50,043 nt of DNA from Chromatiales bacterium (lineage in GTDB: Bacteria; Pseudomonadota; Gammaproteobacteria; Chromatiales; Chromatiaceae): the NCBI GenBank assembly GCA_024762475.1, contig JANTHJ010000011.1, positions 1 through 50,043 of the forward strand, written 5' to 3'. The translations under genes and the position numbers were made by a program. Positions 1-50,043 of the stretch are shown here, piece after piece. The notes under the pieces are model-generated. The model was given only the letters and a program-made list of their open reading frames with translations, was not told where the DNA came from and did not search any database. Numbering within the stretch: position 1 is the stretch's first letter; every line of letters starts with the position of its first letter.

Positions 1-708
1 ATCACCGGCCTCGGCTCGGCCCTGGTGATGCTGGGACTGCATTATGACAGCGAGGCCGGGCGTGAGCTGGCGTCGCAGGTCATGCGCACCCTGCGGGACG
101 CTGCCTACAAGGCGTCGGTGGCATTGGCCGCGGAGAAGGGACCCTTTCCGGTATTCGACGCCGAGCGGCTGCTGGAAAGACCCTTTATCCAGCGCCTGCC
201 GCAGGACATCCGTGAAGGCATTCGCGAGTCCGGCCTGCGCAACAGCCATCTGCTGGCCATTGCACCCGCCGGTACCATCAGCCTGCTCGCCGGCAACGTC
301 TCCAGTGGACTGGAGCCGGTGTTCGCGGCACGCGTGGATCGACGGGTGCGCCTGTCACCCGAGCGCGCCGAAACCTTCACGGTGGAAGATGCCGCGATGC
401 ATCTTTGGCGTTCGCTGGGCCATGAGGGCCTGCCCCCGGCCTTCGTGACCGCAGACGAGATCGCGCCGCGCCATCATCTGCAGATGCAGGCGGTGCTGCA
501 GCACCATGTGGATCAGTCCATCTCCAAGACCATCAACGCCGCACCCGATACACCGTTTCGGGCCTTCGCCTCGCTCTATCGAGAGGCAGATCAACTGAAG
601 CTCAAGGGCTGTACCGTGTATCGCCCGAACCGATTGCGTGGCCAGGTGATCACGCCGCATAGCGACGAGGACGATCTGCCACAACATTGTGAGGTGTGCC
701 AAAGCTAG
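1..708 (+). CDS. nrdJ: Class II (adenosylcobalamin-dependent) ribonucleotide reductase, C-terminal part
   Basis: Only the last 235 residues are present; the reading frame is open from base 1, so the gene starts outside the window. Class II reductases convert ribonucleotides to deoxyribonucleotides in the cytosol using coenzyme B12. The stretch NSHLLAIAPAGTISLLAGN and the following VSSGLEPVF match the barrel segment of this family. KTINAAPDTPF and LKGCTVYRPN are typical of its C-terminal part. The protein ends in CEVCQS, a CxxC pair of the kind that relays electrons to the active site. No small radical subunit gene follows, consistent with class II, but the upstream side cannot be seen. A class I alpha subunit is the less likely alternative. 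Confidence 0.85.
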   Translation: MTGLGSALVMLGLHYDSEAGRELASQVMRTLRDAAYKASVALAAEKGPFPVFDAERLLERPFIQRLPQDIREGIRESGLRNSHLLAIAPAGTISLLAGNVSSGLEPVFAARVDRRVRLSPERAETFTVEDAAMHLWRSLGHEGLPPAFVTADEIAPRHHLQMQAVLQHHVDQSISKTINAAPDTPFRAFASLYREADQLKLKGCTVYRPNRLRGQVITPHSDEDDLPQHCEVCQS

Positions 709-753
709 CCTGGTTTTGTCATCTACATCTAGTCGCCAACAGAGGAGAAGCCC

Positions 754-963
754 ATGAACGACCATGTCTACAAGGTCATCGAGCTGGTCGGCTCGTCCAC
801 CATCGGCACGGACGACGCCATCCGCAATGCCATCGAGCGTGCAGCCAGGACCGTGAAGCACCTCGACTGGTTCGAGGTCGTCGAGCAGCGCGGCCATCTG
901 CAGGACGGCAAAATCGCCCACTACCAGGTCAAGCTCAAGGTGGGCTTCCGTCTGGAGGATTGA
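754..963 (+). CDS. Dodecin family flavin-binding protein
   Basis: A 69-residue protein with the dodecin pattern: an N-terminal beta strand (VYKVIELVGSS), one helix (DAIRNAIERAARTVKHLDW), and two strands ending in HYQVKLKVGF. Dodecins form hollow dodecamers that bind flavins in the cytosol, and the Trp in LDWFEV is at the position that stacks on the isoalloxazine ring in characterised members. A clear AGGAGAAG ribosome site lies just before the ATG. It follows nrdJ by 45 bases and is followed within 5 bases by a TetR-type gene, so the three may be co-transcribed. The physiological ligand cannot be read from the sequence. Confidence 0.9.
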   Translation: MNDHVYKVIELVGSSTIGTDDAIRNAIERAARTVKHLDWFEVVEQRGHLQDGKIAHYQVKLKVGFRLED

Positions 964-968
964 CTGCG

Positions 969-1601
969 ATGCCCGGCGCTGACGCCGACCGGATTCTGGA
1001 CAAGGCGCTGGAGCTGGCGGAGGCCACCGGCTGGGAACCGCTGCGCCTGCACCAGGTGGCCCGGGCGCTCGGCACCGGCCTGGACGGGATCGGGCGCCAC
1101 TACCGCGAAAAAGAGGATCTGGTCGAGGCCTGGTTCGACCGCGCCGACCGGGCGATGCTCGCCGCTGCAAGCGGGCCCGAGCTGCAGGCAATGACACGCA
1201 CCGAACGACTGGAGCAGCTGATCATGGCCTGGCTGCAGGCGCTGGCGCCCCATCAGCGGGTGACCCGGGAGATGATCCTCAACAAGTGCGAGCCCGGCCA
1301 TCTGCATATCCAAATCCCCGCAGTGATGCGCATCAGCCGCACCGTGCAATGGATCCGCGAGGCCGCCGGCTGTGATGCCAGCTATCTGCGCCGCGCCCTC
1401 GAAGAGGTCGCGCTGACCAGTATCTACCTGGCGACCTTCGGCACCTGGCTATGGGACGACTCGCCCGGCTTCGAGCAGACCCGCCGACGGCTCCGTGGGC
1501 TGCTTGCGGGTACCGAGCGGATATCACCCTTCCGCTGCGGCCAGACCCCGTCAGATGCGGCGGCGCAGCGCCCACCGCCCGGGGACCAAAGGTCTTCCTG
1601 A
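969..1601 (+). CDS. TetR-type regulator (TetR/COQ9-like helical protein)
   Basis: A 210-residue protein starting at the ATG five bases after the dodecin stop. An open frame runs further upstream but would overlap dodecin completely, so this start is preferred. Residues ~5-55 carry a TetR-like helix-turn-helix: ILDKALELAEATGWEPLRL followed by VARALGTG and HYREKEDLVEAWF. The rest is helical and of the kind seen in TetR/COQ9-like proteins, with LTSIYLATFGTWLWDDSP near the end. The C-terminal ~25 residues are Pro/Gln-rich and look disordered. It probably represses nearby genes, but no operator is evident and the ligand is unknown. The next gene begins six bases after its stop. Confidence 0.7.
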   Translation: MPGADADRILDKALELAEATGWEPLRLHQVARALGTGLDGIGRHYREKEDLVEAWFDRADRAMLAAASGPELQAMTRTERLEQLIMAWLQALAPHQRVTREMILNKCEPGHLHIQIPAVMRISRTVQWIREAAGCDASYLRRALEEVALTSIYLATFGTWLWDDSPGFEQTRRRLRGLLAGTERISPFRCGQTPSDAAAQRPPPGDQRSS

Positions 1602-1607
1602 ATTCCG

Positions 1608-2678
1608 GTGGACACCCTTACCCACAGCCTGGTGGGCGCGCTGACTGCCCGCGCCCTGCCTACCGGACGGAACAACCCGATAGGCATTGCCCGCTGGACC
1701 TGGGCCGGCGCCATTGCCGGGGCCTTTCCCGACATCGACTTTCTGACCCAGTTCATCGACCCCCTGCGGTATCTAGCCGAGTGGCACCGGGGGCCGACCC
1801 ACTCGCTGGTACTGCTGCCGTTCTGGACGCTGATGCTCGCCTTGGCGCTCGGCTGGACCTGGCGGCGACAGGGCGCACAATGGCAAACGCTGCTCCTGGT
1901 CTGCGGTGCCGCTCTCGCCGCCCACATCGCCGCCGATGTGATCACCAGCTACGGCACTTTGGTCTTCTGGCCGCTGAGCGATTACCGTGCGGCGACGGCC
2001 ACCACCTTCATCATCGACCCCTGGTTCACTTTGATCGTGATTGTGGGACTCACACTCGCCATCCGACACCAGTCCCGTCGGGTTGCGGCTCTCGGGCTGG
2101 CAGTGCTACTGCTCTATGTCGGACTCGAGTTCGGCCTGCAACATCGGGCCGAGAACCTGGCCGCCGAGCAAGCCCGGGCCATGTCGCTGCGGGATGCGAA
2201 AGTGCAGGCACTGGCCCAGCCCATCTCGCCCTTTCGCTGGAAGCTGGTGATACGGCAACCGGACCGCTATCACGAGGCCCTGGTCGATTTGGCCGGGCTG
2301 CAACTGACACTGCCTGGAGATCCCGATAGCTGGTGGCAGGTACTCACCCGCGCCTATCCGCCACCCGACGGGCTCAGCTGGCGCACCTTTCTCCTTCCCG
2401 AAAGTCCGGCCCAGCCGGGCTGGGCAAGAGAGGCCTGGCGGTCACCGGCGCTTGCGCCTTATCGCCGCTTTGCCCTATTGCCGGTGGTGTACGACCTCGA
2501 CAATGGACCGGAAAGGCGCTGCGTCCGCTTCGTGGACCGGCGTTTTGAGCTGCCCGGCCTGAAGCCGCCCTTTGTGATCGCTGCCTGTACTGCCGGGGGT
2601 GGAAAAATTGAAGAGCCCGCGCTTCGGCTATATCCGAACCAACCAATGCCAATCCTGGATCAAGGTGCCTCTGGCTGA
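1608..2678 (+). CDS. YdjM-type membrane metal-dependent hydrolase-like protein (DUF457)
   Basis: A 356-residue protein using a GTG start six bases after the TetR gene stop. The N-terminus MDTLTHSLVGALTAR, the PDIDFL motif (~residues 44-49) and HRGPTHSL (~63-70) are the conserved His/Asp motifs of the YdjM/DUF457 inner-membrane family annotated as metal-dependent hydrolases. About four hydrophobic segments span residues 70-180. The remaining C-terminal half is a soluble domain of unknown role. E. coli YdjM is LexA-controlled, but no SOS box is seen here. Substrate and reaction are unknown for the family. Confidence 0.8.
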   Translation: MDTLTHSLVGALTARALPTGRNNPIGIARWTWAGAIAGAFPDIDFLTQFIDPLRYLAEWHRGPTHSLVLLPFWTLMLALALGWTWRRQGAQWQTLLLVCGAALAAHIAADVITSYGTLVFWPLSDYRAATATTFIIDPWFTLIVIVGLTLAIRHQSRRVAALGLAVLLLYVGLEFGLQHRAENLAAEQARAMSLRDAKVQALAQPISPFRWKLVIRQPDRYHEALVDLAGLQLTLPGDPDSWWQVLTRAYPPPDGLSWRTFLLPESPAQPGWAREAWRSPALAPYRRFALLPVVYDLDNGPERRCVRFVDRRFELPGLKPPFVIAACTAGGGKIEEPALRLYPNQPMPILDQGASG

Positions 2679-2737
2679 TCCGGCGAAAGATATCGCTATT
2701 GCCTTTCCACCGCCTCTATGGGGGAGCTGCGCCCGAA

Positions 2738-2923
2738 TCAATGGGCCATCATGGCCCCACCGAAGATGCCGCCGAAAATGCCGATGAGGATGGCCCAGAA
2801 GACACTCAGGATGATCAGCGCCGGTATCGCGGCGATCGCGGCCTTGATCATGAAGACCACCATCGACATGAAGGGCATCTTGATGTCGACGATATTGACG
2901 GGGTTGCTGCTGTTGGGGTCCAT
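2738..2923 (-). CDS. Small membrane protein, function unknown
   Basis: A 61-residue protein with a strong ribosome site (GGGAGGAGCGAC directly before ATG), which is why it is called real. The first ~15 residues are polar. The rest forms two hydrophobic segments, MSMVVFMIKAAIAAIPALII and a Gly-rich one with GIFGGIFGGAMM, which could pack as a hairpin. It lies alone between the YdjM-like gene (opposite strand, tail to tail) and the YgfB-like gene. I do not recognise a family. Confidence 0.65.
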   Translation of the reverse strand: MDPNSSNPVNIVDIKMPFMSMVVFMIKAAIAAIPALIILSVFWAILIGIFGGIFGGAMMAH

Positions 2924-3034
2924 GTCGCTCCTCCCATAGGTTTTTCTTGAGGCAACGCTTCCGTTACGGACTGCAACTCCGGTCCGAAAACGTCCCTCAA
3001 CGAATAGGACAGAAACACCGAATTAGCAAGACTG

Positions 3035-3562
3035 CTACTGGCGCTCTCGCACCACCACCAGCAATTCGCGCAGCAGGACCGCGGTCACCCAGGTGTGTTC
3101 GACGGCCTCTTCCAGCTCCTCCTCGTCCGCCGCCAATTCGGCGCCCCCACTCTCGGCGACGGCACGCAGTTCCCCGATGGCGTGACGGCCTGCCTCGTCC
3201 GGCAGCGATTCCCCGGCAATACCGGCCGCCTCCAATCCCTGAAGGTACCCTCTGGCCCAGCGTGCAAGCTCGGCGGCCCTCTCTTCCAAGGGGCGCGTCT
3301 CGTACGGCAACAGAATGCCAAAGTCGAGACCCGGCCCGTCGAGGGACTGCCACAGCGCATGGCACAGGGAATGGGTGAGATCGCCGGCCGCGGCCAGCCT
3401 CGTATCACACTGGTGCACCGCGTCCATCACCGCCTCCCAGCGATTGTCGTGCGCGGCCACCAGGCCGAACAGCAACCCGTGCAGCCAGGCCGGCGAGCAG
3501 TCGATACCCTGCCCTTCGAGACAGGCCTTCAGATGCGCGTGGTCCAGGGCCTGATCTTCCAT
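3035..3562 (-). CDS. ygfB: UPF0149 (YgfB/YecA) family protein
   Basis: A 175-residue acidic helical protein. The ATG at 3562 is chosen because GAGGCGGTTTGAG precedes it and the family begins here (MEDQALDHAHLKACLEG); upstream ATGs would run into the hydrolase gene. The segment LDFGILLPYETRPLEERAAE, the motif ARWARGYLQG and the acidic C-terminal block ELAADEEELEEAVEH are typical of UPF0149. In Pseudomonas the family member YgfB affects ampDh3 expression; whether that holds here is unknown. The start lies one base beyond the alpha/beta hydrolase stop, so the two genes are translationally linked. Confidence 0.85.
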   Translation of the reverse strand: MEDQALDHAHLKACLEGQGIDCSPAWLHGLLFGLVAAHDNRWEAVMDAVHQCDTRLAAAGDLTHSLCHALWQSLDGPGLDFGILLPYETRPLEERAAELARWARGYLQGLEAAGIAGESLPDEAGRHAIGELRAVAESGGAELAADEEELEEAVEHTWVTAVLLRELLVVVRERQ

Positions 3563-3563
3563 C

Positions 3564-4340
3564 TCAAACCGCCTCCAGCAATCTATCCAGGCAACGCATG
3601 AATTCTTCACGCTGCTCGGCATAGACCCAGTGCCCGGCATGCGCCACCGGGCAAAAGCCGGCAGCGGGAAACAACTGCCTGATGCGGGGATGATAGTCCG
3701 GCAGTACGTAGTCCGAGTCCTCACCATAGATGAACTGCGTAGGGCCGGCATAGGCGGCCTGATCCACACAATCGAAGCCGGTGATCTGTGCCATGTTGGC
3801 GCGCAGCGCGCGCAGGTTCAGGCGCCAATGCCACCCGCTGGCATCCCGCACCAGGTTCTGCAGCAGGAAGGCGCGAACCCGTGGCTCGCGAACGTGCGCG
3901 CCCATCTGTTGGTCGGCCTGCTCCCGCCGCTGCAGCGCTTGCAGGTCTATCGATTTGAAGGCATCGAGGATGGCGGTGAAATCGTGCGCGTAGGTGACCG
4001 GTGCGATATCCGCCACGCCGAGACCGCGTACCGTATCGGCCTGCTCCAGGGCCAGGCACATCGCCACCTTGCCGCCCATGCTGTGGCCGACGATGACCGG
4101 GCGATCGAGCGCCAGTTGCTTGCACAATGCCGCCACATCACCCGCCATGGCGGGGTAGTCCATGTCCTCGACGTGCGGGGACTGGCCATGATTGCGCAGG
4201 TCGGGGACGACCACGCGGTAGCGGTCGGACAACTCGCGAGCAATGGAGCCCCAGTTGGCCGAGGAGCCGAACAGGCCGTGAAGCAGGATGACGGCGGCGC
4301 CATCGGTGCCGTATTCCCGGTAATGGAGCGAAACTGGCAT
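3564..4340 (-). CDS. Alpha/beta hydrolase, YbfF-like esterase
   Basis: A 258-residue cytosolic hydrolase. The start at MPVSLHYREYG fits the family; the upstream ATG would put the N-terminus into repeat DNA. The oxyanion segment LLHGLFGSSANW, the DLRNHGQSPH motif (~residues 49-58) and the nucleophile elbow VGHSMGGK (Ser ~85) are all present. A Glu-Asp pair in YGEDSDYVLPD and the late His in VAHAGHWVYAEQ complete a plausible triad. YbfF-type enzymes cleave short acyl esters, including acyl-CoA and palmitoyl-CoA in E. coli. It is the first gene of a pair with ygfB. Its promoter must lie in the repeated DNA immediately upstream. Confidence 0.88.
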   Translation of the reverse strand: MPVSLHYREYGTDGAAVILLHGLFGSSANWGSIARELSDRYRVVVPDLRNHGQSPHVEDMDYPAMAGDVAALCKQLALDRPVIVGHSMGGKVAMCLALEQADTVRGLGVADIAPVTYAHDFTAILDAFKSIDLQALQRREQADQQMGAHVREPRVRAFLLQNLVRDASGWHWRLNLRALRANMAQITGFDCVDQAAYAGPTQFIYGEDSDYVLPDYHPRIRQLFPAAGFCPVAHAGHWVYAEQREEFMRCLDRLLEAV

Positions 4341-4350
4341 AGCGGTTGAA

Positions 4351-4736
4351 CGATAGCGTTGTCTGGAAACCACGAAGGGCACAAAGAACATCAAGGGCGT
4401 GTTGCTCGTTTAGGCCCCTGGCCACACCCCCGATCATGCAAGCGACGCAGCCTGGATGGAGCGAAGCGGAATCCGGGTTACTGCGCCCTCGTTTCCCCGG
4501 ATTCCGGCCTGCGGCCTGCATCCAGGCTACGGACTTAGCGATAGAGCGCTGCCTGGAAACTGCAAAGCACGCGAAGAACACCAAGGGTGTGCTTCTCATT
4601 ATGCCCCTTGCCACGCGCCCGATCATGGAAGCGACGTAGCCTGGATAGAGCGAAGCGGAATCCAGGTTACTGCGCCCTCGTTTCCCCGGATTCCGGCCGG
4701 CGGCCTGCATCCAGGCTACGGACTGGAAACCACGAC
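4351..4736. repeat. Tandem ~189-bp intergenic repeat with long hairpins
   Basis: Two diverged copies (about 4351-4538 and 4539-4724) share a period of ~189 bases. Each carries a long imperfect hairpin: AGCCTGGAT (4449-4457) with ATCCAGGCT (4520-4528), and GTAGCCTGGAT (4636-4646) with ATCCAGGCTAC (4709-4719). Inside copy one there is a perfect inner pair, CGGAATCCGGG (4467-4477) with CCCGGATTCCG (4496-4506). A 13-base piece of a third copy (CTGGAAACCACGA, 4723-4735, identical to 4363-4375) runs into the lpdA stop codon. This fills the whole space between lpdA and the hydrolase gene and holds no convincing gene. It may end the aceE-aceF-lpdA transcript. Confidence 0.85.
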
Positions 4737-6157
4737 TAGCGCTTGCGCGGCGGCATCAGGTCGGTGATGGTGCCCTCGGCCATTTCGGCCGCCATGCCGA
4801 CGCTCTCGCTCAGCGTGGGGTGCGGATGGATGGTCAGCGCGATGTCCTCGGCATCGGCGCCCATCTCCAGCGCCAGCACGGTCTCGGCGATCAACTCACC
4901 GGCGTTGCGTCCCACGATGCCGGCACCGAGGATGCGTTGGGTCTTCGGGTCGAAGATCAGCTTGGTCATCCCCTCTTCGCGGTGGATGCCCAGAGCCCGC
5001 CCCGAGGCCGCCCAGGGGAAGACCCCCTTCCCGATCTCGATGCCCTTCTCCTTGGCCTCGGTCTCGGTGAGTCCCATCCAGGCGACCTCCGGATCGGTGT
5101 AGGCCACCGAGGGGATGGTCATGGGGTCGAACAGGGAGGGCAGTCCGGCGATCACCTCGGCCGCCACATGGCCTTCGTGCACCGCCTTGTGGGCGAGCAT
5201 GGGATTGCCGACGATATCGCCGATGGCGTAGATGTGCGGCACTTGGGTGCGCATGTGGGTGTCTACCGGGATGAAGCCCCGCTCGTCCAGATCGACGCCC
5301 GCCGCCTCGACATTGATCAGCTTGCCGTTGGGAATACGCCCCACCGCCACCAGCACCTTGTCATAGGTCTGGGGTTCGGGGGCCTTGTCGCCCTCGAAGG
5401 TGACCTTGAGGCCCGACTTGAGGGCCTGGATGTCGGCCACCTTGGTCTTGAGCCAGATGTTCTCCACCTGGTTGCCCAGACGCTTCTGCAGCGGGCGCAC
5501 CAGGTCCCGGTCGCAACCGGGGATCAGGCCGTCCTGCAGCTCGACGATGTCGACCTTCGAGCCCAGGGTGGCATAGACGGTCGCCATCTCCAGGCCGATG
5601 ATGCCGCCGCCGATGATGAGGAAACGCTTGGGGACATCCGCCAGCGCCAGCGCCCCGGTGGAGTCGAGCAGGCGCGGATCGTCATTCGGAAAGCCCGGAA
5701 TCTTCACCGGGCGCGAGCCGGCGGCGATGATGGCGTGATCGAACTCGATGGTCTTCATACCCGCATCGGTCTTCACCGATAGCTGCCGCGGCGAGGTGAA
5801 TTCTCCCCAGCCGGTGACCACCTCGACCTTGCGCTGCTTGGCCAGCGCCGCCAGGCCGCCGGTCAGGCGCGCAACCACCTTGTCCTTGCCCTCACGCATC
5901 TTGTCCAGGTCGATCTTGGGCTTGGTGTAGCGCACCCCCATGACCTCGAGCTCGCTGACCTCGTTGATCACCTCGGCGGTGTGCAGCAACGCCTTCGACG
6001 GGATACAGCCGACGTTGAGGCAGACGCCACCCAGGATGGGATAGCGCTCGACCAGCACGGTCTTCAGGCCCAGGTCCGCGGCACGGAAGGCGGCGCTGTA
6101 GCCACCGGGGCCACCCCCCAATACGACCACCTGTGCATGGATATCCACTTCGCTCAT
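4736..6157 (-). CDS. lpdA: Dihydrolipoyl dehydrogenase (E3 of pyruvate dehydrogenase)
   Basis: A 473-residue FAD enzyme that reoxidises the lipoyl groups of AceF with NAD+. The ATG at 6157 has GAGGAGGCTGTG in front of it; the frame continues upstream but without family similarity. The FAD dinucleotide motif VVVLGGGPGGYSAAF is at residues ~10-24, and the redox disulfide is C46/C51 in CLNVGCIPSK. The NAD motif IIGGGIIGLEMATVY lies mid-protein, ATHMRTQ-like and YAIGD segments follow, and HPHPTLSE near the end holds the catalytic His. It is the third gene of aceE-aceF-lpdA and its stop codon abuts repeat DNA. Confidence 0.96.
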   Translation of the reverse strand: MSEVDIHAQVVVLGGGPGGYSAAFRAADLGLKTVLVERYPILGGVCLNVGCIPSKALLHTAEVINEVSELEVMGVRYTKPKIDLDKMREGKDKVVARLTGGLAALAKQRKVEVVTGWGEFTSPRQLSVKTDAGMKTIEFDHAIIAAGSRPVKIPGFPNDDPRLLDSTGALALADVPKRFLIIGGGIIGLEMATVYATLGSKVDIVELQDGLIPGCDRDLVRPLQKRLGNQVENIWLKTKVADIQALKSGLKVTFEGDKAPEPQTYDKVLVAVGRIPNGKLINVEAAGVDLDERGFIPVDTHMRTQVPHIYAIGDIVGNPMLAHKAVHEGHVAAEVIAGLPSLFDPMTIPSVAYTDPEVAWMGLTETEAKEKGIEIGKGVFPWAASGRALGIHREEGMTKLIFDPKTQRILGAGIVGRNAGELIAETVLALEMGADAEDIALTIHPHPTLSESVGMAAEMAEGTITDLMPPRKR

Positions 6158-6242
6158 CACAGCCTCCTCGTCCGCGCCGATGTCTTGTATGGCCAGTGAT
6201 TCAAAACCACTCCCGCCCCGCTGGCAATCGAAAAACTCAATA

Positions 6243-7901
6243 CTACAGCAGCAGGCGCCGTATCTCGCCCAACAGCTGTGCCAGGAAGGTGGTGAAGCGT
6301 ACACCCTCGGCCCCGTCGATCACCCGGTGATCATAGGACAGGCTGAAGGGCATGATCAGGCGTGGCTCGAAATCGGACCCGTTCCACTTGGGCTGCATTT
6401 CGGCCCGCGACACGCCGAGAATCGCGACCTCGGGGCTGTTCACGATCGGGGTGAACTGGGTGCCGCCGATGCCGCCCAGGCTGGAGATGGAGATACAGCC
6501 GCCCTGCAGGTCGCCCGGTGCGAGCTTGCCCTCGCGTGCCCGGGAGCTCACGTCCATGAGGTCGCGCGCCAGCTCGAAGATCCCCTTGCGATCGACATCG
6601 CGCACCACCGGCACCATCAGGCCGTTGGGGGTGTCCACGGCCACGCCGATATGCAGGTACTTCTTGAGGATCAGCTTTTCGGTATCCGGCGAGAGCGAGG
6701 CGTTGAACTGGGGATATTCCTTCATCGCCGCAGCCAGGGCCTTCATCAGGAAAGGCATGAAGGTGAGTTTGACACCCTCCTTCTCGGCCTGTGCCTTGAG
6801 ATCCTTGCGGAAGGCCTCCAGCTCGGTGATGTCCGCCTCGTCGAACTGGGTGACGTGCGGGATACCCAGCCAGGCATTGTGCAGGTGCTTGCCGCTGAGC
6901 TTCTTGATCCGACCCAGCTCGACCTCTTCGATCTCGCCGAACTGGCTGAAGTCCACCTCGGGCGGACGCGGCAGTTGCAAAGGCCCGGTGGCGGCCACTT
7001 GCGGCGCGCCCTCGGCCAGGGTGCGCTTGACGAAGTTCTGCACGTCCTCCTTGGTGATACGGCCCTTGGGGCCCGTGCCCGGCACATGGTAGAGATCGAC
7101 ACCGAGCTCGCGCGCAAACCGCCGCACACCCGGGCTCGCGTGGGCACGGCCCTTCGGCGCATCCGAGGGCTTGGCGATCACCGGCCGCTTGCGCGCGGGC
7201 TTCTCGCCCGGCAGGCGCTCCTGGCTGGCCGCCGCGACCGGCTCTGGCTCGGGGGCCTTGGCTGGTTGCTCCTCTGCCACAGGGGCCACAACCGGCTCAG
7301 AGGTCGATTCAGCCGTGTCGGTCTGCAGCTCACAGATCGGATCGCCCTGGTTGACCCGGTCACCCACCTTGACCTTCATCCCGTGCACAGTGCCGCTGGC
7401 CGGGGAAGGAATCTCCATGGTCGCCTTGTCGGTCTCGAGGGTGATCAGGGACCCCTCCTTTTCGACATGGTCACCGTCTCCGACGAGCACCTCGACCACC
7501 TCGACGTCCTTGAAGTCGCCGATGTCCGGGACCGGGACCGGAATGCGCGCTGCCGCAGGGACGGCAGCCGGCGGTGTCTCGGGTTCGGCGGCCACGGCCG
7601 GACGCTCGGACTCGACAGCCGCCTCCGGCGCGGGCGCGGGCGCCGCGGCGCTGACCTCTTCCTCGGCCTCCAGGGTCACGATGACATCGCCCCTGTTGAT
7701 CTTGTCACCGATCGCGACCCTGACCTCTTGGACGACCCCACCCTCGGGAGAGGGAATCTCCATGGTGGCCTTGTCGCTCTCCAGGGTGATCAGAGACTGT
7801 TCGGGCTCGACGCGATCACCTGGCGAGACCAGGATCTCGATCACCTCTACGTCGTGGAAGTCGCCGATATCGGGGAGTTGGATTTCCTTTGTCTGACTCA
7901 T
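6243..7901 (-). CDS. aceF: Dihydrolipoyllysine acetyltransferase (E2 of pyruvate dehydrogenase)
   Basis: A 552-residue E2 core protein that moves acetyl groups from AceE to CoA. It has two lipoyl domains, with lipoyl-lysines K44 (ESDKATMEIPS) and K159 (ETDKATMEIPS). These are separated by Ala/Pro-rich linkers at ~85-120 and ~198-250. A peripheral subunit-binding domain spans ~255-291 (ASPGVRRFARELG ... GPKGRITKEDV). The C-terminal catalytic domain carries SYDHRVIDG with active His ~525. E. coli AceF has three lipoyl domains; two is common elsewhere. It sits 16 bases after aceE and 85 bases before lpdA on the same strand. Confidence 0.96.
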   Translation of the reverse strand: MSQTKEIQLPDIGDFHDVEVIEILVSPGDRVEPEQSLITLESDKATMEIPSPEGGVVQEVRVAIGDKINRGDVIVTLEAEEEVSAAAPAPAPEAAVESERPAVAAEPETPPAAVPAAARIPVPVPDIGDFKDVEVVEVLVGDGDHVEKEGSLITLETDKATMEIPSPASGTVHGMKVKVGDRVNQGDPICELQTDTAESTSEPVVAPVAEEQPAKAPEPEPVAAASQERLPGEKPARKRPVIAKPSDAPKGRAHASPGVRRFARELGVDLYHVPGTGPKGRITKEDVQNFVKRTLAEGAPQVAATGPLQLPRPPEVDFSQFGEIEEVELGRIKKLSGKHLHNAWLGIPHVTQFDEADITELEAFRKDLKAQAEKEGVKLTFMPFLMKALAAAMKEYPQFNASLSPDTEKLILKKYLHIGVAVDTPNGLMVPVVRDVDRKGIFELARDLMDVSSRAREGKLAPGDLQGGCISISSLGGIGGTQFTPIVNSPEVAILGVSRAEMQPKWNGSDFEPRLIMPFSLSYDHRVIDGAEGVRFTTFLAQLLGEIRRLLL

Positions 7902-7917
7902 CGCAATGCCTCCCCGA

Positions 7918-10575
7918 TCACACCGTCACCGGATTGGGCTTTTCCGGGTCGATCTTGTAGGCCTTGATCGCCTGGGCGACCACCTTCGGTTCGATCTCCC
8001 CGATATCGGCGAGCGCCTTGAGCGCGCCCACCACCACGTAGTAACGGTTCACCTCGAAGTGCTTGCGCAGCTGTGAGCGCAGGTCCGACCGGCCGAAGCC
8101 ATCGGTGCCCAGGGCGATGAAATGGCGATCTCCGAGATAGGGCCGGACCTGATCGGCAAAGGTACGCATGTAGTCGGTGGCCGCCACCACCGGGCCCTTG
8201 GCATCACCGAGCGCCTGCTGCACGTAGGGCAGGCGCGGCTTGCGGGTCGGATGCAACAGGTTCCAGCGCTCGGCATCGATGCCGTCGCGGCGCAGCTCGT
8301 TGAAGCTGGTGGCGCTCCAGACGTCGGCCGCCACGTTCCACTCCTCCTCGAGCAGATTGGCCGCCGCAATCACCTCGCGCAAAATGGTGCCCGACCCCAT
8401 CAGCTGCACCCGCTTCTTCTTGCGCGAGCCCTGGCGATAACGATACAGCCCCCGGACGATGCCCTCTTCGGCTCCCTCCGGCATCGCCGGCTGATGATAG
8501 TTCTCGTTCATCACCGTGACATAGAAGAAGACGTTCTGCTGCTCCTCGTACATCACCTTCATGCCGTGATGCAGGATCACCGCCAATTCGTAGGCGAAGG
8601 TGGGGTCGTAGCTGCGGCAGTTCGGGATGGTCGAGGCGAGCAGGTGGCTGTGCCCGTCCTGATGCTGCAGGCCCTCACCCGCCAGGGTGGTACGCCCAGC
8701 GGTACCCCCGAGCAGAAATCCCTTGGCCTGCATGTCGCCGGCCGCCCAGGCCAGGTCACCGACCCGCTGGAAACCGAACATCGAGTAGTAGATGTAGAAC
8801 GGCATCATGGTCACGCCGTGATTGCTGTAGGCAGTCGCCGCGGCGATCCAGGACGACATGGCGCCGGCCTCATTGATGCCTTCCTGCAGGATCTGGCCCT
8901 TCTTGTCCTCGCGGTAGTACATCACCTGATCCGAGTCGACCGGCGTGTACAGCTGGCCAATGTGAGAATAAATGCCCAGCTGCCGGAACATGCCCTCCAT
9001 GCCGAAGGTACGCGCCTCGTCCGGCACGATCGGTACCACGAACTTGCCCACCTGCTTGTCGCGGATCAGGGTGGTGAGGAAACGCACAAAGGCCATGGTG
9101 GTGGACATCTCGCGCTCGCCACTGCTGTCCAGCAGCGCCTTGAAGGTGGCGAGCTCCGGAATCTTCAACGGGTTGCCCTGGGCCCGGCGCGCCGGCAGAT
9201 AGCCGCCCAGGGCGGCGCGGCGCTCGTGCAGATAGCGCATCTCGGCGCTGTCCGCCGGTGGCTTGAAGTAAGGGGCGGAGGCAATCTGATCATCCGGAAT
9301 CGGGATATTGAAGCGATCCCGAAAGTGCCGCAGCGACTCCTCGCCCATCTTCTTCTGCGAGTGGGTGATGTTCTGCCCCTCGCCGGCCTCGCCCATGCCG
9401 TAGCCCTTCACCGTCTTGGCGAGAATGACGGTCGGCTGGCCCTTGTGCTGCATAGCGGCCTCATATGCCGCATGAATCTTGAGTGGATCGTGCCCCCCGC
9501 GGTTCAGGCGCCAGATGTCCTCATCGGACATATTGGCCACCATGGCCTTGAGTTCCGGATACTTGCCGAAGAAGTGCTCGCGCACGTACGCGCCGCCCTT
9601 GGCCTTGTAGGCCTGGTAGTCGCCATCGACCGCCTCTTCCATGCGCTTGACCAGCAGCCCGTCCTTGTCACGGGCGAACAGCGGATCCCAGTAGCCGCCC
9701 CACAGCACCTTGATCACGTTCCAACCGGCGCCGCGGAACACCGCCTCCAGCTCCTGGATGATCTTGCCGTTGCCACGCACCGGGCCGTCCAGACGCTGCA
9801 GGTTGCAGTTGACCACGAACACCAGATTGTCCAGGCGCTCACGCGCCGCCAGCGAGATGGCCCCCAGGGACTCGGGCTCGTCCATCTCCCCGTCGCCCAT
9901 GAAGGCCCAGACCTTGCGGCCGTCGGTGTTGGCGATCTCCCGGTCGTGCAGATAACGCATGAAGCGCGCCTGGTAGATCGACATGATGGGGCCGAGGCCC
10001 ATGGATACGGTGGGAAACTGCCAGAAATTGGGCATCAGCCAGGGATGGGGATAGGATGACAGGCCCCCGCCGTCGACCTCCTGGCGGAACTTATTGAGCT
10101 CTTCCTCGCTCAGACGCCCCTCGAGAAAGGCGCGGGCATAGATACCGGGCGCGGAATGTCCCTGGAAGAACACCAGATCGCCCTCGTGGTGCTCGTCGCT
10201 GGCGCGGAAGAAGTGATTGAAGCCCACATCGAACAGGGTCGCCGCAGAGGCAAAGCTGGCGATATGCCCGCCCAGCTCGGCAGCCTTGCGGTTGGCCTGG
10301 ACCACCATCGCCATGGCGTTCCAGCGAATGTAGGCGCGAAGACGCGCCTCGGTCGCCTGGTCGCCCGGATAGGGCGGCTGCTGGGTCAGCGGAATGGTAT
10401 TCACATAGGCGGTGTTCGCCGAGAACGGCAGGTTCACCCCGCTGCGGCGCGCCTTGTCGATCATGCGGTCGATGAGGAAATGGGCCCGCTCAACGCCCTC
10501 GTGCTCGAGCACCGCGTCCAGCGCCTCCAGCCATTCCTGTGTTTCCTGGGGATCGATATCGGGTTTTTGTGCCAT
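7918..10575 (-). CDS. aceE: Pyruvate dehydrogenase E1 component, homodimeric type
   Basis: An 885-residue thiamine-diphosphate enzyme that decarboxylates pyruvate and acetylates the lipoyl groups of AceF. The length matches E. coli AceE (887). The start MAQKPDIDPQETQEW is preceded by GGGAAGAG; a longer frame exists but adds nothing family-like. The ThDP-binding motif begins GDGEMDEPESLGAISLA and ends in NLQRLDGPVRGNG. AYVNTIPLTQQPPYPGD near the N-terminus and YYREDKKGQILQEGINEAG are family hallmarks. It is the first gene of the aceE-aceF-lpdA operon. No PdhR gene is present in the window. Confidence 0.97.
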   Translation of the reverse strand: MAQKPDIDPQETQEWLEALDAVLEHEGVERAHFLIDRMIDKARRSGVNLPFSANTAYVNTIPLTQQPPYPGDQATEARLRAYIRWNAMAMVVQANRKAAELGGHIASFASAATLFDVGFNHFFRASDEHHEGDLVFFQGHSAPGIYARAFLEGRLSEEELNKFRQEVDGGGLSSYPHPWLMPNFWQFPTVSMGLGPIMSIYQARFMRYLHDREIANTDGRKVWAFMGDGEMDEPESLGAISLAARERLDNLVFVVNCNLQRLDGPVRGNGKIIQELEAVFRGAGWNVIKVLWGGYWDPLFARDKDGLLVKRMEEAVDGDYQAYKAKGGAYVREHFFGKYPELKAMVANMSDEDIWRLNRGGHDPLKIHAAYEAAMQHKGQPTVILAKTVKGYGMGEAGEGQNITHSQKKMGEESLRHFRDRFNIPIPDDQIASAPYFKPPADSAEMRYLHERRAALGGYLPARRAQGNPLKIPELATFKALLDSSGEREMSTTMAFVRFLTTLIRDKQVGKFVVPIVPDEARTFGMEGMFRQLGIYSHIGQLYTPVDSDQVMYYREDKKGQILQEGINEAGAMSSWIAAATAYSNHGVTMMPFYIYYSMFGFQRVGDLAWAAGDMQAKGFLLGGTAGRTTLAGEGLQHQDGHSHLLASTIPNCRSYDPTFAYELAVILHHGMKVMYEEQQNVFFYVTVMNENYHQPAMPEGAEEGIVRGLYRYRQGSRKKKRVQLMGSGTILREVIAAANLLEEEWNVAADVWSATSFNELRRDGIDAERWNLLHPTRKPRLPYVQQALGDAKGPVVAATDYMRTFADQVRPYLGDRHFIALGTDGFGRSDLRSQLRKHFEVNRYYVVVGALKALADIGEIEPKVVAQAIKAYKIDPEKPNPVTV

Positions 10576-10660
10576 GGCTCTTCCCACTGTCTCGCTGTCA
10601 GGAACGGCGCTCCCGCGCCGCGAATGGGGACAATTCAAGCAGAGGAAGTAAGCAAAAGCG

Positions 10661-10690
10661 AATCTATTTTTATGTTTCTTTTTATTTCAA
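10661..10690 (-). promoter_or_regulatory. Possible aceE promoter
   Basis: On the minus strand, TTGAAA (10690-10685) and TAGATT (10666-10661) are separated by 18 bases inside a strikingly AT-rich patch (about 10650-10735) that stands out from the GC-rich surroundings. The patch lies between the end of the GGDEF-EAL gene and the aceE start, leaving about 85 bases of leader. The match is moderate: 4 of 6 in the -10 hexamer. Confidence 0.4.
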
Positions 10691-10747
10691 CTAGTTACGT
10701 TACAATTATTATTGGCCAATCGTCCTATTTATCTCTGGTCGAAGCAC

Positions 10748-12466
10748 CTATTCAGCAACTGCTTCGGCCTCGGACGAGAGTCGATCGAGCGGTTCCGGCC
10801 GATGCACCGCCCACCCCTGGGCATAGTCGACGCCGAGCGCTTGCAGCCTGTGCAGAATGGCGGGACTCTCCACGAACTCGGCGATGGTCTGCATGCCCGA
10901 GAGGTGGCCGATCTTGTTGACCGCCTCCACGATGGCCTCGTCCCGCTGATCGTCGAGCATGCCAACGACGAAGCTGCCGTCGATCTTCAGATAATCCACC
11001 GGCAGGTTCTTCAGATAGGCAAAGGAGCTCATGCCGGTACCGAAATCGTCGATGGCCACCTTGTGCCCACCCTGCCTGAGCCTGCGGATCAGGCGGGTGG
11101 CGCAATCCAGGTCGGCGATGGCGGCGGTTTCGGTCACCTCGAATCCCAGGCGATCAGCCGGAATGCCGCAGCGTTTCACCTGCGTTTCGATATCGTCGAA
11201 GAGCCGGACGTCGCTGAGGGAGGCCCCGGAAAGGTTGACAAACAACCGGGGCGATGCCGCGACATGGTCCTGCCGCTGCTGGAGCGCCTGACATACCTTC
11301 GCCGTCACCCAGCGGTCGATCTCGGGCATGAGGCTGTAACGTTCAGCCGCCGGCAGGAATCGATCCGGGCCGATCAGCCCCTCTTTGGCGTCGGACAGCC
11401 GCAGCAGAATCTCGATGTGATCCGTACCGCCGCGAAGGCAGCGAATGCGCTGACCGTGCAGTACCAGGCTGTTCTCGTCCATTGCCTTTTGCAGGCGCTG
11501 CGCCCATTCCATTTCCCCCTGCCGCCGGCTCAGTTCCGCATCCCCCTCCTGGTAGACATGCACCTGGTTGCGCCCGCGATCCTTGGCCACATAACAGGCC
11601 ATGTCCGCCATACTCAGGTACCGCTCCGGGGGCTGATTACCATCGATGGGCGCCAGGCCCACGCTGCAGCCGACGCGGAAGACACGCCCTCCCCAGACGA
11701 ACGGCGTCGAGCGCACGATGTCGATCAGTTCGTTGGCCACCTGGCGAGCACGCTTCATTGAACAGCCGCTCAGCAGCAGACCGAACTCGTCGCCGCCGAT
11801 ACGCGCCAACACGTCGCCTTCCCGCACCCTCGCCTGCAGGCGGCGCGCCAATTGTCGCAACAATTCGTCGCCCGCCAGGTGCCCACAGGAATCGTTGACC
11901 AGCTTGAACTGATCCAGGTCCAGGTAGGCCAGTCCATAACCCTCCCCGCCACTGCGCGCCCGCTCAACCGCCGCCCCCAAGCGTTTTTCGAACTCGGCGC
12001 GATTGATCAGCCCGGTGAGATTGTCATGAAAGGCCATGTAGCGGATCTGTTCCTGCGCCCGCTGGTGGGCCCGTCGGTTCTCCGCCTCGCGCAGCTCCCG
12101 CTCGATGGCAGGCAGCAGACGCGTGAGATTGTTCTTCATGACATAGTCGTGTGCGCCGGACTTCATGGCATCCACCGCCACCTCCTCCCCAATGCTGCCC
12201 GAAACGAGGATAAAGGGGATGTTGGGGTCGAACTCGCGGGCGATCTCCAGCGCATGGCTGGAATTGAAACCAGGCATGTTGTGGTCGGTGATGATCAGGT
12301 CCCAGGGACCTTCGATCAGTGCCGCGCGCATCTCCTGTGCGCTGTCGACGCGCCGAAAATCGGCGGCATAGCCGTTGCGCCGCAGTTCGCGGATCACCAA
12401 CAAGGCATCGTCTTCCGAATCCTCGGCGACCAGCACCCGGAGCGTGCGTTGTTCGCTGTCACTCAT
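10748..12466 (-). CDS. Receiver-GGDEF-EAL response regulator (c-di-GMP turnover)
   Basis: A 572-residue protein. Residues ~8-130 form a receiver domain (LRVLVAEDSEDDALLVI; phospho-acceptor Asp in LIITDHNMP). A GGDEF domain follows with an intact RIGGDEFGLLLSG motif. The C-terminal third is an EAL domain with EILLRL at the EAL position, VNLSGASLSD, FEVTETAAI and the loop IDDFGTGMSSFAYLKNL, then LKIDGSFV. The AEGVE motif reads AEFVE. Both catalytic halves look intact, so direction of turnover is undecided. Its ATG overlaps the stop of the preceding receiver gene by 8 bases. It is the output end of a four-gene signalling operon. Confidence 0.93.
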   Translation of the reverse strand: MSDSEQRTLRVLVAEDSEDDALLVIRELRRNGYAADFRRVDSAQEMRAALIEGPWDLIITDHNMPGFNSSHALEIAREFDPNIPFILVSGSIGEEVAVDAMKSGAHDYVMKNNLTRLLPAIERELREAENRRAHQRAQEQIRYMAFHDNLTGLINRAEFEKRLGAAVERARSGGEGYGLAYLDLDQFKLVNDSCGHLAGDELLRQLARRLQARVREGDVLARIGGDEFGLLLSGCSMKRARQVANELIDIVRSTPFVWGGRVFRVGCSVGLAPIDGNQPPERYLSMADMACYVAKDRGRNQVHVYQEGDAELSRRQGEMEWAQRLQKAMDENSLVLHGQRIRCLRGGTDHIEILLRLSDAKEGLIGPDRFLPAAERYSLMPEIDRWVTAKVCQALQQRQDHVAASPRLFVNLSGASLSDVRLFDDIETQVKRCGIPADRLGFEVTETAAIADLDCATRLIRRLRQGGHKVAIDDFGTGMSSFAYLKNLPVDYLKIDGSFVVGMLDDQRDEAIVEAVNKIGHLSGMQTIAEFVESPAILHRLQALGVDYAQGWAVHRPEPLDRLSSEAEAVAE

Positions 12467-12896
12467 AGGGGACCCTGTTCAACACCAGCCAGTACAGGCC
12501 CAGCTGACGGGCCGCCTCCAGAAACTGCTCGAAATCCACCGGCTTGCGCACATAGCTGTTCGCGCCCAAGTCGTAGCTGCGGATCAGATCCTTCTCCTCG
12601 GCCGAGGAGGTCAACACCACCACCGGGACATGGCGGGTACGCGGATCGGCGCGCAAGCGCTCCAGCACCTGGAGTCCATCCACTTTCGGCAGCTTCAGAT
12701 CGAGCAGTATCACCTGCGGCAACACCGAGGTATCACGGCCGCTGTACGACCCCTCGCCGAACAGGTAGTCGAGCGCCTCCTGGCCATCGCGCGCCACCAC
12801 GATCTCGTTCGCCAGATTGTGCTTGCGCAGCGCGCGCAATGTCAGCGCCTCGTCATCCGGATTGTCCTCCACCAGCAGCACGACCTTTTCACTCAT
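12459..12896 (-). CDS. Single-domain response regulator (Rcp1/CheY-like)
   Basis: A 145-residue receiver. The start MSEKVVLLVEDNPDDEAL overlaps the kinase stop by 8 bases. Phosphorylation Asp lies in VILLDLKLPKVDGL; the Thr/Ser switch is in VVVLTSSAEEKD and the Lys in YVRKPVDFEQF. DEALTLRALRKHNLANEIVV and the long insert after DGQEALDYLFGEG are typical of Rcp1-type receivers that pair with PAS or phytochrome kinases. There is no output domain, so it likely relays phosphate or acts by binding a partner. The same overlap geometry (ATGAGTGA) joins it to the next gene. Confidence 0.92.
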   Translation of the reverse strand: MSEKVVLLVEDNPDDEALTLRALRKHNLANEIVVARDGQEALDYLFGEGSYSGRDTSVLPQVILLDLKLPKVDGLQVLERLRADPRTRHVPVVVLTSSAEEKDLIRSYDLGANSYVRKPVDFEQFLEAARQLGLYWLVLNRVPYE

Positions 12897-15126
12897 CGAC
12901 ACTCTCTCCCTGCATCCCGTCGATCTCCCGCCCTGCCGGCGATGCTGCATTGAACGTAAAATAGAATGTGGCGCCTTCACCCTCGACCGCCTCGGCCCGG
13001 ATCCGCCCCCCGTGGCGCCGCAGGATGCGCTGCACCGTCGCCAGGCCGACCCCTGTTCCGGGGAAGTCGGTCACCCGGTGCAGTCGCTGAAAGGCGCCGA
13101 ACAGCTTGTCCGCATGGCGCATGTCGAAACCGACGCCATTGTCCCGAATATAGAACACTGAGGGATCGTCGCGTAGGCGACCGAAGCTGATGCGGGAAAC
13201 CGCTTCCCGCGCGCTGAACTTCCAGGCGTTACCCAACAGATTGTCCACCAGAACCCGCATCAGGCGTGGATCGGCCATGACACCAAGGTCTTCGTCGCAG
13301 GAAAACTCGACACTGCGATCCGGTTCCGCGGCCCGCAACTCGTCCAGCACCTCGCGCGCCAGCTGCGCCAGATCGACCTTTTCCATCCTTAGCTCGGCGC
13401 GGCCCACGCGGGAGAGTTCCAGCAGGTCGTCAATCAGCTGTCCCATGCGTTGCGCGGCAGTACGCACCCGCCTCACGTAATCATGTGCTGCCTCGTCCAA
13501 CTGGTCGCCATAGTCCTCCACCAGTGCCTGGCTGAAGCCATCGATGGCACGCAGAGGCGCCCGAAGATCGTGCGATACCGAGTAGGCGAAGGACTCCAGC
13601 TCGGCATTCGATGCCTGCAGTTCACCCGTGCGCTCGCGGACCAGTGCCTCCAGGTGGTCCCGGTGCTCGCGCAGTGCCGCCTCGGCCGCCTTGCGCTCGG
13701 TGAGATCCATCACCAGCGCAAAGAAGACGCCCCCATCGGGATCGTCGAGGTACTGAAGGTGGATCTCTACGGGGTAGGTACTTCCGTCCCTGCGTCGGTG
13801 CAGGGTTTCGAAATGCAGGCTCTCAAGCTCCCCCTTGCGTAGCGGTGCGATCATCTCGCGGAACTGTTCTTCGGCGTACTCCGGCTTGATGTCTACCGGC
13901 GTGATCTCGCACAGGGCATCGGCGTCATACTGGAGGTTTGCAAGCGCCCCCTGCGAGGCCTGGCGGAATCTGAGGCTCTCCCCATCGAAGATATAGATCT
14001 CTTCGTGGGCCTCCTGGAACAGCCGGCGCAGGTGCTCTTCCAGGCGCTCGGCCTGACGCAACGCGGTGATGTCCTCGACCACCGACCAGATGAAGCGCTC
14101 GCCCCCCCGCTCCACGATCAACCCCGACAATCGCACCGGCACCCAATGGCCGTCGCGATGGATATAGTGTTTTTCATAGGGTCCATAGCGACCGGAGGCC
14201 TCCAATGAGGCCAATTGCGCCTGCTCCTGCTCTGCATACTCCTCCGGGGTGATGTCCCAGTAGGTCAATTGCAGGGTCTGATCCACGGTGCGCCCGATGA
14301 TCCCGGCATAGGCCGGGTTGACCTCCGCCAGCTGCCCATCCATCCGGGTCAATGCCAAGCCCACCGGCGCGGTCTCGAACAGGGTGCTCAGCCAGGCCTC
14401 GCGCTCCTGCAGGCTGCAAGTCAAACGCTCTTTCTGCTCCACCATGTCCGCGGCCGCCTCGCCGGCCCGGCGGACCTCGGGAGGGCCTGCCACACGCAGT
14501 TGTTCCGGCGGCACGGACTCGCCGCGTCCGAGGCGGTCGAGCAGGGTCGCGAGCCGAATCAATGGACGGCCCATCCGCCGGGCCATGACCAGTGAGACAG
14601 CGACCCCCAGCAGCAGAACGACTGTGGCGACGAGGAAAGCCCGCCCACGCCATTCCAGCTTGGCTGCCGTCAAGGGAGCGTCGCTGACGCCGATATGAAT
14701 CCTCGCCCGCATCCCATCGATGAGGGGGCTGCTGTAGTGGTCAACGATATCGGCCCCGAGCCGGTATCGCAGGTGCCGCGAGATCGCCGGCATCTTCAGC
14801 GTCGACAACAGGGCGCGCGGGAATCCCTGCTCAAAACTGTGGGCAAACAGCCCGCCGTCGAAGTCGGTGAGATAGAGGTAGACCAGCACCGGATCCTTGC
14901 TGCTCAGGCGACGCAGCCGATCACGGGCCGCAAGGGGCCTGCCCTCGACCACGAGCCTTGCCAGGCCCTCCGCAAGCACGCCATGCAAACGCTGGTTCTG
15001 CACATCCGTCTCGTAGTGGTAGAACCGGTCGAACAGGGTCGAGAAGAGCAGCGTCAGGACCAGAATGCTGACCAGGAGGGTGCCACCGATGAGCAGGGCA
15101 ATGCGCGCGGGGAGCTTCAGTTGCAT
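12889..15126 (-). CDS. Membrane sensor histidine kinase with HAMP and PAS domains
   Basis: A 745-residue kinase whose ATG overlaps the PhnD-like gene stop by 10 bases. TM1 is at ~8-30 and TM2 at ~165-187 (FLVATVVLLLGVAVSLVMA), with a periplasmic sensor of ~130 residues between. A HAMP-like segment (RRMGRPLIRLATLLDRLGRG) and two PAS domains follow, the first with VGLALTRMDGQLAEVNPAY. HisKA carries SVSHDLRAPLRAIDGFSQ. The ATPase has DNLLGNAWKFS (N box), RDNGVGFD and GTGVGLATVQRILRRHGG. It should autophosphorylate and pass phosphate to the downstream receivers. The upstream lipoprotein is the natural candidate for its periplasmic input. Confidence 0.95.
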   Translation of the reverse strand: MQLKLPARIALLIGGTLLVSILVLTLLFSTLFDRFYHYETDVQNQRLHGVLAEGLARLVVEGRPLAARDRLRRLSSKDPVLVYLYLTDFDGGLFAHSFEQGFPRALLSTLKMPAISRHLRYRLGADIVDHYSSPLIDGMRARIHIGVSDAPLTAAKLEWRGRAFLVATVVLLLGVAVSLVMARRMGRPLIRLATLLDRLGRGESVPPEQLRVAGPPEVRRAGEAAADMVEQKERLTCSLQEREAWLSTLFETAPVGLALTRMDGQLAEVNPAYAGIIGRTVDQTLQLTYWDITPEEYAEQEQAQLASLEASGRYGPYEKHYIHRDGHWVPVRLSGLIVERGGERFIWSVVEDITALRQAERLEEHLRRLFQEAHEEIYIFDGESLRFRQASQGALANLQYDADALCEITPVDIKPEYAEEQFREMIAPLRKGELESLHFETLHRRRDGSTYPVEIHLQYLDDPDGGVFFALVMDLTERKAAEAALREHRDHLEALVRERTGELQASNAELESFAYSVSHDLRAPLRAIDGFSQALVEDYGDQLDEAAHDYVRRVRTAAQRMGQLIDDLLELSRVGRAELRMEKVDLAQLAREVLDELRAAEPDRSVEFSCDEDLGVMADPRLMRVLVDNLLGNAWKFSAREAVSRISFGRLRDDPSVFYIRDNGVGFDMRHADKLFGAFQRLHRVTDFPGTGVGLATVQRILRRHGGRIRAEAVEGEGATFYFTFNAASPAGREIDGMQGESVDE

Positions 15127-16058
15127 GGCTGCCCCTCCCGCGTCTGCAGCAGCTGCAGACGCTGCGCCCAAACCAACAGGGGGCGATAGTCCGCCGCGCT
15201 TGCCGGCACGAAGCCCCCGGCCATCTCGGTGCGGTCCCAGTGATAGAGCCCGGCCGCGTCCCTGCCACGCGGATCGAAACGAGCGAGCGCACTGCGTACC
15301 GATTGGCGGATGTCGTCCGGCACTGCCTGACTGGCGAAGATCCCGCTGGACGGATAGACCTCGGACACCGCCAGCGTCTTCAGGGCCCCCTCGCGGACCA
15401 GCTCCCGCGCCAGAGTATCCTGCAGGCCGCAGGCGCCTGCCCGACCCGCGATGACCGCCTCGGCGCAGGCCCGGTGCGAGCCAGTAAAGAAATAGCCGCT
15501 CAGATCGGCAAGATCGACGCCCGCCCTGTGCAGCATGATGCGCGGGATCCAATAGCCCTGGGTGGAGGTACGGCTGCCGAACGCCAGCCGATGGCCGCGC
15601 AGGTCGGCGATCGATTGCAAAGGGCTGTCCGGTGCTGCCACCAGGTAGCTGCGGTAACCCGGCTCGTCCTCCCGGTTCACGCCGCGTACCAGCGGCACCA
15701 CCTGGCCCCGTTGGCGCGCCGCCAGGTAGCTGCCTGCCCCAATGGCGGCAAACTGGATCCGGTCATTGGCCAGCGCCTCGACCAGTTCATCCGCGTTATG
15801 GCTGAAGCGCAGCTCGAAACGATGTCCGGTGGTCCGTTCGAGATAGGTGAGCAACGGCAGGTATTGGCGGGCATCCTCGGTGGGACCATTGCGCAGATCG
15901 AAGCCGAAGAGGTAATGCCCGGCAGGCTCCTCCCCGGCCGCAATCCGATCGATTTCCTCAGGACCAGCGGTATCTGAAAGGTCGAGGAGGGGCAGTTCGT
16001 TTTCGACCGTGCAGGCGGCCAGTAGCGGAAGAACAGCGGCCAGCGCCAGGCGAATCAA
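15117..16058 (-). CDS. PhnD-like periplasmic substrate-binding lipoprotein
   Basis: A 313-residue protein with a lipoprotein signal ending in LLAAC (Cys16), so it is membrane-anchored in the periplasm. The core resembles PhnD/transferrin-like binding proteins: LLTYLERTTGHRFELRF, an AAIGAGSYLAARQRG-type segment, SIADLRGHRLAFGSRTSTQGYWIP, and a late AVPDDIRQSVRSALARFDP. No ABC permease or ATPase genes lie nearby; it is followed by a kinase with overlapping genes, so it most likely acts as a sensor subunit rather than in transport. The ligand (phosphonate, phosphite or other anion) cannot be told from the sequence. Confidence 0.87.
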   Translation of the reverse strand: MIRLALAAVLPLLAACTVENELPLLDLSDTAGPEEIDRIAAGEEPAGHYLFGFDLRNGPTEDARQYLPLLTYLERTTGHRFELRFSHNADELVEALANDRIQFAAIGAGSYLAARQRGQVVPLVRGVNREDEPGYRSYLVAAPDSPLQSIADLRGHRLAFGSRTSTQGYWIPRIMLHRAGVDLADLSGYFFTGSHRACAEAVIAGRAGACGLQDTLARELVREGALKTLAVSEVYPSSGIFASQAVPDDIRQSVRSALARFDPRGRDAAGLYHWDRTEMAGGFVPASAADYRPLLVWAQRLQLLQTREGQPCN

Positions 16059-16223
16059 CGCCCGGCGCCGGCCGTGGGATGCGCAATGTCTGGCGAAAGC
16101 GAAGATGCCGTTCGTCCCTTTCCATGTCCTCGTCGCAGTATATGGACAATACCCTGTGGTCAGGTATAGGGGTTTCCCCGCCTCTGGCGAGGCCCGTTCT
16201 ACGCCGGGCCCTGCCCAGCCGGA

Positions 16224-17531
16224 TCAGTGAATATCGTAGCCCCGCTCCTCATGGAGCACGATGTCCAGCCCTTCTGTCTCCACCTCTGCGCCGACACGCA
16301 GGCCGGTCAAGGCATCGACCACCTTCAGCAGCACCAGGGTCGCCACGGCGGTGAACAGGGCCACCGCGATCACACCGACGGCCTGAACCGAGAGCTGCTC
16401 GCCCATGGTGTGGATGCCCCCGGCAAAGCCATAGCCACTGAACACACCGAGGGTCGTCGCGGAAAAGACACCCGCCATCAGGGTGCCGAGCATGCCGCCG
16501 ATGCCGTGGACCGGGAATACGTCCAGCGAGTCGTCGATCTTCAGTACCCGCTTGATGAACATGGTGGCACCGAAGCACACGGCACCGGCCAGAATGCCGA
16601 TCACCAGCGCCCCACCCGGGCCAACGAAGCCGGAGGCAGGGGTGATGGTGCCCAGGCCCGCCACCATGCCGGTAACCGCCCCCAGTACGCTCGGCTTGCC
16701 GAATCGCGCCCATTCGATGGCGCTCCAGGTCAATACCCCGGCGGCCGCCGAGATATGGGTCACCAGGACCGCCATTGCCGCATTGCCGTCAGCGGCAAGC
16801 GCGCTGCCACCGTTGAAGCCGAACCAGCCGACCCACAGCATTCCCGCCCCTGTCACGGTCATGGTCATATTGTGCGGCGGCATGGCGGTCTCGGGAAAGC
16901 CGCGCCGCGGCCCGAGCACCAGGGCCGTCACCAGCGCCGCCACTCCGGCGGTGATATGGACCACGGTGCCACCGGCGAAGTCGTACAGGCCCATGCTGCC
17001 CAGCCAGCCGCCACCCCAGACCCAGTGAGTCACCGGGACGTAGACGACCATCAGCCAGAGGGCGCTGAACAACAGCATGGCAGAAAACTTCATGCGCTCG
17101 GCGAAACCACCTACCACCAGCGCCGGGGTGATGACCGCAAAGGTCATCTGGAACATCATGAACAAGGATTCGGGGATGGTGCCCGAAAGCGTCTCCCGAC
17201 CAACGCCCGCAAGCAGCACCTTGCTCAGATCGCCGATCCAGGCATCTCCCTCGCCAAAGGCCAGGCTGTAACCCGCAATCAGCCACAGCAGCGAAGAGAC
17301 ACCGGCGATGGCGAAACACTGCATCAGCACCGACAGCACGTTCTTGCTGCGCACCAGGCCACCATAGAACAGCGCCAGGCCGGGCAGGGTCATGAACAAC
17401 ACCAGCGCAGTGGCGCTCAGAACCCAGGCAGTGTCGGCGCCATTGAGTGCCTCATCGGCCGCTGCGGTGCCCGGAACGGCGAGCAGCGCCAACAGAATTG
17501 GAAGCGGCGTATTGATGGGTCGTTGCTTCAT
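16224..17531 (-). CDS. amt: Ammonium transporter (Amt family)
   Basis: A 435-residue inner-membrane channel for ammonium. A cleavable signal peptide (~residues 1-25, ending GTAAADEA) is followed by ~11 transmembrane segments. Typical family segments include LPGLALFYGGLVRSKNVLS, the twin-His pore region, AGGTVVHITAGVAALV, GWFGFNGGSAL and FPVHGIGGMLGTLM. The C-terminal tail, rich in Glu, is of the kind that contacts GlnK, yet no glnK gene is adjacent. It stands alone between the signalling operon and ubiX, about 520 bases from the latter. Nitrogen control is expected for the family; see the upstream palindrome. Confidence 0.95.
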   Translation of the reverse strand: MKQRPINTPLPILLALLAVPGTAAADEALNGADTAWVLSATALVLFMTLPGLALFYGGLVRSKNVLSVLMQCFAIAGVSSLLWLIAGYSLAFGEGDAWIGDLSKVLLAGVGRETLSGTIPESLFMMFQMTFAVITPALVVGGFAERMKFSAMLLFSALWLMVVYVPVTHWVWGGGWLGSMGLYDFAGGTVVHITAGVAALVTALVLGPRRGFPETAMPPHNMTMTVTGAGMLWVGWFGFNGGSALAADGNAAMAVLVTHISAAAGVLTWSAIEWARFGKPSVLGAVTGMVAGLGTITPASGFVGPGGALVIGILAGAVCFGATMFIKRVLKIDDSLDVFPVHGIGGMLGTLMAGVFSATTLGVFSGYGFAGGIHTMGEQLSVQAVGVIAVALFTAVATLVLLKVVDALTGLRVGAEVETEGLDIVLHEERGYDIH

Positions 17532-17579
17532 GAATGGTTGCCTCGGTCATTGTGGTTGGTTTGGATCCTGTTTCTGCGA

Positions 17580-17605
17580 GCACCAATTATGCCGTATTTT
17601 GGTGC
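17580..17605. promoter_or_regulatory. Palindrome upstream of amt, NtrC-like half-sites
   Basis: GCACCAA (17580-17586) and TTGGTGC (17599-17605) form a perfect inverted pair with 12 bases between, about 50 bases upstream of the amt ATG. NtrC enhancers have TGCACCA and TGGTGCA halves with a shorter spacer, so the halves fit but the spacing does not. I found no good sigma-54 -24/-12 element next to it. Confidence 0.35.
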
Positions 17606-17917
17606 ATGGATTAATCAGGAAGTAACCGGGACGACCTCATCCAATCCCGCAAGCAGTTGCAAGAACTGGAGGAGGGGTTTACCGAAAAAGTTTGCAGCCG
17701 GGATGGCGTAATCTCGTATAAATATATGTATTTATTTCTTTTTATTCTGACACAGCCTCCCCGGCACTGGTAGGGTCACGCGGCCGTGAAGGCGTTTCCC
17801 CTGGGCTCGCCCTAGCTGCCTCGAGTTGATGCATGCTGCCGCACGTACATGGTGCGACACGGTCGGCAGGCGCGTAGTTGGTGCAAGCAGGCGATTGGAC
17901 AGACAGGAGACACAGGC

Positions 17918-17953
17918 AATAAAAAACCGGTGCCTCAAGAGACGAGGCACCGG
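17918..17953 (-). terminator. Rho-independent terminator after the mpl-ubiX transcript
   Basis: On the minus strand a perfect 10-bp stem, CCGGTGCCTC with GAGGCACCGG (17953-17944 and 17936-17927), has a 7-base loop and is followed by TTTTTTATTG. It lies 100 bases beyond the ubiX stop. Confidence 0.9.
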
Positions 17954-18053
17954 CAATCACCAAGGGGAGTCAATCAATGAACAATCAATGTTCATTCAGG
18001 CTTGCGCCTGCAATTCTATGGACCGGGGGGATCGGAAAAGGTTCCCGGACAGT

Positions 18054-18662
18054 TCAGGCCCCCTCCCCCCAGCGCGCGCCCAGCCGATGCGGCACCTCGA
18101 GATGGTCGAGCACGCGCGCGACCACGAAGTCCACGATGTCATCAATGCTCTTCGGCCGAAAATAGAACCCGGGGTTGGCCGGTAGTATCGTGGCCCCGGC
18201 CCGCGTCAGGGCAAGCATGTTCTCCAGATGAATGGCCGAATATGGCGTCTCGCGTATCACCAGTATCAGGGGACGGCGCTCCTTGAGTGCCACATCGGCG
18301 GCGCGGTCGATCAGGTCGTCACAGATGCCGTTGGCCACCGAAGCCAGAGTGCCGGTGGTGCAGGGACAGATCACCATGCCCCGGGGTGGATTGGTACCAC
18401 TGGCCACCGGCGCCAGCCACTGTTGGCGCCCGAACACCTGCAACTGCCCTTCCGGGCAGTCGAAGTGACGGGTCAGGATCGCCTGGATCTCGGCGCTGAC
18501 CGAGGGCAGTTGCAGCTCGGTCTCCATATTGATCACCACCTGCCCCGCCTGCGAGATCATCAACTGCACCTCGCGCCCGGCATCGAGCAGACACTCGATC
18601 AGCCGCAGTCCGTACTGCGCGCCCGACGCCCCGGTAATCGCAACTGCAATGGCCGGATTCAT
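18054..18662 (-). CDS. ubiX: Flavin prenyltransferase UbiX
   Basis: A 202-residue cytosolic enzyme that prenylates FMN to make the cofactor of UbiD decarboxylases in ubiquinone synthesis. The N-terminal FMN site AVAITGASGAQYGLRLIE, the CPCTTGTLASVANG motif (~residues 106-119) and LILVIRETPYSAIHLENM are diagnostic. The C-terminus has ILPANPGFYFRPKSIDDIVD. The start overlaps the mpl stop by 4 bases (ATGA), so the two are translated together. ubiD is not in the window. Confidence 0.95.
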   Translation of the reverse strand: MNPAIAVAITGASGAQYGLRLIECLLDAGREVQLMISQAGQVVINMETELQLPSVSAEIQAILTRHFDCPEGQLQVFGRQQWLAPVASGTNPPRGMVICPCTTGTLASVANGICDDLIDRAADVALKERRPLILVIRETPYSAIHLENMLALTRAGATILPANPGFYFRPKSIDDIVDFVVARVLDHLEVPHRLGARWGEGA

Positions 18663-20029
18663 GCCACCTCCCGCTCCCTCAGCGCCGCCAGAATTCGTTC
18701 ATGGATGCCCTCGAACCCCCCGTTGCTCATCACCAGCACGGTATCGCCCGGCCGGGCCATCGCCATCAGCCAGTCGATGATGGCCTGGGTCTGGTCAGCC
18801 ACCTGCAGCTTCGGGCCCAACGCGCCCAGGGTGGCGCGGGCGTCCCAGCCCAGGTCCGGCGGCGCATAGACCTGGACGCTGTCGGCCTCGGCCAGAGAAG
18901 CAGCCAGGCGATCGGCCATCACCCCCATGCGCATGGTATTGGAGCGCGGCTCGAGCACTGCGTGGATCCGTCCTGTCCCGACCTGGGCCCGCAGCCCGGA
19001 CAGGGTGGTCGCGATGGCGGTGGGATGGTGGGCGAAGTCGTCGAAGACCCGCACACCGTCGACCTCCCCACGCAGCTCCATGCGCCGCTTGACGTTCTCG
19101 AAGCGATTCAGGGCCTCGATCCCCCGCGAAGGCGGCACACCTGCATGGCGGGCGGCGGCCAGGGCGGCCAGGGCATTGGCCATGTTGTGCCGGCCGGTCA
19201 GCGACCAGTCGATCCGGCCGGCGACCTTACCCTCGCACACCACATCGAAACAGCTGCCATCAGCGCTCGCTACGGCAGCGTGCCAGGTGGCCTCGAATTC
19301 GGGGTCGAAGTGCTCGACCGGCGTCCAGCAGCCCATGTCCAGCACCTCGTGCAGATTGCCGTCGTTGAGCGGGCTGACGATCAGACCGTTGCCGGGCAGG
19401 GTCCGCACGAGGTGGTGAAACTGGCGCTGGATCGCCTCCAGATCATCGAAGATATCGGCATGGTCGAACTCCAGGTTGTTCATGATCAGGGTGCGCGGGT
19501 GGTAGTGAACGAACTTGGATCGCTTGTCGAAGAAGGCGGTGTCGTATTCGTCTGCCTCCACGACGAAGAAGGGGCTGCTGCCGGCGCGCGCCGAAAGCCC
19601 GAAGTTCTGCGGCACCCCGCCGATCAGAAAACCGGGTGCCAGCCCGGCGTCTTCGAGTATCCATGCCAGCATGCTGCTGGTGGTGGTCTTGCCATGGGTC
19701 CCTGCCACCCCCAGCACCCAGCGATCGGCCAGGACGTGCTCCGCCAGCCATTGGGGTCCGGAGGTATAGCGCAGGCCCTCGTCGAGCAGGTACTCCACCG
19801 CCGGATTGCCACGCGACAGGGCATTGCCCACTACGACCATGTCCGGGGCCGGTTGCAGATGTTCCGGCAGGTAGCCCTCCATCAGGCGTATGCCGGCCGC
19901 CTCCAGCTGGGTACTCATGGGAGGATAGACGTTGGCATCCGAGCCGGAGACCTGGTGGCCCAACTCGCGCGCAATCAGGGCGATGCCGCCCATGAAGGTG
20001 CCACAGATACCGAGGATGTGAATGTGCAT
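18659..20029 (-). CDS. mpl: UDP-MurNAc:L-Ala-gamma-D-Glu-mDAP ligase (murein tripeptide recycling)
   Basis: A 456-residue Mur-ligase-family enzyme that joins recycled murein tripeptide to UDP-N-acetylmuramate in the cytosol. The N-terminus MHIHILGICGTFMGG, with GSDANVYPPMSTQL, is that of Mpl rather than MurC. The ATP loop is GVAGTHGKTTTSSMLAWIL (~residues 108-126). The central domain has ADEYDTAFFDKRSKF and NLEFDHADIFDDL. The C-terminal domain starts near VFDDFAHHPTAIATTL. It precedes ubiX with a 4-base overlap. Confidence 0.95.
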   Translation of the reverse strand: MHIHILGICGTFMGGIALIARELGHQVSGSDANVYPPMSTQLEAAGIRLMEGYLPEHLQPAPDMVVVGNALSRGNPAVEYLLDEGLRYTSGPQWLAEHVLADRWVLGVAGTHGKTTTSSMLAWILEDAGLAPGFLIGGVPQNFGLSARAGSSPFFVVEADEYDTAFFDKRSKFVHYHPRTLIMNNLEFDHADIFDDLEAIQRQFHHLVRTLPGNGLIVSPLNDGNLHEVLDMGCWTPVEHFDPEFEATWHAAVASADGSCFDVVCEGKVAGRIDWSLTGRHNMANALAALAAARHAGVPPSRGIEALNRFENVKRRMELRGEVDGVRVFDDFAHHPTAIATTLSGLRAQVGTGRIHAVLEPRSNTMRMGVMADRLAASLAEADSVQVYAPPDLGWDARATLGALGPKLQVADQTQAIIDWLMAMARPGDTVLVMSNGGFEGIHERILAALREREVA

Positions 20030-20054
20030 CGGCGATCGACTCAGGGTGAATAAG

Positions 20055-20088
20055 TATTAACCCGGCATATTAGGTCGCCGGGTTAATA
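20055..20088. terminator. Perfect 12-bp hairpin between the membrane protein gene and mpl
   Basis: TATTAACCCGGC (20055-20066) pairs with GCCGGGTTAATA (20077-20088) around a 10-base loop. The 3' arm encodes the last residues of the upstream membrane protein gene and the loop includes its TAA stop. No U run follows, so it may be a weak terminator or a processing/attenuation site ahead of mpl rather than a strong stop. Confidence 0.5.
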
Positions 20089-20594
20089 ACCAGTTCGGGC
20101 GGCAACCACTGTGCAACCAGGCCGAGCAGGAACATTGTATAGGCGAAGGCGAGCAGGATCCCGAAGCCCAGCGAGATCTCCAACGCATGTCGCAGGATAT
20201 GACCGAGCACCGCCAGCCCCCAGAAGAACAACGCCAGGTCGAGCAGATCGACCAGGCCGCCGATACCGGCAACGCCGGCGACCAAGCGATAGCCCAGCGC
20301 CAGGACACCCATCAGCGCGCTCGCACCCAGCAATGCGACGTAGGACTGCCGCCAGCGGGCGGCATGGCCGCGCACCTGCAGGGCCGCGAACAGCAGCGCC
20401 GCACTGACTCCCAGCTCCAGCACCTCGGCCCCCAGTGCGCGCCCTGCTCCGCCGAATATGGCCCGTCCCAGCAGTACGTTGACCACCAGGTTCAGGCCGA
20501 TCAGTAGCGTCAGTACTCCCAGCGAGGAAGGCGCGTCCTGCGGCCCACGACGCAACAGCAACAGCTGCCAGAAATATTCTATCAATTGGCGCAT
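20070..20594 (-). CDS. Integral membrane protein, function unknown
   Basis: A 174-residue protein with about four to five hydrophobic segments: LGVLTLLIGLNLVVNVLLG, LELGVSAALLFAALQV, YVALLGASALMGVLALGYRL, GLVDLLDLALFFWGLAVLG and LGFGILLAFAYTMFLLGLV. The arrangement is like Yip1-type or DUF-type small inner-membrane proteins, but I do not assign a family. It lies 40 bases before mpl on the same strand and diverges from rnd. The last codons and stop fall inside a perfect hairpin. Confidence 0.75.
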   Translation of the reverse strand: MRQLIEYFWQLLLLRRGPQDAPSSLGVLTLLIGLNLVVNVLLGRAIFGGAGRALGAEVLELGVSAALLFAALQVRGHAARWRQSYVALLGASALMGVLALGYRLVAGVAGIGGLVDLLDLALFFWGLAVLGHILRHALEISLGFGILLAFAYTMFLLGLVAQWLPPELVINPAT

Positions 20595-20706
20595 GACGGG
20601 TTCGCAGCAATCATGCTGAGGAATCTACACGGCTCCGGGATGCTATGCTACGCATCCGTTCAGCTAGTCCGCCACCATCCACTGTCAACCGTTTTCGCCT
20701 ACCCCC

Positions 20707-21885
20707 TTGCCAGACGAGATACAAGAACCACTGATCGACACCCGCGAGGCACTCGAAGCGCTGTGCATGCAGCTGCGTGGCAGCGAATGGCTGGCGGTGG
20801 ATACCGAGTTCATCCGCGAGCGCACCTATTATCCCAGGCTGTGCCTGATCCAGGTGAGCAATGGCGAGGTGGCAGCCTGCGTCGACCCGATCGTGCTCGG
20901 CGAGGATATCCAGCCGTTCCTCGACCTGTTGTTCGAAGGCAGCATTCTCAAGGTCTTCCATGCGGCCCGCCAGGATCTGGAGATCTTTTGGCACGACTGG
21001 GGGCGCTTTCCCCTGCCGCTGTTCGACACCCAGCCGGCCGCCGCGCTGCTGGGCCACGGCGACCAGATCGGCTATGCCAACCTGGTCAAGCAGGTACTCG
21101 GCGTCGAACTCCCCAAGGATCAATCACGCACCGACTGGTCGGCGCGCCCCCTGAACACCGACCAGATCCGCTATGCGCTGGACGACGTGATCTACCTCGG
21201 ACAACTTTACCTGCAGATGCGCGGCAGCCTCTCCGACCGGGAACGCCTGCAGTGGCTGGCCGCCGACTTCGCCGAGCTGGCCAACCCGGCCACCTACGAG
21301 CCCGACCCCCGCGAGCTGTGGAAAAAGGTCAAGGGCCGCCAGCACCTGCGGGGCCGCCAACTGGCCGTCCTGCAGGCACTCGCCGCATGGCGGGAGAACC
21401 AGGCGCGCTCGCGCGACCTGCCCCGCAAGTGGGTGCTCAAGGACGACGTCATGATCGAGCTGTGCCGGCGCCTGCCGCGCAATCTCGAGGAACTGGCCAA
21501 AGTACGTGGTGTCGAGGCCGGCCTGGTGCGCAAGGAGGGCAAGACCGTTGTGGACCTCATCCAGAAGGCCGCCGCCCTGCCCAAGGACCAATGGCCGGTG
21601 GAAAAGCGCCGCCCCGCGCCCTTGACCCCGCAGCAGGAGGCCATGGTCGACTATCTCAGCGCTGCCCTGCGATTGCTGGCCGCCGAGCACCAGCTCTCGC
21701 CCCAGGCGATCGCCACCCACAAGGATCTGCAGAAGCTGGCGCGGGGGGAGAGTGATAGTTCCCTGCTCCATGGTTGGCGCAAGGCGTTGGCGGGCGAGCC
21801 GTTGATGGCGCTCCTGCGGGGCGAGACGCAGCTGCACAACGAGGGCGGGGAGCTGACATTGCAAGCAGAGGCCCCGCCTCGGTGA
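20707..21885 (+). CDS. rnd: Ribonuclease D
   Basis: A 392-residue 3'-5' exoribonuclease that trims tRNA and other stable RNA precursors. It uses a TTG start (MPDEIQEPLIDTREAL after initiation). The DEDD-type exonuclease domain (~1-190) has WLAVDTEFIRERTYYP, the second Asp in FHAARQDLEIF, and YALDDVIYLGQLY for the final motif. An HRDC domain begins near residue 205 (QLAVLQALAAWRENQAR, followed by LPRKWVLKDD). Length is close to E. coli Rnd (375) with a short extra tail. It diverges from the membrane protein gene with ~110 bases between. Confidence 0.95.
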   Translation: MPDEIQEPLIDTREALEALCMQLRGSEWLAVDTEFIRERTYYPRLCLIQVSNGEVAACVDPIVLGEDIQPFLDLLFEGSILKVFHAARQDLEIFWHDWGRFPLPLFDTQPAAALLGHGDQIGYANLVKQVLGVELPKDQSRTDWSARPLNTDQIRYALDDVIYLGQLYLQMRGSLSDRERLQWLAADFAELANPATYEPDPRELWKKVKGRQHLRGRQLAVLQALAAWRENQARSRDLPRKWVLKDDVMIELCRRLPRNLEELAKVRGVEAGLVRKEGKTVVDLIQKAAALPKDQWPVEKRRPAPLTPQQEAMVDYLSAALRLLAAEHQLSPQAIATHKDLQKLARGESDSSLLHGWRKALAGEPLMALLRGETQLHNEGGELTLQAEAPPR

Positions 21886-21997
21886 TAATCCTGCCACTCG
21901 GCGCAAAACCTGACCTGTAAAATTGATCTGCATCAGGGGCCAGCCCCGGAACCTGGGGTTTAATCGCCTCTTCAAAGGGCAGCAAGGCCAGAAACTG

Positions 21998-22384
21998 GTG
22001 GAGTTATCGCAAGCGCATCGCCGAATCCTCAGCTGGATACTGATACTCGGCATTCTCTGCCAGCCCGTGCTCACCTACCTGGGCACCCCCAGGGCGGCGC
22101 ATACCCTCCAGGGAATTACGGTGCTCGTGTGCACTCTGAGGGGAACACCCAAGGAAGTCCGGCTGGACCTGCCGCCCATCGACAGAGACGATGCCGCGGC
22201 GCCGGGCGAACCCTGTCCCGCCCTCGAACTGATCAAGATGGCCGGTATCGCATGGGCGCCCTCCCTGCCGGAGGTACCCGAGTGCGTCCTGTTTTCCGTT
22301 GCCCTGGTCGACCAAACCGCCAGGCAGTCCCATCGCCGTATTCACTTCTCGGCCTACGCATCGCGGGCGCCGCCTCTCGCCTGA
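21998..22384 (+). CDS. Small secreted or membrane-anchored DUF2946-like protein
   Basis: Read from a GTG at 21998 (VELSQAHRRILSWILILGIL...), giving ~128 residues; an ATG at 21923 in the same frame is possible. A hydrophobic N-terminal segment is followed by HTLQGITVLVCTLRGT and later GEPCPALELIKMAGIAW. A hydrophobic N-terminus, a VVCT-like Cys and a later CP motif recall DUF2946 proteins, which often sit beside copper TonB receptors as here. The C-terminal ~30 residues are less typical. The ribosome site is weak. The role may be in metal handling in the periplasm, which is inference from the neighbour. Confidence 0.5.
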   Translation: MELSQAHRRILSWILILGILCQPVLTYLGTPRAAHTLQGITVLVCTLRGTPKEVRLDLPPIDRDDAAAPGEPCPALELIKMAGIAWAPSLPEVPECVLFSVALVDQTARQSHRRIHFSAYASRAPPLA

Positions 22385-22401
22385 TTCAGCCTTCTGAATC
22401 A
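22382..22401. promoter_or_regulatory. 8-bp dyad at the end of the DUF2946-like gene
   Basis: TGATTCAG (22382-22389) and CTGAATCA (22394-22401) form a perfect inverted repeat with a 4-base centre, beginning at the TGA stop of the upstream gene and 80 bases ahead of the copper receptor ATG. It could be an operator for a dimeric regulator or a small RNA hairpin; no known consensus is matched. Confidence 0.4.
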
Positions 22402-22416
22402 ACCTTGAATCCTATC

Positions 22417-22460
22417 GCCATCGGCATGGCATCGCACCCGAGGGTGCGCCTGCCGATGGC
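22417..22460. promoter_or_regulatory. Compound hairpin in the copper receptor leader
   Basis: Outer arms GCCATCGGCA (22417-22426) and TGCCGATGGC (22451-22460) are perfectly complementary. Nested inside is CGCACCC (22433-22439) with GGGTGCG (22442-22448). The structure ends 20 bases before the receptor ATG and has no U run, so it looks like a leader RNA element or REP-type repeat rather than a terminator. Confidence 0.6.
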
Positions 22461-22480
22461 TCGAGCGCGAGAGAATCGTT

Positions 22481-24520
22481 ATGAAGTTTCGTCACACCCT
22501 CGTGGCGGCTGGAGTGCTGTGCACCCTGTCGCCCTACACCACCGCGGCCGACCGACTGGCGCCGGTGGAAGTCACGGCCACCTCCCCGCAACCGGGCAGC
22601 ACCACGCTGCTCCCCTTCGAGCTGCCTCCGGCGAAGACGTCCGCCGACGCACTGCGCGCACTCCCGGGAATCTCGGGAAGCCGCAAGGGGGGCCATGGCA
22701 CTGACCCGTCCATCCGTGGCCTTTCCGAAACCCGGCTGAACGTCCTGCTGGACGGCGCCTACGTGCACGGCGGATGCCCTAGCCGCATGGATCCGCCCAC
22801 CTCTTACGCGCCATTGAGCACCTATGACGAGGTCACGATCATCCGCGGCGTGCAGACCCTCGAATATGGTGCCGGCGGCCCGGGTGGCACCATCTTGCTG
22901 GAACGATCGACCGAGCCCTTCGGCCCGGACGAGCCGGCGCGCGCACTGCTGGAAGGCGGATATCGCAGCAATGGCACCGCGTGGGACGCCACGGCAGACG
23001 TGGCCGACGGCAATCCGAACGGTTACCTAAGGGCGATCGGCCACCTCAGTCAGGCACACAATTATGAAGACGGATCCGGCAACAAGGTGCGCTCCAGCTA
23101 TCGCGCGCGTGCCGGAACCTTCATCGCCGGTTGGACGCCGCGCGAGAACGAGCGCCTGGAATTGAGCGTCGAGCGTCAGGAAACCAAGGATATCCTGTTT
23201 CCCGGGCTGGGCATGGACGCGCCCTATGCCAATGACACCTCGGTTCGCCTGAAATACCGCAATACCGACCGGCCCGGTCCCTTCGCCAGCCTCAAGGCGG
23301 AGATCTACCGCACCGAGGTCGACCACCTGATGGACAACTACACCCTGCGCACGCCGGGGCCCATGCAGCTCGCCGCCCCTTCCACCTCCAATACCACGGG
23401 CGGCCGTGTTACAGCGGAGCTGACGTCCTCCCTGGGGCCGTGGAAGATGGGCCTGGACACTCAGCACAACGCCCGGGACGCGCGTCGGCAGACCAGGACG
23501 GGCACCCTGCAAAGTATCCTCTGGCCCGACGCGCGAATCTGGCAGGCCGGCCTGTTCGCTGAACTGACCCACCCACTCGGCAACAAGGACCGGCTGATCG
23601 CCGGCCTGCGTTTTGACCACGTGAAGGCCGAGGCGGATCGACAGAAAGTGAATACTGACCCTGCGGCAGCTGCCACCAGCAATGATGTACCGGCCAATCT
23701 TTATGCCAACCTCTATGGCACCACGGCAAGCGATCGCAACGAGAACAACCTGGGGGGACTGGTACGCTTCGAGCACGATCTGCCCGCCAATCGCGGCATG
23801 GTCTATGCCGGCCTGTCACGCACCGTGCGAACCGCAGATGCGACCGAACGCTATATTGCCGCGTGGATGATGGATCCCACCAAGGTGCGGGTAGGCAATC
23901 CTGCCCTCTCGCCGGAGAAACACCATCAGGCCGAGGCAGGTATTGCCTGGAAGGCAAAGAACTGGCGCGCGGATGCGTCGGTGTTTCTGAACAAGGTGAG
24001 CGACTACATCCTGCGCGACCGCAACACCTCGCGCAACGAGATTTATCGCAACGTGGACGCCACCCTCTATGGTGGCGAGTTCAACCTGGTCCGGCAGTGG
24101 TCACCCAACTGGAGCAGCACCCTGGGCGCCGCCTATGTACACGCACAGAACGATACCGACGGCCGACCGATTGCCCAGACCCCTCCCCTGGAAGGCAGCC
24201 TGTCGCTGGATTACCGGCAGGACCGGTTGGAGGCGGGAGCCCGATTGCGCGCGGCGGCCACCCAGACCCGGGTGGATCTCTACTCGTCGAGTGGCGTCCT
24301 GGGTGACGGTCGGGATGCCCGCAAGACCCCCGGCTGGGCCGTCGCGGACCTCTATGGACGCTATCGCGTAAACGATTCGCTAGAACTCGCTGCGGGCATC
24401 GACAACCTGCTCAACCACAGCTACGCCGAGCACCTAAACCTGGAAGACGGCGACGGCAACACGGTGCAGGTAAACGAGCCCGGCAGGTCGTTCTGGCTGA
24501 AGCTGTCGGCGGCCTTCTGA
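22481..24520 (+). CDS. oprC: TonB-dependent copper receptor (OprC/NosA type)
   Basis: A 679-residue outer-membrane receptor. A signal peptide covers ~1-22 (ending YTTAADR). The N-terminal TonB-box-like segment VEVTATSP is followed by a plug domain with DALRALPGISGSRKGG, SIRGLSETRLNVLLDG and the family-specific GGCPSRMDPPTSYAPL. Then comes VTIIRGVQTLEYGAGGPGGT. The barrel ends in a C-terminal Phe (SFWLKLSAAF), as expected for outer-membrane insertion. OprC/NosA proteins import copper, in some species for nitrous oxide reductase maturation. It follows the DUF2946-like gene. A structured leader precedes it. Confidence 0.92.
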   Translation: MKFRHTLVAAGVLCTLSPYTTAADRLAPVEVTATSPQPGSTTLLPFELPPAKTSADALRALPGISGSRKGGHGTDPSIRGLSETRLNVLLDGAYVHGGCPSRMDPPTSYAPLSTYDEVTIIRGVQTLEYGAGGPGGTILLERSTEPFGPDEPARALLEGGYRSNGTAWDATADVADGNPNGYLRAIGHLSQAHNYEDGSGNKVRSSYRARAGTFIAGWTPRENERLELSVERQETKDILFPGLGMDAPYANDTSVRLKYRNTDRPGPFASLKAEIYRTEVDHLMDNYTLRTPGPMQLAAPSTSNTTGGRVTAELTSSLGPWKMGLDTQHNARDARRQTRTGTLQSILWPDARIWQAGLFAELTHPLGNKDRLIAGLRFDHVKAEADRQKVNTDPAAAATSNDVPANLYANLYGTTASDRNENNLGGLVRFEHDLPANRGMVYAGLSRTVRTADATERYIAAWMMDPTKVRVGNPALSPEKHHQAEAGIAWKAKNWRADASVFLNKVSDYILRDRNTSRNEIYRNVDATLYGGEFNLVRQWSPNWSSTLGAAYVHAQNDTDGRPIAQTPPLEGSLSLDYRQDRLEAGARLRAAATQTRVDLYSSSGVLGDGRDARKTPGWAVADLYGRYRVNDSLELAAGIDNLLNHSYAEHLNLEDGDGNTVQVNEPGRSFWLKLSAAF

Positions 24521-24527
24521 TGGCAAG

Positions 24528-24552
24528 GGCCGGGCAGTGACACTGCCCGGCC
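24528..24552. terminator. Hairpin between converging oprC and Sel1 genes
   Basis: GGCCGGGCAGTG (24528-24539) and CACTGCCCGGCC (24541-24552) are a perfect inverted pair eight bases after the oprC stop and 33 bases beyond the stop of the converging gene. There is no U run, so it may be a Rho-independent-like or stabilising hairpin serving both directions. Confidence 0.6.
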
Positions 24553-24585
24553 GCGTCTCTGATCGCGATTCGAGCGAGTCGCTAC

Positions 24586-25032
24586 TCAAAGATCGTCGAA
24601 CCCCGCCTTGCAGAACCACTCTCTGGCCTTCTCTTCGTCGCGTTCGACGCCGTTGCCCTCGCGATACATCATGCCGAGTGTGGTCATAGCACCCTGGAGC
24701 CCCTGCTCCGCCGCCTTCTCGAACCACTCGATGGCCTTCTCGGGGTTCTGCTCCACGCATTCACCCTGCATGTACATAAAGGCGAGGCCATGCTGTGCCA
24801 GACCCAGACCCGCCTCGGCCGCTGCCTTCATGTATTTGTAGGCCAGCAATTCGTTCTCGACCATGCCCAGGCCGTTCTGCGCCATGATCGCCATGCGATA
24901 CTGCGCCTCGGGATTGCCCGACTCCGCGAGCGGCCCCAGCAGGCTGGTCGCCGTGCTGAAGTGCTTGGCCTCGAAGGCCGCAATGCCGCTGCTGAGGTCC
25001 ATATCGAGGACACCCTTGTTCTCTTCACTCAT
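24586..25032 (-). CDS. Sel1-repeat protein
   Basis: A 148-residue soluble protein, start MSEENKGVLDMDLSSG chosen for the GAGGAAAAAAAGACG ribosome site; the longer frame would overlap the upstream gene. Three Sel1/TPR-like repeats are visible: NPEAQYRMAIMAQNGLG, LGLAQHGLAFMYMQGECV and LQGAMTTLGMMYREGNGV, each followed by an EKAxxWFxKAA-type helix. Such proteins mediate protein-protein contacts. Its ATG overlaps the DUF4442 gene stop by 4 bases, so the two are co-translated. A second Sel1 protein lies at 30030-30659. Confidence 0.87.
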   Translation of the reverse strand: MSEENKGVLDMDLSSGIAAFEAKHFSTATSLLGPLAESGNPEAQYRMAIMAQNGLGMVENELLAYKYMKAAAEAGLGLAQHGLAFMYMQGECVEQNPEKAIEWFEKAAEQGLQGAMTTLGMMYREGNGVERDEEKAREWFCKAGFDDL

Positions 25033-25526
25033 CGTCTTTTTTTCCTCTGCCCGGACCGATAATCTCCCGGCCGTATGGCAACCGTGTTTTCCACTTGCAC
25101 GCAAAGCGCGTCGTTGCGGTCGTAAAACCCGTATTCGAACACCGGATCGGCATGTCTGCGAGCTGCCAGGCGTGTCGCGATAGCGTCGCGCTGGCCGGAT
25201 TCGAAATCGAAGCGCAGCGTCAGATCGGTGCGTCCTTCGCGCCTGAAATCCAGCTTCATCGCCCGCGTCCAAACCTGGTGACCGGGAAAGACCCGGTCGC
25301 AGGCCAGAGCCGCCACCGGATCGGCCAGCGCGGCGATCGCACCACCGAACATGCCACCGCCCGGATTGCGGTTGAACCGGTTGAGCGGCAGCAGGATGCA
25401 CACGTGCCGCCAATCGTCTTCCAGCACCAGCACCCGGATCGACATCGCATCAAACGGCGGAAACCACTCCAGCCGTTTCGCGGGGCTCACCCAGGGCAGA
25501 CGCCTGAACCAGCTGGGTATCATCAT
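25029..25526 (-). CDS. DUF4442 hotdog-fold, thioesterase-like protein
   Basis: A 165-residue protein starting MMIPSWFRRLPWVSPAKRL; an upstream frame exists but would run back through the divergent promoter region. The pattern DDWRHVCILLPLNRFNRNP, GGGMFGGAIAALADPVAAL and VWTRAMKLDFRREGRTDL matches DUF4442 (PaaI-related) hotdog proteins. The C-terminal ~20 residues are basic (SGQRKKRR). A role as an acyl-CoA thioesterase is suggested by fold only. It is divergent from glcF with ~125 bases between. Confidence 0.82.
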   Translation of the reverse strand: MMIPSWFRRLPWVSPAKRLEWFPPFDAMSIRVLVLEDDWRHVCILLPLNRFNRNPGGGMFGGAIAALADPVAALACDRVFPGHQVWTRAMKLDFRREGRTDLTLRFDFESGQRDAIATRLAARRHADPVFEYGFYDRNDALCVQVENTVAIRPGDYRSGQRKKRR

Positions 25527-25650
25527 CTCATCTCTCGCAAGACAGCTCTCCGCATCGATTGCGGGGTTAAGGAAGCCCTCTCGACGGCTCGTAGCGCCAC
25601 CGAACCTTTTGCTATTCTGCGCCCTTGATCCCCACAGGCTCCACCCCCGC

Positions 25651-26913
25651 ATGCAGACCTCCCTGGCCGACTTCATTCGCGATACCCCCGAAGGAAAGAG
25701 GGCCGAGCAGATCCTGCGCAACTGTGTGCACTGCGGCTTCTGCACCGCCACCTGTCCCACCTACCAATTGCTGGGGGATGAACTGGACGGACCGCGCGGC
25801 CGGATCTATCAAATCAAGCAGATCCTGGAGGGAGAGAGTCCCTCGGCGCACATCCGTGACCACCTGGACCGCTGCCTGGTCTGTCGCGCCTGCGAGACCA
25901 CCTGTCCCTCCGGCGTGGAATACCATCACCTGCTGGACATCGGCCGCGAGACCCTGGGCCAACTCACTCCACGGTCCTTCCATGAGCGTCTGACACGGCG
26001 TGCCATGGTCTGGGTCTTCAGCGAGCCGCGACGCTTCGCTCCCCTGCTCGGCCTGGCGCGCCTGGTCAGGCCCGCCCTGCCTGCAACGCTGCGCAACAAG
26101 ATCCTGCCTGCCCAACAACATGCAAGTCCTCAGCCGGGCCCTGCAAACGGGCGGAAAGCCCACCGCCGCATGTTGCTGCTCGACGGCTGTGTGCAGCCCG
26201 CCCTCGCGCCCCAGATCAACCAGGCGCTGAGCCTGCTGCTGGCCCGCCTCGGCGTCCACGCCCAGGTCGTTCCGCAGGCGGGCTGTTGCGGCGCCCTGCC
26301 CCAGCACCTGGATGAGCCGGAACGCGCCCGGGCCATGGCTCGTCGCAACATCGATGCGTGGCTGCCCGAACTCGACGCCGGTGCCGAGGCCCTGGTGGTG
26401 ACCGCCAGCGGTTGTGGCGCCCACATCAAGGACTACCCCACCCTGCTGGCGGATGACCCCGCCTATGCAGAGGGCGCGCGCCGAATCGCCGAGAAGACCC
26501 ATGACCCGGTGGAGATCCTGCTCGAGGAGGATCTGCGCAAGCTGCAGGCCGAGCCGCGCCAGGCCCGTGTGGCGGTGCATACCCCCTGCACCCTGCAGCA
26601 CGGGCTCGGCCTGGGCGGGCGCCTCCGGGTGCTGCTGACAAAGTTGGGGTACCCGCTGGCGCAGACTACCGAAGACCACCTGTGCTGCGGCTCCGCCGGC
26701 ACCTACTCCCTTACCCAGCCGCGTATCGCCGCGCAGCTGCGCAAACGCAAGCTGCAGGCGCTGCGCGTCGATTCACCCGACCTGATCGTGACCGCCAACA
26801 TCGGGTGCCTGGGACACCTGCAGGACGAAGGTGGTGTGCCGGTGCTGCACTGGCTCAACCTGGTCGCGGAGGATCTGCCATCACCGCACGAATCCACTCT
26901 TGCCACTCCCTGA
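25651..26913 (+). CDS. glcF: Glycolate oxidase iron-sulfur subunit
   Basis: A 420-residue protein starting MQTSLADFIRDTPEG; the ATG at 25651 gives the usual family length. Two 4Fe-4S motifs are complete: C25, C28, C31, C35 (CVHCGFCTATCP) and C75, C78, C81, C85 (CLVCRACETTCP). Two CCG domains follow, with QAGCCGALPQH and DHLCCGSAGTYS. GlcF passes electrons from GlcD/GlcE to the quinone pool at the membrane. No glcD or glcE lies next to it, which is unusual. Another FAD-dependent 2-hydroxyacid dehydrogenase could be the partner. Its 3' end overlaps the converging phosphatase gene by 59 bases. Confidence 0.92.
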   Translation: MQTSLADFIRDTPEGKRAEQILRNCVHCGFCTATCPTYQLLGDELDGPRGRIYQIKQILEGESPSAHIRDHLDRCLVCRACETTCPSGVEYHHLLDIGRETLGQLTPRSFHERLTRRAMVWVFSEPRRFAPLLGLARLVRPALPATLRNKILPAQQHASPQPGPANGRKAHRRMLLLDGCVQPALAPQINQALSLLLARLGVHAQVVPQAGCCGALPQHLDEPERARAMARRNIDAWLPELDAGAEALVVTASGCGAHIKDYPTLLADDPAYAEGARRIAEKTHDPVEILLEEDLRKLQAEPRQARVAVHTPCTLQHGLGLGGRLRVLLTKLGYPLAQTTEDHLCCGSAGTYSLTQPRIAAQLRKRKLQALRVDSPDLIVTANIGCLGHLQDEGGVPVLHWLNLVAEDLPSPHESTLATP

Positions 26914-27682
26914 ACAACTGTGCATGAGTCGCCGCAATGGCGATCCTTGGAGCGAGGCCGAGGTGTTCCATGGGGTGCTGGTCGAAGTCTTCGAACAGGC
27001 CGCCCGCACCGCCTGCCTCCTGCAGCACCAAACTCCCTGCGGCGTAGTCCCATAGCTTCTGCCCGCCATGCAGATAGACTTGCACGCGGCCTGCCGCCAG
27101 CCAGCACCAATCGAGCGCCACCGAACCAAAACTGCGTTGCGAGTGATAGGGCGCCCCCTTGGCAAGCGCGCGAACCAGGGACTCGGGCAGGCGCTTGAGG
27201 TCGACCATGGCCATGGCCTGACCGAGGGAACGGTCCTCGTCGTGCAGGCGTAGCGGGTCGCCGTTCAGCCAGGCGCCTTGGTCACGCAGGGCGCTGAACG
27301 ACTCGTCCCGTATGGGATCGAGCACCACTCCCGCCTGCAGCCGCCCTTCGGCCAGCAGGGCCAGCGACACCCCAAAGAAAGGGATGCCCGAGGCGAAATT
27401 CGAGGTGCCGTCCAGCGGATCCAAGACCCACAGGTGATCCTCGCATTCGGGCATCAGACAGGACTGTCGGTCGGCGTTCATCTCTTCGCCGAGCAGGGCC
27501 ACCTCCGGCCAGCGACGGCGCAGCTCCCCCTGCAGGCGCGTCTGCATCGAGAGGTCCGCATCGGTCACCAGGCTGCCATCGGCCTTGGTGCGCGCCTTCA
27601 CCCGCTCAAAGCATGACAACAACTCCTCACGCGCGGCGACGCGCAATAGTGCCTCTACCTCTCTGAGGTCTTCAATGTCCAT
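26855..27682 (-). CDS. Inositol monophosphatase family enzyme
   Basis: A 275-residue Mg-dependent sugar or inositol phosphatase. The metal site motifs are LLGEEMNAD (Glu pair ~66-67), WVLDPLDGTSNFASGIP (~85-101) and KLWDYAAGSLVLQEAGG near the C-terminus. This is the SuhB/HisN/CysQ superfamily; the sequence alone does not pick inositol-1-P, histidinol-P or PAP as substrate. The tail overlaps the converging glcF by 59 bases. It starts MDIEDLREVEALLRVAARE and diverges from slt with ~380 bases between. Confidence 0.9.
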   Translation of the reverse strand: MDIEDLREVEALLRVAAREELLSCFERVKARTKADGSLVTDADLSMQTRLQGELRRRWPEVALLGEEMNADRQSCLMPECEDHLWVLDPLDGTSNFASGIPFFGVSLALLAEGRLQAGVVLDPIRDESFSALRDQGAWLNGDPLRLHDEDRSLGQAMAMVDLKRLPESLVRALAKGAPYHSQRSFGSVALDWCWLAAGRVQVYLHGGQKLWDYAAGSLVLQEAGGAGGLFEDFDQHPMEHLGLAPRIAIAATHAQLFREWQEWIRAVMADPPRPG

Positions 27683-28061
27683 GCTTGATCACCTGTCAGG
27701 CTCCTGCGCCGGCAACATAGCATGTCCCTATCAAGGACGTGAAACCTCTGCCGTTAACGACGTAAAGGAACCTCTGATCGATTCTGGCGCAAGCAGATTG
27801 TGGTGAAAAATCGCCCGGCTCAAGGCATGGATTGCACGCAATCCCGCAGGGGATCCTCTCTCGCTTCGCGATTCACCTTGTAGCCCGCTGTTGCAAAGAT
27901 CCGCAACCCGGAAATGGACGCTTTTGCGCTGCAGGATGGCGTGTCATGAATTGGTCACAGGCTCCTGAAACAGGGGCAATCCCGTATTGCCCTGACACCG
28001 GCCATGGCCTAGGCTTTGGCGTGTCACCAAACGGAACAACCACGTCCCGGGAACAAACGCA
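27683..28061. other. Intergenic region upstream of slt, no gene seen
   Basis: No credible coding frame. Two small dyads stand out: GGATTGC (27829-27835) with GCAATCC (27838-27844), a 16-base near-continuous palindrome, and GGGCAAT (27974-27980) with ATTGCCC (27986-27992), about 70 bases before the slt start. Promoters for the divergent phosphatase and slt must lie here, but I could not place hexamers with confidence. Confidence 0.55.
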
Positions 28062-30029
28062 TTGAATAACAAGACTGGAAGCAGGGATCAGCTGAAACAC
28101 ATTGCCTGGCTCGCCTGCCTGCTGCTGTTCGTCGCCACCGGCGCCTTCGCCACCGACCGCAAGCTACAGCGTGAACAATTCATCGCAGCCGAAAAGGCAC
28201 TGCAGCGCAACGACCTGTCCGCGTACCGCAAACTCCGCGAACAGTTGCGCGACTACCCCCTGCTGCCCTATCTCGAACTGAAGGCATTGCGCGGCAGGCT
28301 GTCGAAGGCGGGCGACAAGGAGGTACAGCGGTTTCTCGAGCGATACGCGGGCACGCCGGTTGCCGACCTGCTGCGTCGGCCCTGGCTCGATCACTTGGCG
28401 CGCAACAAGCAGTGGCGACGTTACCTGAGCTTCTACCAGCCCCAGTCCAGCGTGCGCCGCCAGTGCCAGCACCTGCAGGCCCTGCTGGCGACTGGGCAGC
28501 GCGAGGCCGTATGGCCTGAGGCACGCCGGCTCTGGCTGCACGGCCGATCACGCCCCAAGGCCTGTGACCCGATCTTCAAGGCCTGGGAGGCCGCGGGCAA
28601 GCGTAACCGCAAGCTCACCTGGCAGCGCATAGATCTGGCCATGCGCGCCGGCCAGCTCAAGCTGGCAACCTACCTGGGCAAGGAACTTGGAAAGACAGAT
28701 CGCGCCTGGCTGGATCGCTGGATCGCACTCTACCGAAAGCCGGAAAAGGCCCGTGAGCACGCCACCTTCGCTGAGCGTCACCCCTGGCGAGAGGCGATGC
28801 TGGCGCAGGCGGTTCAGCGTATGGCCAGGCGCGACGGACTCGCCGCGATCGCACTATGGCAGTCCGTCGAGGGGCGTTACCCGTTTTCCACGAAACAGCG
28901 CTATCAGGTGAAGCGCCGCATAGCGATGGCAGTGGAGCGCAAGGACGGCACGGCCGCCTATCGCTGGATCCTGTCCGTCAAGCCCGGCCCGCAAGATACC
29001 CGCCTACATACCGCGCGCCTGAATGCTGCGCTGCTGCGGCGCGACTGGAAACAACTGGTCAGAGACCTACCCGCATGGCCGGATAGCGAACGCCGCACCG
29101 AGCGTTGGCAGTACTGGTTCGCGCGGGCGCTGGACGGCGTCGGGCAGCAGGCGGAGGCGAAAAAGATGTTCCGCCAGCTCGCCCGGCATCGATCCTACTA
29201 TGGTTTTCTCGCGGCCGACCGCGTGGATGCCCCCTATCATCTGATACACAAACGAACCCCTGCGGACAAAGGCCTGCTCGCCAACCTCAGGCGCGAATCC
29301 GGCATCCAGCGGGCCCTCGAGCTGCACGCACTACGACGTAACGTGGACGCCCGCCGGGAATGGCGCTATGCGACTCGCCAACTCGAAAAACCCTCGCTCA
29401 AGGCCGCTGCGCTTATCGCAGAGCGGGCCGATTGGCACGACCAGGCAATCTTTACGCTCGCCAAGACCGGTTACTGGGACGACCTGGAACTGCGTTTCCC
29501 CCTGCAGCACCGCAAGGTCGTATCCACCCAGGCGAAACAGAATGCACTCGACATGGCCTGGGTCTACGCAGTAATTCGCCAGGAGAGTGCCTTCATGCGC
29601 GATGCCCGATCCCGTGTGGGCGCACTCGGACTGATGCAACTGATGCCGGCTACCGCCCGGCAGGTCGCCCGTCACCAACTCGAGATCAAGCCGCCTCCAC
29701 GCCGCCGGCTACTCGAACCATCACTCAACATTCGGTTGGGCAGCGCCTATCTCAGGGAGCTCAAGGAACAGCTGGAGGACAATCCGGTGCTCGCAACCGC
29801 CGCCTACAACGCAGGCCCTCACCGTGTGAACCGCTGGCTGCCGAAGGAGGGCCTGGAAGCCGATATCTGGGTGGAGCTGATCCCGTTCAACGAGACGCGT
29901 AAATACCTGCGACGGGTGATGAGCTATACCGTCATCTACGACAAACGCCTGGGACGCGAGCCGCGACGGCTCAAGGAACGCATGAAGCCGGTCGCCAGTC
30001 TGGCCGACCAGCGCGTGGCGGGCGCCTGA
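28062..30029 (+). CDS. slt: Soluble lytic murein transglycosylase (Slt70 type)
   Basis: A 655-residue periplasmic enzyme that cleaves the MurNAc-GlcNAc bond of peptidoglycan with 1,6-anhydro product. It uses a TTG start. A signal peptide ends near residue 30 (LACLLLFVATGAFAT). A long helical superhelix domain occupies ~40-480. The C-terminal catalytic domain begins VYAVIRQESAFMRDARS with the active Glu, then VGALGLMQLMPATARQVA and LATAAYNAGPHRVNRWL, and ends ETRKYLRRVMSYTVIY. Length and order match E. coli Slt70 (645). Its stop abuts the stop of a converging Sel1 gene. With Mpl it fits murein recycling. Confidence 0.96.
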   Translation: MNNKTGSRDQLKHIAWLACLLLFVATGAFATDRKLQREQFIAAEKALQRNDLSAYRKLREQLRDYPLLPYLELKALRGRLSKAGDKEVQRFLERYAGTPVADLLRRPWLDHLARNKQWRRYLSFYQPQSSVRRQCQHLQALLATGQREAVWPEARRLWLHGRSRPKACDPIFKAWEAAGKRNRKLTWQRIDLAMRAGQLKLATYLGKELGKTDRAWLDRWIALYRKPEKAREHATFAERHPWREAMLAQAVQRMARRDGLAAIALWQSVEGRYPFSTKQRYQVKRRIAMAVERKDGTAAYRWILSVKPGPQDTRLHTARLNAALLRRDWKQLVRDLPAWPDSERRTERWQYWFARALDGVGQQAEAKKMFRQLARHRSYYGFLAADRVDAPYHLIHKRTPADKGLLANLRRESGIQRALELHALRRNVDARREWRYATRQLEKPSLKAAALIAERADWHDQAIFTLAKTGYWDDLELRFPLQHRKVVSTQAKQNALDMAWVYAVIRQESAFMRDARSRVGALGLMQLMPATARQVARHQLEIKPPPRRRLLEPSLNIRLGSAYLRELKEQLEDNPVLATAAYNAGPHRVNRWLPKEGLEADIWVELIPFNETRKYLRRVMSYTVIYDKRLGREPRRLKERMKPVASLADQRVAGA

Positions 30030-30659
30030 TCAGGCGTTCCCGTTCGAGCCCTCCAGCATCATTGCGCGCGCCCGCTGCAGCTGCTCGGGCTGCATCCGCT
30101 GCACCAGGTGCCGGACATATTCTTCCGCACGCTTGTTACCGCCCGCTTGCGCCAGAGTGAGCCACTGCAGCGCCAGCACGTCATCGTTCTCGACATGCTT
30201 CCCCTCCATCAGCAATTTGCCCAGTGCGAACTGGGCGGAGGGCTCGCCGCGCTGGGCGGCGAGCTGATAATAGTGGATGGCCCGCAGCATGTCCGGTTCC
30301 ACCCCGTGTTGCCCGAAACGGTACATAGTCGCCGCCACGTACTGTGCCTTGGCCGAGCCCTTGTCCGCAGCCAGCAGGTAGAGCTCGCGCGCCCGATCGT
30401 CGTCCATTTCCACGCCCGCACCGGAGGCATACATCCAGGCCAGCGTCAGCAGGGCTGTCTCGTGCCCCTGCCGCGCGGATTGCGTGAACCAGTGTTCCGC
30501 CCGAGTGTGATCGAGCGGCACGCCCTCGCCATTCCCGTATAGCATGCCCAGCCGGTACTGGGCCTCGGCATCGCCCGCTTCCGCCGCAGCCCGCAAGGCT
30601 TCCAGGGCTTGTGCCTGAGTGGCGGTCAATTGCTGCTCGGAATTGTCGTTCTGTGTCAT
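30030..30659 (-). CDS. Sel1-repeat protein
   Basis: A 209-residue protein, MTQNDNSEQQLTATQAQALE, with four to five Sel1 repeats: GDAEAQYRLGMLYGNGEGV, HETALLTLAWMYASGAGV, SAKAQYVAATMYRFGQHGV, EPSAQFALGKLLMEGKHV and a last degenerate one. It has no signal peptide, so probably cytosolic. It ends tail to tail against slt with no space between. It is distinct from, but of the same class as, the Sel1 protein at 24586-25032. Role is unknown. Confidence 0.88.
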   Translation of the reverse strand: MTQNDNSEQQLTATQAQALEALRAAAEAGDAEAQYRLGMLYGNGEGVPLDHTRAEHWFTQSARQGHETALLTLAWMYASGAGVEMDDDRARELYLLAADKGSAKAQYVAATMYRFGQHGVEPDMLRAIHYYQLAAQRGEPSAQFALGKLLMEGKHVENDDVLALQWLTLAQAGGNKRAEEYVRHLVQRMQPEQLQRARAMMLEGSNGNA

Positions 30660-30794
30660 TGTTCGGCCATCTCAACCAAGGATCTCCCGATTATCGCAGG
30701 GCGGGCGCGCCGAAAAGACCCGGCTGGGGATGGGTGAGATGCAAAGAACACGAAGCCGACCACGATGTACTGGCCGGGGAGGCTCTGATTAATC

Positions 30795-30838
30795 CCTCCC
30801 CCCGCTTGCGGGGGGAGGTGAAAAATCGAATTTTTCAC
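30795..30838. repeat. Double hairpin after the cyclase-like gene
   Basis: CCTCCCCCCGC (30795-30805) pairs perfectly with GCGGGGGGAGG (30808-30818), and GTGAAAAAT (30818-30826) pairs with ATTTTTCAC (30830-30838), which touches the TAG stop of the cyclase-like gene. On the minus strand the T-rich arm comes first and the GC stem second, so it is not a canonical terminator; it may be an intergenic REP-type repeat that stabilises or ends the transcript. Confidence 0.6.
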
Positions 30839-33171
30839 TAGCCTGCCGTGCGCGCGGAAGTCCGCATTTCCCGCCGCGCGCGGGCGATGATCTCCGGATC
30901 GGTAACGACCTCGTAGTAGACGCGCCCCGAACGGTCGCCCTCGAGCAGGCGATCTCCCATCCACAAGGGAAGCGGGGTCTCGCGGATCACCAGCCAGTGG
31001 CTGCTGCCGGTCAGATCGAGGTAACGTCCCACATGGCAGACCTCGGCACGGTCGCCCTGTGGTCGACCAAGGGTGATCCGGCGCAATCTGAGTTCTGCTC
31101 CCAGCTGAAAGAAGGCGGCAGCCTCCAGTTCGATGCCATTCACGTTGTAACGCAGCACCCCGTCAGGGTCGTACTTTGAACTCTGATTCTCCCGCACCGG
31201 CACCGCCACCACTACCCGCTGCCCGGGGTCGAGTCGGTCTGAAAGGATCCGGCGCATGGTCGGATGGCAGGACGACAGCCGGTCGGCGCGGTTGATGGCC
31301 GGCGATATCATGATCCGGTGGCCTTCGTCATAGAGATAGGTTGGCGCCTCATTGGAGTAGGCAATGCCGACCCCCAGCACCAGTTCGGGCAGCCCCAGGG
31401 TCCGGCTTTCGGCGTTCTTTGCCTCGACCACCTCGAGCACCCGTTGCGCCAGGCCGCAGGCACGCGCCACCGCCAGGTGATCACGCGGCTGACCCTCGAA
31501 CTCCATCAGCGAAAGGATCACTGCGTCCCCCTCGACAAACACCTTTTCCGCACCGAATGCGCGCAGCTGCTTGTTGATCGGGTCGTAGAGGTTGCGACTG
31601 AAGTAGGTGGCCGGATTGAGATTGCGCGCACGCATCTGCGCAGTAATCTCGGTAGAGCCTCGCACGTCCGCCTTGAGGACGACGTGGCCCACGACCCGCT
31701 GATCGGTTTCCTTGCTGCCGCGGCGGAAATCCTGCAGCAGATTGTTGGCTGCCGACATGGACAGGTCCTGCTGATCCTGCAGCAGGCGAATGTAATCCAG
31801 ACCATTGTAAAGCCAGGTAGCCAGCTTCAGATGGTAGCGATAATCCACCAGTTCGCTGAAGAAGCTGGCCAGCATGCGCTGGCCAGCATGCCGACCGGTC
31901 AATTCCACCGCCTTGATGCGCTCCTCGATCAGGCGCACCACCGGGCGGGCGTCTTCCACGCCCGGCAGGGTCTGCAGGCGTCGAACCAGTTCGCGTCCGC
32001 GGATCTCGCCAGCCAGATAGTCGAATACCCAGTCGACTCCGCCCCGCAGCCCGAGGTTGGGATACACCGACTTGAGCAGAAAGGACGCGCGGATACGCGA
32101 CATCAGGCCTGCTCTCTCGACACCCACCATCAGCTCCTTCATCTTCGCCCGCTGCAGGGTGATGAACTGGCGGCTGCTCCAAGGGCCCACCTGCGGCCAG
32201 GGCTCCACATCGCCCCCCAGCAACTGCAGGACCGCCTTGGCATTGTCGAACTCATGCGGCACCAGCATTGCCAGTTCGCCCTGATCGACCAGCAGGCCGG
32301 TACGCCTGAGTATTTCGGTGTGCCCCCGCAGCACCGAGTCTCCGGGCAATGCGCCCTCCTCCTGCAGTACCGAGTCTGCCGACAGTCCCAATTCGTCCGG
32401 CAACCACTCGGCCACTGCTTCAAAGAACAGCCGATTGAGCGTCTGGGCGTGCTCGTCGTTGCGCAGCACATGGGGATAATAGTTGAAGTAGTCCTCGTTC
32501 GACCCCAGCCCCCCGAGCTGCACCACCGGGTTGGCCAGCATGGCGCGCGACACCGGCCAGGACATGCCCATCACCGTCTTGCGCATCTTGCGCAGGTGGG
32601 AATCCTCCTGTCGCATCACCACGCGCATCACATCATGCAGCGTCCGGTATCGGATCGACTGCTCGTTGCGCGCCAGGATCACCACCTTGTCGTGCAGCTC
32701 CAGGCTGCGACCGCTGTACCGGCGAGCCGGCTGCGAGCGGGCATCCTCCAGTTCGCGACGCAACTCCTGAAGCTGGTGGTCCACCTGCTCGATCAGCAAT
32801 CTGATCACCGCCAGCTGGAACAGCTGACAGGATTCAGGACGCGCCCTGGCACGGCTCTCGCGCAACACCAGGCGTGTGTTCTCAGAGTAGTTGCGGCGGA
32901 AGACCTCCGCCACGTCGAGATCGGGCGCCTTGGGGGCCTCGTCCCAGAAATAACGACGCACATCCTCGTTGAGGGTACTCCGGACCAGGGAAATGGCCGC
33001 GTCGATCAGCTCCGGATCCAGCGCCACATCGATGTGGGTGCTGTCCACCCCGCGCGGGAAACGTTCCAGGCGCAGGCGATGGAAGGCAGGCCTCGCCATA
33101 CGCGACAGCACCGTCTTGCGATCCATCCGCGATCGCTGTTGGCCCAGCAGTAGCGATTTCATCGACTGCAT
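30838..33171 (-). CDS. Large protein with a class III nucleotide-cyclase-like domain
   Basis: A 777-residue protein with a good AGGAGACAT ribosome site. Residues ~1-485 are mostly helical, Arg-rich, and not recognised. Residues ~495-665 resemble class III adenylate/guanylate cyclases: KADVRGSTEI with Asp502, FVEGDAVILSLME with Asp549 (47 residues apart, as in metal-binding pairs), LGVGIAYSNEAP, and SPAINRADRLSS, which keeps the Asn and Arg of the usual NLAAR motif. The Phe after the first Gly is replaced by Ser. A C-terminal domain of ~110 residues follows. There is no membrane segment. It lies 32 bases after the rsd gene. Activity and product are unknown. Confidence 0.7.
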   Translation of the reverse strand: MQSMKSLLLGQQRSRMDRKTVLSRMARPAFHRLRLERFPRGVDSTHIDVALDPELIDAAISLVRSTLNEDVRRYFWDEAPKAPDLDVAEVFRRNYSENTRLVLRESRARARPESCQLFQLAVIRLLIEQVDHQLQELRRELEDARSQPARRYSGRSLELHDKVVILARNEQSIRYRTLHDVMRVVMRQEDSHLRKMRKTVMGMSWPVSRAMLANPVVQLGGLGSNEDYFNYYPHVLRNDEHAQTLNRLFFEAVAEWLPDELGLSADSVLQEEGALPGDSVLRGHTEILRRTGLLVDQGELAMLVPHEFDNAKAVLQLLGGDVEPWPQVGPWSSRQFITLQRAKMKELMVGVERAGLMSRIRASFLLKSVYPNLGLRGGVDWVFDYLAGEIRGRELVRRLQTLPGVEDARPVVRLIEERIKAVELTGRHAGQRMLASFFSELVDYRYHLKLATWLYNGLDYIRLLQDQQDLSMSAANNLLQDFRRGSKETDQRVVGHVVLKADVRGSTEITAQMRARNLNPATYFSRNLYDPINKQLRAFGAEKVFVEGDAVILSLMEFEGQPRDHLAVARACGLAQRVLEVVEAKNAESRTLGLPELVLGVGIAYSNEAPTYLYDEGHRIMISPAINRADRLSSCHPTMRRILSDRLDPGQRVVVAVPVRENQSSKYDPDGVLRYNVNGIELEAAAFFQLGAELRLRRITLGRPQGDRAEVCHVGRYLDLTGSSHWLVIRETPLPLWMGDRLLEGDRSGRVYYEVVTDPEIIARARREMRTSARTAG

Positions 33172-33203
33172 ATGTCTCCTTGCGGCCCAGCGGCTCCTCG
33201 CAG

Positions 33204-33650
33204 TCAGCTCCCCAACAGGGCAGCGATGATCCGGTCTTCCATTTCCGCTCGAATGGCCAGTTCCTCGCCCAAGCTGTTCAGATCATCACCCAACGCGTGC
33301 AGATCCAGCCGGTGGTCATTCGCGTCATACCTGTCATTGAACTCGACTGCGGCCTCGGTGGCCTCCGCGATGCGCGGGTACACCTCACGCGCCACCTCGA
33401 TCACCCCCGTGCGCCGTTCGCGGCCGTTGATGATCCGTTCGTAGATCTCGAAGTGGGCAAAGGCCGAATAATCGACCAGAAGCTCGCAAAATCGCTGCAA
33501 GAGCTGGTCGAAATCATCTTCCTCGCCCTTGTCGAGGGGCTGGGCGCCCGCCAGCTTGCAAAACTTCACCACCAGCTGTTGTCGCTCCTCGAGCAACTTG
33601 TCGATCGTATCCCGCGTACCGGTGCGACGTTCCTGCCTGCCCGTGCTCAT
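33204..33650 (-). CDS. rsd: Rsd/AlgQ-type anti-sigma-70 factor
   Basis: A 148-residue helical protein starting at MSTGRQERR, where GGAGAA precedes the ATG. The segment LLVDYSAFAHFEIYERII, with its Asp-Tyr and His-Phe-x-Ile-Tyr-Glu-Arg core, is the Rsd/AlgQ signature. REVYPRIAEATEAAVEFNDRY and LGEELAIRAEMEDRIIAALL complete the match to E. coli Rsd. Rsd binds region 4 of sigma-70 (RpoD) in the cytosol and favours alternative sigma factors in slow growth; it also affects SpoT in E. coli. The gene is followed by the cyclase-like gene in an apparent two-gene operon, an arrangement not familiar to me. rpoD itself is at 45206. Confidence 0.87.
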   Translation of the reverse strand: MSTGRQERRTGTRDTIDKLLEERQQLVVKFCKLAGAQPLDKGEEDDFDQLLQRFCELLVDYSAFAHFEIYERIINGRERRTGVIEVAREVYPRIAEATEAAVEFNDRYDANDHRLDLHALGDDLNSLGEELAIRAEMEDRIIAALLGS

Positions 33651-33785
33651 TTCTCCAATCCGTGTTCCATCCCCGCAATCAGACATCTACCACCTCGACC
33701 CGCATTTCGGTTTCCGACGCGACAAGGCATGGCCTAGAATCGCTTTGTACGCAAGTTTAACCTTAAATTCCTCAAAAGGTGTGCT

Positions 33786-34391
33786 GTGCAGGCATATGCG
33801 AAATTGCTGATGATCGGCTTGCTGCTGGGCCTGGCCGGCTCTGCCGCGCCGGCCACCACAGGCAGCCCCTTCATGGACATGATGCGCGGCATGGCGACGG
33901 GACTTGCCCTGCTCGGGCAAAACAGCAGCACCTCCCCAACCACCGTGTATCCACAGATCCAGGCGCTGCCGATTCCCGGCTATCCCCCATTTGCATCCGG
34001 CCTTCCCTGGGCACCGTCATTCCCTGGCCTGCCCCCCAACCTACCCTATGGGGCAAGCCCTTATGGCAGCACCCCCTGGCCGCCCCCCGCTCCTTATGCC
34101 GGGGGCGGCAACATACTGAGCAGGCTGCAGGGAGCCTGGGAAAGCAGCAACGGCAGCTTGCTCCTGGTGCGCAACAACATGGCGCGGCTCTATGTCTCGC
34201 GTGACCAGTATCAGGATCTCTATATCACTGCCGGTCCTCGCTATCTGTGGTTGCGGCCGGTCAGGGGCCAGAGTCCGACCCGCTATGAGCACCACATCTA
34301 TCGGGACCGCATGGTACTGCGTGACGGACGCGGCAACAGCCTCGTCCTGCGCCGTTACAAGCCGAAGACGTCGGACGGGAATCTGCCTTGA
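33786..34391 (+). CDS. Secreted Pro/Gly-rich protein, function unknown
   Basis: A 201-residue protein from a GTG start with AAAGGTG before it. A signal peptide (LLMIGLLLGLAGSAAPA) is followed by a low-complexity region at ~45-110 rich in Pro, Gly, Tyr and Ser (PIPGYPPFASGLPW and similar). A compact C-terminal domain (~110-190) begins SRLQGAWESSNGSLLLVRNN and contains RLYVSRDQYQDLYITAGPRY. That domain could be a small beta-rich lipocalin-like or DUF fold; I do not recognise it. It is divergent from rsd and followed by the NDUFA9-like gene. Confidence 0.7.
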   Translation: MQAYAKLLMIGLLLGLAGSAAPATTGSPFMDMMRGMATGLALLGQNSSTSPTTVYPQIQALPIPGYPPFASGLPWAPSFPGLPPNLPYGASPYGSTPWPPPAPYAGGGNILSRLQGAWESSNGSLLLVRNNMARLYVSRDQYQDLYITAGPRYLWLRPVRGQSPTRYEHHIYRDRMVLRDGRGNSLVLRRYKPKTSDGNLP

Positions 34392-34448
34392 GTCAAGGTG
34401 TCGCCTCCCGCTATAGTGGCGTCAACAGTCCCAGCAGAGTCACGACGG

Positions 34449-35432
34449 ATGAAGTTCAGCAAGGTCGCCCTGCTCGGCGGTTCCGGGTTTGTCGGCCGCC
34501 ATCTGACCCACCATCTCCACAACGCCGGCTATTCGTGCCGCGTGTTGACGCGCCGGGCCTTTCGGCACCCCGAGCTGCGCCTGAGCGCCGAGGTACGCGA
34601 AGTCGGCGACTACTCCGTGGAGCGGCTGACCGACGCCCTCGATGGCTGCGATGCGGCCATTAACCTGGTTGGCGTACTCAACGCTTCCCGGGACACCAGC
34701 TTTCGCAACGTGCATGTAGCCCTGACCGAGCGCCTGGTGGAGGCATGCCACCAGGCCGGGATCCATCGCCTGCTACACATGAGCGCCTTGCATGCCGACC
34801 AGGCCGCGGGTAGCAGCGAATATCTACGCACCAAGGGCGAGGGCGAGAATCGTGCCCACACCCTGGGCAAGCCAGACATCGCAGTCACCAGCTTTCAGCC
34901 TTCGGTCATCTTCGGCCCGGATGACAGCTTTTTGAATCGCTTTGCACAGTTGCTGAAGATCCCGGGACCACTGCCGCTGGCCTGCGCCAACACGCGCTTC
35001 GCGCCGGTCTACGTATGCGACGTGGCCGAGGCCTTCGTGCGCGCCCTGCCCGACCGCCACACCTTCGGCCAGCGTTATCAACTGTGTGGACCGGACGTCT
35101 ATACATTGGAAGAAATCGTGCGTTTGATCGCCTACCACACCCGGCGCTACAAGGAGATCATCCGGCTACCCGATGGCCTGGCGCGGTTCCAGGCGACGGT
35201 TCTCCAATATGCCCCGGGCAAGCCGTTCACGCCGGACAATTTCCTTTCCTTGCAGACCGACAGCGTCTGTAACCGCAACGGCCTGCTCCAACTTGGGATC
35301 ACACCCACCCCGATGGGCCCACTGGCCGAGGAATTCCTGCAGCAACACACCCGGGCCAACTGGTTCAACCGACTGCGCCGCTGGGCTCGCCGCGATCCAG
35401 CCGAGATACCACTCGAGGCCCTGGACGACTGA
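34449..35432 (+). CDS. Complex I NDUFA9-like NAD(P)-binding protein (atypical SDR)
   Basis: A 327-residue protein with the start set at MKFSKVALLGGSGFVGRHL, the Rossmann loop; a GTG 51 bases upstream is in frame but adds no conserved residues. NLVGVLNASRD, HMSALHADQ, SEYLRTKGEGE (a Tyr-x-x-x-Lys-like motif) and SFQPSVIFGPDDSFLNRFA are typical of the bacterial NDUFA9 group. These proteins bind NAD(P)H; the mitochondrial member is an accessory subunit of complex I, while the bacterial role is unsettled. It converges on a lipoprotein gene with 8 bases between the stops. Confidence 0.88.
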   Translation: MKFSKVALLGGSGFVGRHLTHHLHNAGYSCRVLTRRAFRHPELRLSAEVREVGDYSVERLTDALDGCDAAINLVGVLNASRDTSFRNVHVALTERLVEACHQAGIHRLLHMSALHADQAAGSSEYLRTKGEGENRAHTLGKPDIAVTSFQPSVIFGPDDSFLNRFAQLLKIPGPLPLACANTRFAPVYVCDVAEAFVRALPDRHTFGQRYQLCGPDVYTLEEIVRLIAYHTRRYKEIIRLPDGLARFQATVLQYAPGKPFTPDNFLSLQTDSVCNRNGLLQLGITPTPMGPLAEEFLQQHTRANWFNRLRRWARRDPAEIPLEALDD

Positions 35433-35440
35433 GGCTGGCT

Positions 35441-36142
35441 TCAAATCGGAAAGAACACCGCCGAGGCCACACTCTGAATCACGTTCTTGATGCGCCGGTT
35501 GCTGGCCTCGGCGACCACCTGCGCAAAATGATCGTGCAGCGCCACCAGCTTGCCGAACAGACGCTCGAAGCTGGCGTTGAAAGTCCCACCCGGTCCGGCA
35601 CCGCCACTCAGCAACAGCGGCCGCCCCCGGGCATCCCGCCTGGCCCGCAGGCGCCAGGCCGCGATCTCGACATTGCGCGCGAGGTAGTAGATCTTCTGCG
35701 GATGATAGTCGTGCGACAGGTAGAAATCCCCCTCGCCACCATAGGCGGCGATGGCCATGCTGCGCAGCCCGTAGACGAAGGCCGCGACCCGGTCGCCGCG
35801 AAACCCTTCTGACAAGCCAAGCATGATCAGGTCGCCACCGCGTCGATTCTGCCACTGCACCGACAGGCGCCGGGGCGGGCTCCCCAGCAAGGCGCGCACC
35901 GCTGCCTCGCGCTCACCGAGGCCACGCCGCAGCTGGTCCGGGTTGCGGCGATAGAGTTTCTCGGCGAGCTCGCGCAGATAGCGCCGATGCTGGCGCACCG
36001 TGATCTCCGCCACCATATCGATATCGCCCTTCGCCACGTCCTGCAGACGAAAGTCGCGGACCTGCATGGCGCTCGGTGGCGGTGGACTCTGGCAGCCCGC
36101 CACGAACAACACGGCAAGGATCAGCCACTCACAGCGACGCAC
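35441..36142 (-). CDS. Lipoprotein of unknown function
   Basis: A 233-residue protein with a lipoprotein signal (MRRCEWLILAVLFVAGC; Cys17 after VAG) and Pro-rich linker SPPPPSAM. The mature region is helical with AEITVRQHRRYLRELAEKLY, LVQWQ-type strands, LGLSEGFRGDRVAAFVYGL and SHDYHPQKIYYLARNVEIAA. I recognise it only as the kind of conserved lipoprotein found in gammaproteobacteria. Its start overlaps the end of the methyltransferase gene by 14 bases, so expression is probably linked. Confidence 0.75.
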   Translation of the reverse strand: MRRCEWLILAVLFVAGCQSPPPPSAMQVRDFRLQDVAKGDIDMVAEITVRQHRRYLRELAEKLYRRNPDQLRRGLGEREAAVRALLGSPPRRLSVQWQNRRGGDLIMLGLSEGFRGDRVAAFVYGLRSMAIAAYGGEGDFYLSHDYHPQKIYYLARNVEIAAWRLRARRDARGRPLLLSGGAGPGGTFNASFERLFGKLVALHDHFAQVVAEASNRRIKNVIQSVASAVFFPI

Positions 36143-37295
36143 GCAGGTCCCTCAATGCAAATCCCCTGAGGGGACTCTCGATGGTGCGGGTGAAGCCGAT
36201 CATCTTGAAGCGTTCTCCCATACCCGAGGGAAGAATCAATTGCTTGGCCGCCTGCAGCTGATCGATGCGATCACCCAAGGCCATCGCCCCGGTCTCGGCC
36301 AGCAGTTGGTCGAAGCCGCACCCTAGCAGGAATTGCGCCTGGGTCGTATAGCCGGCCAGCGTCAGCCCGCTCTCCACGCCCGCCTCTGCCACCGCCGAGA
36401 AATCCACACTGGCGGTGATGTCCTGCAAGCCGGGCAGCAGGAAGGGATCGTCGTGCGCCCGGTGCCGGAAGTGGCAGATCAGCGTCCCTGCATCGCGTTC
36501 CGGATGATAGTACTCGCGCTCGCTGTAGCCATAGTCGATCAGCAACAGGGCGCCGCACCCCATGAATTCGGCCACCGCCTGCATCCAGGGCCGCAACCGC
36601 AGGTTGATCTCGGAACTGTAGCCCGGTTCGAAGGCGCCCAGGCGGCCTGTGATGGCCTCCAGCGCCGGCACCAGACCTGGCGTGCGCGCTGCCGTCCACA
36701 TCGGCCGGAAGCCCTCGCCCGTCCACTCGACCCCTTGTTCCTGCCACCCGTCATCGCCGACCCTGAAGCGCGAGACCGGCATTGCATCGAGCAACTCGTT
36801 GGCCAGCACCACGCCCCGCCAGCCGGGCTCGGGCAGCCTGTCGAGCCATTCCACCCGGTCGCTCAGCCCGGGAACCCGCTCCCGCAGGGTCGCCGCCTGA
36901 CGCCTCTTCAGCTCGCCACTGAGCTCGAGGATCTGGTACCGCTCCGGCAGACAGTCGAGCTGCGCCAGGCGCGCGAGGATATGCGCCGCCATCACACCCG
37001 AACCGGCGCCGAACTCGAGCACACTGCCCCCTGACTGGGCCAGCACCTCGGCCACCTGGTTGGCCAGGCCGTGGCCGAACAGCGGGGACAGCTCCGGGGC
37101 GGTGACGAAATCGCCTGTCGCACCGAACTTGCGGGCGCCGTTCACATAGTAGCCGGCGCCAGGCGCGTACAGGGCCAGCTCCATATAGCGGTCGAAGGGG
37201 ATAGACCCGCCCGCCGCCTCGATCGCATCGGCGATACAGGCGCGTGTGTGCTCGAGCTGAGCGACCTGATCGGGTGCCAGGACGGGTTGGGTCAC
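36129..37295 (-). CDS. NDUFAF7/MidA-type SAM-dependent methyltransferase
   Basis: A 388-residue protein. The GTG at 37295 (VTQPVLAPDQVAQL) is chosen because CTGGAGATCCC precedes it; the ATG further upstream lies within a tandem repeat. FDRYMELALYAPGAGYY, GATGDFVTAPELSPLFG, VLEFGAGSGVMAAHIL (SAM loop) and LANELLDAMPVSRF are the hallmarks of this family. The mitochondrial relative NDUFAF7 methylates an Arg in a complex I subunit during assembly. The bacterial substrate is unknown. It is divergent from folM, followed by a lipoprotein gene, and lies close to an NDUFA9-like gene. Confidence 0.9.
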   Translation of the reverse strand: MTQPVLAPDQVAQLEHTRACIADAIEAAGGSIPFDRYMELALYAPGAGYYVNGARKFGATGDFVTAPELSPLFGHGLANQVAEVLAQSGGSVLEFGAGSGVMAAHILARLAQLDCLPERYQILELSGELKRRQAATLRERVPGLSDRVEWLDRLPEPGWRGVVLANELLDAMPVSRFRVGDDGWQEQGVEWTGEGFRPMWTAARTPGLVPALEAITGRLGAFEPGYSSEINLRLRPWMQAVAEFMGCGALLLIDYGYSEREYYHPERDAGTLICHFRHRAHDDPFLLPGLQDITASVDFSAVAEAGVESGLTLAGYTTQAQFLLGCGFDQLLAETGAMALGDRIDQLQAAKQLILPSGMGERFKMIGFTRTIESPLRGFALRDLRASL

Positions 37296-37334
37296 GGGAT
37301 CTCCAGGTACGTATTCGGGATCGGGCGAATCATT

Positions 37335-37366
37335 ATATGCTTCGGACCCAATATGCTTCTGACCCA
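37335..37366. repeat. Tandem 16-bp repeat in the methyltransferase/folM promoter region
   Basis: ATATGCTTCGGACCCA (37335-37350) is followed directly by ATATGCTTCTGACCCA (37351-37366), one mismatch in 16. It lies between the divergent methyltransferase and folM starts, 24 bases upstream of the folM ATG. It could be a paired operator or a simple duplication. Confidence 0.75.
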
Positions 37367-37390
37367 CCGGCCCACCAAGAGGATCATTCC

Positions 37391-38146
37391 ATGTCTCACT
37401 GCGAATACCGTCTCGATGGCAAGATCGCGCTGATCACCGGTGCCGCTGCGCGTATCGGCGCCCAGATCAGCCGCTTCCTGCACAGCGCCGGCTGTGATGT
37501 CATTCTCCACTATCGCCGCTCGGCCGATCGCACCGAGGCGCTTGCGGGCGAGCTCAACACCCAACGCCCGGACTCCGCCTTCACCCTGCAGGCGGACCTG
37601 GCGGACATGCAGGCCATCGATCCACTAGCGGCAGCGGCCCAGGCGGTGCGCGGTCACCTGGATATCCTGGTGAACAATGCCTCAAGCTACTACCCGACCC
37701 CGGTGGGCAGCGTCACCCAGGCGCAATGGGACGATCTTTTCGCCAGCAATGCCCGCGCACCCTTCTTCCTCGCCCAGGCACTGGCACCGACCCTCAGATC
37801 GCGACAGGGCTGCATCGTCAACCTGGTCGACATCCACGCCGAGCGCCCCAATGCGAACCACCCGGTCTACTCCATGGCCAAGGCGGCCAACGCCATGATG
37901 GTCAAGGCCCTGGCCAGGGATCTGGCACCCGAGGTACGGGTCAACGGCGTGGCCCCCGGTGCCGCCCTGTGGCCCGAGCACTACTTCGACGACCAGGACC
38001 GAATCGCCATTCTGGAGCGCATCCCACTGGGCAGGCCTGCCGGCGCCGAGGAGATCGCCGGGGCCGTGATGTTCATGATTGCGGGCACCGATTATGTCAC
38101 CGGCCAGATTCTCGCCGTGGATGGCGGCCGCAGCGTGCAGCAGTAG
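37391..38146 (+). CDS. folM: Pteridine reductase / FolM-type short-chain dehydrogenase
   Basis: A 251-residue SDR starting MSHCEYRLDGK with AAGAGGAT ahead of the ATG. The cofactor loop is LITGAAARIGAQISRFLHSA, then ILVNNASSYYPTP and the catalytic Tyr-Lys in YSMAKAANAMMVKALA. The substitution pattern (ALWPEH after the PG motif, LGRPAGAEEIAGAV) matches bacterial pteridine reductases that act on dihydromonapterin or dihydrofolate. Neighbouring folK and folB support a folate or pterin role. A different SDR substrate cannot be excluded. Confidence 0.85.
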   Translation: MSHCEYRLDGKIALITGAAARIGAQISRFLHSAGCDVILHYRRSADRTEALAGELNTQRPDSAFTLQADLADMQAIDPLAAAAQAVRGHLDILVNNASSYYPTPVGSVTQAQWDDLFASNARAPFFLAQALAPTLRSRQGCIVNLVDIHAERPNANHPVYSMAKAANAMMVKALARDLAPEVRVNGVAPGAALWPEHYFDDQDRIAILERIPLGRPAGAEEIAGAVMFMIAGTDYVTGQILAVDGGRSVQQ

Positions 38147-38168
38147 CCATCCGACGCGGCGCTTTCAC

Positions 38169-39569
38169 TCAGGTGGACTGGACCGCCCGGGCCTTACCTT
38201 CGAACTTCGCCCGGTAGCAGGCATTGTCCACCCGCCGCAGCAGGTCATCGAGGTTGGCGTCATCGGGCGACAGCAGCACGGTGCCGATACTGGCAGTGAC
38301 GTTCAGCCGGGCTCCATCCTCCAGCGAAAAATCGGCCAGGGCCTTGCGCAGCTTTTCGGCCACTTCGGCGGCACCCGCCAGGGAGCAGTTCTCCAGCAAC
38401 AACATGAACTCGTCTCCGCCGATCCGCGCCACCGTGTCACGCGAGCGGACCGCCGCCTGAAGTTGCTCGGCCACCGCCTGCAGGACCTCGTCCCCGACCA
38501 GGTGTCCCATGGTGTCGTTGACCCACTTGAAGTCGTCGAGGTCCAGCTGCATCAGGACGGCCTCGCCACCCTGACCCTTGATCCGTGCCTGCGCCTGACG
38601 CAGACGCTTGGAGAATTCGTGCCGATTTACCAGGCCGGTCAGGCTGTCGTGCTTGGCCAACCAGGCATAGGAATCGCCCCGCTTGCGCTCCCGCCAGGCC
38701 GCACTGACCACCAGTCCGGTAAAGGACAACAACCACAACAGTGAGATATTCAGGTACAGCGGCCCAAGACCAATCGCGCGCAGGTAATAGTCCGGCACCG
38801 CGAGTGACGACAGGATGATCGCCAGGACCGCCACCAGCCCGGTCAGCAACACGCCGAAATGGCCCTCGCGAATCGCCATGGCGGCCACCAATGGCATCAT
38901 CAGATAGAGCATCAGCGACGACCGGATATCGCCAAGCCAATAGGAGCTGAGCCAGCCGAGGCCGGCCACCGGCAGAAAGACCAGCAGCGCATAGCCCAGA
39001 AAATCCTGATGGAACAGGAACTGGCGCCAGTCCCGCGTCGCCAATACCAGCCCACCCACCAACAGGAAGCCGGTGCTGTTACCCAGCCACCACAACAGCC
39101 ACACCTGCCACGCATCCAGGGAGAGACTGCCGCTCAGCGCCATGCCTGCCACGCCGAGGGTCGCGCTGAACAAAGGCCCCAGCACCGCACCACCGAACAC
39201 GAACCACAGAGTGCTACGCAACCCTCCCAGTTCCGTGATGCCTCGTGCCCGCAACAGGTACACCGGGACTGCTGCCTCCAGGAGGCTTCCGGTGGCCGCG
39301 AGCACGGCAGCCTCCAGCGGCACGCCTGCCCAGAGGGCGAGCAACAGCATGGCAGGGAAGATGCCCAGCAGGTAGCGCCTGCCGAAGCGGAAGGCGACGG
39401 CAAAGGCGAAACCCGAGGCCGGCCAGATGGGCGTGACACCGCTCTGCGCCGTCTGCAGCATCAGGCCCAGCATGCCCAACAGGGTGTAGCCCACGACAAA
39501 GCCGGCCAACTGCAGCCAGGCACGGGGCGAAGACATCCAGCGCGCGAATGAACGTTCGGGCAGCGGCAT
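38169..39569 (-). CDS. MASE1-GGDEF membrane diguanylate cyclase
   Basis: A 466-residue protein starting MPLPERSFARW. About eight to nine membrane segments cover residues ~15-290, with GVTPIWPASGFAFAVAFRFG as in MASE1 sensor domains. The C-terminal GGDEF domain has HDSLTGLVNRHEFSKRL, LDLDDFKWVNDTMGHLVGDE and an intact RIGGDEFMLLLEN. No RxxD inhibitory site is obvious. Its ATG overlaps the folK stop by one base (TGATG), so it is translated behind folK. It should make c-di-GMP; the signal is unknown. Confidence 0.92.
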   Translation of the reverse strand: MPLPERSFARWMSSPRAWLQLAGFVVGYTLLGMLGLMLQTAQSGVTPIWPASGFAFAVAFRFGRRYLLGIFPAMLLLALWAGVPLEAAVLAATGSLLEAAVPVYLLRARGITELGGLRSTLWFVFGGAVLGPLFSATLGVAGMALSGSLSLDAWQVWLLWWLGNSTGFLLVGGLVLATRDWRQFLFHQDFLGYALLVFLPVAGLGWLSSYWLGDIRSSLMLYLMMPLVAAMAIREGHFGVLLTGLVAVLAIILSSLAVPDYYLRAIGLGPLYLNISLLWLLSFTGLVVSAAWRERKRGDSYAWLAKHDSLTGLVNRHEFSKRLRQAQARIKGQGGEAVLMQLDLDDFKWVNDTMGHLVGDEVLQAVAEQLQAAVRSRDTVARIGGDEFMLLLENCSLAGAAEVAEKLRKALADFSLEDGARLNVTASIGTVLLSPDDANLDDLLRRVDNACYRAKFEGKARAVQST

Positions 39570-40087
39570 CAGGATGCCTGACCTCCCGAGCCACCATAGG
39601 GTCCGAGATCCACCTCCCTCATCTCGAGCCTGCCCTCCGGATCGAACTGTGCCCACAGGCGGGCATAGCTGGTGCCGAGCACCGGGTGGCACTCATCGCC
39701 GGCCACATCGGCGAGGGGACGCAGGACGAAGGCGTAGCGCGTGATCTCGTCGCGCGGCAGACGCAGCCCGTCCACCTCGCCGGTACGGTCACCATAGGTG
39801 AGAATATCGATATCCAGGGTGCGATCGCTGAACTTGCCGGCGTCGCGGCGACGACCGTTGCGCTCCTCGATGGCGCGCAACAGCGTCTGTATCTCTCCCG
39901 GCGGCAACTCGGTGCCGAACCCCGCCACCAGGTTGTAGAACGGGGCACCGGCAAAGCCCTCGGCCGGGGTCTCGTAGACCGGCGAGACCACCAGTTCGCC
40001 GAACGTGTCGCGCAGGGCCCTCAAGGCGGCCCGCACATGACGCTCGCGCTCGATATTGCTGCCGATGCTGACCCACACCCAGGTCAT
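39569..40087 (-). CDS. folK: 6-hydroxymethyl-7,8-dihydropterin pyrophosphokinase
   Basis: A 172-residue cytosolic folate enzyme that transfers pyrophosphate to hydroxymethyl-dihydropterin. VWVSIGSNIERERHVRAAL opens the protein. SPVYETPAEGFAGAPFYNLV, RDAGKFSDRTLDIDILTYGD (the Asp pair that binds Mg-ATP) and LPRDEITRYAFVLRPLADV complete the family pattern. It sits upstream of a GGDEF gene with a one-base overlap. It is separated from folB by ~235 bases holding a palindromic repeat. Confidence 0.95.
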   Translation of the reverse strand: MTWVWVSIGSNIERERHVRAALRALRDTFGELVVSPVYETPAEGFAGAPFYNLVAGFGTELPPGEIQTLLRAIEERNGRRRDAGKFSDRTLDIDILTYGDRTGEVDGLRLPRDEITRYAFVLRPLADVAGDECHPVLGTSYARLWAQFDPEGRLEMREVDLGPYGGSGGQAS

Positions 40088-40219
40088 GATCCTAGAATCC
40101 TCGGTTGACCGCTATGAATGAAGCCTAAAACAATGAGTGGCATAAAGAACCGGGGTAATGCCGGACTCACCTGTTGGGTGAAGCGCGCTACGACCACCAG
40201 AGCACGCATCGCGCGGCCC

Positions 40220-40279
40220 CTGGCTGCGTTATAACTCGTTGGAATAGAGCAGCTATTCCGCCTCGTTATGCCTTGCCAG
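40220..40279. repeat. REP-like imperfect palindrome between folK and folB
   Basis: Starting at CTGGCTGCGTT (40220) and ending at CCTTGCCAG (40279), the 60-base stretch folds around a GGAATAG (40241-40247) / CTATTCC (40253-40259) core with partly matching CGTTATAAC and GTTATGCC flanks. Such sequences occur as dispersed intergenic repeats in gammaproteobacteria. It lies downstream of folB and upstream of folK. Confidence 0.6.
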
Positions 40280-40322
40280 AAACCACGCGATACGCACGCT
40301 GGCGGCCGTCCAACTGAGGATT

Positions 40323-40685
40323 TTAGGATGATGGTGGCTGCCCCCGCTCGATGATCACGCCGACATCCATCGCCCCGCGGACCGCGCCCTGCTTGTTGAG
40401 GGTCAGGCGCAACCAGGGCACATCGAACTCCTCCATCACCAGCGCGGCGCAGCGTTCGGCCAGGGTCTCCACCAGCTGGAAGCGGCTCTCTCCGACAAAG
40501 GCGATCAGGCGCTTGGCCACCGCCTTGTAGTTCAGCGCATCCTCTATCGACTCGCTCTGTGCGGCGCGCGAGATATCGGCACCCATCTCCAGATCGAGAA
40601 TCACCGTTTGGCGAGTCCGCCGTTCCCAGTCGTAGATACCAATAATGGTGTCGATGCGCAGACCGCGCAGGTACACGATATCCAT
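40323..40685 (-). CDS. folB: Dihydroneopterin aldolase
   Basis: A 120-residue enzyme of folate synthesis converting dihydroneopterin to hydroxymethyl-dihydropterin. The start MDIVYLRGLRIDTIIGIYDW is the family N-terminus; the longer frame would overlap the plsY promoter region. RTRQTVILDLEMGADI, DALNYKAVAKRLIAFV, VETLAERCAALV and LTLNKQGAVRGAMDVGV (active-site Lys ~102) are all present. It is divergent from plsY with ~130 bases between and lies upstream of folK on the same strand, after a palindromic repeat. Confidence 0.95.
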   Translation of the reverse strand: MDIVYLRGLRIDTIIGIYDWERRTRQTVILDLEMGADISRAAQSESIEDALNYKAVAKRLIAFVGESRFQLVETLAERCAALVMEEFDVPWLRLTLNKQGAVRGAMDVGVIIERGQPPSS

Positions 40686-40815
40686 TGACCCCTGCCAGAC
40701 CTCAATCAATTTATTGCCAAAGGAACGAAAGGTTAGCATCTCGCCGCTGCCATGGCTTGACCTCTGGGTTCCCCAGTCCGGACAATGCAGCGCCATTCCG
40801 AACACACCCTCGACA

Positions 40816-41406
40816 ATGCCAGACATCCTGCTCGTCATCGCTGCCTATCTTCTGGGATCCGTCTCCAGCGCCATCCTCGTCTGCCGGTTGCTCGGCCTGC
40901 CCGACCCGCGCACCCAGGGTTCGCACAACCCCGGCGCGACCAATGTGCTGCGGATCGGCGGCAAGAAGGCGGCGGCGATCACCCTGCTGGGCGATTCGCT
41001 GAAGGGATTGATCCCCATGCTGGCGGCACACTGGCTGGTGGTCTCGCCACTGGTGCTGGCACTGACCGGCATGGCGGCCTTTCTGGGCCATCTCTATCCG
41101 ATCTTCTTCGGCTTCAAGGGCGGCAAGGGGGTGGCCACCGCCCTGGGAGTGCAGTTCGGCCTCTACTGGCCGATCGGCCTGGGCATCGCCCTGATCTGGC
41201 TGTTCGTCGCCAAGGTGCTGCGCATCTCCTCACTCGCCGCACTGATCTCGCAGGGACTGGCCCCGCTGGTCGTGTGGTGGTTCTGGCCTGCGCCAGAGCT
41301 GGTCGGCATGCAGGCCGTCATCACCCTGCTGCTGTTCTGGCGCCACCGCAGCAATATCCACAACCTGCTGACCGGGAAAGAGACAGCGATCGGCAGCGAC
41401 AGCTGA
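40816..41406 (+). CDS. plsY: Acyl-phosphate:glycerol-3-phosphate acyltransferase
   Basis: A 196-residue inner-membrane protein with about five transmembrane segments that makes lysophosphatidate from acyl-phosphate. The three conserved loops are present: LGLPDPRTQGSHNPGATNV, FFGFKGGKGVATALGV and FWRHRSNIHNLLTGKE. The ATG is preceded by a modest site; the longer frame upstream overlaps folB. It ends exactly where tsaD ends on the other strand (41406/41407). This is a standard gammaproteobacterial position next to tsaD and rpsU. Confidence 0.96.
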   Translation: MPDILLVIAAYLLGSVSSAILVCRLLGLPDPRTQGSHNPGATNVLRIGGKKAAAITLLGDSLKGLIPMLAAHWLVVSPLVLALTGMAAFLGHLYPIFFGFKGGKGVATALGVQFGLYWPIGLGIALIWLFVAKVLRISSLAALISQGLAPLVVWWFWPAPELVGMQAVITLLLFWRHRSNIHNLLTGKETAIGSDS

Positions 41407-42450
41407 TCAGCTAATCTCCAGCCCCGGCAAGGCGGTCATGTCCCAGCGGGGATGGATGTCGAACGCCGCCGGCTCGCACTGCCCGGCCCGCAGGCGCTGC
41501 CAGCCCGCATAGGCGATCATCGCACCGTTGTCGGTGCATAGTTCCGGACGCGGATAATAGGCCCGCCCGCCCTGGCCGGCCAGCATCTCGGTCATCGCCT
41601 GACGCAGGCGCCGGTTGGCGCTGACCCCGCCGGCAAGGACCAGCGATCGACCGCCGGTCTTCTCCAGCGCGCGCCGACACTTGATCAGCAGGGTATCGAC
41701 CACCGCATCCTCGAAGGCACGAGCGATATCCGCACGCAGCCGCGCCCGTGCCTGTTCGTCCAGGCCGCGGCTCTCCTTCTGCCAGGTGGTCAGGGCGAAG
41801 GTCTTCAGGCCGGAGAAGCTGAAATCCAATCCCGGCCGATCGGTCATTGGGCGGGGAAAGCGAAACCGTGCAGGATCCCCCTGCTCGGCCAGGCGCGCCA
41901 GGGCCGGGCCTCCCGGATATTCCAGCCCCAGCAGCTTGGCAGTCTTGTCGAAGGCCTCGCCTGCCGCGTCGTCCACCGATTCGCCGAGCAGACCGTAGCG
42001 CCCCACCCCTTCCACCTGCACCAGCTGGGTGTGACCGCCCGACACCAGCAGCGCCACAAAGGGAAAATCCGGCCGCGCCTCCTCAAGCATGGGCGCGAGC
42101 AGATGCCCTTCCATATGGTGCACCCCGACCGCCGGCACGCCCCAGCCCCAGGCGAGGCTGCGCCCGAAGGCGGCCCCGACCAGCAGCGCCCCGGCCAGCC
42201 CAGGGCCGGCGGTGTAGGCCACACCGCCGATGTCACGCCCCCCGACTCCGGCCCGATCGAGCAGTTCGGCCACCATGGGCGCGAGCTTGCGCACATGGTC
42301 ACGCGAGGCCAGCTCCGGCACCACGCCACCGTAGTCGGCGTGCAGCGCCACCTGGCTGTAGACCGCATGCGCGAGGAGCCCCCGCTCGCCGTCATAGACG
42401 GCCACGCCGGTTTCGTCGCAGGAGGTCTCGATCCCCAGTACCCGTGTCAT
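41407..42450 (-). CDS. tsaD: tRNA N6-threonylcarbamoyladenosine transferase subunit TsaD
   Basis: A 347-residue cytosolic protein that, with TsaB and TsaE, installs t6A at position 37 of ANN-decoding tRNAs. The start [20 protein letters not shown] is the family N-terminus. The metal site HHMEGHL (~residues 112-118), [36 protein letters not shown] and SFSGLKTF are diagnostic. It diverges from rpsU with a ~120-base promoter region. tRNA-Ile2 at 47122 is itself a likely t6A substrate. Confidence 0.97.
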
Positions 42451-42461
42451 TGATCGTATTT

Positions 42462-42490
42462 TTGCATTTCTCATGGACTGGCAGTAGAAT
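42462..42490 (+). promoter_or_regulatory. rpsU operon promoter (sigma-70)
   Basis: TTGCAT (42462-42467) and TAGAAT (42485-42490) are separated by exactly 17 bases, 83 bases upstream of the rpsU ATG and just outside the tsaD start. Both hexamers fit sigma-70. This is the expected promoter of the rpsU-yqeY-dnaG-rpoD operon. Confidence 0.72.
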
Positions 42491-42573
42491 TCTGCGCCTT
42501 TCCGTCGACCCGCTTTGCGTGTGGACGGCGGAGCAAACAGACAGTCTACCGGGTTCAGAGCCCAGAGGAAGCA

Positions 42574-42789
42574 ATGCCACACGTCCGCGTAAAAGAGAAC
42601 GAGCCCTTCGAAGTCGCACTGCGCCGGTTCAAGCGCTCCTGCGAAAAGGCCGGCATCCTGGCCGAGGTACGTCGCCGCGAGTACTACGAAAAGCCCACTT
42701 GGGAGCGCAAGCGCAAGGCCGCTGCCGCCGTCAAGCGCTGGCAGAAGAAGATCTCCCGCGAATCCCGCAAGTTCGACCGTCCCTACTGA
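42574..42789 (+). CDS. rpsU: 30S ribosomal protein S21
   Basis: A 71-residue basic protein, [20 protein letters not shown], with [20 protein letters not shown] in the middle and a Lys/Arg-rich C-terminus, full length for the gammaproteobacterial protein. S21 helps the 30S subunit select messenger RNA near the anti-Shine-Dalgarno end. AGAGGAAGCA precedes the ATG. It is the first gene of the macromolecular synthesis operon, with yqeY starting five bases after its stop. Confidence 0.98.
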
Positions 42790-42794
42790 GCCGC

Positions 42795-43238
42795 ATGTCG
42801 CTCAAGGGCCGCATCCAGGAAGACATGAAGGCCGCCATGAAGGCGGGGGACAAGTCGCGCCTGGGCGTGATCCGGCTGATCATGGCCGCGATCAAGCAGC
42901 GCGAGGTGGACGAGCGCATCGAGCTGAACGACGAGCAGGTGCTGGCGGTGCTCGACAAGATGGTCAAGCAGCGCCGTGACTCCATCAAGCAATACAGCGA
43001 TGCCGGCCGCACCGACCTGGCCGATGCCGAACAGGCCGAGGTCGAGATCATCCAGGGCTACCTGCCGGCGGCCCTCAGCGACGAGGAAATCGCCGCGATC
43101 GTCGAACAGGCCATTGCCGATACCGGCGCCGCGTCCATGAAGGACATGGGCAAGGTCATGGGCAAGGTCAAGCCGCAGGTCCAGGGACGCGCCGACATGG
43201 GTGCTGTCTCGGCCCTGGTGAAGCAGAAACTCTCCTAA
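42795..43238 (+). CDS. yqeY: GatB/YqeY domain protein
   Basis: A 147-residue helical protein, [20 protein letters not shown], with [38 protein letters not shown] and [18 protein letters not shown], the pattern of YqeY-type proteins related to the tail of GatB amidotransferase subunits. The role is not settled; a link to tRNA or amidotransferase function is inferred from the domain. It lies between rpsU and dnaG, a common placement outside the enterics. Its stop codon falls in a CTAAAC that is repeated on the far side of an 80-bp palindromic element. Confidence 0.92.
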
Positions 43239-43240
43239 AC

Positions 43241-43320
43241 AGGGTGTTGAAAAAGTCCTTCCATGGACCTTTTTCAACCACGGAAGCGAAAAATGCAATT
43301 TCCCGCTTCCTGACACCCTT
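43241..43320. mobile_element. Putative 80-bp MITE-like palindromic element
   Basis: The stretch is bounded by CTAAAC on both sides (43235-43240 and 43321-43326), like a target duplication. Its ends carry AGGGTGT (43241-43247) and ACACCCT (43313-43319). Inside are two hairpins: GTTGAAAAAGTCC (43246-43258) with GGACCTTTTTCAAC (43265-43278), and GGAAGCG (43282-43288) with CGCTTCC (43304-43310). It encodes nothing. It sits between yqeY and dnaG and could change message stability or processing within the operon. Confidence 0.6.
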
Positions 43321-43362
43321 CTAAACCTGCCGTTTCCCGCACACCCCTGTTAGTCTTTGCCC

Positions 43363-45087
43363 ATGGCCGGCAAGATCCCGCAGCATTTCATCGACGAACT
43401 CCTCAGTCGCACCGACATCGTCGAGCTGATCAATCAGCGTGTCCCCCTCAAACGCGCGGGACGGGAATACCAGGCCTGCTGTCCCTTCCACGACGAGAAG
43501 ACCCCCTCCTTCACTGTCAGCCCCAGCAAGCAGTTCTACCATTGCTTTGGCTGCGGGGCCCACGGTACGGCGCTCGGCTTTCTCATGGAATACGACCGCC
43601 TGAGCTTTCCCGAGGCGGTGGAGGAGCTGGCGGCGCGTCAGGGGATGCAGATTCCGCGTGAGATCAGCTTCGAGCAGGGACCGGACCACCGGCCGATCTA
43701 CGAACTGCTGGAGCAGGTAAGCCACTTCTACCGCGAGCAGCTGCGGGAACATCCCGCATCGGGGCGCGCCCGCGACTATCTCCGCCAGCGCGGCCTGAAC
43801 GAAGAGATCATCGAGGCCTATCGGCTCGGTTTCGCCCCACCGGGCTGGGACAATGTGCTTGCGCGGTTCGGCAGGGACGACAAGGCCCGCCAACTGCTCG
43901 ATCAGGCGGGGCTGATCACCCGCAACGACGCCGGCAAGACCTACGACCGGCTGCGTGAGCGCATCATCTTCCCCATCCACGATGGCCGGGGACGGGTGAT
44001 CGGCTTCGGCGGCCGCCTGTTGGGCGAAGGCACGCCCAAGTACCTCAACTCGCCGGAAACGCCGGTCTTCCACAAGGGGCGCGAGCTGTATGGGCTGTAC
44101 CAGGCGCGCCAGGCGCACCGGGAGCTGGAGCGCATCCTGGTGGTCGAGGGCTATATGGACGTGGTGGCGCTGGCCCAGTTCGGCATCCGCAACGCGGTCG
44201 CCACGCTGGGCACTGCCACCACCGCCGAACACCTGAACAAGCTCTACCGTGCCAGCAATGAGGTGGTGTTCTGTTTCGACGGCGACCGGGCCGGCCGCAA
44301 GGCGGCATGGAAGGCCCTCGAGACCGCCCTGCCCCTGATGAAGGACGGTCGCCAGGCGCGGTTCCTGTTCCTTCCGGAGGGCGAGGATCCGGACACCCTG
44401 GTGCGCAAGATCGGCCAGCAGGCCTTTCTCGAGGAGGTACGCCAGGCGCAGCCGCTGTCCGAGTTCCTGTTTGCGCGGCTCGAGTCCCAGACCGATATGG
44501 ACAGCATCGACGGACGCGCGCGCCTGGGAGAACTGGCGCGACCGTTGCTGGCCAAGCTGCCGGCGGGCACCTTTCGCCGGATGATGGAGCAGGCACTGGC
44601 GCAGCGGGTCGGTGTCGCGGTCGAGGTCCCACCGCCGGATACCGCAGCGCCCCGGCGTCCCGCACCGCGCCGGGCACGCCACCAGACGCCGGGCACCATG
44701 CCGCCGATGCGGCGTGCTATCGCTCTGCTTCTGCAATATCCCGAGGCGGCCCAGGCAGAGCTTCCACCCGGCTGGGAGGCGATCGAGCAGCCGGGCATCG
44801 AGGTGCTGCATGACCTGCTGACCCGGATTCGCAACCAGCCCGCGACCCACAGCGCCGCACTGGTGGAGGCCACCGCGGACGAGCGTCTGCGCGGCCATCT
44901 GGCGCAGTTGGCGGTGGCGGAGCTGGCGGTGCAGGACGACGCCGCCGACCAGCTATGCGGCATACTGTCCCGCCTGCTGGAAAAACAGCACGCAGAGCAA
45001 CGAAATGCGCTCTTGAAATCGACCTCCCTATCCACCATGTCTGACGAAGAAAAACAAAGGCTTAGGGAACTTTACAGACGCTCTTGA
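43363..45087 (+). CDS. dnaG: DNA primase
   Basis: A 574-residue enzyme that makes RNA primers at the replication fork; E. coli DnaG has 581. The start MAGKIPQHFIDELLSRTDIV is used rather than a TTG two codons upstream. The zinc site is C40, H43, C61, C64 (CCPFHDEKTPSF and YHCFGCGAHG). The TOPRIM core has RILVVEGYMDVVALAQFG and VVFCFDGDRAGRKAAW. The C-terminal ~140 residues form the DnaB-binding helical domain. The operon continues to rpoD across ~118 bases that hold a separate promoter. Confidence 0.97.
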   Translation: MAGKIPQHFIDELLSRTDIVELINQRVPLKRAGREYQACCPFHDEKTPSFTVSPSKQFYHCFGCGAHGTALGFLMEYDRLSFPEAVEELAARQGMQIPREISFEQGPDHRPIYELLEQVSHFYREQLREHPASGRARDYLRQRGLNEEIIEAYRLGFAPPGWDNVLARFGRDDKARQLLDQAGLITRNDAGKTYDRLRERIIFPIHDGRGRVIGFGGRLLGEGTPKYLNSPETPVFHKGRELYGLYQARQAHRELERILVVEGYMDVVALAQFGIRNAVATLGTATTAEHLNKLYRASNEVVFCFDGDRAGRKAAWKALETALPLMKDGRQARFLFLPEGEDPDTLVRKIGQQAFLEEVRQAQPLSEFLFARLESQTDMDSIDGRARLGELARPLLAKLPAGTFRRMMEQALAQRVGVAVEVPPPDTAAPRRPAPRRARHQTPGTMPPMRRAIALLLQYPEAAQAELPPGWEAIEQPGIEVLHDLLTRIRNQPATHSAALVEATADERLRGHLAQLAVAELAVQDDAADQLCGILSRLLEKQHAEQRNALLKSTSLSTMSDEEKQRLRELYRRS

Positions 45088-45111
45088 GGCCTAATTTCCA
45101 GAGCTTCGCAC

Positions 45112-45141
45112 CTGGCACGAACATGTCGGGCGCGCTATAAT
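45112..45141 (+). promoter_or_regulatory. Internal rpoD promoter
   Basis: A perfect TATAAT (45136-45141) lies in the dnaG-rpoD gap, 65 bases before the rpoD ATG. The best -35 is CTGGCA (45112-45117) with an 18-base spacer, 4 of 6 to consensus. rpoD genes commonly have extra internal promoters for heat or growth control; the type here is not determined. Confidence 0.55.
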
Positions 45142-45205
45142 GCCTGATTCACTTCTGCCCGGCGGTATTTGCCGGAACGGAATATTCAACCTCCTGAGGA
45201 TTTCC

Positions 45206-46993
<1,788 letters not shown>

Positions 46994-47017
46994 CAGAGCC
47001 AGGATGCTCAGCAAGAC

Positions 47018-47039
47018 GGCCGGTTTTACCGGCCTTTTT
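47018..47039 (+). terminator. Rho-independent terminator of the rpsU-rpoD operon
   Basis: GGCCGGT (47018-47024) and ACCGGCC (47028-47034) form a 7-bp stem with a TTT loop, followed by TTTTT, 24 bases after the rpoD stop. Confidence 0.93.
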
Positions 47040-47121
47040 GCTATCATGCGCTCCGCACTGATCCCACCCGGCCCTGGCCCCAGCCGCCAGGAATGATTTC
47101 AAGGGACGTTGACAGTTTATT

Positions 47122-47198
<77 letters not shown>

Positions 47199-47838
47199 CT
47201 TCCCTTATAAGTCATAGCCTTACGGCACATGCGCCGGGGGGGCTATGGGTCCTTTGGTGGATACGCATAGTTGCCTGTACATGTGAGGCATCGGGCCACC
47301 CTCAGGCCGCGCTTCCGGAATCGCTCCCTGCCCTACCCCATGACACCAAAAGTCGCCATCTCTGCTCCTCTCCCCGAAGATCTACCGTGCGTAATGCCAC
47401 GGCCATGCCCCGGAGAAATGGGCAACGCTCTGAGCCACTCTCGGGGTGGTGACCGGCTTGGGATGCCGGCAGGAAAAGAGACAAGGCAGCGGAGAATCTG
47501 AAATCCTGCAAACGTGATGGACAGATGCTTATCAATCGATCGGGGCCATAACACCCATGTCCTTGGTGACTTCGACTTGCCTGACAGAGTAAGTGGCTGG
47601 GTCTCTTACGCGACCAAAAGAGACCGAAGCAGCCGTTTGGTTCTTTTCCAGCAACTTCTCTTAGCGACCCACAAGAGACATTCGCGCCGCCCACGCCCGT
47701 GTGTCAGAAAATTTTACACGATACAAATTGCTGAGCAATTTGATTTGAAGTATGGCATTGTTTTATATGTATATTTCTACAATGGCATAAATATTGCTTG
47801 ACATTCTTAGATTTAGAGCAAATATGGGGGCCCATATA
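47199..47838. other. Gene-free stretch after the tRNA
   Basis: No frame here has a ribosome site or family similarity. Composition drops from GC-rich to clearly AT-rich beyond about 47700. A small palindrome, CAAATTGCT (47724-47732) with AGCAATTTG (47734-47742), lies about 100 bases before the PEP-CTERM gene. I see no second copy of the tRNA 3' end in the window that would mark an attachment site. Confidence 0.6.
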
Positions 47839-48522
47839 ATGAAACCACTGATGAAGTTCTTCGTGCTGTACCTTATCTTGGGTAGTATTCAGGTACAGGC
47901 AGCCTTTATTAAAGTAGACATCAGTTCTATCGTGAATTCAGATCTGCATGACTATACTAGCGGTTTAAATTACCCTGCTCCGGGAATCGTCAATATCGGT
48001 GGTACGCCATTCGAATTAGCCGATGGTGGAAACGGCCATGCCTGGGTTGCCGGCGGTCTGCAAGCCGCATCATCTGTTTACACTTTGGGTGGTCTGAACA
48101 TTTCCAATGCCGTAACCATGCATGCCCTGATTAATTCAGCCTGGGGCACATGTGGTCAGGATGTCGGTACACTGGAAGCTTCGGGTGGAAGTTCAACCAG
48201 TTTTACGCTGACTGAAGGTAAGAACGTCCGTGATCACTTTCAAGGCGGTTTCTGCAACACAGTAACTGACGCCGTGGCAACGGCCAATTACCCTGGCGGC
48301 ATCCGGTTCGACGCCTACAGTTTTGATGTTTCTTCGATCAGCGGACCTTTAACAAGTGTCAAGTTTACTAATTTCGGCCAAGGAGTCTCCAACGGCTCGC
48401 CCTTTCTAGCAGCTTTGACCGTTGAAGTAAGTTCTGCCCCAGAACCCACCACACTCGCATTGATGAGCCTCGGCCTAGCCGGTATCGGCTACAGACGGCA
48501 TCGCAGTAAGACTGCCGCATAA
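47839..48522 (+). CDS. PEP-CTERM sorting-signal protein
   Basis: A 227-residue secreted protein, MKPLMKFFVLYLILGSIQVQAA, with a signal peptide cleaved near VQA-A. The mature part is Ser/Gly/Asn-rich beta-type sequence with two Cys (WGTCGQDV, GGFCNTV) that may form a disulfide. The C-terminus SAPEPTTLALMSLGLAGIGY, followed by RRHRSK, is a textbook PEP-CTERM signal: Pro-Glu-Pro, hydrophobic helix, basic tail. This is recognised by an exosortase and often linked to exopolysaccharide. No exosortase gene lies in the window. Its lower GC than the neighbours suggests acquisition. Confidence 0.88.
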   Translation: MKPLMKFFVLYLILGSIQVQAAFIKVDISSIVNSDLHDYTSGLNYPAPGIVNIGGTPFELADGGNGHAWVAGGLQAASSVYTLGGLNISNAVTMHALINSAWGTCGQDVGTLEASGGSSTSFTLTEGKNVRDHFQGGFCNTVTDAVATANYPGGIRFDAYSFDVSSISGPLTSVKFTNFGQGVSNGSPFLAALTVEVSSAPEPTTLALMSLGLAGIGYRRHRSKTAA

Positions 48523-48544
48523 ATTACCGAGGGCTATCAACGCA

Positions 48545-48577
48545 GCCCCGTCATGGTTCGCCTTGGCGGGGTTTTTC
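48545..48577 (+). terminator. Terminator after the PEP-CTERM gene
   Basis: CCCCG (48546-48550) pairs with CGGGG (48667-type arm at 48567-48571), with further pairing inside, followed by TTTTT (48572-48576), 25 bases past the stop. Confidence 0.75.
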
Positions 48578-48656
48578 ATGCTGCACGAATGTCTCTTGTT
48601 GTCCGGACATCGACCGGTGAACGACCGGTATTGGTCGCTCACCGTGCCTGACAGCA

Positions 48657-49292
48657 TCAGATCTCGATACGTTCTGCCATCTCCAGCGCATCGTGTACCT
48701 CGACGCCAAGGTACCTTACCGTGCTCTCGAGTTTCGTGTGTCCAAGCAGTAGCTGGACAGCGCGAAGGTTCTTGGTGCGCTTGTAGATCAGGCTGGCCTT
48801 CGTACGCCGAAGCGAATGGGTGCCATAGACGGAAGGGTTGATTCCAATCATCCCTACCCAGGCCTTTAGGATCCTGGCGTACTGACGAGTCGTAATATGG
48901 GCTCCATGAAGGCATCGGCTGGGAAAGAGTCAGGTGTCACCGGTGAGTCCGGCTCTGGAAACCCACTGCTGCACCGCCTCTCGCGTTTGTTCCATGATCT
49001 CGAAACGGACAGGCATGCCGGTCTTCTGTTGTATGACCGAGGCACGAGACATCACGGCTCCGGAGCGCATTACGTCACTGGTTCGCAACTTGACGATATC
49101 GCAGGCACGCAGCTTGCTATCGATAGCCAGGTTGAACAAAGCCAGGTCGCGGGTACGGCCCTTGATTTTCAGTAAGGTCCGGATGGACCAGATTTCCTGG
49201 GGCTTCAGGGGTGGTTTTTGTCCGGTCATCCTTCCCTTGTTCCATGGCGCATGGGGAGGTGGGTTGGTTTTGGAGTGGGCAAAGGGTTGCAT
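48657..49292 (-). pseudogene. Tyrosine recombinase (integrase) interrupted by one in-frame TGA
   Basis: From ATG 49292, with AAGGAGGAATTCCC before it, the frame reads MQPFAHSKTNPPPHAPWNKG, then LKPQEIWSIRTLLKIKGRTR and the first catalytic Arg in FNLAIDSKLRACDIV, up to AGLTGDT. A TGA at 48930-48932 stops it. Translation in the same frame continues LFPSRCLHGAHITTRQYARI, then GTHSLRRTKASLIY (His-x-x-Arg) and LLLGHTKLESTVRYLG with the catalytic Tyr. The two halves together make a complete ~211-residue recombinase. The stop falls just before LFPSR, where relatives often have Trp or Phe, so a single TGG-to-TGA change would explain it. Confidence 0.85.
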
Positions 49293-49584
49293 GGGAATTC
49301 CTCCTTTCTCAAGGGGTGGAATTCCAAGTATGGTGCTTCCTGCATAACATGCCTGCATTCCCGGTCGAAACATAAGTTTGCAGAGATCGCTGCCACGTTC
49401 ATGTGGTTGATTTCGCCGGCATAATCAATCAGATACGATCCATAACGGGCGGCCGCCACCAAGCTGCTCGGCACCAGTTAAACTAGCCCTCACGGATAGT
49501 CACATTTATCCTTGGATCGGAACCACACAGGTCACCGGGTGATCAGGCTGCCACTACCTGAGAACCAGATAAGGAGGCGACACC
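49293..49584. other. Gap between recombinase remnant and toxin-antitoxin genes
   Basis: No gene is supported. A loose dyad, TTGATT (49403-49408) with AATCAA (49419-49424), is the only structure seen. The promoter of the antitoxin gene probably lies in the last 150 bases. Confidence 0.45.
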
Positions 49585-49764
49585 ATGCAACCGGCCAAAC
49601 AGGACGCATTGGATACAATCAACAAACTGCCCGATGACGCCGACATGGACGAAATCATGTACCGGCTCTATGTGCTGGATAAGATTCGCAAGGGTCAAGA
49701 GGCCGCCAATCAAGGCAAAACCGTCACCAGTGAGGAGCTCAAGCGCGAGATCGACACATGGTGA
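49585..49764 (+). CDS. Antitoxin of a ParE/RelE-type system
   Basis: A 59-residue acidic protein with a strong site (AAGGAGGCGACACC before ATG): MQPAKQDALDTINKLPDDAD, then EIMYRLYVLDKIRKGQEA and TVTSEELKREIDTW. The length, the helix with MYRLYVLDKIRKG and the C-terminal toxin-wrapping segment TVTSEELKREI fit small antitoxins that pair with ParE/RelE toxins. Its stop overlaps the toxin ATG by 7 bases, the usual coupling. It should bind and block the toxin and may repress its own promoter. Confidence 0.82.
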   Translation: MQPAKQDALDTINKLPDDADMDEIMYRLYVLDKIRKGQEAANQGKTVTSEELKREIDTW

Positions 49765-50043
49765 CCTGGTCAGATCCGGCCAAGGTTGATCTGCGAGCTA
49801 TCCATGACTTTATTGCCCACGACTCAACACACTACGCCAAGAAGGTTACCCAAGACATCGCGGCTAAACCGGATATCCTCGACAACTTGCCACGTATGGG
49901 CAAGATAGTACCGGAACTTGACAACGAAGCGATCCGGGAGCTGTCGCTCTATTCCTATCGCATCCTCTACGAAATCAGGGAGCCCGATGTCGTTGTGCTG
50001 GCGGTAATTCATAAGCGAAGGAATTTGCAGCCGGAGACGGTTG
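49758..50043 (+). CDS. ParE/RelE-family toxin, 3' end cut by the window
   Basis: Ninety-five codons are present: MVTWSDPAKVDLRAIHDFIA, then YAKKVTQDIAAKPDILDNLP, RMGKIVPELDNEAIRELSLY, SYRILYEIREPDVVVLAVIH and KRRNLQPETV. The SYRILYEI strand and the late HKRRNL match ParE-type toxins, which usually have ~95-100 residues, so little is missing. ParE poisons gyrase and RelE cleaves mRNA; this sequence looks closer to ParE. The frame shows no break. It forms a unit with the preceding antitoxin. Confidence 0.85.
   Translation, partial: MVTWSDPAKVDLRAIHDFIAHDSTHYAKKVTQDIAAKPDILDNLPRMGKIVPELDNEAIRELSLYSYRILYEIREPDVVVLAVIHKRRNLQPETV

Follow-up and report, generated by a model that had tools for sequence, protein, structure and literature searches.

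A family of class III cyclase-fold proteins missed by domain databases and encoded beside rsd in a lineage of Gammaproteobacteria

Canonical class III nucleotidyl cyclases choose their substrate by a pair of residues in the base pocket, Lys/Asp for ATP and a pair of the Glu/Cys type for GTP. The asparagine of the transition-state Asn/Arg pair can be absent from active members. Ma1120 is an active cyclase with alanine at the position of the asparagine (PMC4215837), and Rv1900c is active with histidine there (PMC4886424). In the cyclase-like DUF2652 proteins the asparagine is also replaced, and the arginine is sometimes glutamine (PMC4886424). The base pockets of the PycC cyclases are made up of Y50, D94 and R97 in BcPycC, of F100, R142 and Q144 in EaPycC, and of F60, K104 and F109 in AnPycC (PMC11224242). 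Then there are the Rsd/AlgQ anti-sigma-70 factors, of which the product of one gene described here is a clear member. The cyclase-fold gene described here is not known from the setting of rsd in E. coli, and a literature search for a pairing of rsd with a cyclase-like gene found no paper.

The DNA considered here, called the window, is a stretch of 50,043 nucleotides from a bacterium of the Chromatiales (contig JANTHJ010000011.1, positions 1 to 50,043). An earlier note, written by a model from the letters alone, had read in it a gene for Rsd/AlgQ followed 32 bases later by an open reading frame of 777 residues, and both the identity of the first gene and the spacing stand. The first gene, rsd or algQ (regulator of sigma D; 33204..33650, minus strand), encodes a protein that matches PF04353 with E 1.2e-39, at 136 bits against a Pfam cut-off of 35, and that matches the E. 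coli Rsd structures 4xwj and 2p7v with E about 1e-13. Its frame is open from an ATG at 33686 (33204..33686, minus strand). The likely start is the ATG at 33650, where it had first been placed; TTGGAGAA stands before this ATG and agrees with the placement.

Between the stop of rsd and the ATG of the large gene (33172..33203, minus strand) no terminator-like site was found, and the Shine-Dalgarno sequence AAGGAGA, a strong ribosome-binding site, precedes the ATG. The large gene (30838..33171, minus strand) belongs to no Pfam or NCBIfam family. Its 777-residue frame is nonetheless real: relatives with as little as about 28% identity keep it unbroken and long, which is far beyond chance. As judged from the sequence, rsd and the large gene are probably translated from one message in the lineage of the window. 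Downstream of the pair and convergent with it lies slt, a gene for a lytic transglycosylase (28062..30029, plus strand, PF01464). Upstream of rsd lies a divergent gene (33786..34391, plus strand) whose product of 201 amino acids has no match in Pfam or NCBIfam; that product has a hydrophobic, signal-like stretch at its N-terminus and a middle rich in Pro and Gly. Further along, 35441-36142 (minus strand) encodes a predicted lipoprotein of 233 amino acids (VAGCQSPPPP), with no match in Pfam, adjoining a Methyltransf_28 gene.

Of the 210 genomes of the order, 119 have the large gene; it is present in 9 of 185 genomes taken from across the class and in 8 of 398 taken from across the phylum. A search of plasmid records for its relatives found none. 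The carriers that have names are bacteria that oxidise sulfur, or relatives of such bacteria: Sedimenticola, Thiodiazotropha, Achromatium, Thiohalocapsa, Beggiatoa, Thiomargarita and Thioploca, with tubeworm endosymbionts (Lamellibrachia, Escarpia, Endoriftia) among them. Full-length relatives, with E values down to 1e-221, occur also in small genomes from a different class within the phylum (L124-L132, family f194), and no rsd was found within the 1.5 kb flanks of these loci. Within the genus of the window, one genome (G247) is without rsd and without the large gene. Another (L046 in G248) has the large gene in pieces, in two frames and on two contigs, with only an rsd-like fragment of 79 amino acids about 3 kb away. 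That break-up is probably a matter of assembly fragmentation, possibly one of decay.

The reading in the earlier note hung in part on whether the two genes are neighbours in related genomes, and they are. Within the order, rsd scores over the cut-off in 105 of the 210 genomes: 97 have both genes, 22 the large gene alone, 8 rsd alone, and 83 neither. Of the 97 genomes with both, 93 have rsd directly upstream of the large gene and on its strand. Three of the other four have the genes on different contigs, and the fourth (G212) went into the count with no position for the large gene. Counted by genera, 24 have both genes, 8 only the large gene, 6 only rsd, and 23 neither (Fisher p 3e-5, uncorrected for relatedness). 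A gene tree gathers 68 of the proteins into one group, mostly rsd-linked (59 of them) and with several apparent losses of rsd, and sets apart 16 others, mostly from Thiotrichaceae, not seen to be rsd-linked; some of the loci come without upstream DNA, and long branches leave the details of the tree unsure. The pairing of rsd with the large gene is stable in one large gammaproteobacterial lineage, and this much is secure.

What the pairing means is less easily said. One view is that it has no functional meaning, that the two genes belong to a part of the chromosome long conserved as a block, with the cyclase-fold protein working by itself. The family does occur without rsd, in Thiotrichaceae (Beggiatoa, Thioploca) and in the 22 genomes of the order counted above. 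In several cases (L057, L065, L068, L104, L121) rsd is missing from a block that at least partly persists, and the large gene has stayed. Among 46 loci with long flanks, the two neighbours on the opposite strand are kept about as well (the divergent gene in 36, slt in 35) as is rsd (in 38), and still other genes stay near the pair. Against this view, the two genes are practically never apart where both are present, their presences are associated at the level of the genus, and rsd is the same-strand neighbour, at a short distance in the lineage of the window.

The distance is not short everywhere. In 24 of 58 linked loci the gap is at least 200 bases, so co-transcription is not general. Since conservation extends to the entire block and the gap is often this long, adjacency supports a shared function and does not prove it. 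A functional link between Rsd and the large protein is only suggested, because the family also lives without rsd and because the block around the pair is itself broadly conserved. I would rate adjacency without functional meaning as somewhat short of an even chance. It concerns the link and nothing else, and it is compatible with the large protein being a catalyst or a sensor.

What sort of protein is it? Comparison of the full 777 amino acids (phmmer, profiles) found no relative in Pfam, NCBIfam, PHROGs, or the sequences of the PDB, and Pfam gave no meaningful match with 27 relatives of the protein. Neither PF00211 (Guanylate_cyc) nor PF10851 (DUF2652) matched the protein of the window or the 27 relatives above cut-off. 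Weak matches to M20 peptidase and to NodH were judged to be chance.

The fold is more telling. In an AlphaFold2 model built with 78 aligned sequences (pLDDT 86.8), the C-terminal part has the order of strands and helices of a class III cyclase. The top matches of the model in Foldseek are all class III cyclases, led by 2bw7_B (E 1.2e-6, prob 1.00), and VIA-align lays 169 of its residues on 6ao9 (RhoGC) with Z 17.7 and rmsd 2.5. A single canonical cyclase compared with the family alignment gave only E 0.019, and for this reason 25 canonical class III cyclases, drawn from the bacterial class of the window, were aligned with one another. Compared with this set by sequence alone, in hhalign, the C-terminal alignment reaches prob 97.0 with E 1e-10 across 109 columns; the comparison shares its family alignment with the fold prediction. 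Hhalign pairs D502 and D549 with the metal-binding Asp positions of the canonical cyclases, and for the helical N-terminal part, the control, the prob is 0.1.

The class III nucleotidyl cyclase fold predicted for the C-terminal part I take to be secure. A structural match to this fold had been named beforehand as a test, and it was found; the cyclase features that the earlier note saw at residues 495-665 or so lie within it. The fold takes in residues from about 473 to 762 (30886..31755, minus strand). Only the description of the last 110 or so residues as unrecognised must be given up, because the range spanned by VIA, 473..762, makes residues 666-762 the end of the cyclase fold. In the window, the large gene stands for a family of class III cyclase-fold proteins that neither Pfam nor NCBIfam registers.

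The remainder of the protein resembles nothing so clearly. Residues 1-470 (31762..33171, minus strand), folded alone by AlphaFold2, form an all-helical unit (pLDDT 87.8, pTM 0.89), and the family alignment has conserved blocks there at G41, D43, D48, R197, W205, Y232, D309, and K449. The N-terminal 485 residues or so had been called unrecognised, and for about 460 helical residues the description is apt. With this part alone, Foldseek found no match at E<=0.001, profile search found nothing credible, and the best that VIA offered (myosin V tail, cullins) had Z 7.0, below what VIA calls meaningful for helical models. A missing structural match does not prove a new fold.

The two aspartates first noticed from the sequence, D502 and D549, are in place 47 apart, as are GVGIAYS (600-606) and SPAINRADRL (623-632), the latter containing N627 and R631 four apart. 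Both aspartates are kept in 77 of the 78 rows of the alignment. The second pair is more variable: NR in 41 rows, NQ in 18, GR in 10, HR in 5, and others in 4. An Asn/Arg pair complete in only 41 of 78 points to transition-state chemistry under non-uniform selection. The protein of the window keeps the full set of metal-binding Asp and Asn/Arg.

The base-selecting pair of adenylyl or guanylyl cyclases, Lys/Asp or Glu/Cys-type, is not found. At the place of the canonical Lys, four residues ahead of the second Asp, 75 of 78 rows have Phe (F545), and at that of the canonical Asp, seven ahead of the Asn, 73 of 78 have Ile (I620); both places follow from the profile alignment and from what is known of mammalian adenylyl cyclase. 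Two further residues do not vary in any of the 78 rows: K500, two positions ahead of the first Asp, and E547, at the same distance from the second. The published PycC pockets share some positions with the large protein, with other residues there.

In sum of likenesses, the large protein has in common with canonical class III cyclases (PF00211; CyaC, CyaB, Rv1625c, RhoGC) the fold, the order of strands and helices, the two metal-binding aspartates, and the motif N-x-A-x-R. It differs from them in escaping PF00211, in having Phe and Ile in place of the purine-selecting Lys and Asp along with the invariant K500 and E547, in an Asn/Arg pair incomplete in about half of its family, in a big helical N-terminus, and in a longer stretch from the Asn/Arg helix to the last strands. 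With the cyclase-like proteins of DUF2652 (PF10851), the family shares EGDA around the second Asp and, in some members, a replaced Asn or Gln for Arg. Those, however, are single-domain proteins of about 250 amino acids, whereas the large protein has no Pfam match, and comparison of the profiles gives E 0.007 and prob 5.6.

I propose that the large protein is most likely a divergent cyclase of class III that selects its base in a non-standard way, a proposal in which, from the model and the alignment, I have moderate confidence, belief and doubt being about equal. It would be a soluble protein whose all-helical N-terminal region, about 460 residues long, senses an input or transmits it to the cyclase domain. 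The C-terminal domain would form a head-to-tail dimer, with two metal ions and an NTP bound by Asp502 and Asp549. Choice of the base would fall not to the Lys/Asp or Glu/Cys pairs but to the unusual pocket of K500, F545, E547, and I620. The product would be a cyclic mononucleotide. In the lineage of the window, where rsd and the large gene are probably co-transcribed, a protein that sequesters sigma-70 and a cyclase-like protein would be made together, and the large protein may have a functional tie to Rsd.

Catalysis by the protein of the window seems plausible, because it keeps the metal-binding Asp and the Asn/Arg sets and because Ma1120 and Rv1900c are active without the Asn. For the family as a whole catalysis is not established. 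The host of the window also encodes other class III cyclases and has 11 cNMP-binding matches. On one contig of the same genome (G000, C90:2327-3992, L133-L135), a cNMP-binding domain and a canonical class III cyclase domain are encoded about 1 kb apart, likely an ordinary cyclic-nucleotide module.

The main rival of a divergent cyclase is a cyclase-fold protein that does no chemistry at all but binds a metal-nucleotide, sensing for example the level of NTP, and relays the signal by way of the helical region to another protein, perhaps Rsd. It would make sense of metal-binding aspartates kept almost everywhere and yet an Asn/Arg pair so often incomplete. It would also suit the hydrophobic residues at the purine-selecting positions (F545, I620), the invariant K500/E547 pair, which could as well occlude the pocket, and a large, conserved helical part with no convincing match in solved structures, known cyclase regulators included. 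But active cyclases without the Asn do exist (PMC4215837, PMC4886424), the full set is present in 41 of 78 rows, that of the window among them, and the strict keeping of both metal-binding Asp is usual for enzymes. I regard such a sensor as possible and worth serious thought, though rather to be doubted.

It is too much to suppose that the large protein is the pyrimidine cyclase of a Pycsar anti-phage system, a very improbable idea that is set aside here: PycC has in common with it the class III fold (VIA-align Z 16.1 of the AlphaFold2 model to the PycC uridylate cyclase 7r65), a pocket not of the purine type, and weak matches to PycC models (E 0.018 over residues 495-637 of the protein of the window; best E 6e-4 for family members with the PADLOC models, in a scan with a 28-row alignment), but the large protein is three times as long, its base-pocket residues differ from those of the described PycC clades (PMC11224242), no effector neighbour was seen, with no gene for a PycTM or PycTIR receptor among the selected neighbours scanned, and throughout an order the gene stays within a housekeeping block, which is not the manner of a mobile defence gene.

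To return to the divergent cyclase, its boldest form would be a new class III subfamily with a new base pocket, making an unusual cyclic nucleotide and coupled to Rsd, and so a second-messenger arm of growth-phase control in sulfur oxidisers and the symbionts of invertebrates. All of that together I think unlikely. If the family is not catalytic, then it is a widely kept nucleotide-binding pseudoenzyme, itself something uncommon. If it is catalytic, then it would add to class III a subfamily of non-standard base choice that is invisible to Pfam and NCBIfam, and a cyclase would be tied to Rsd, a protein about whose upstream signals little is known except in E. coli.
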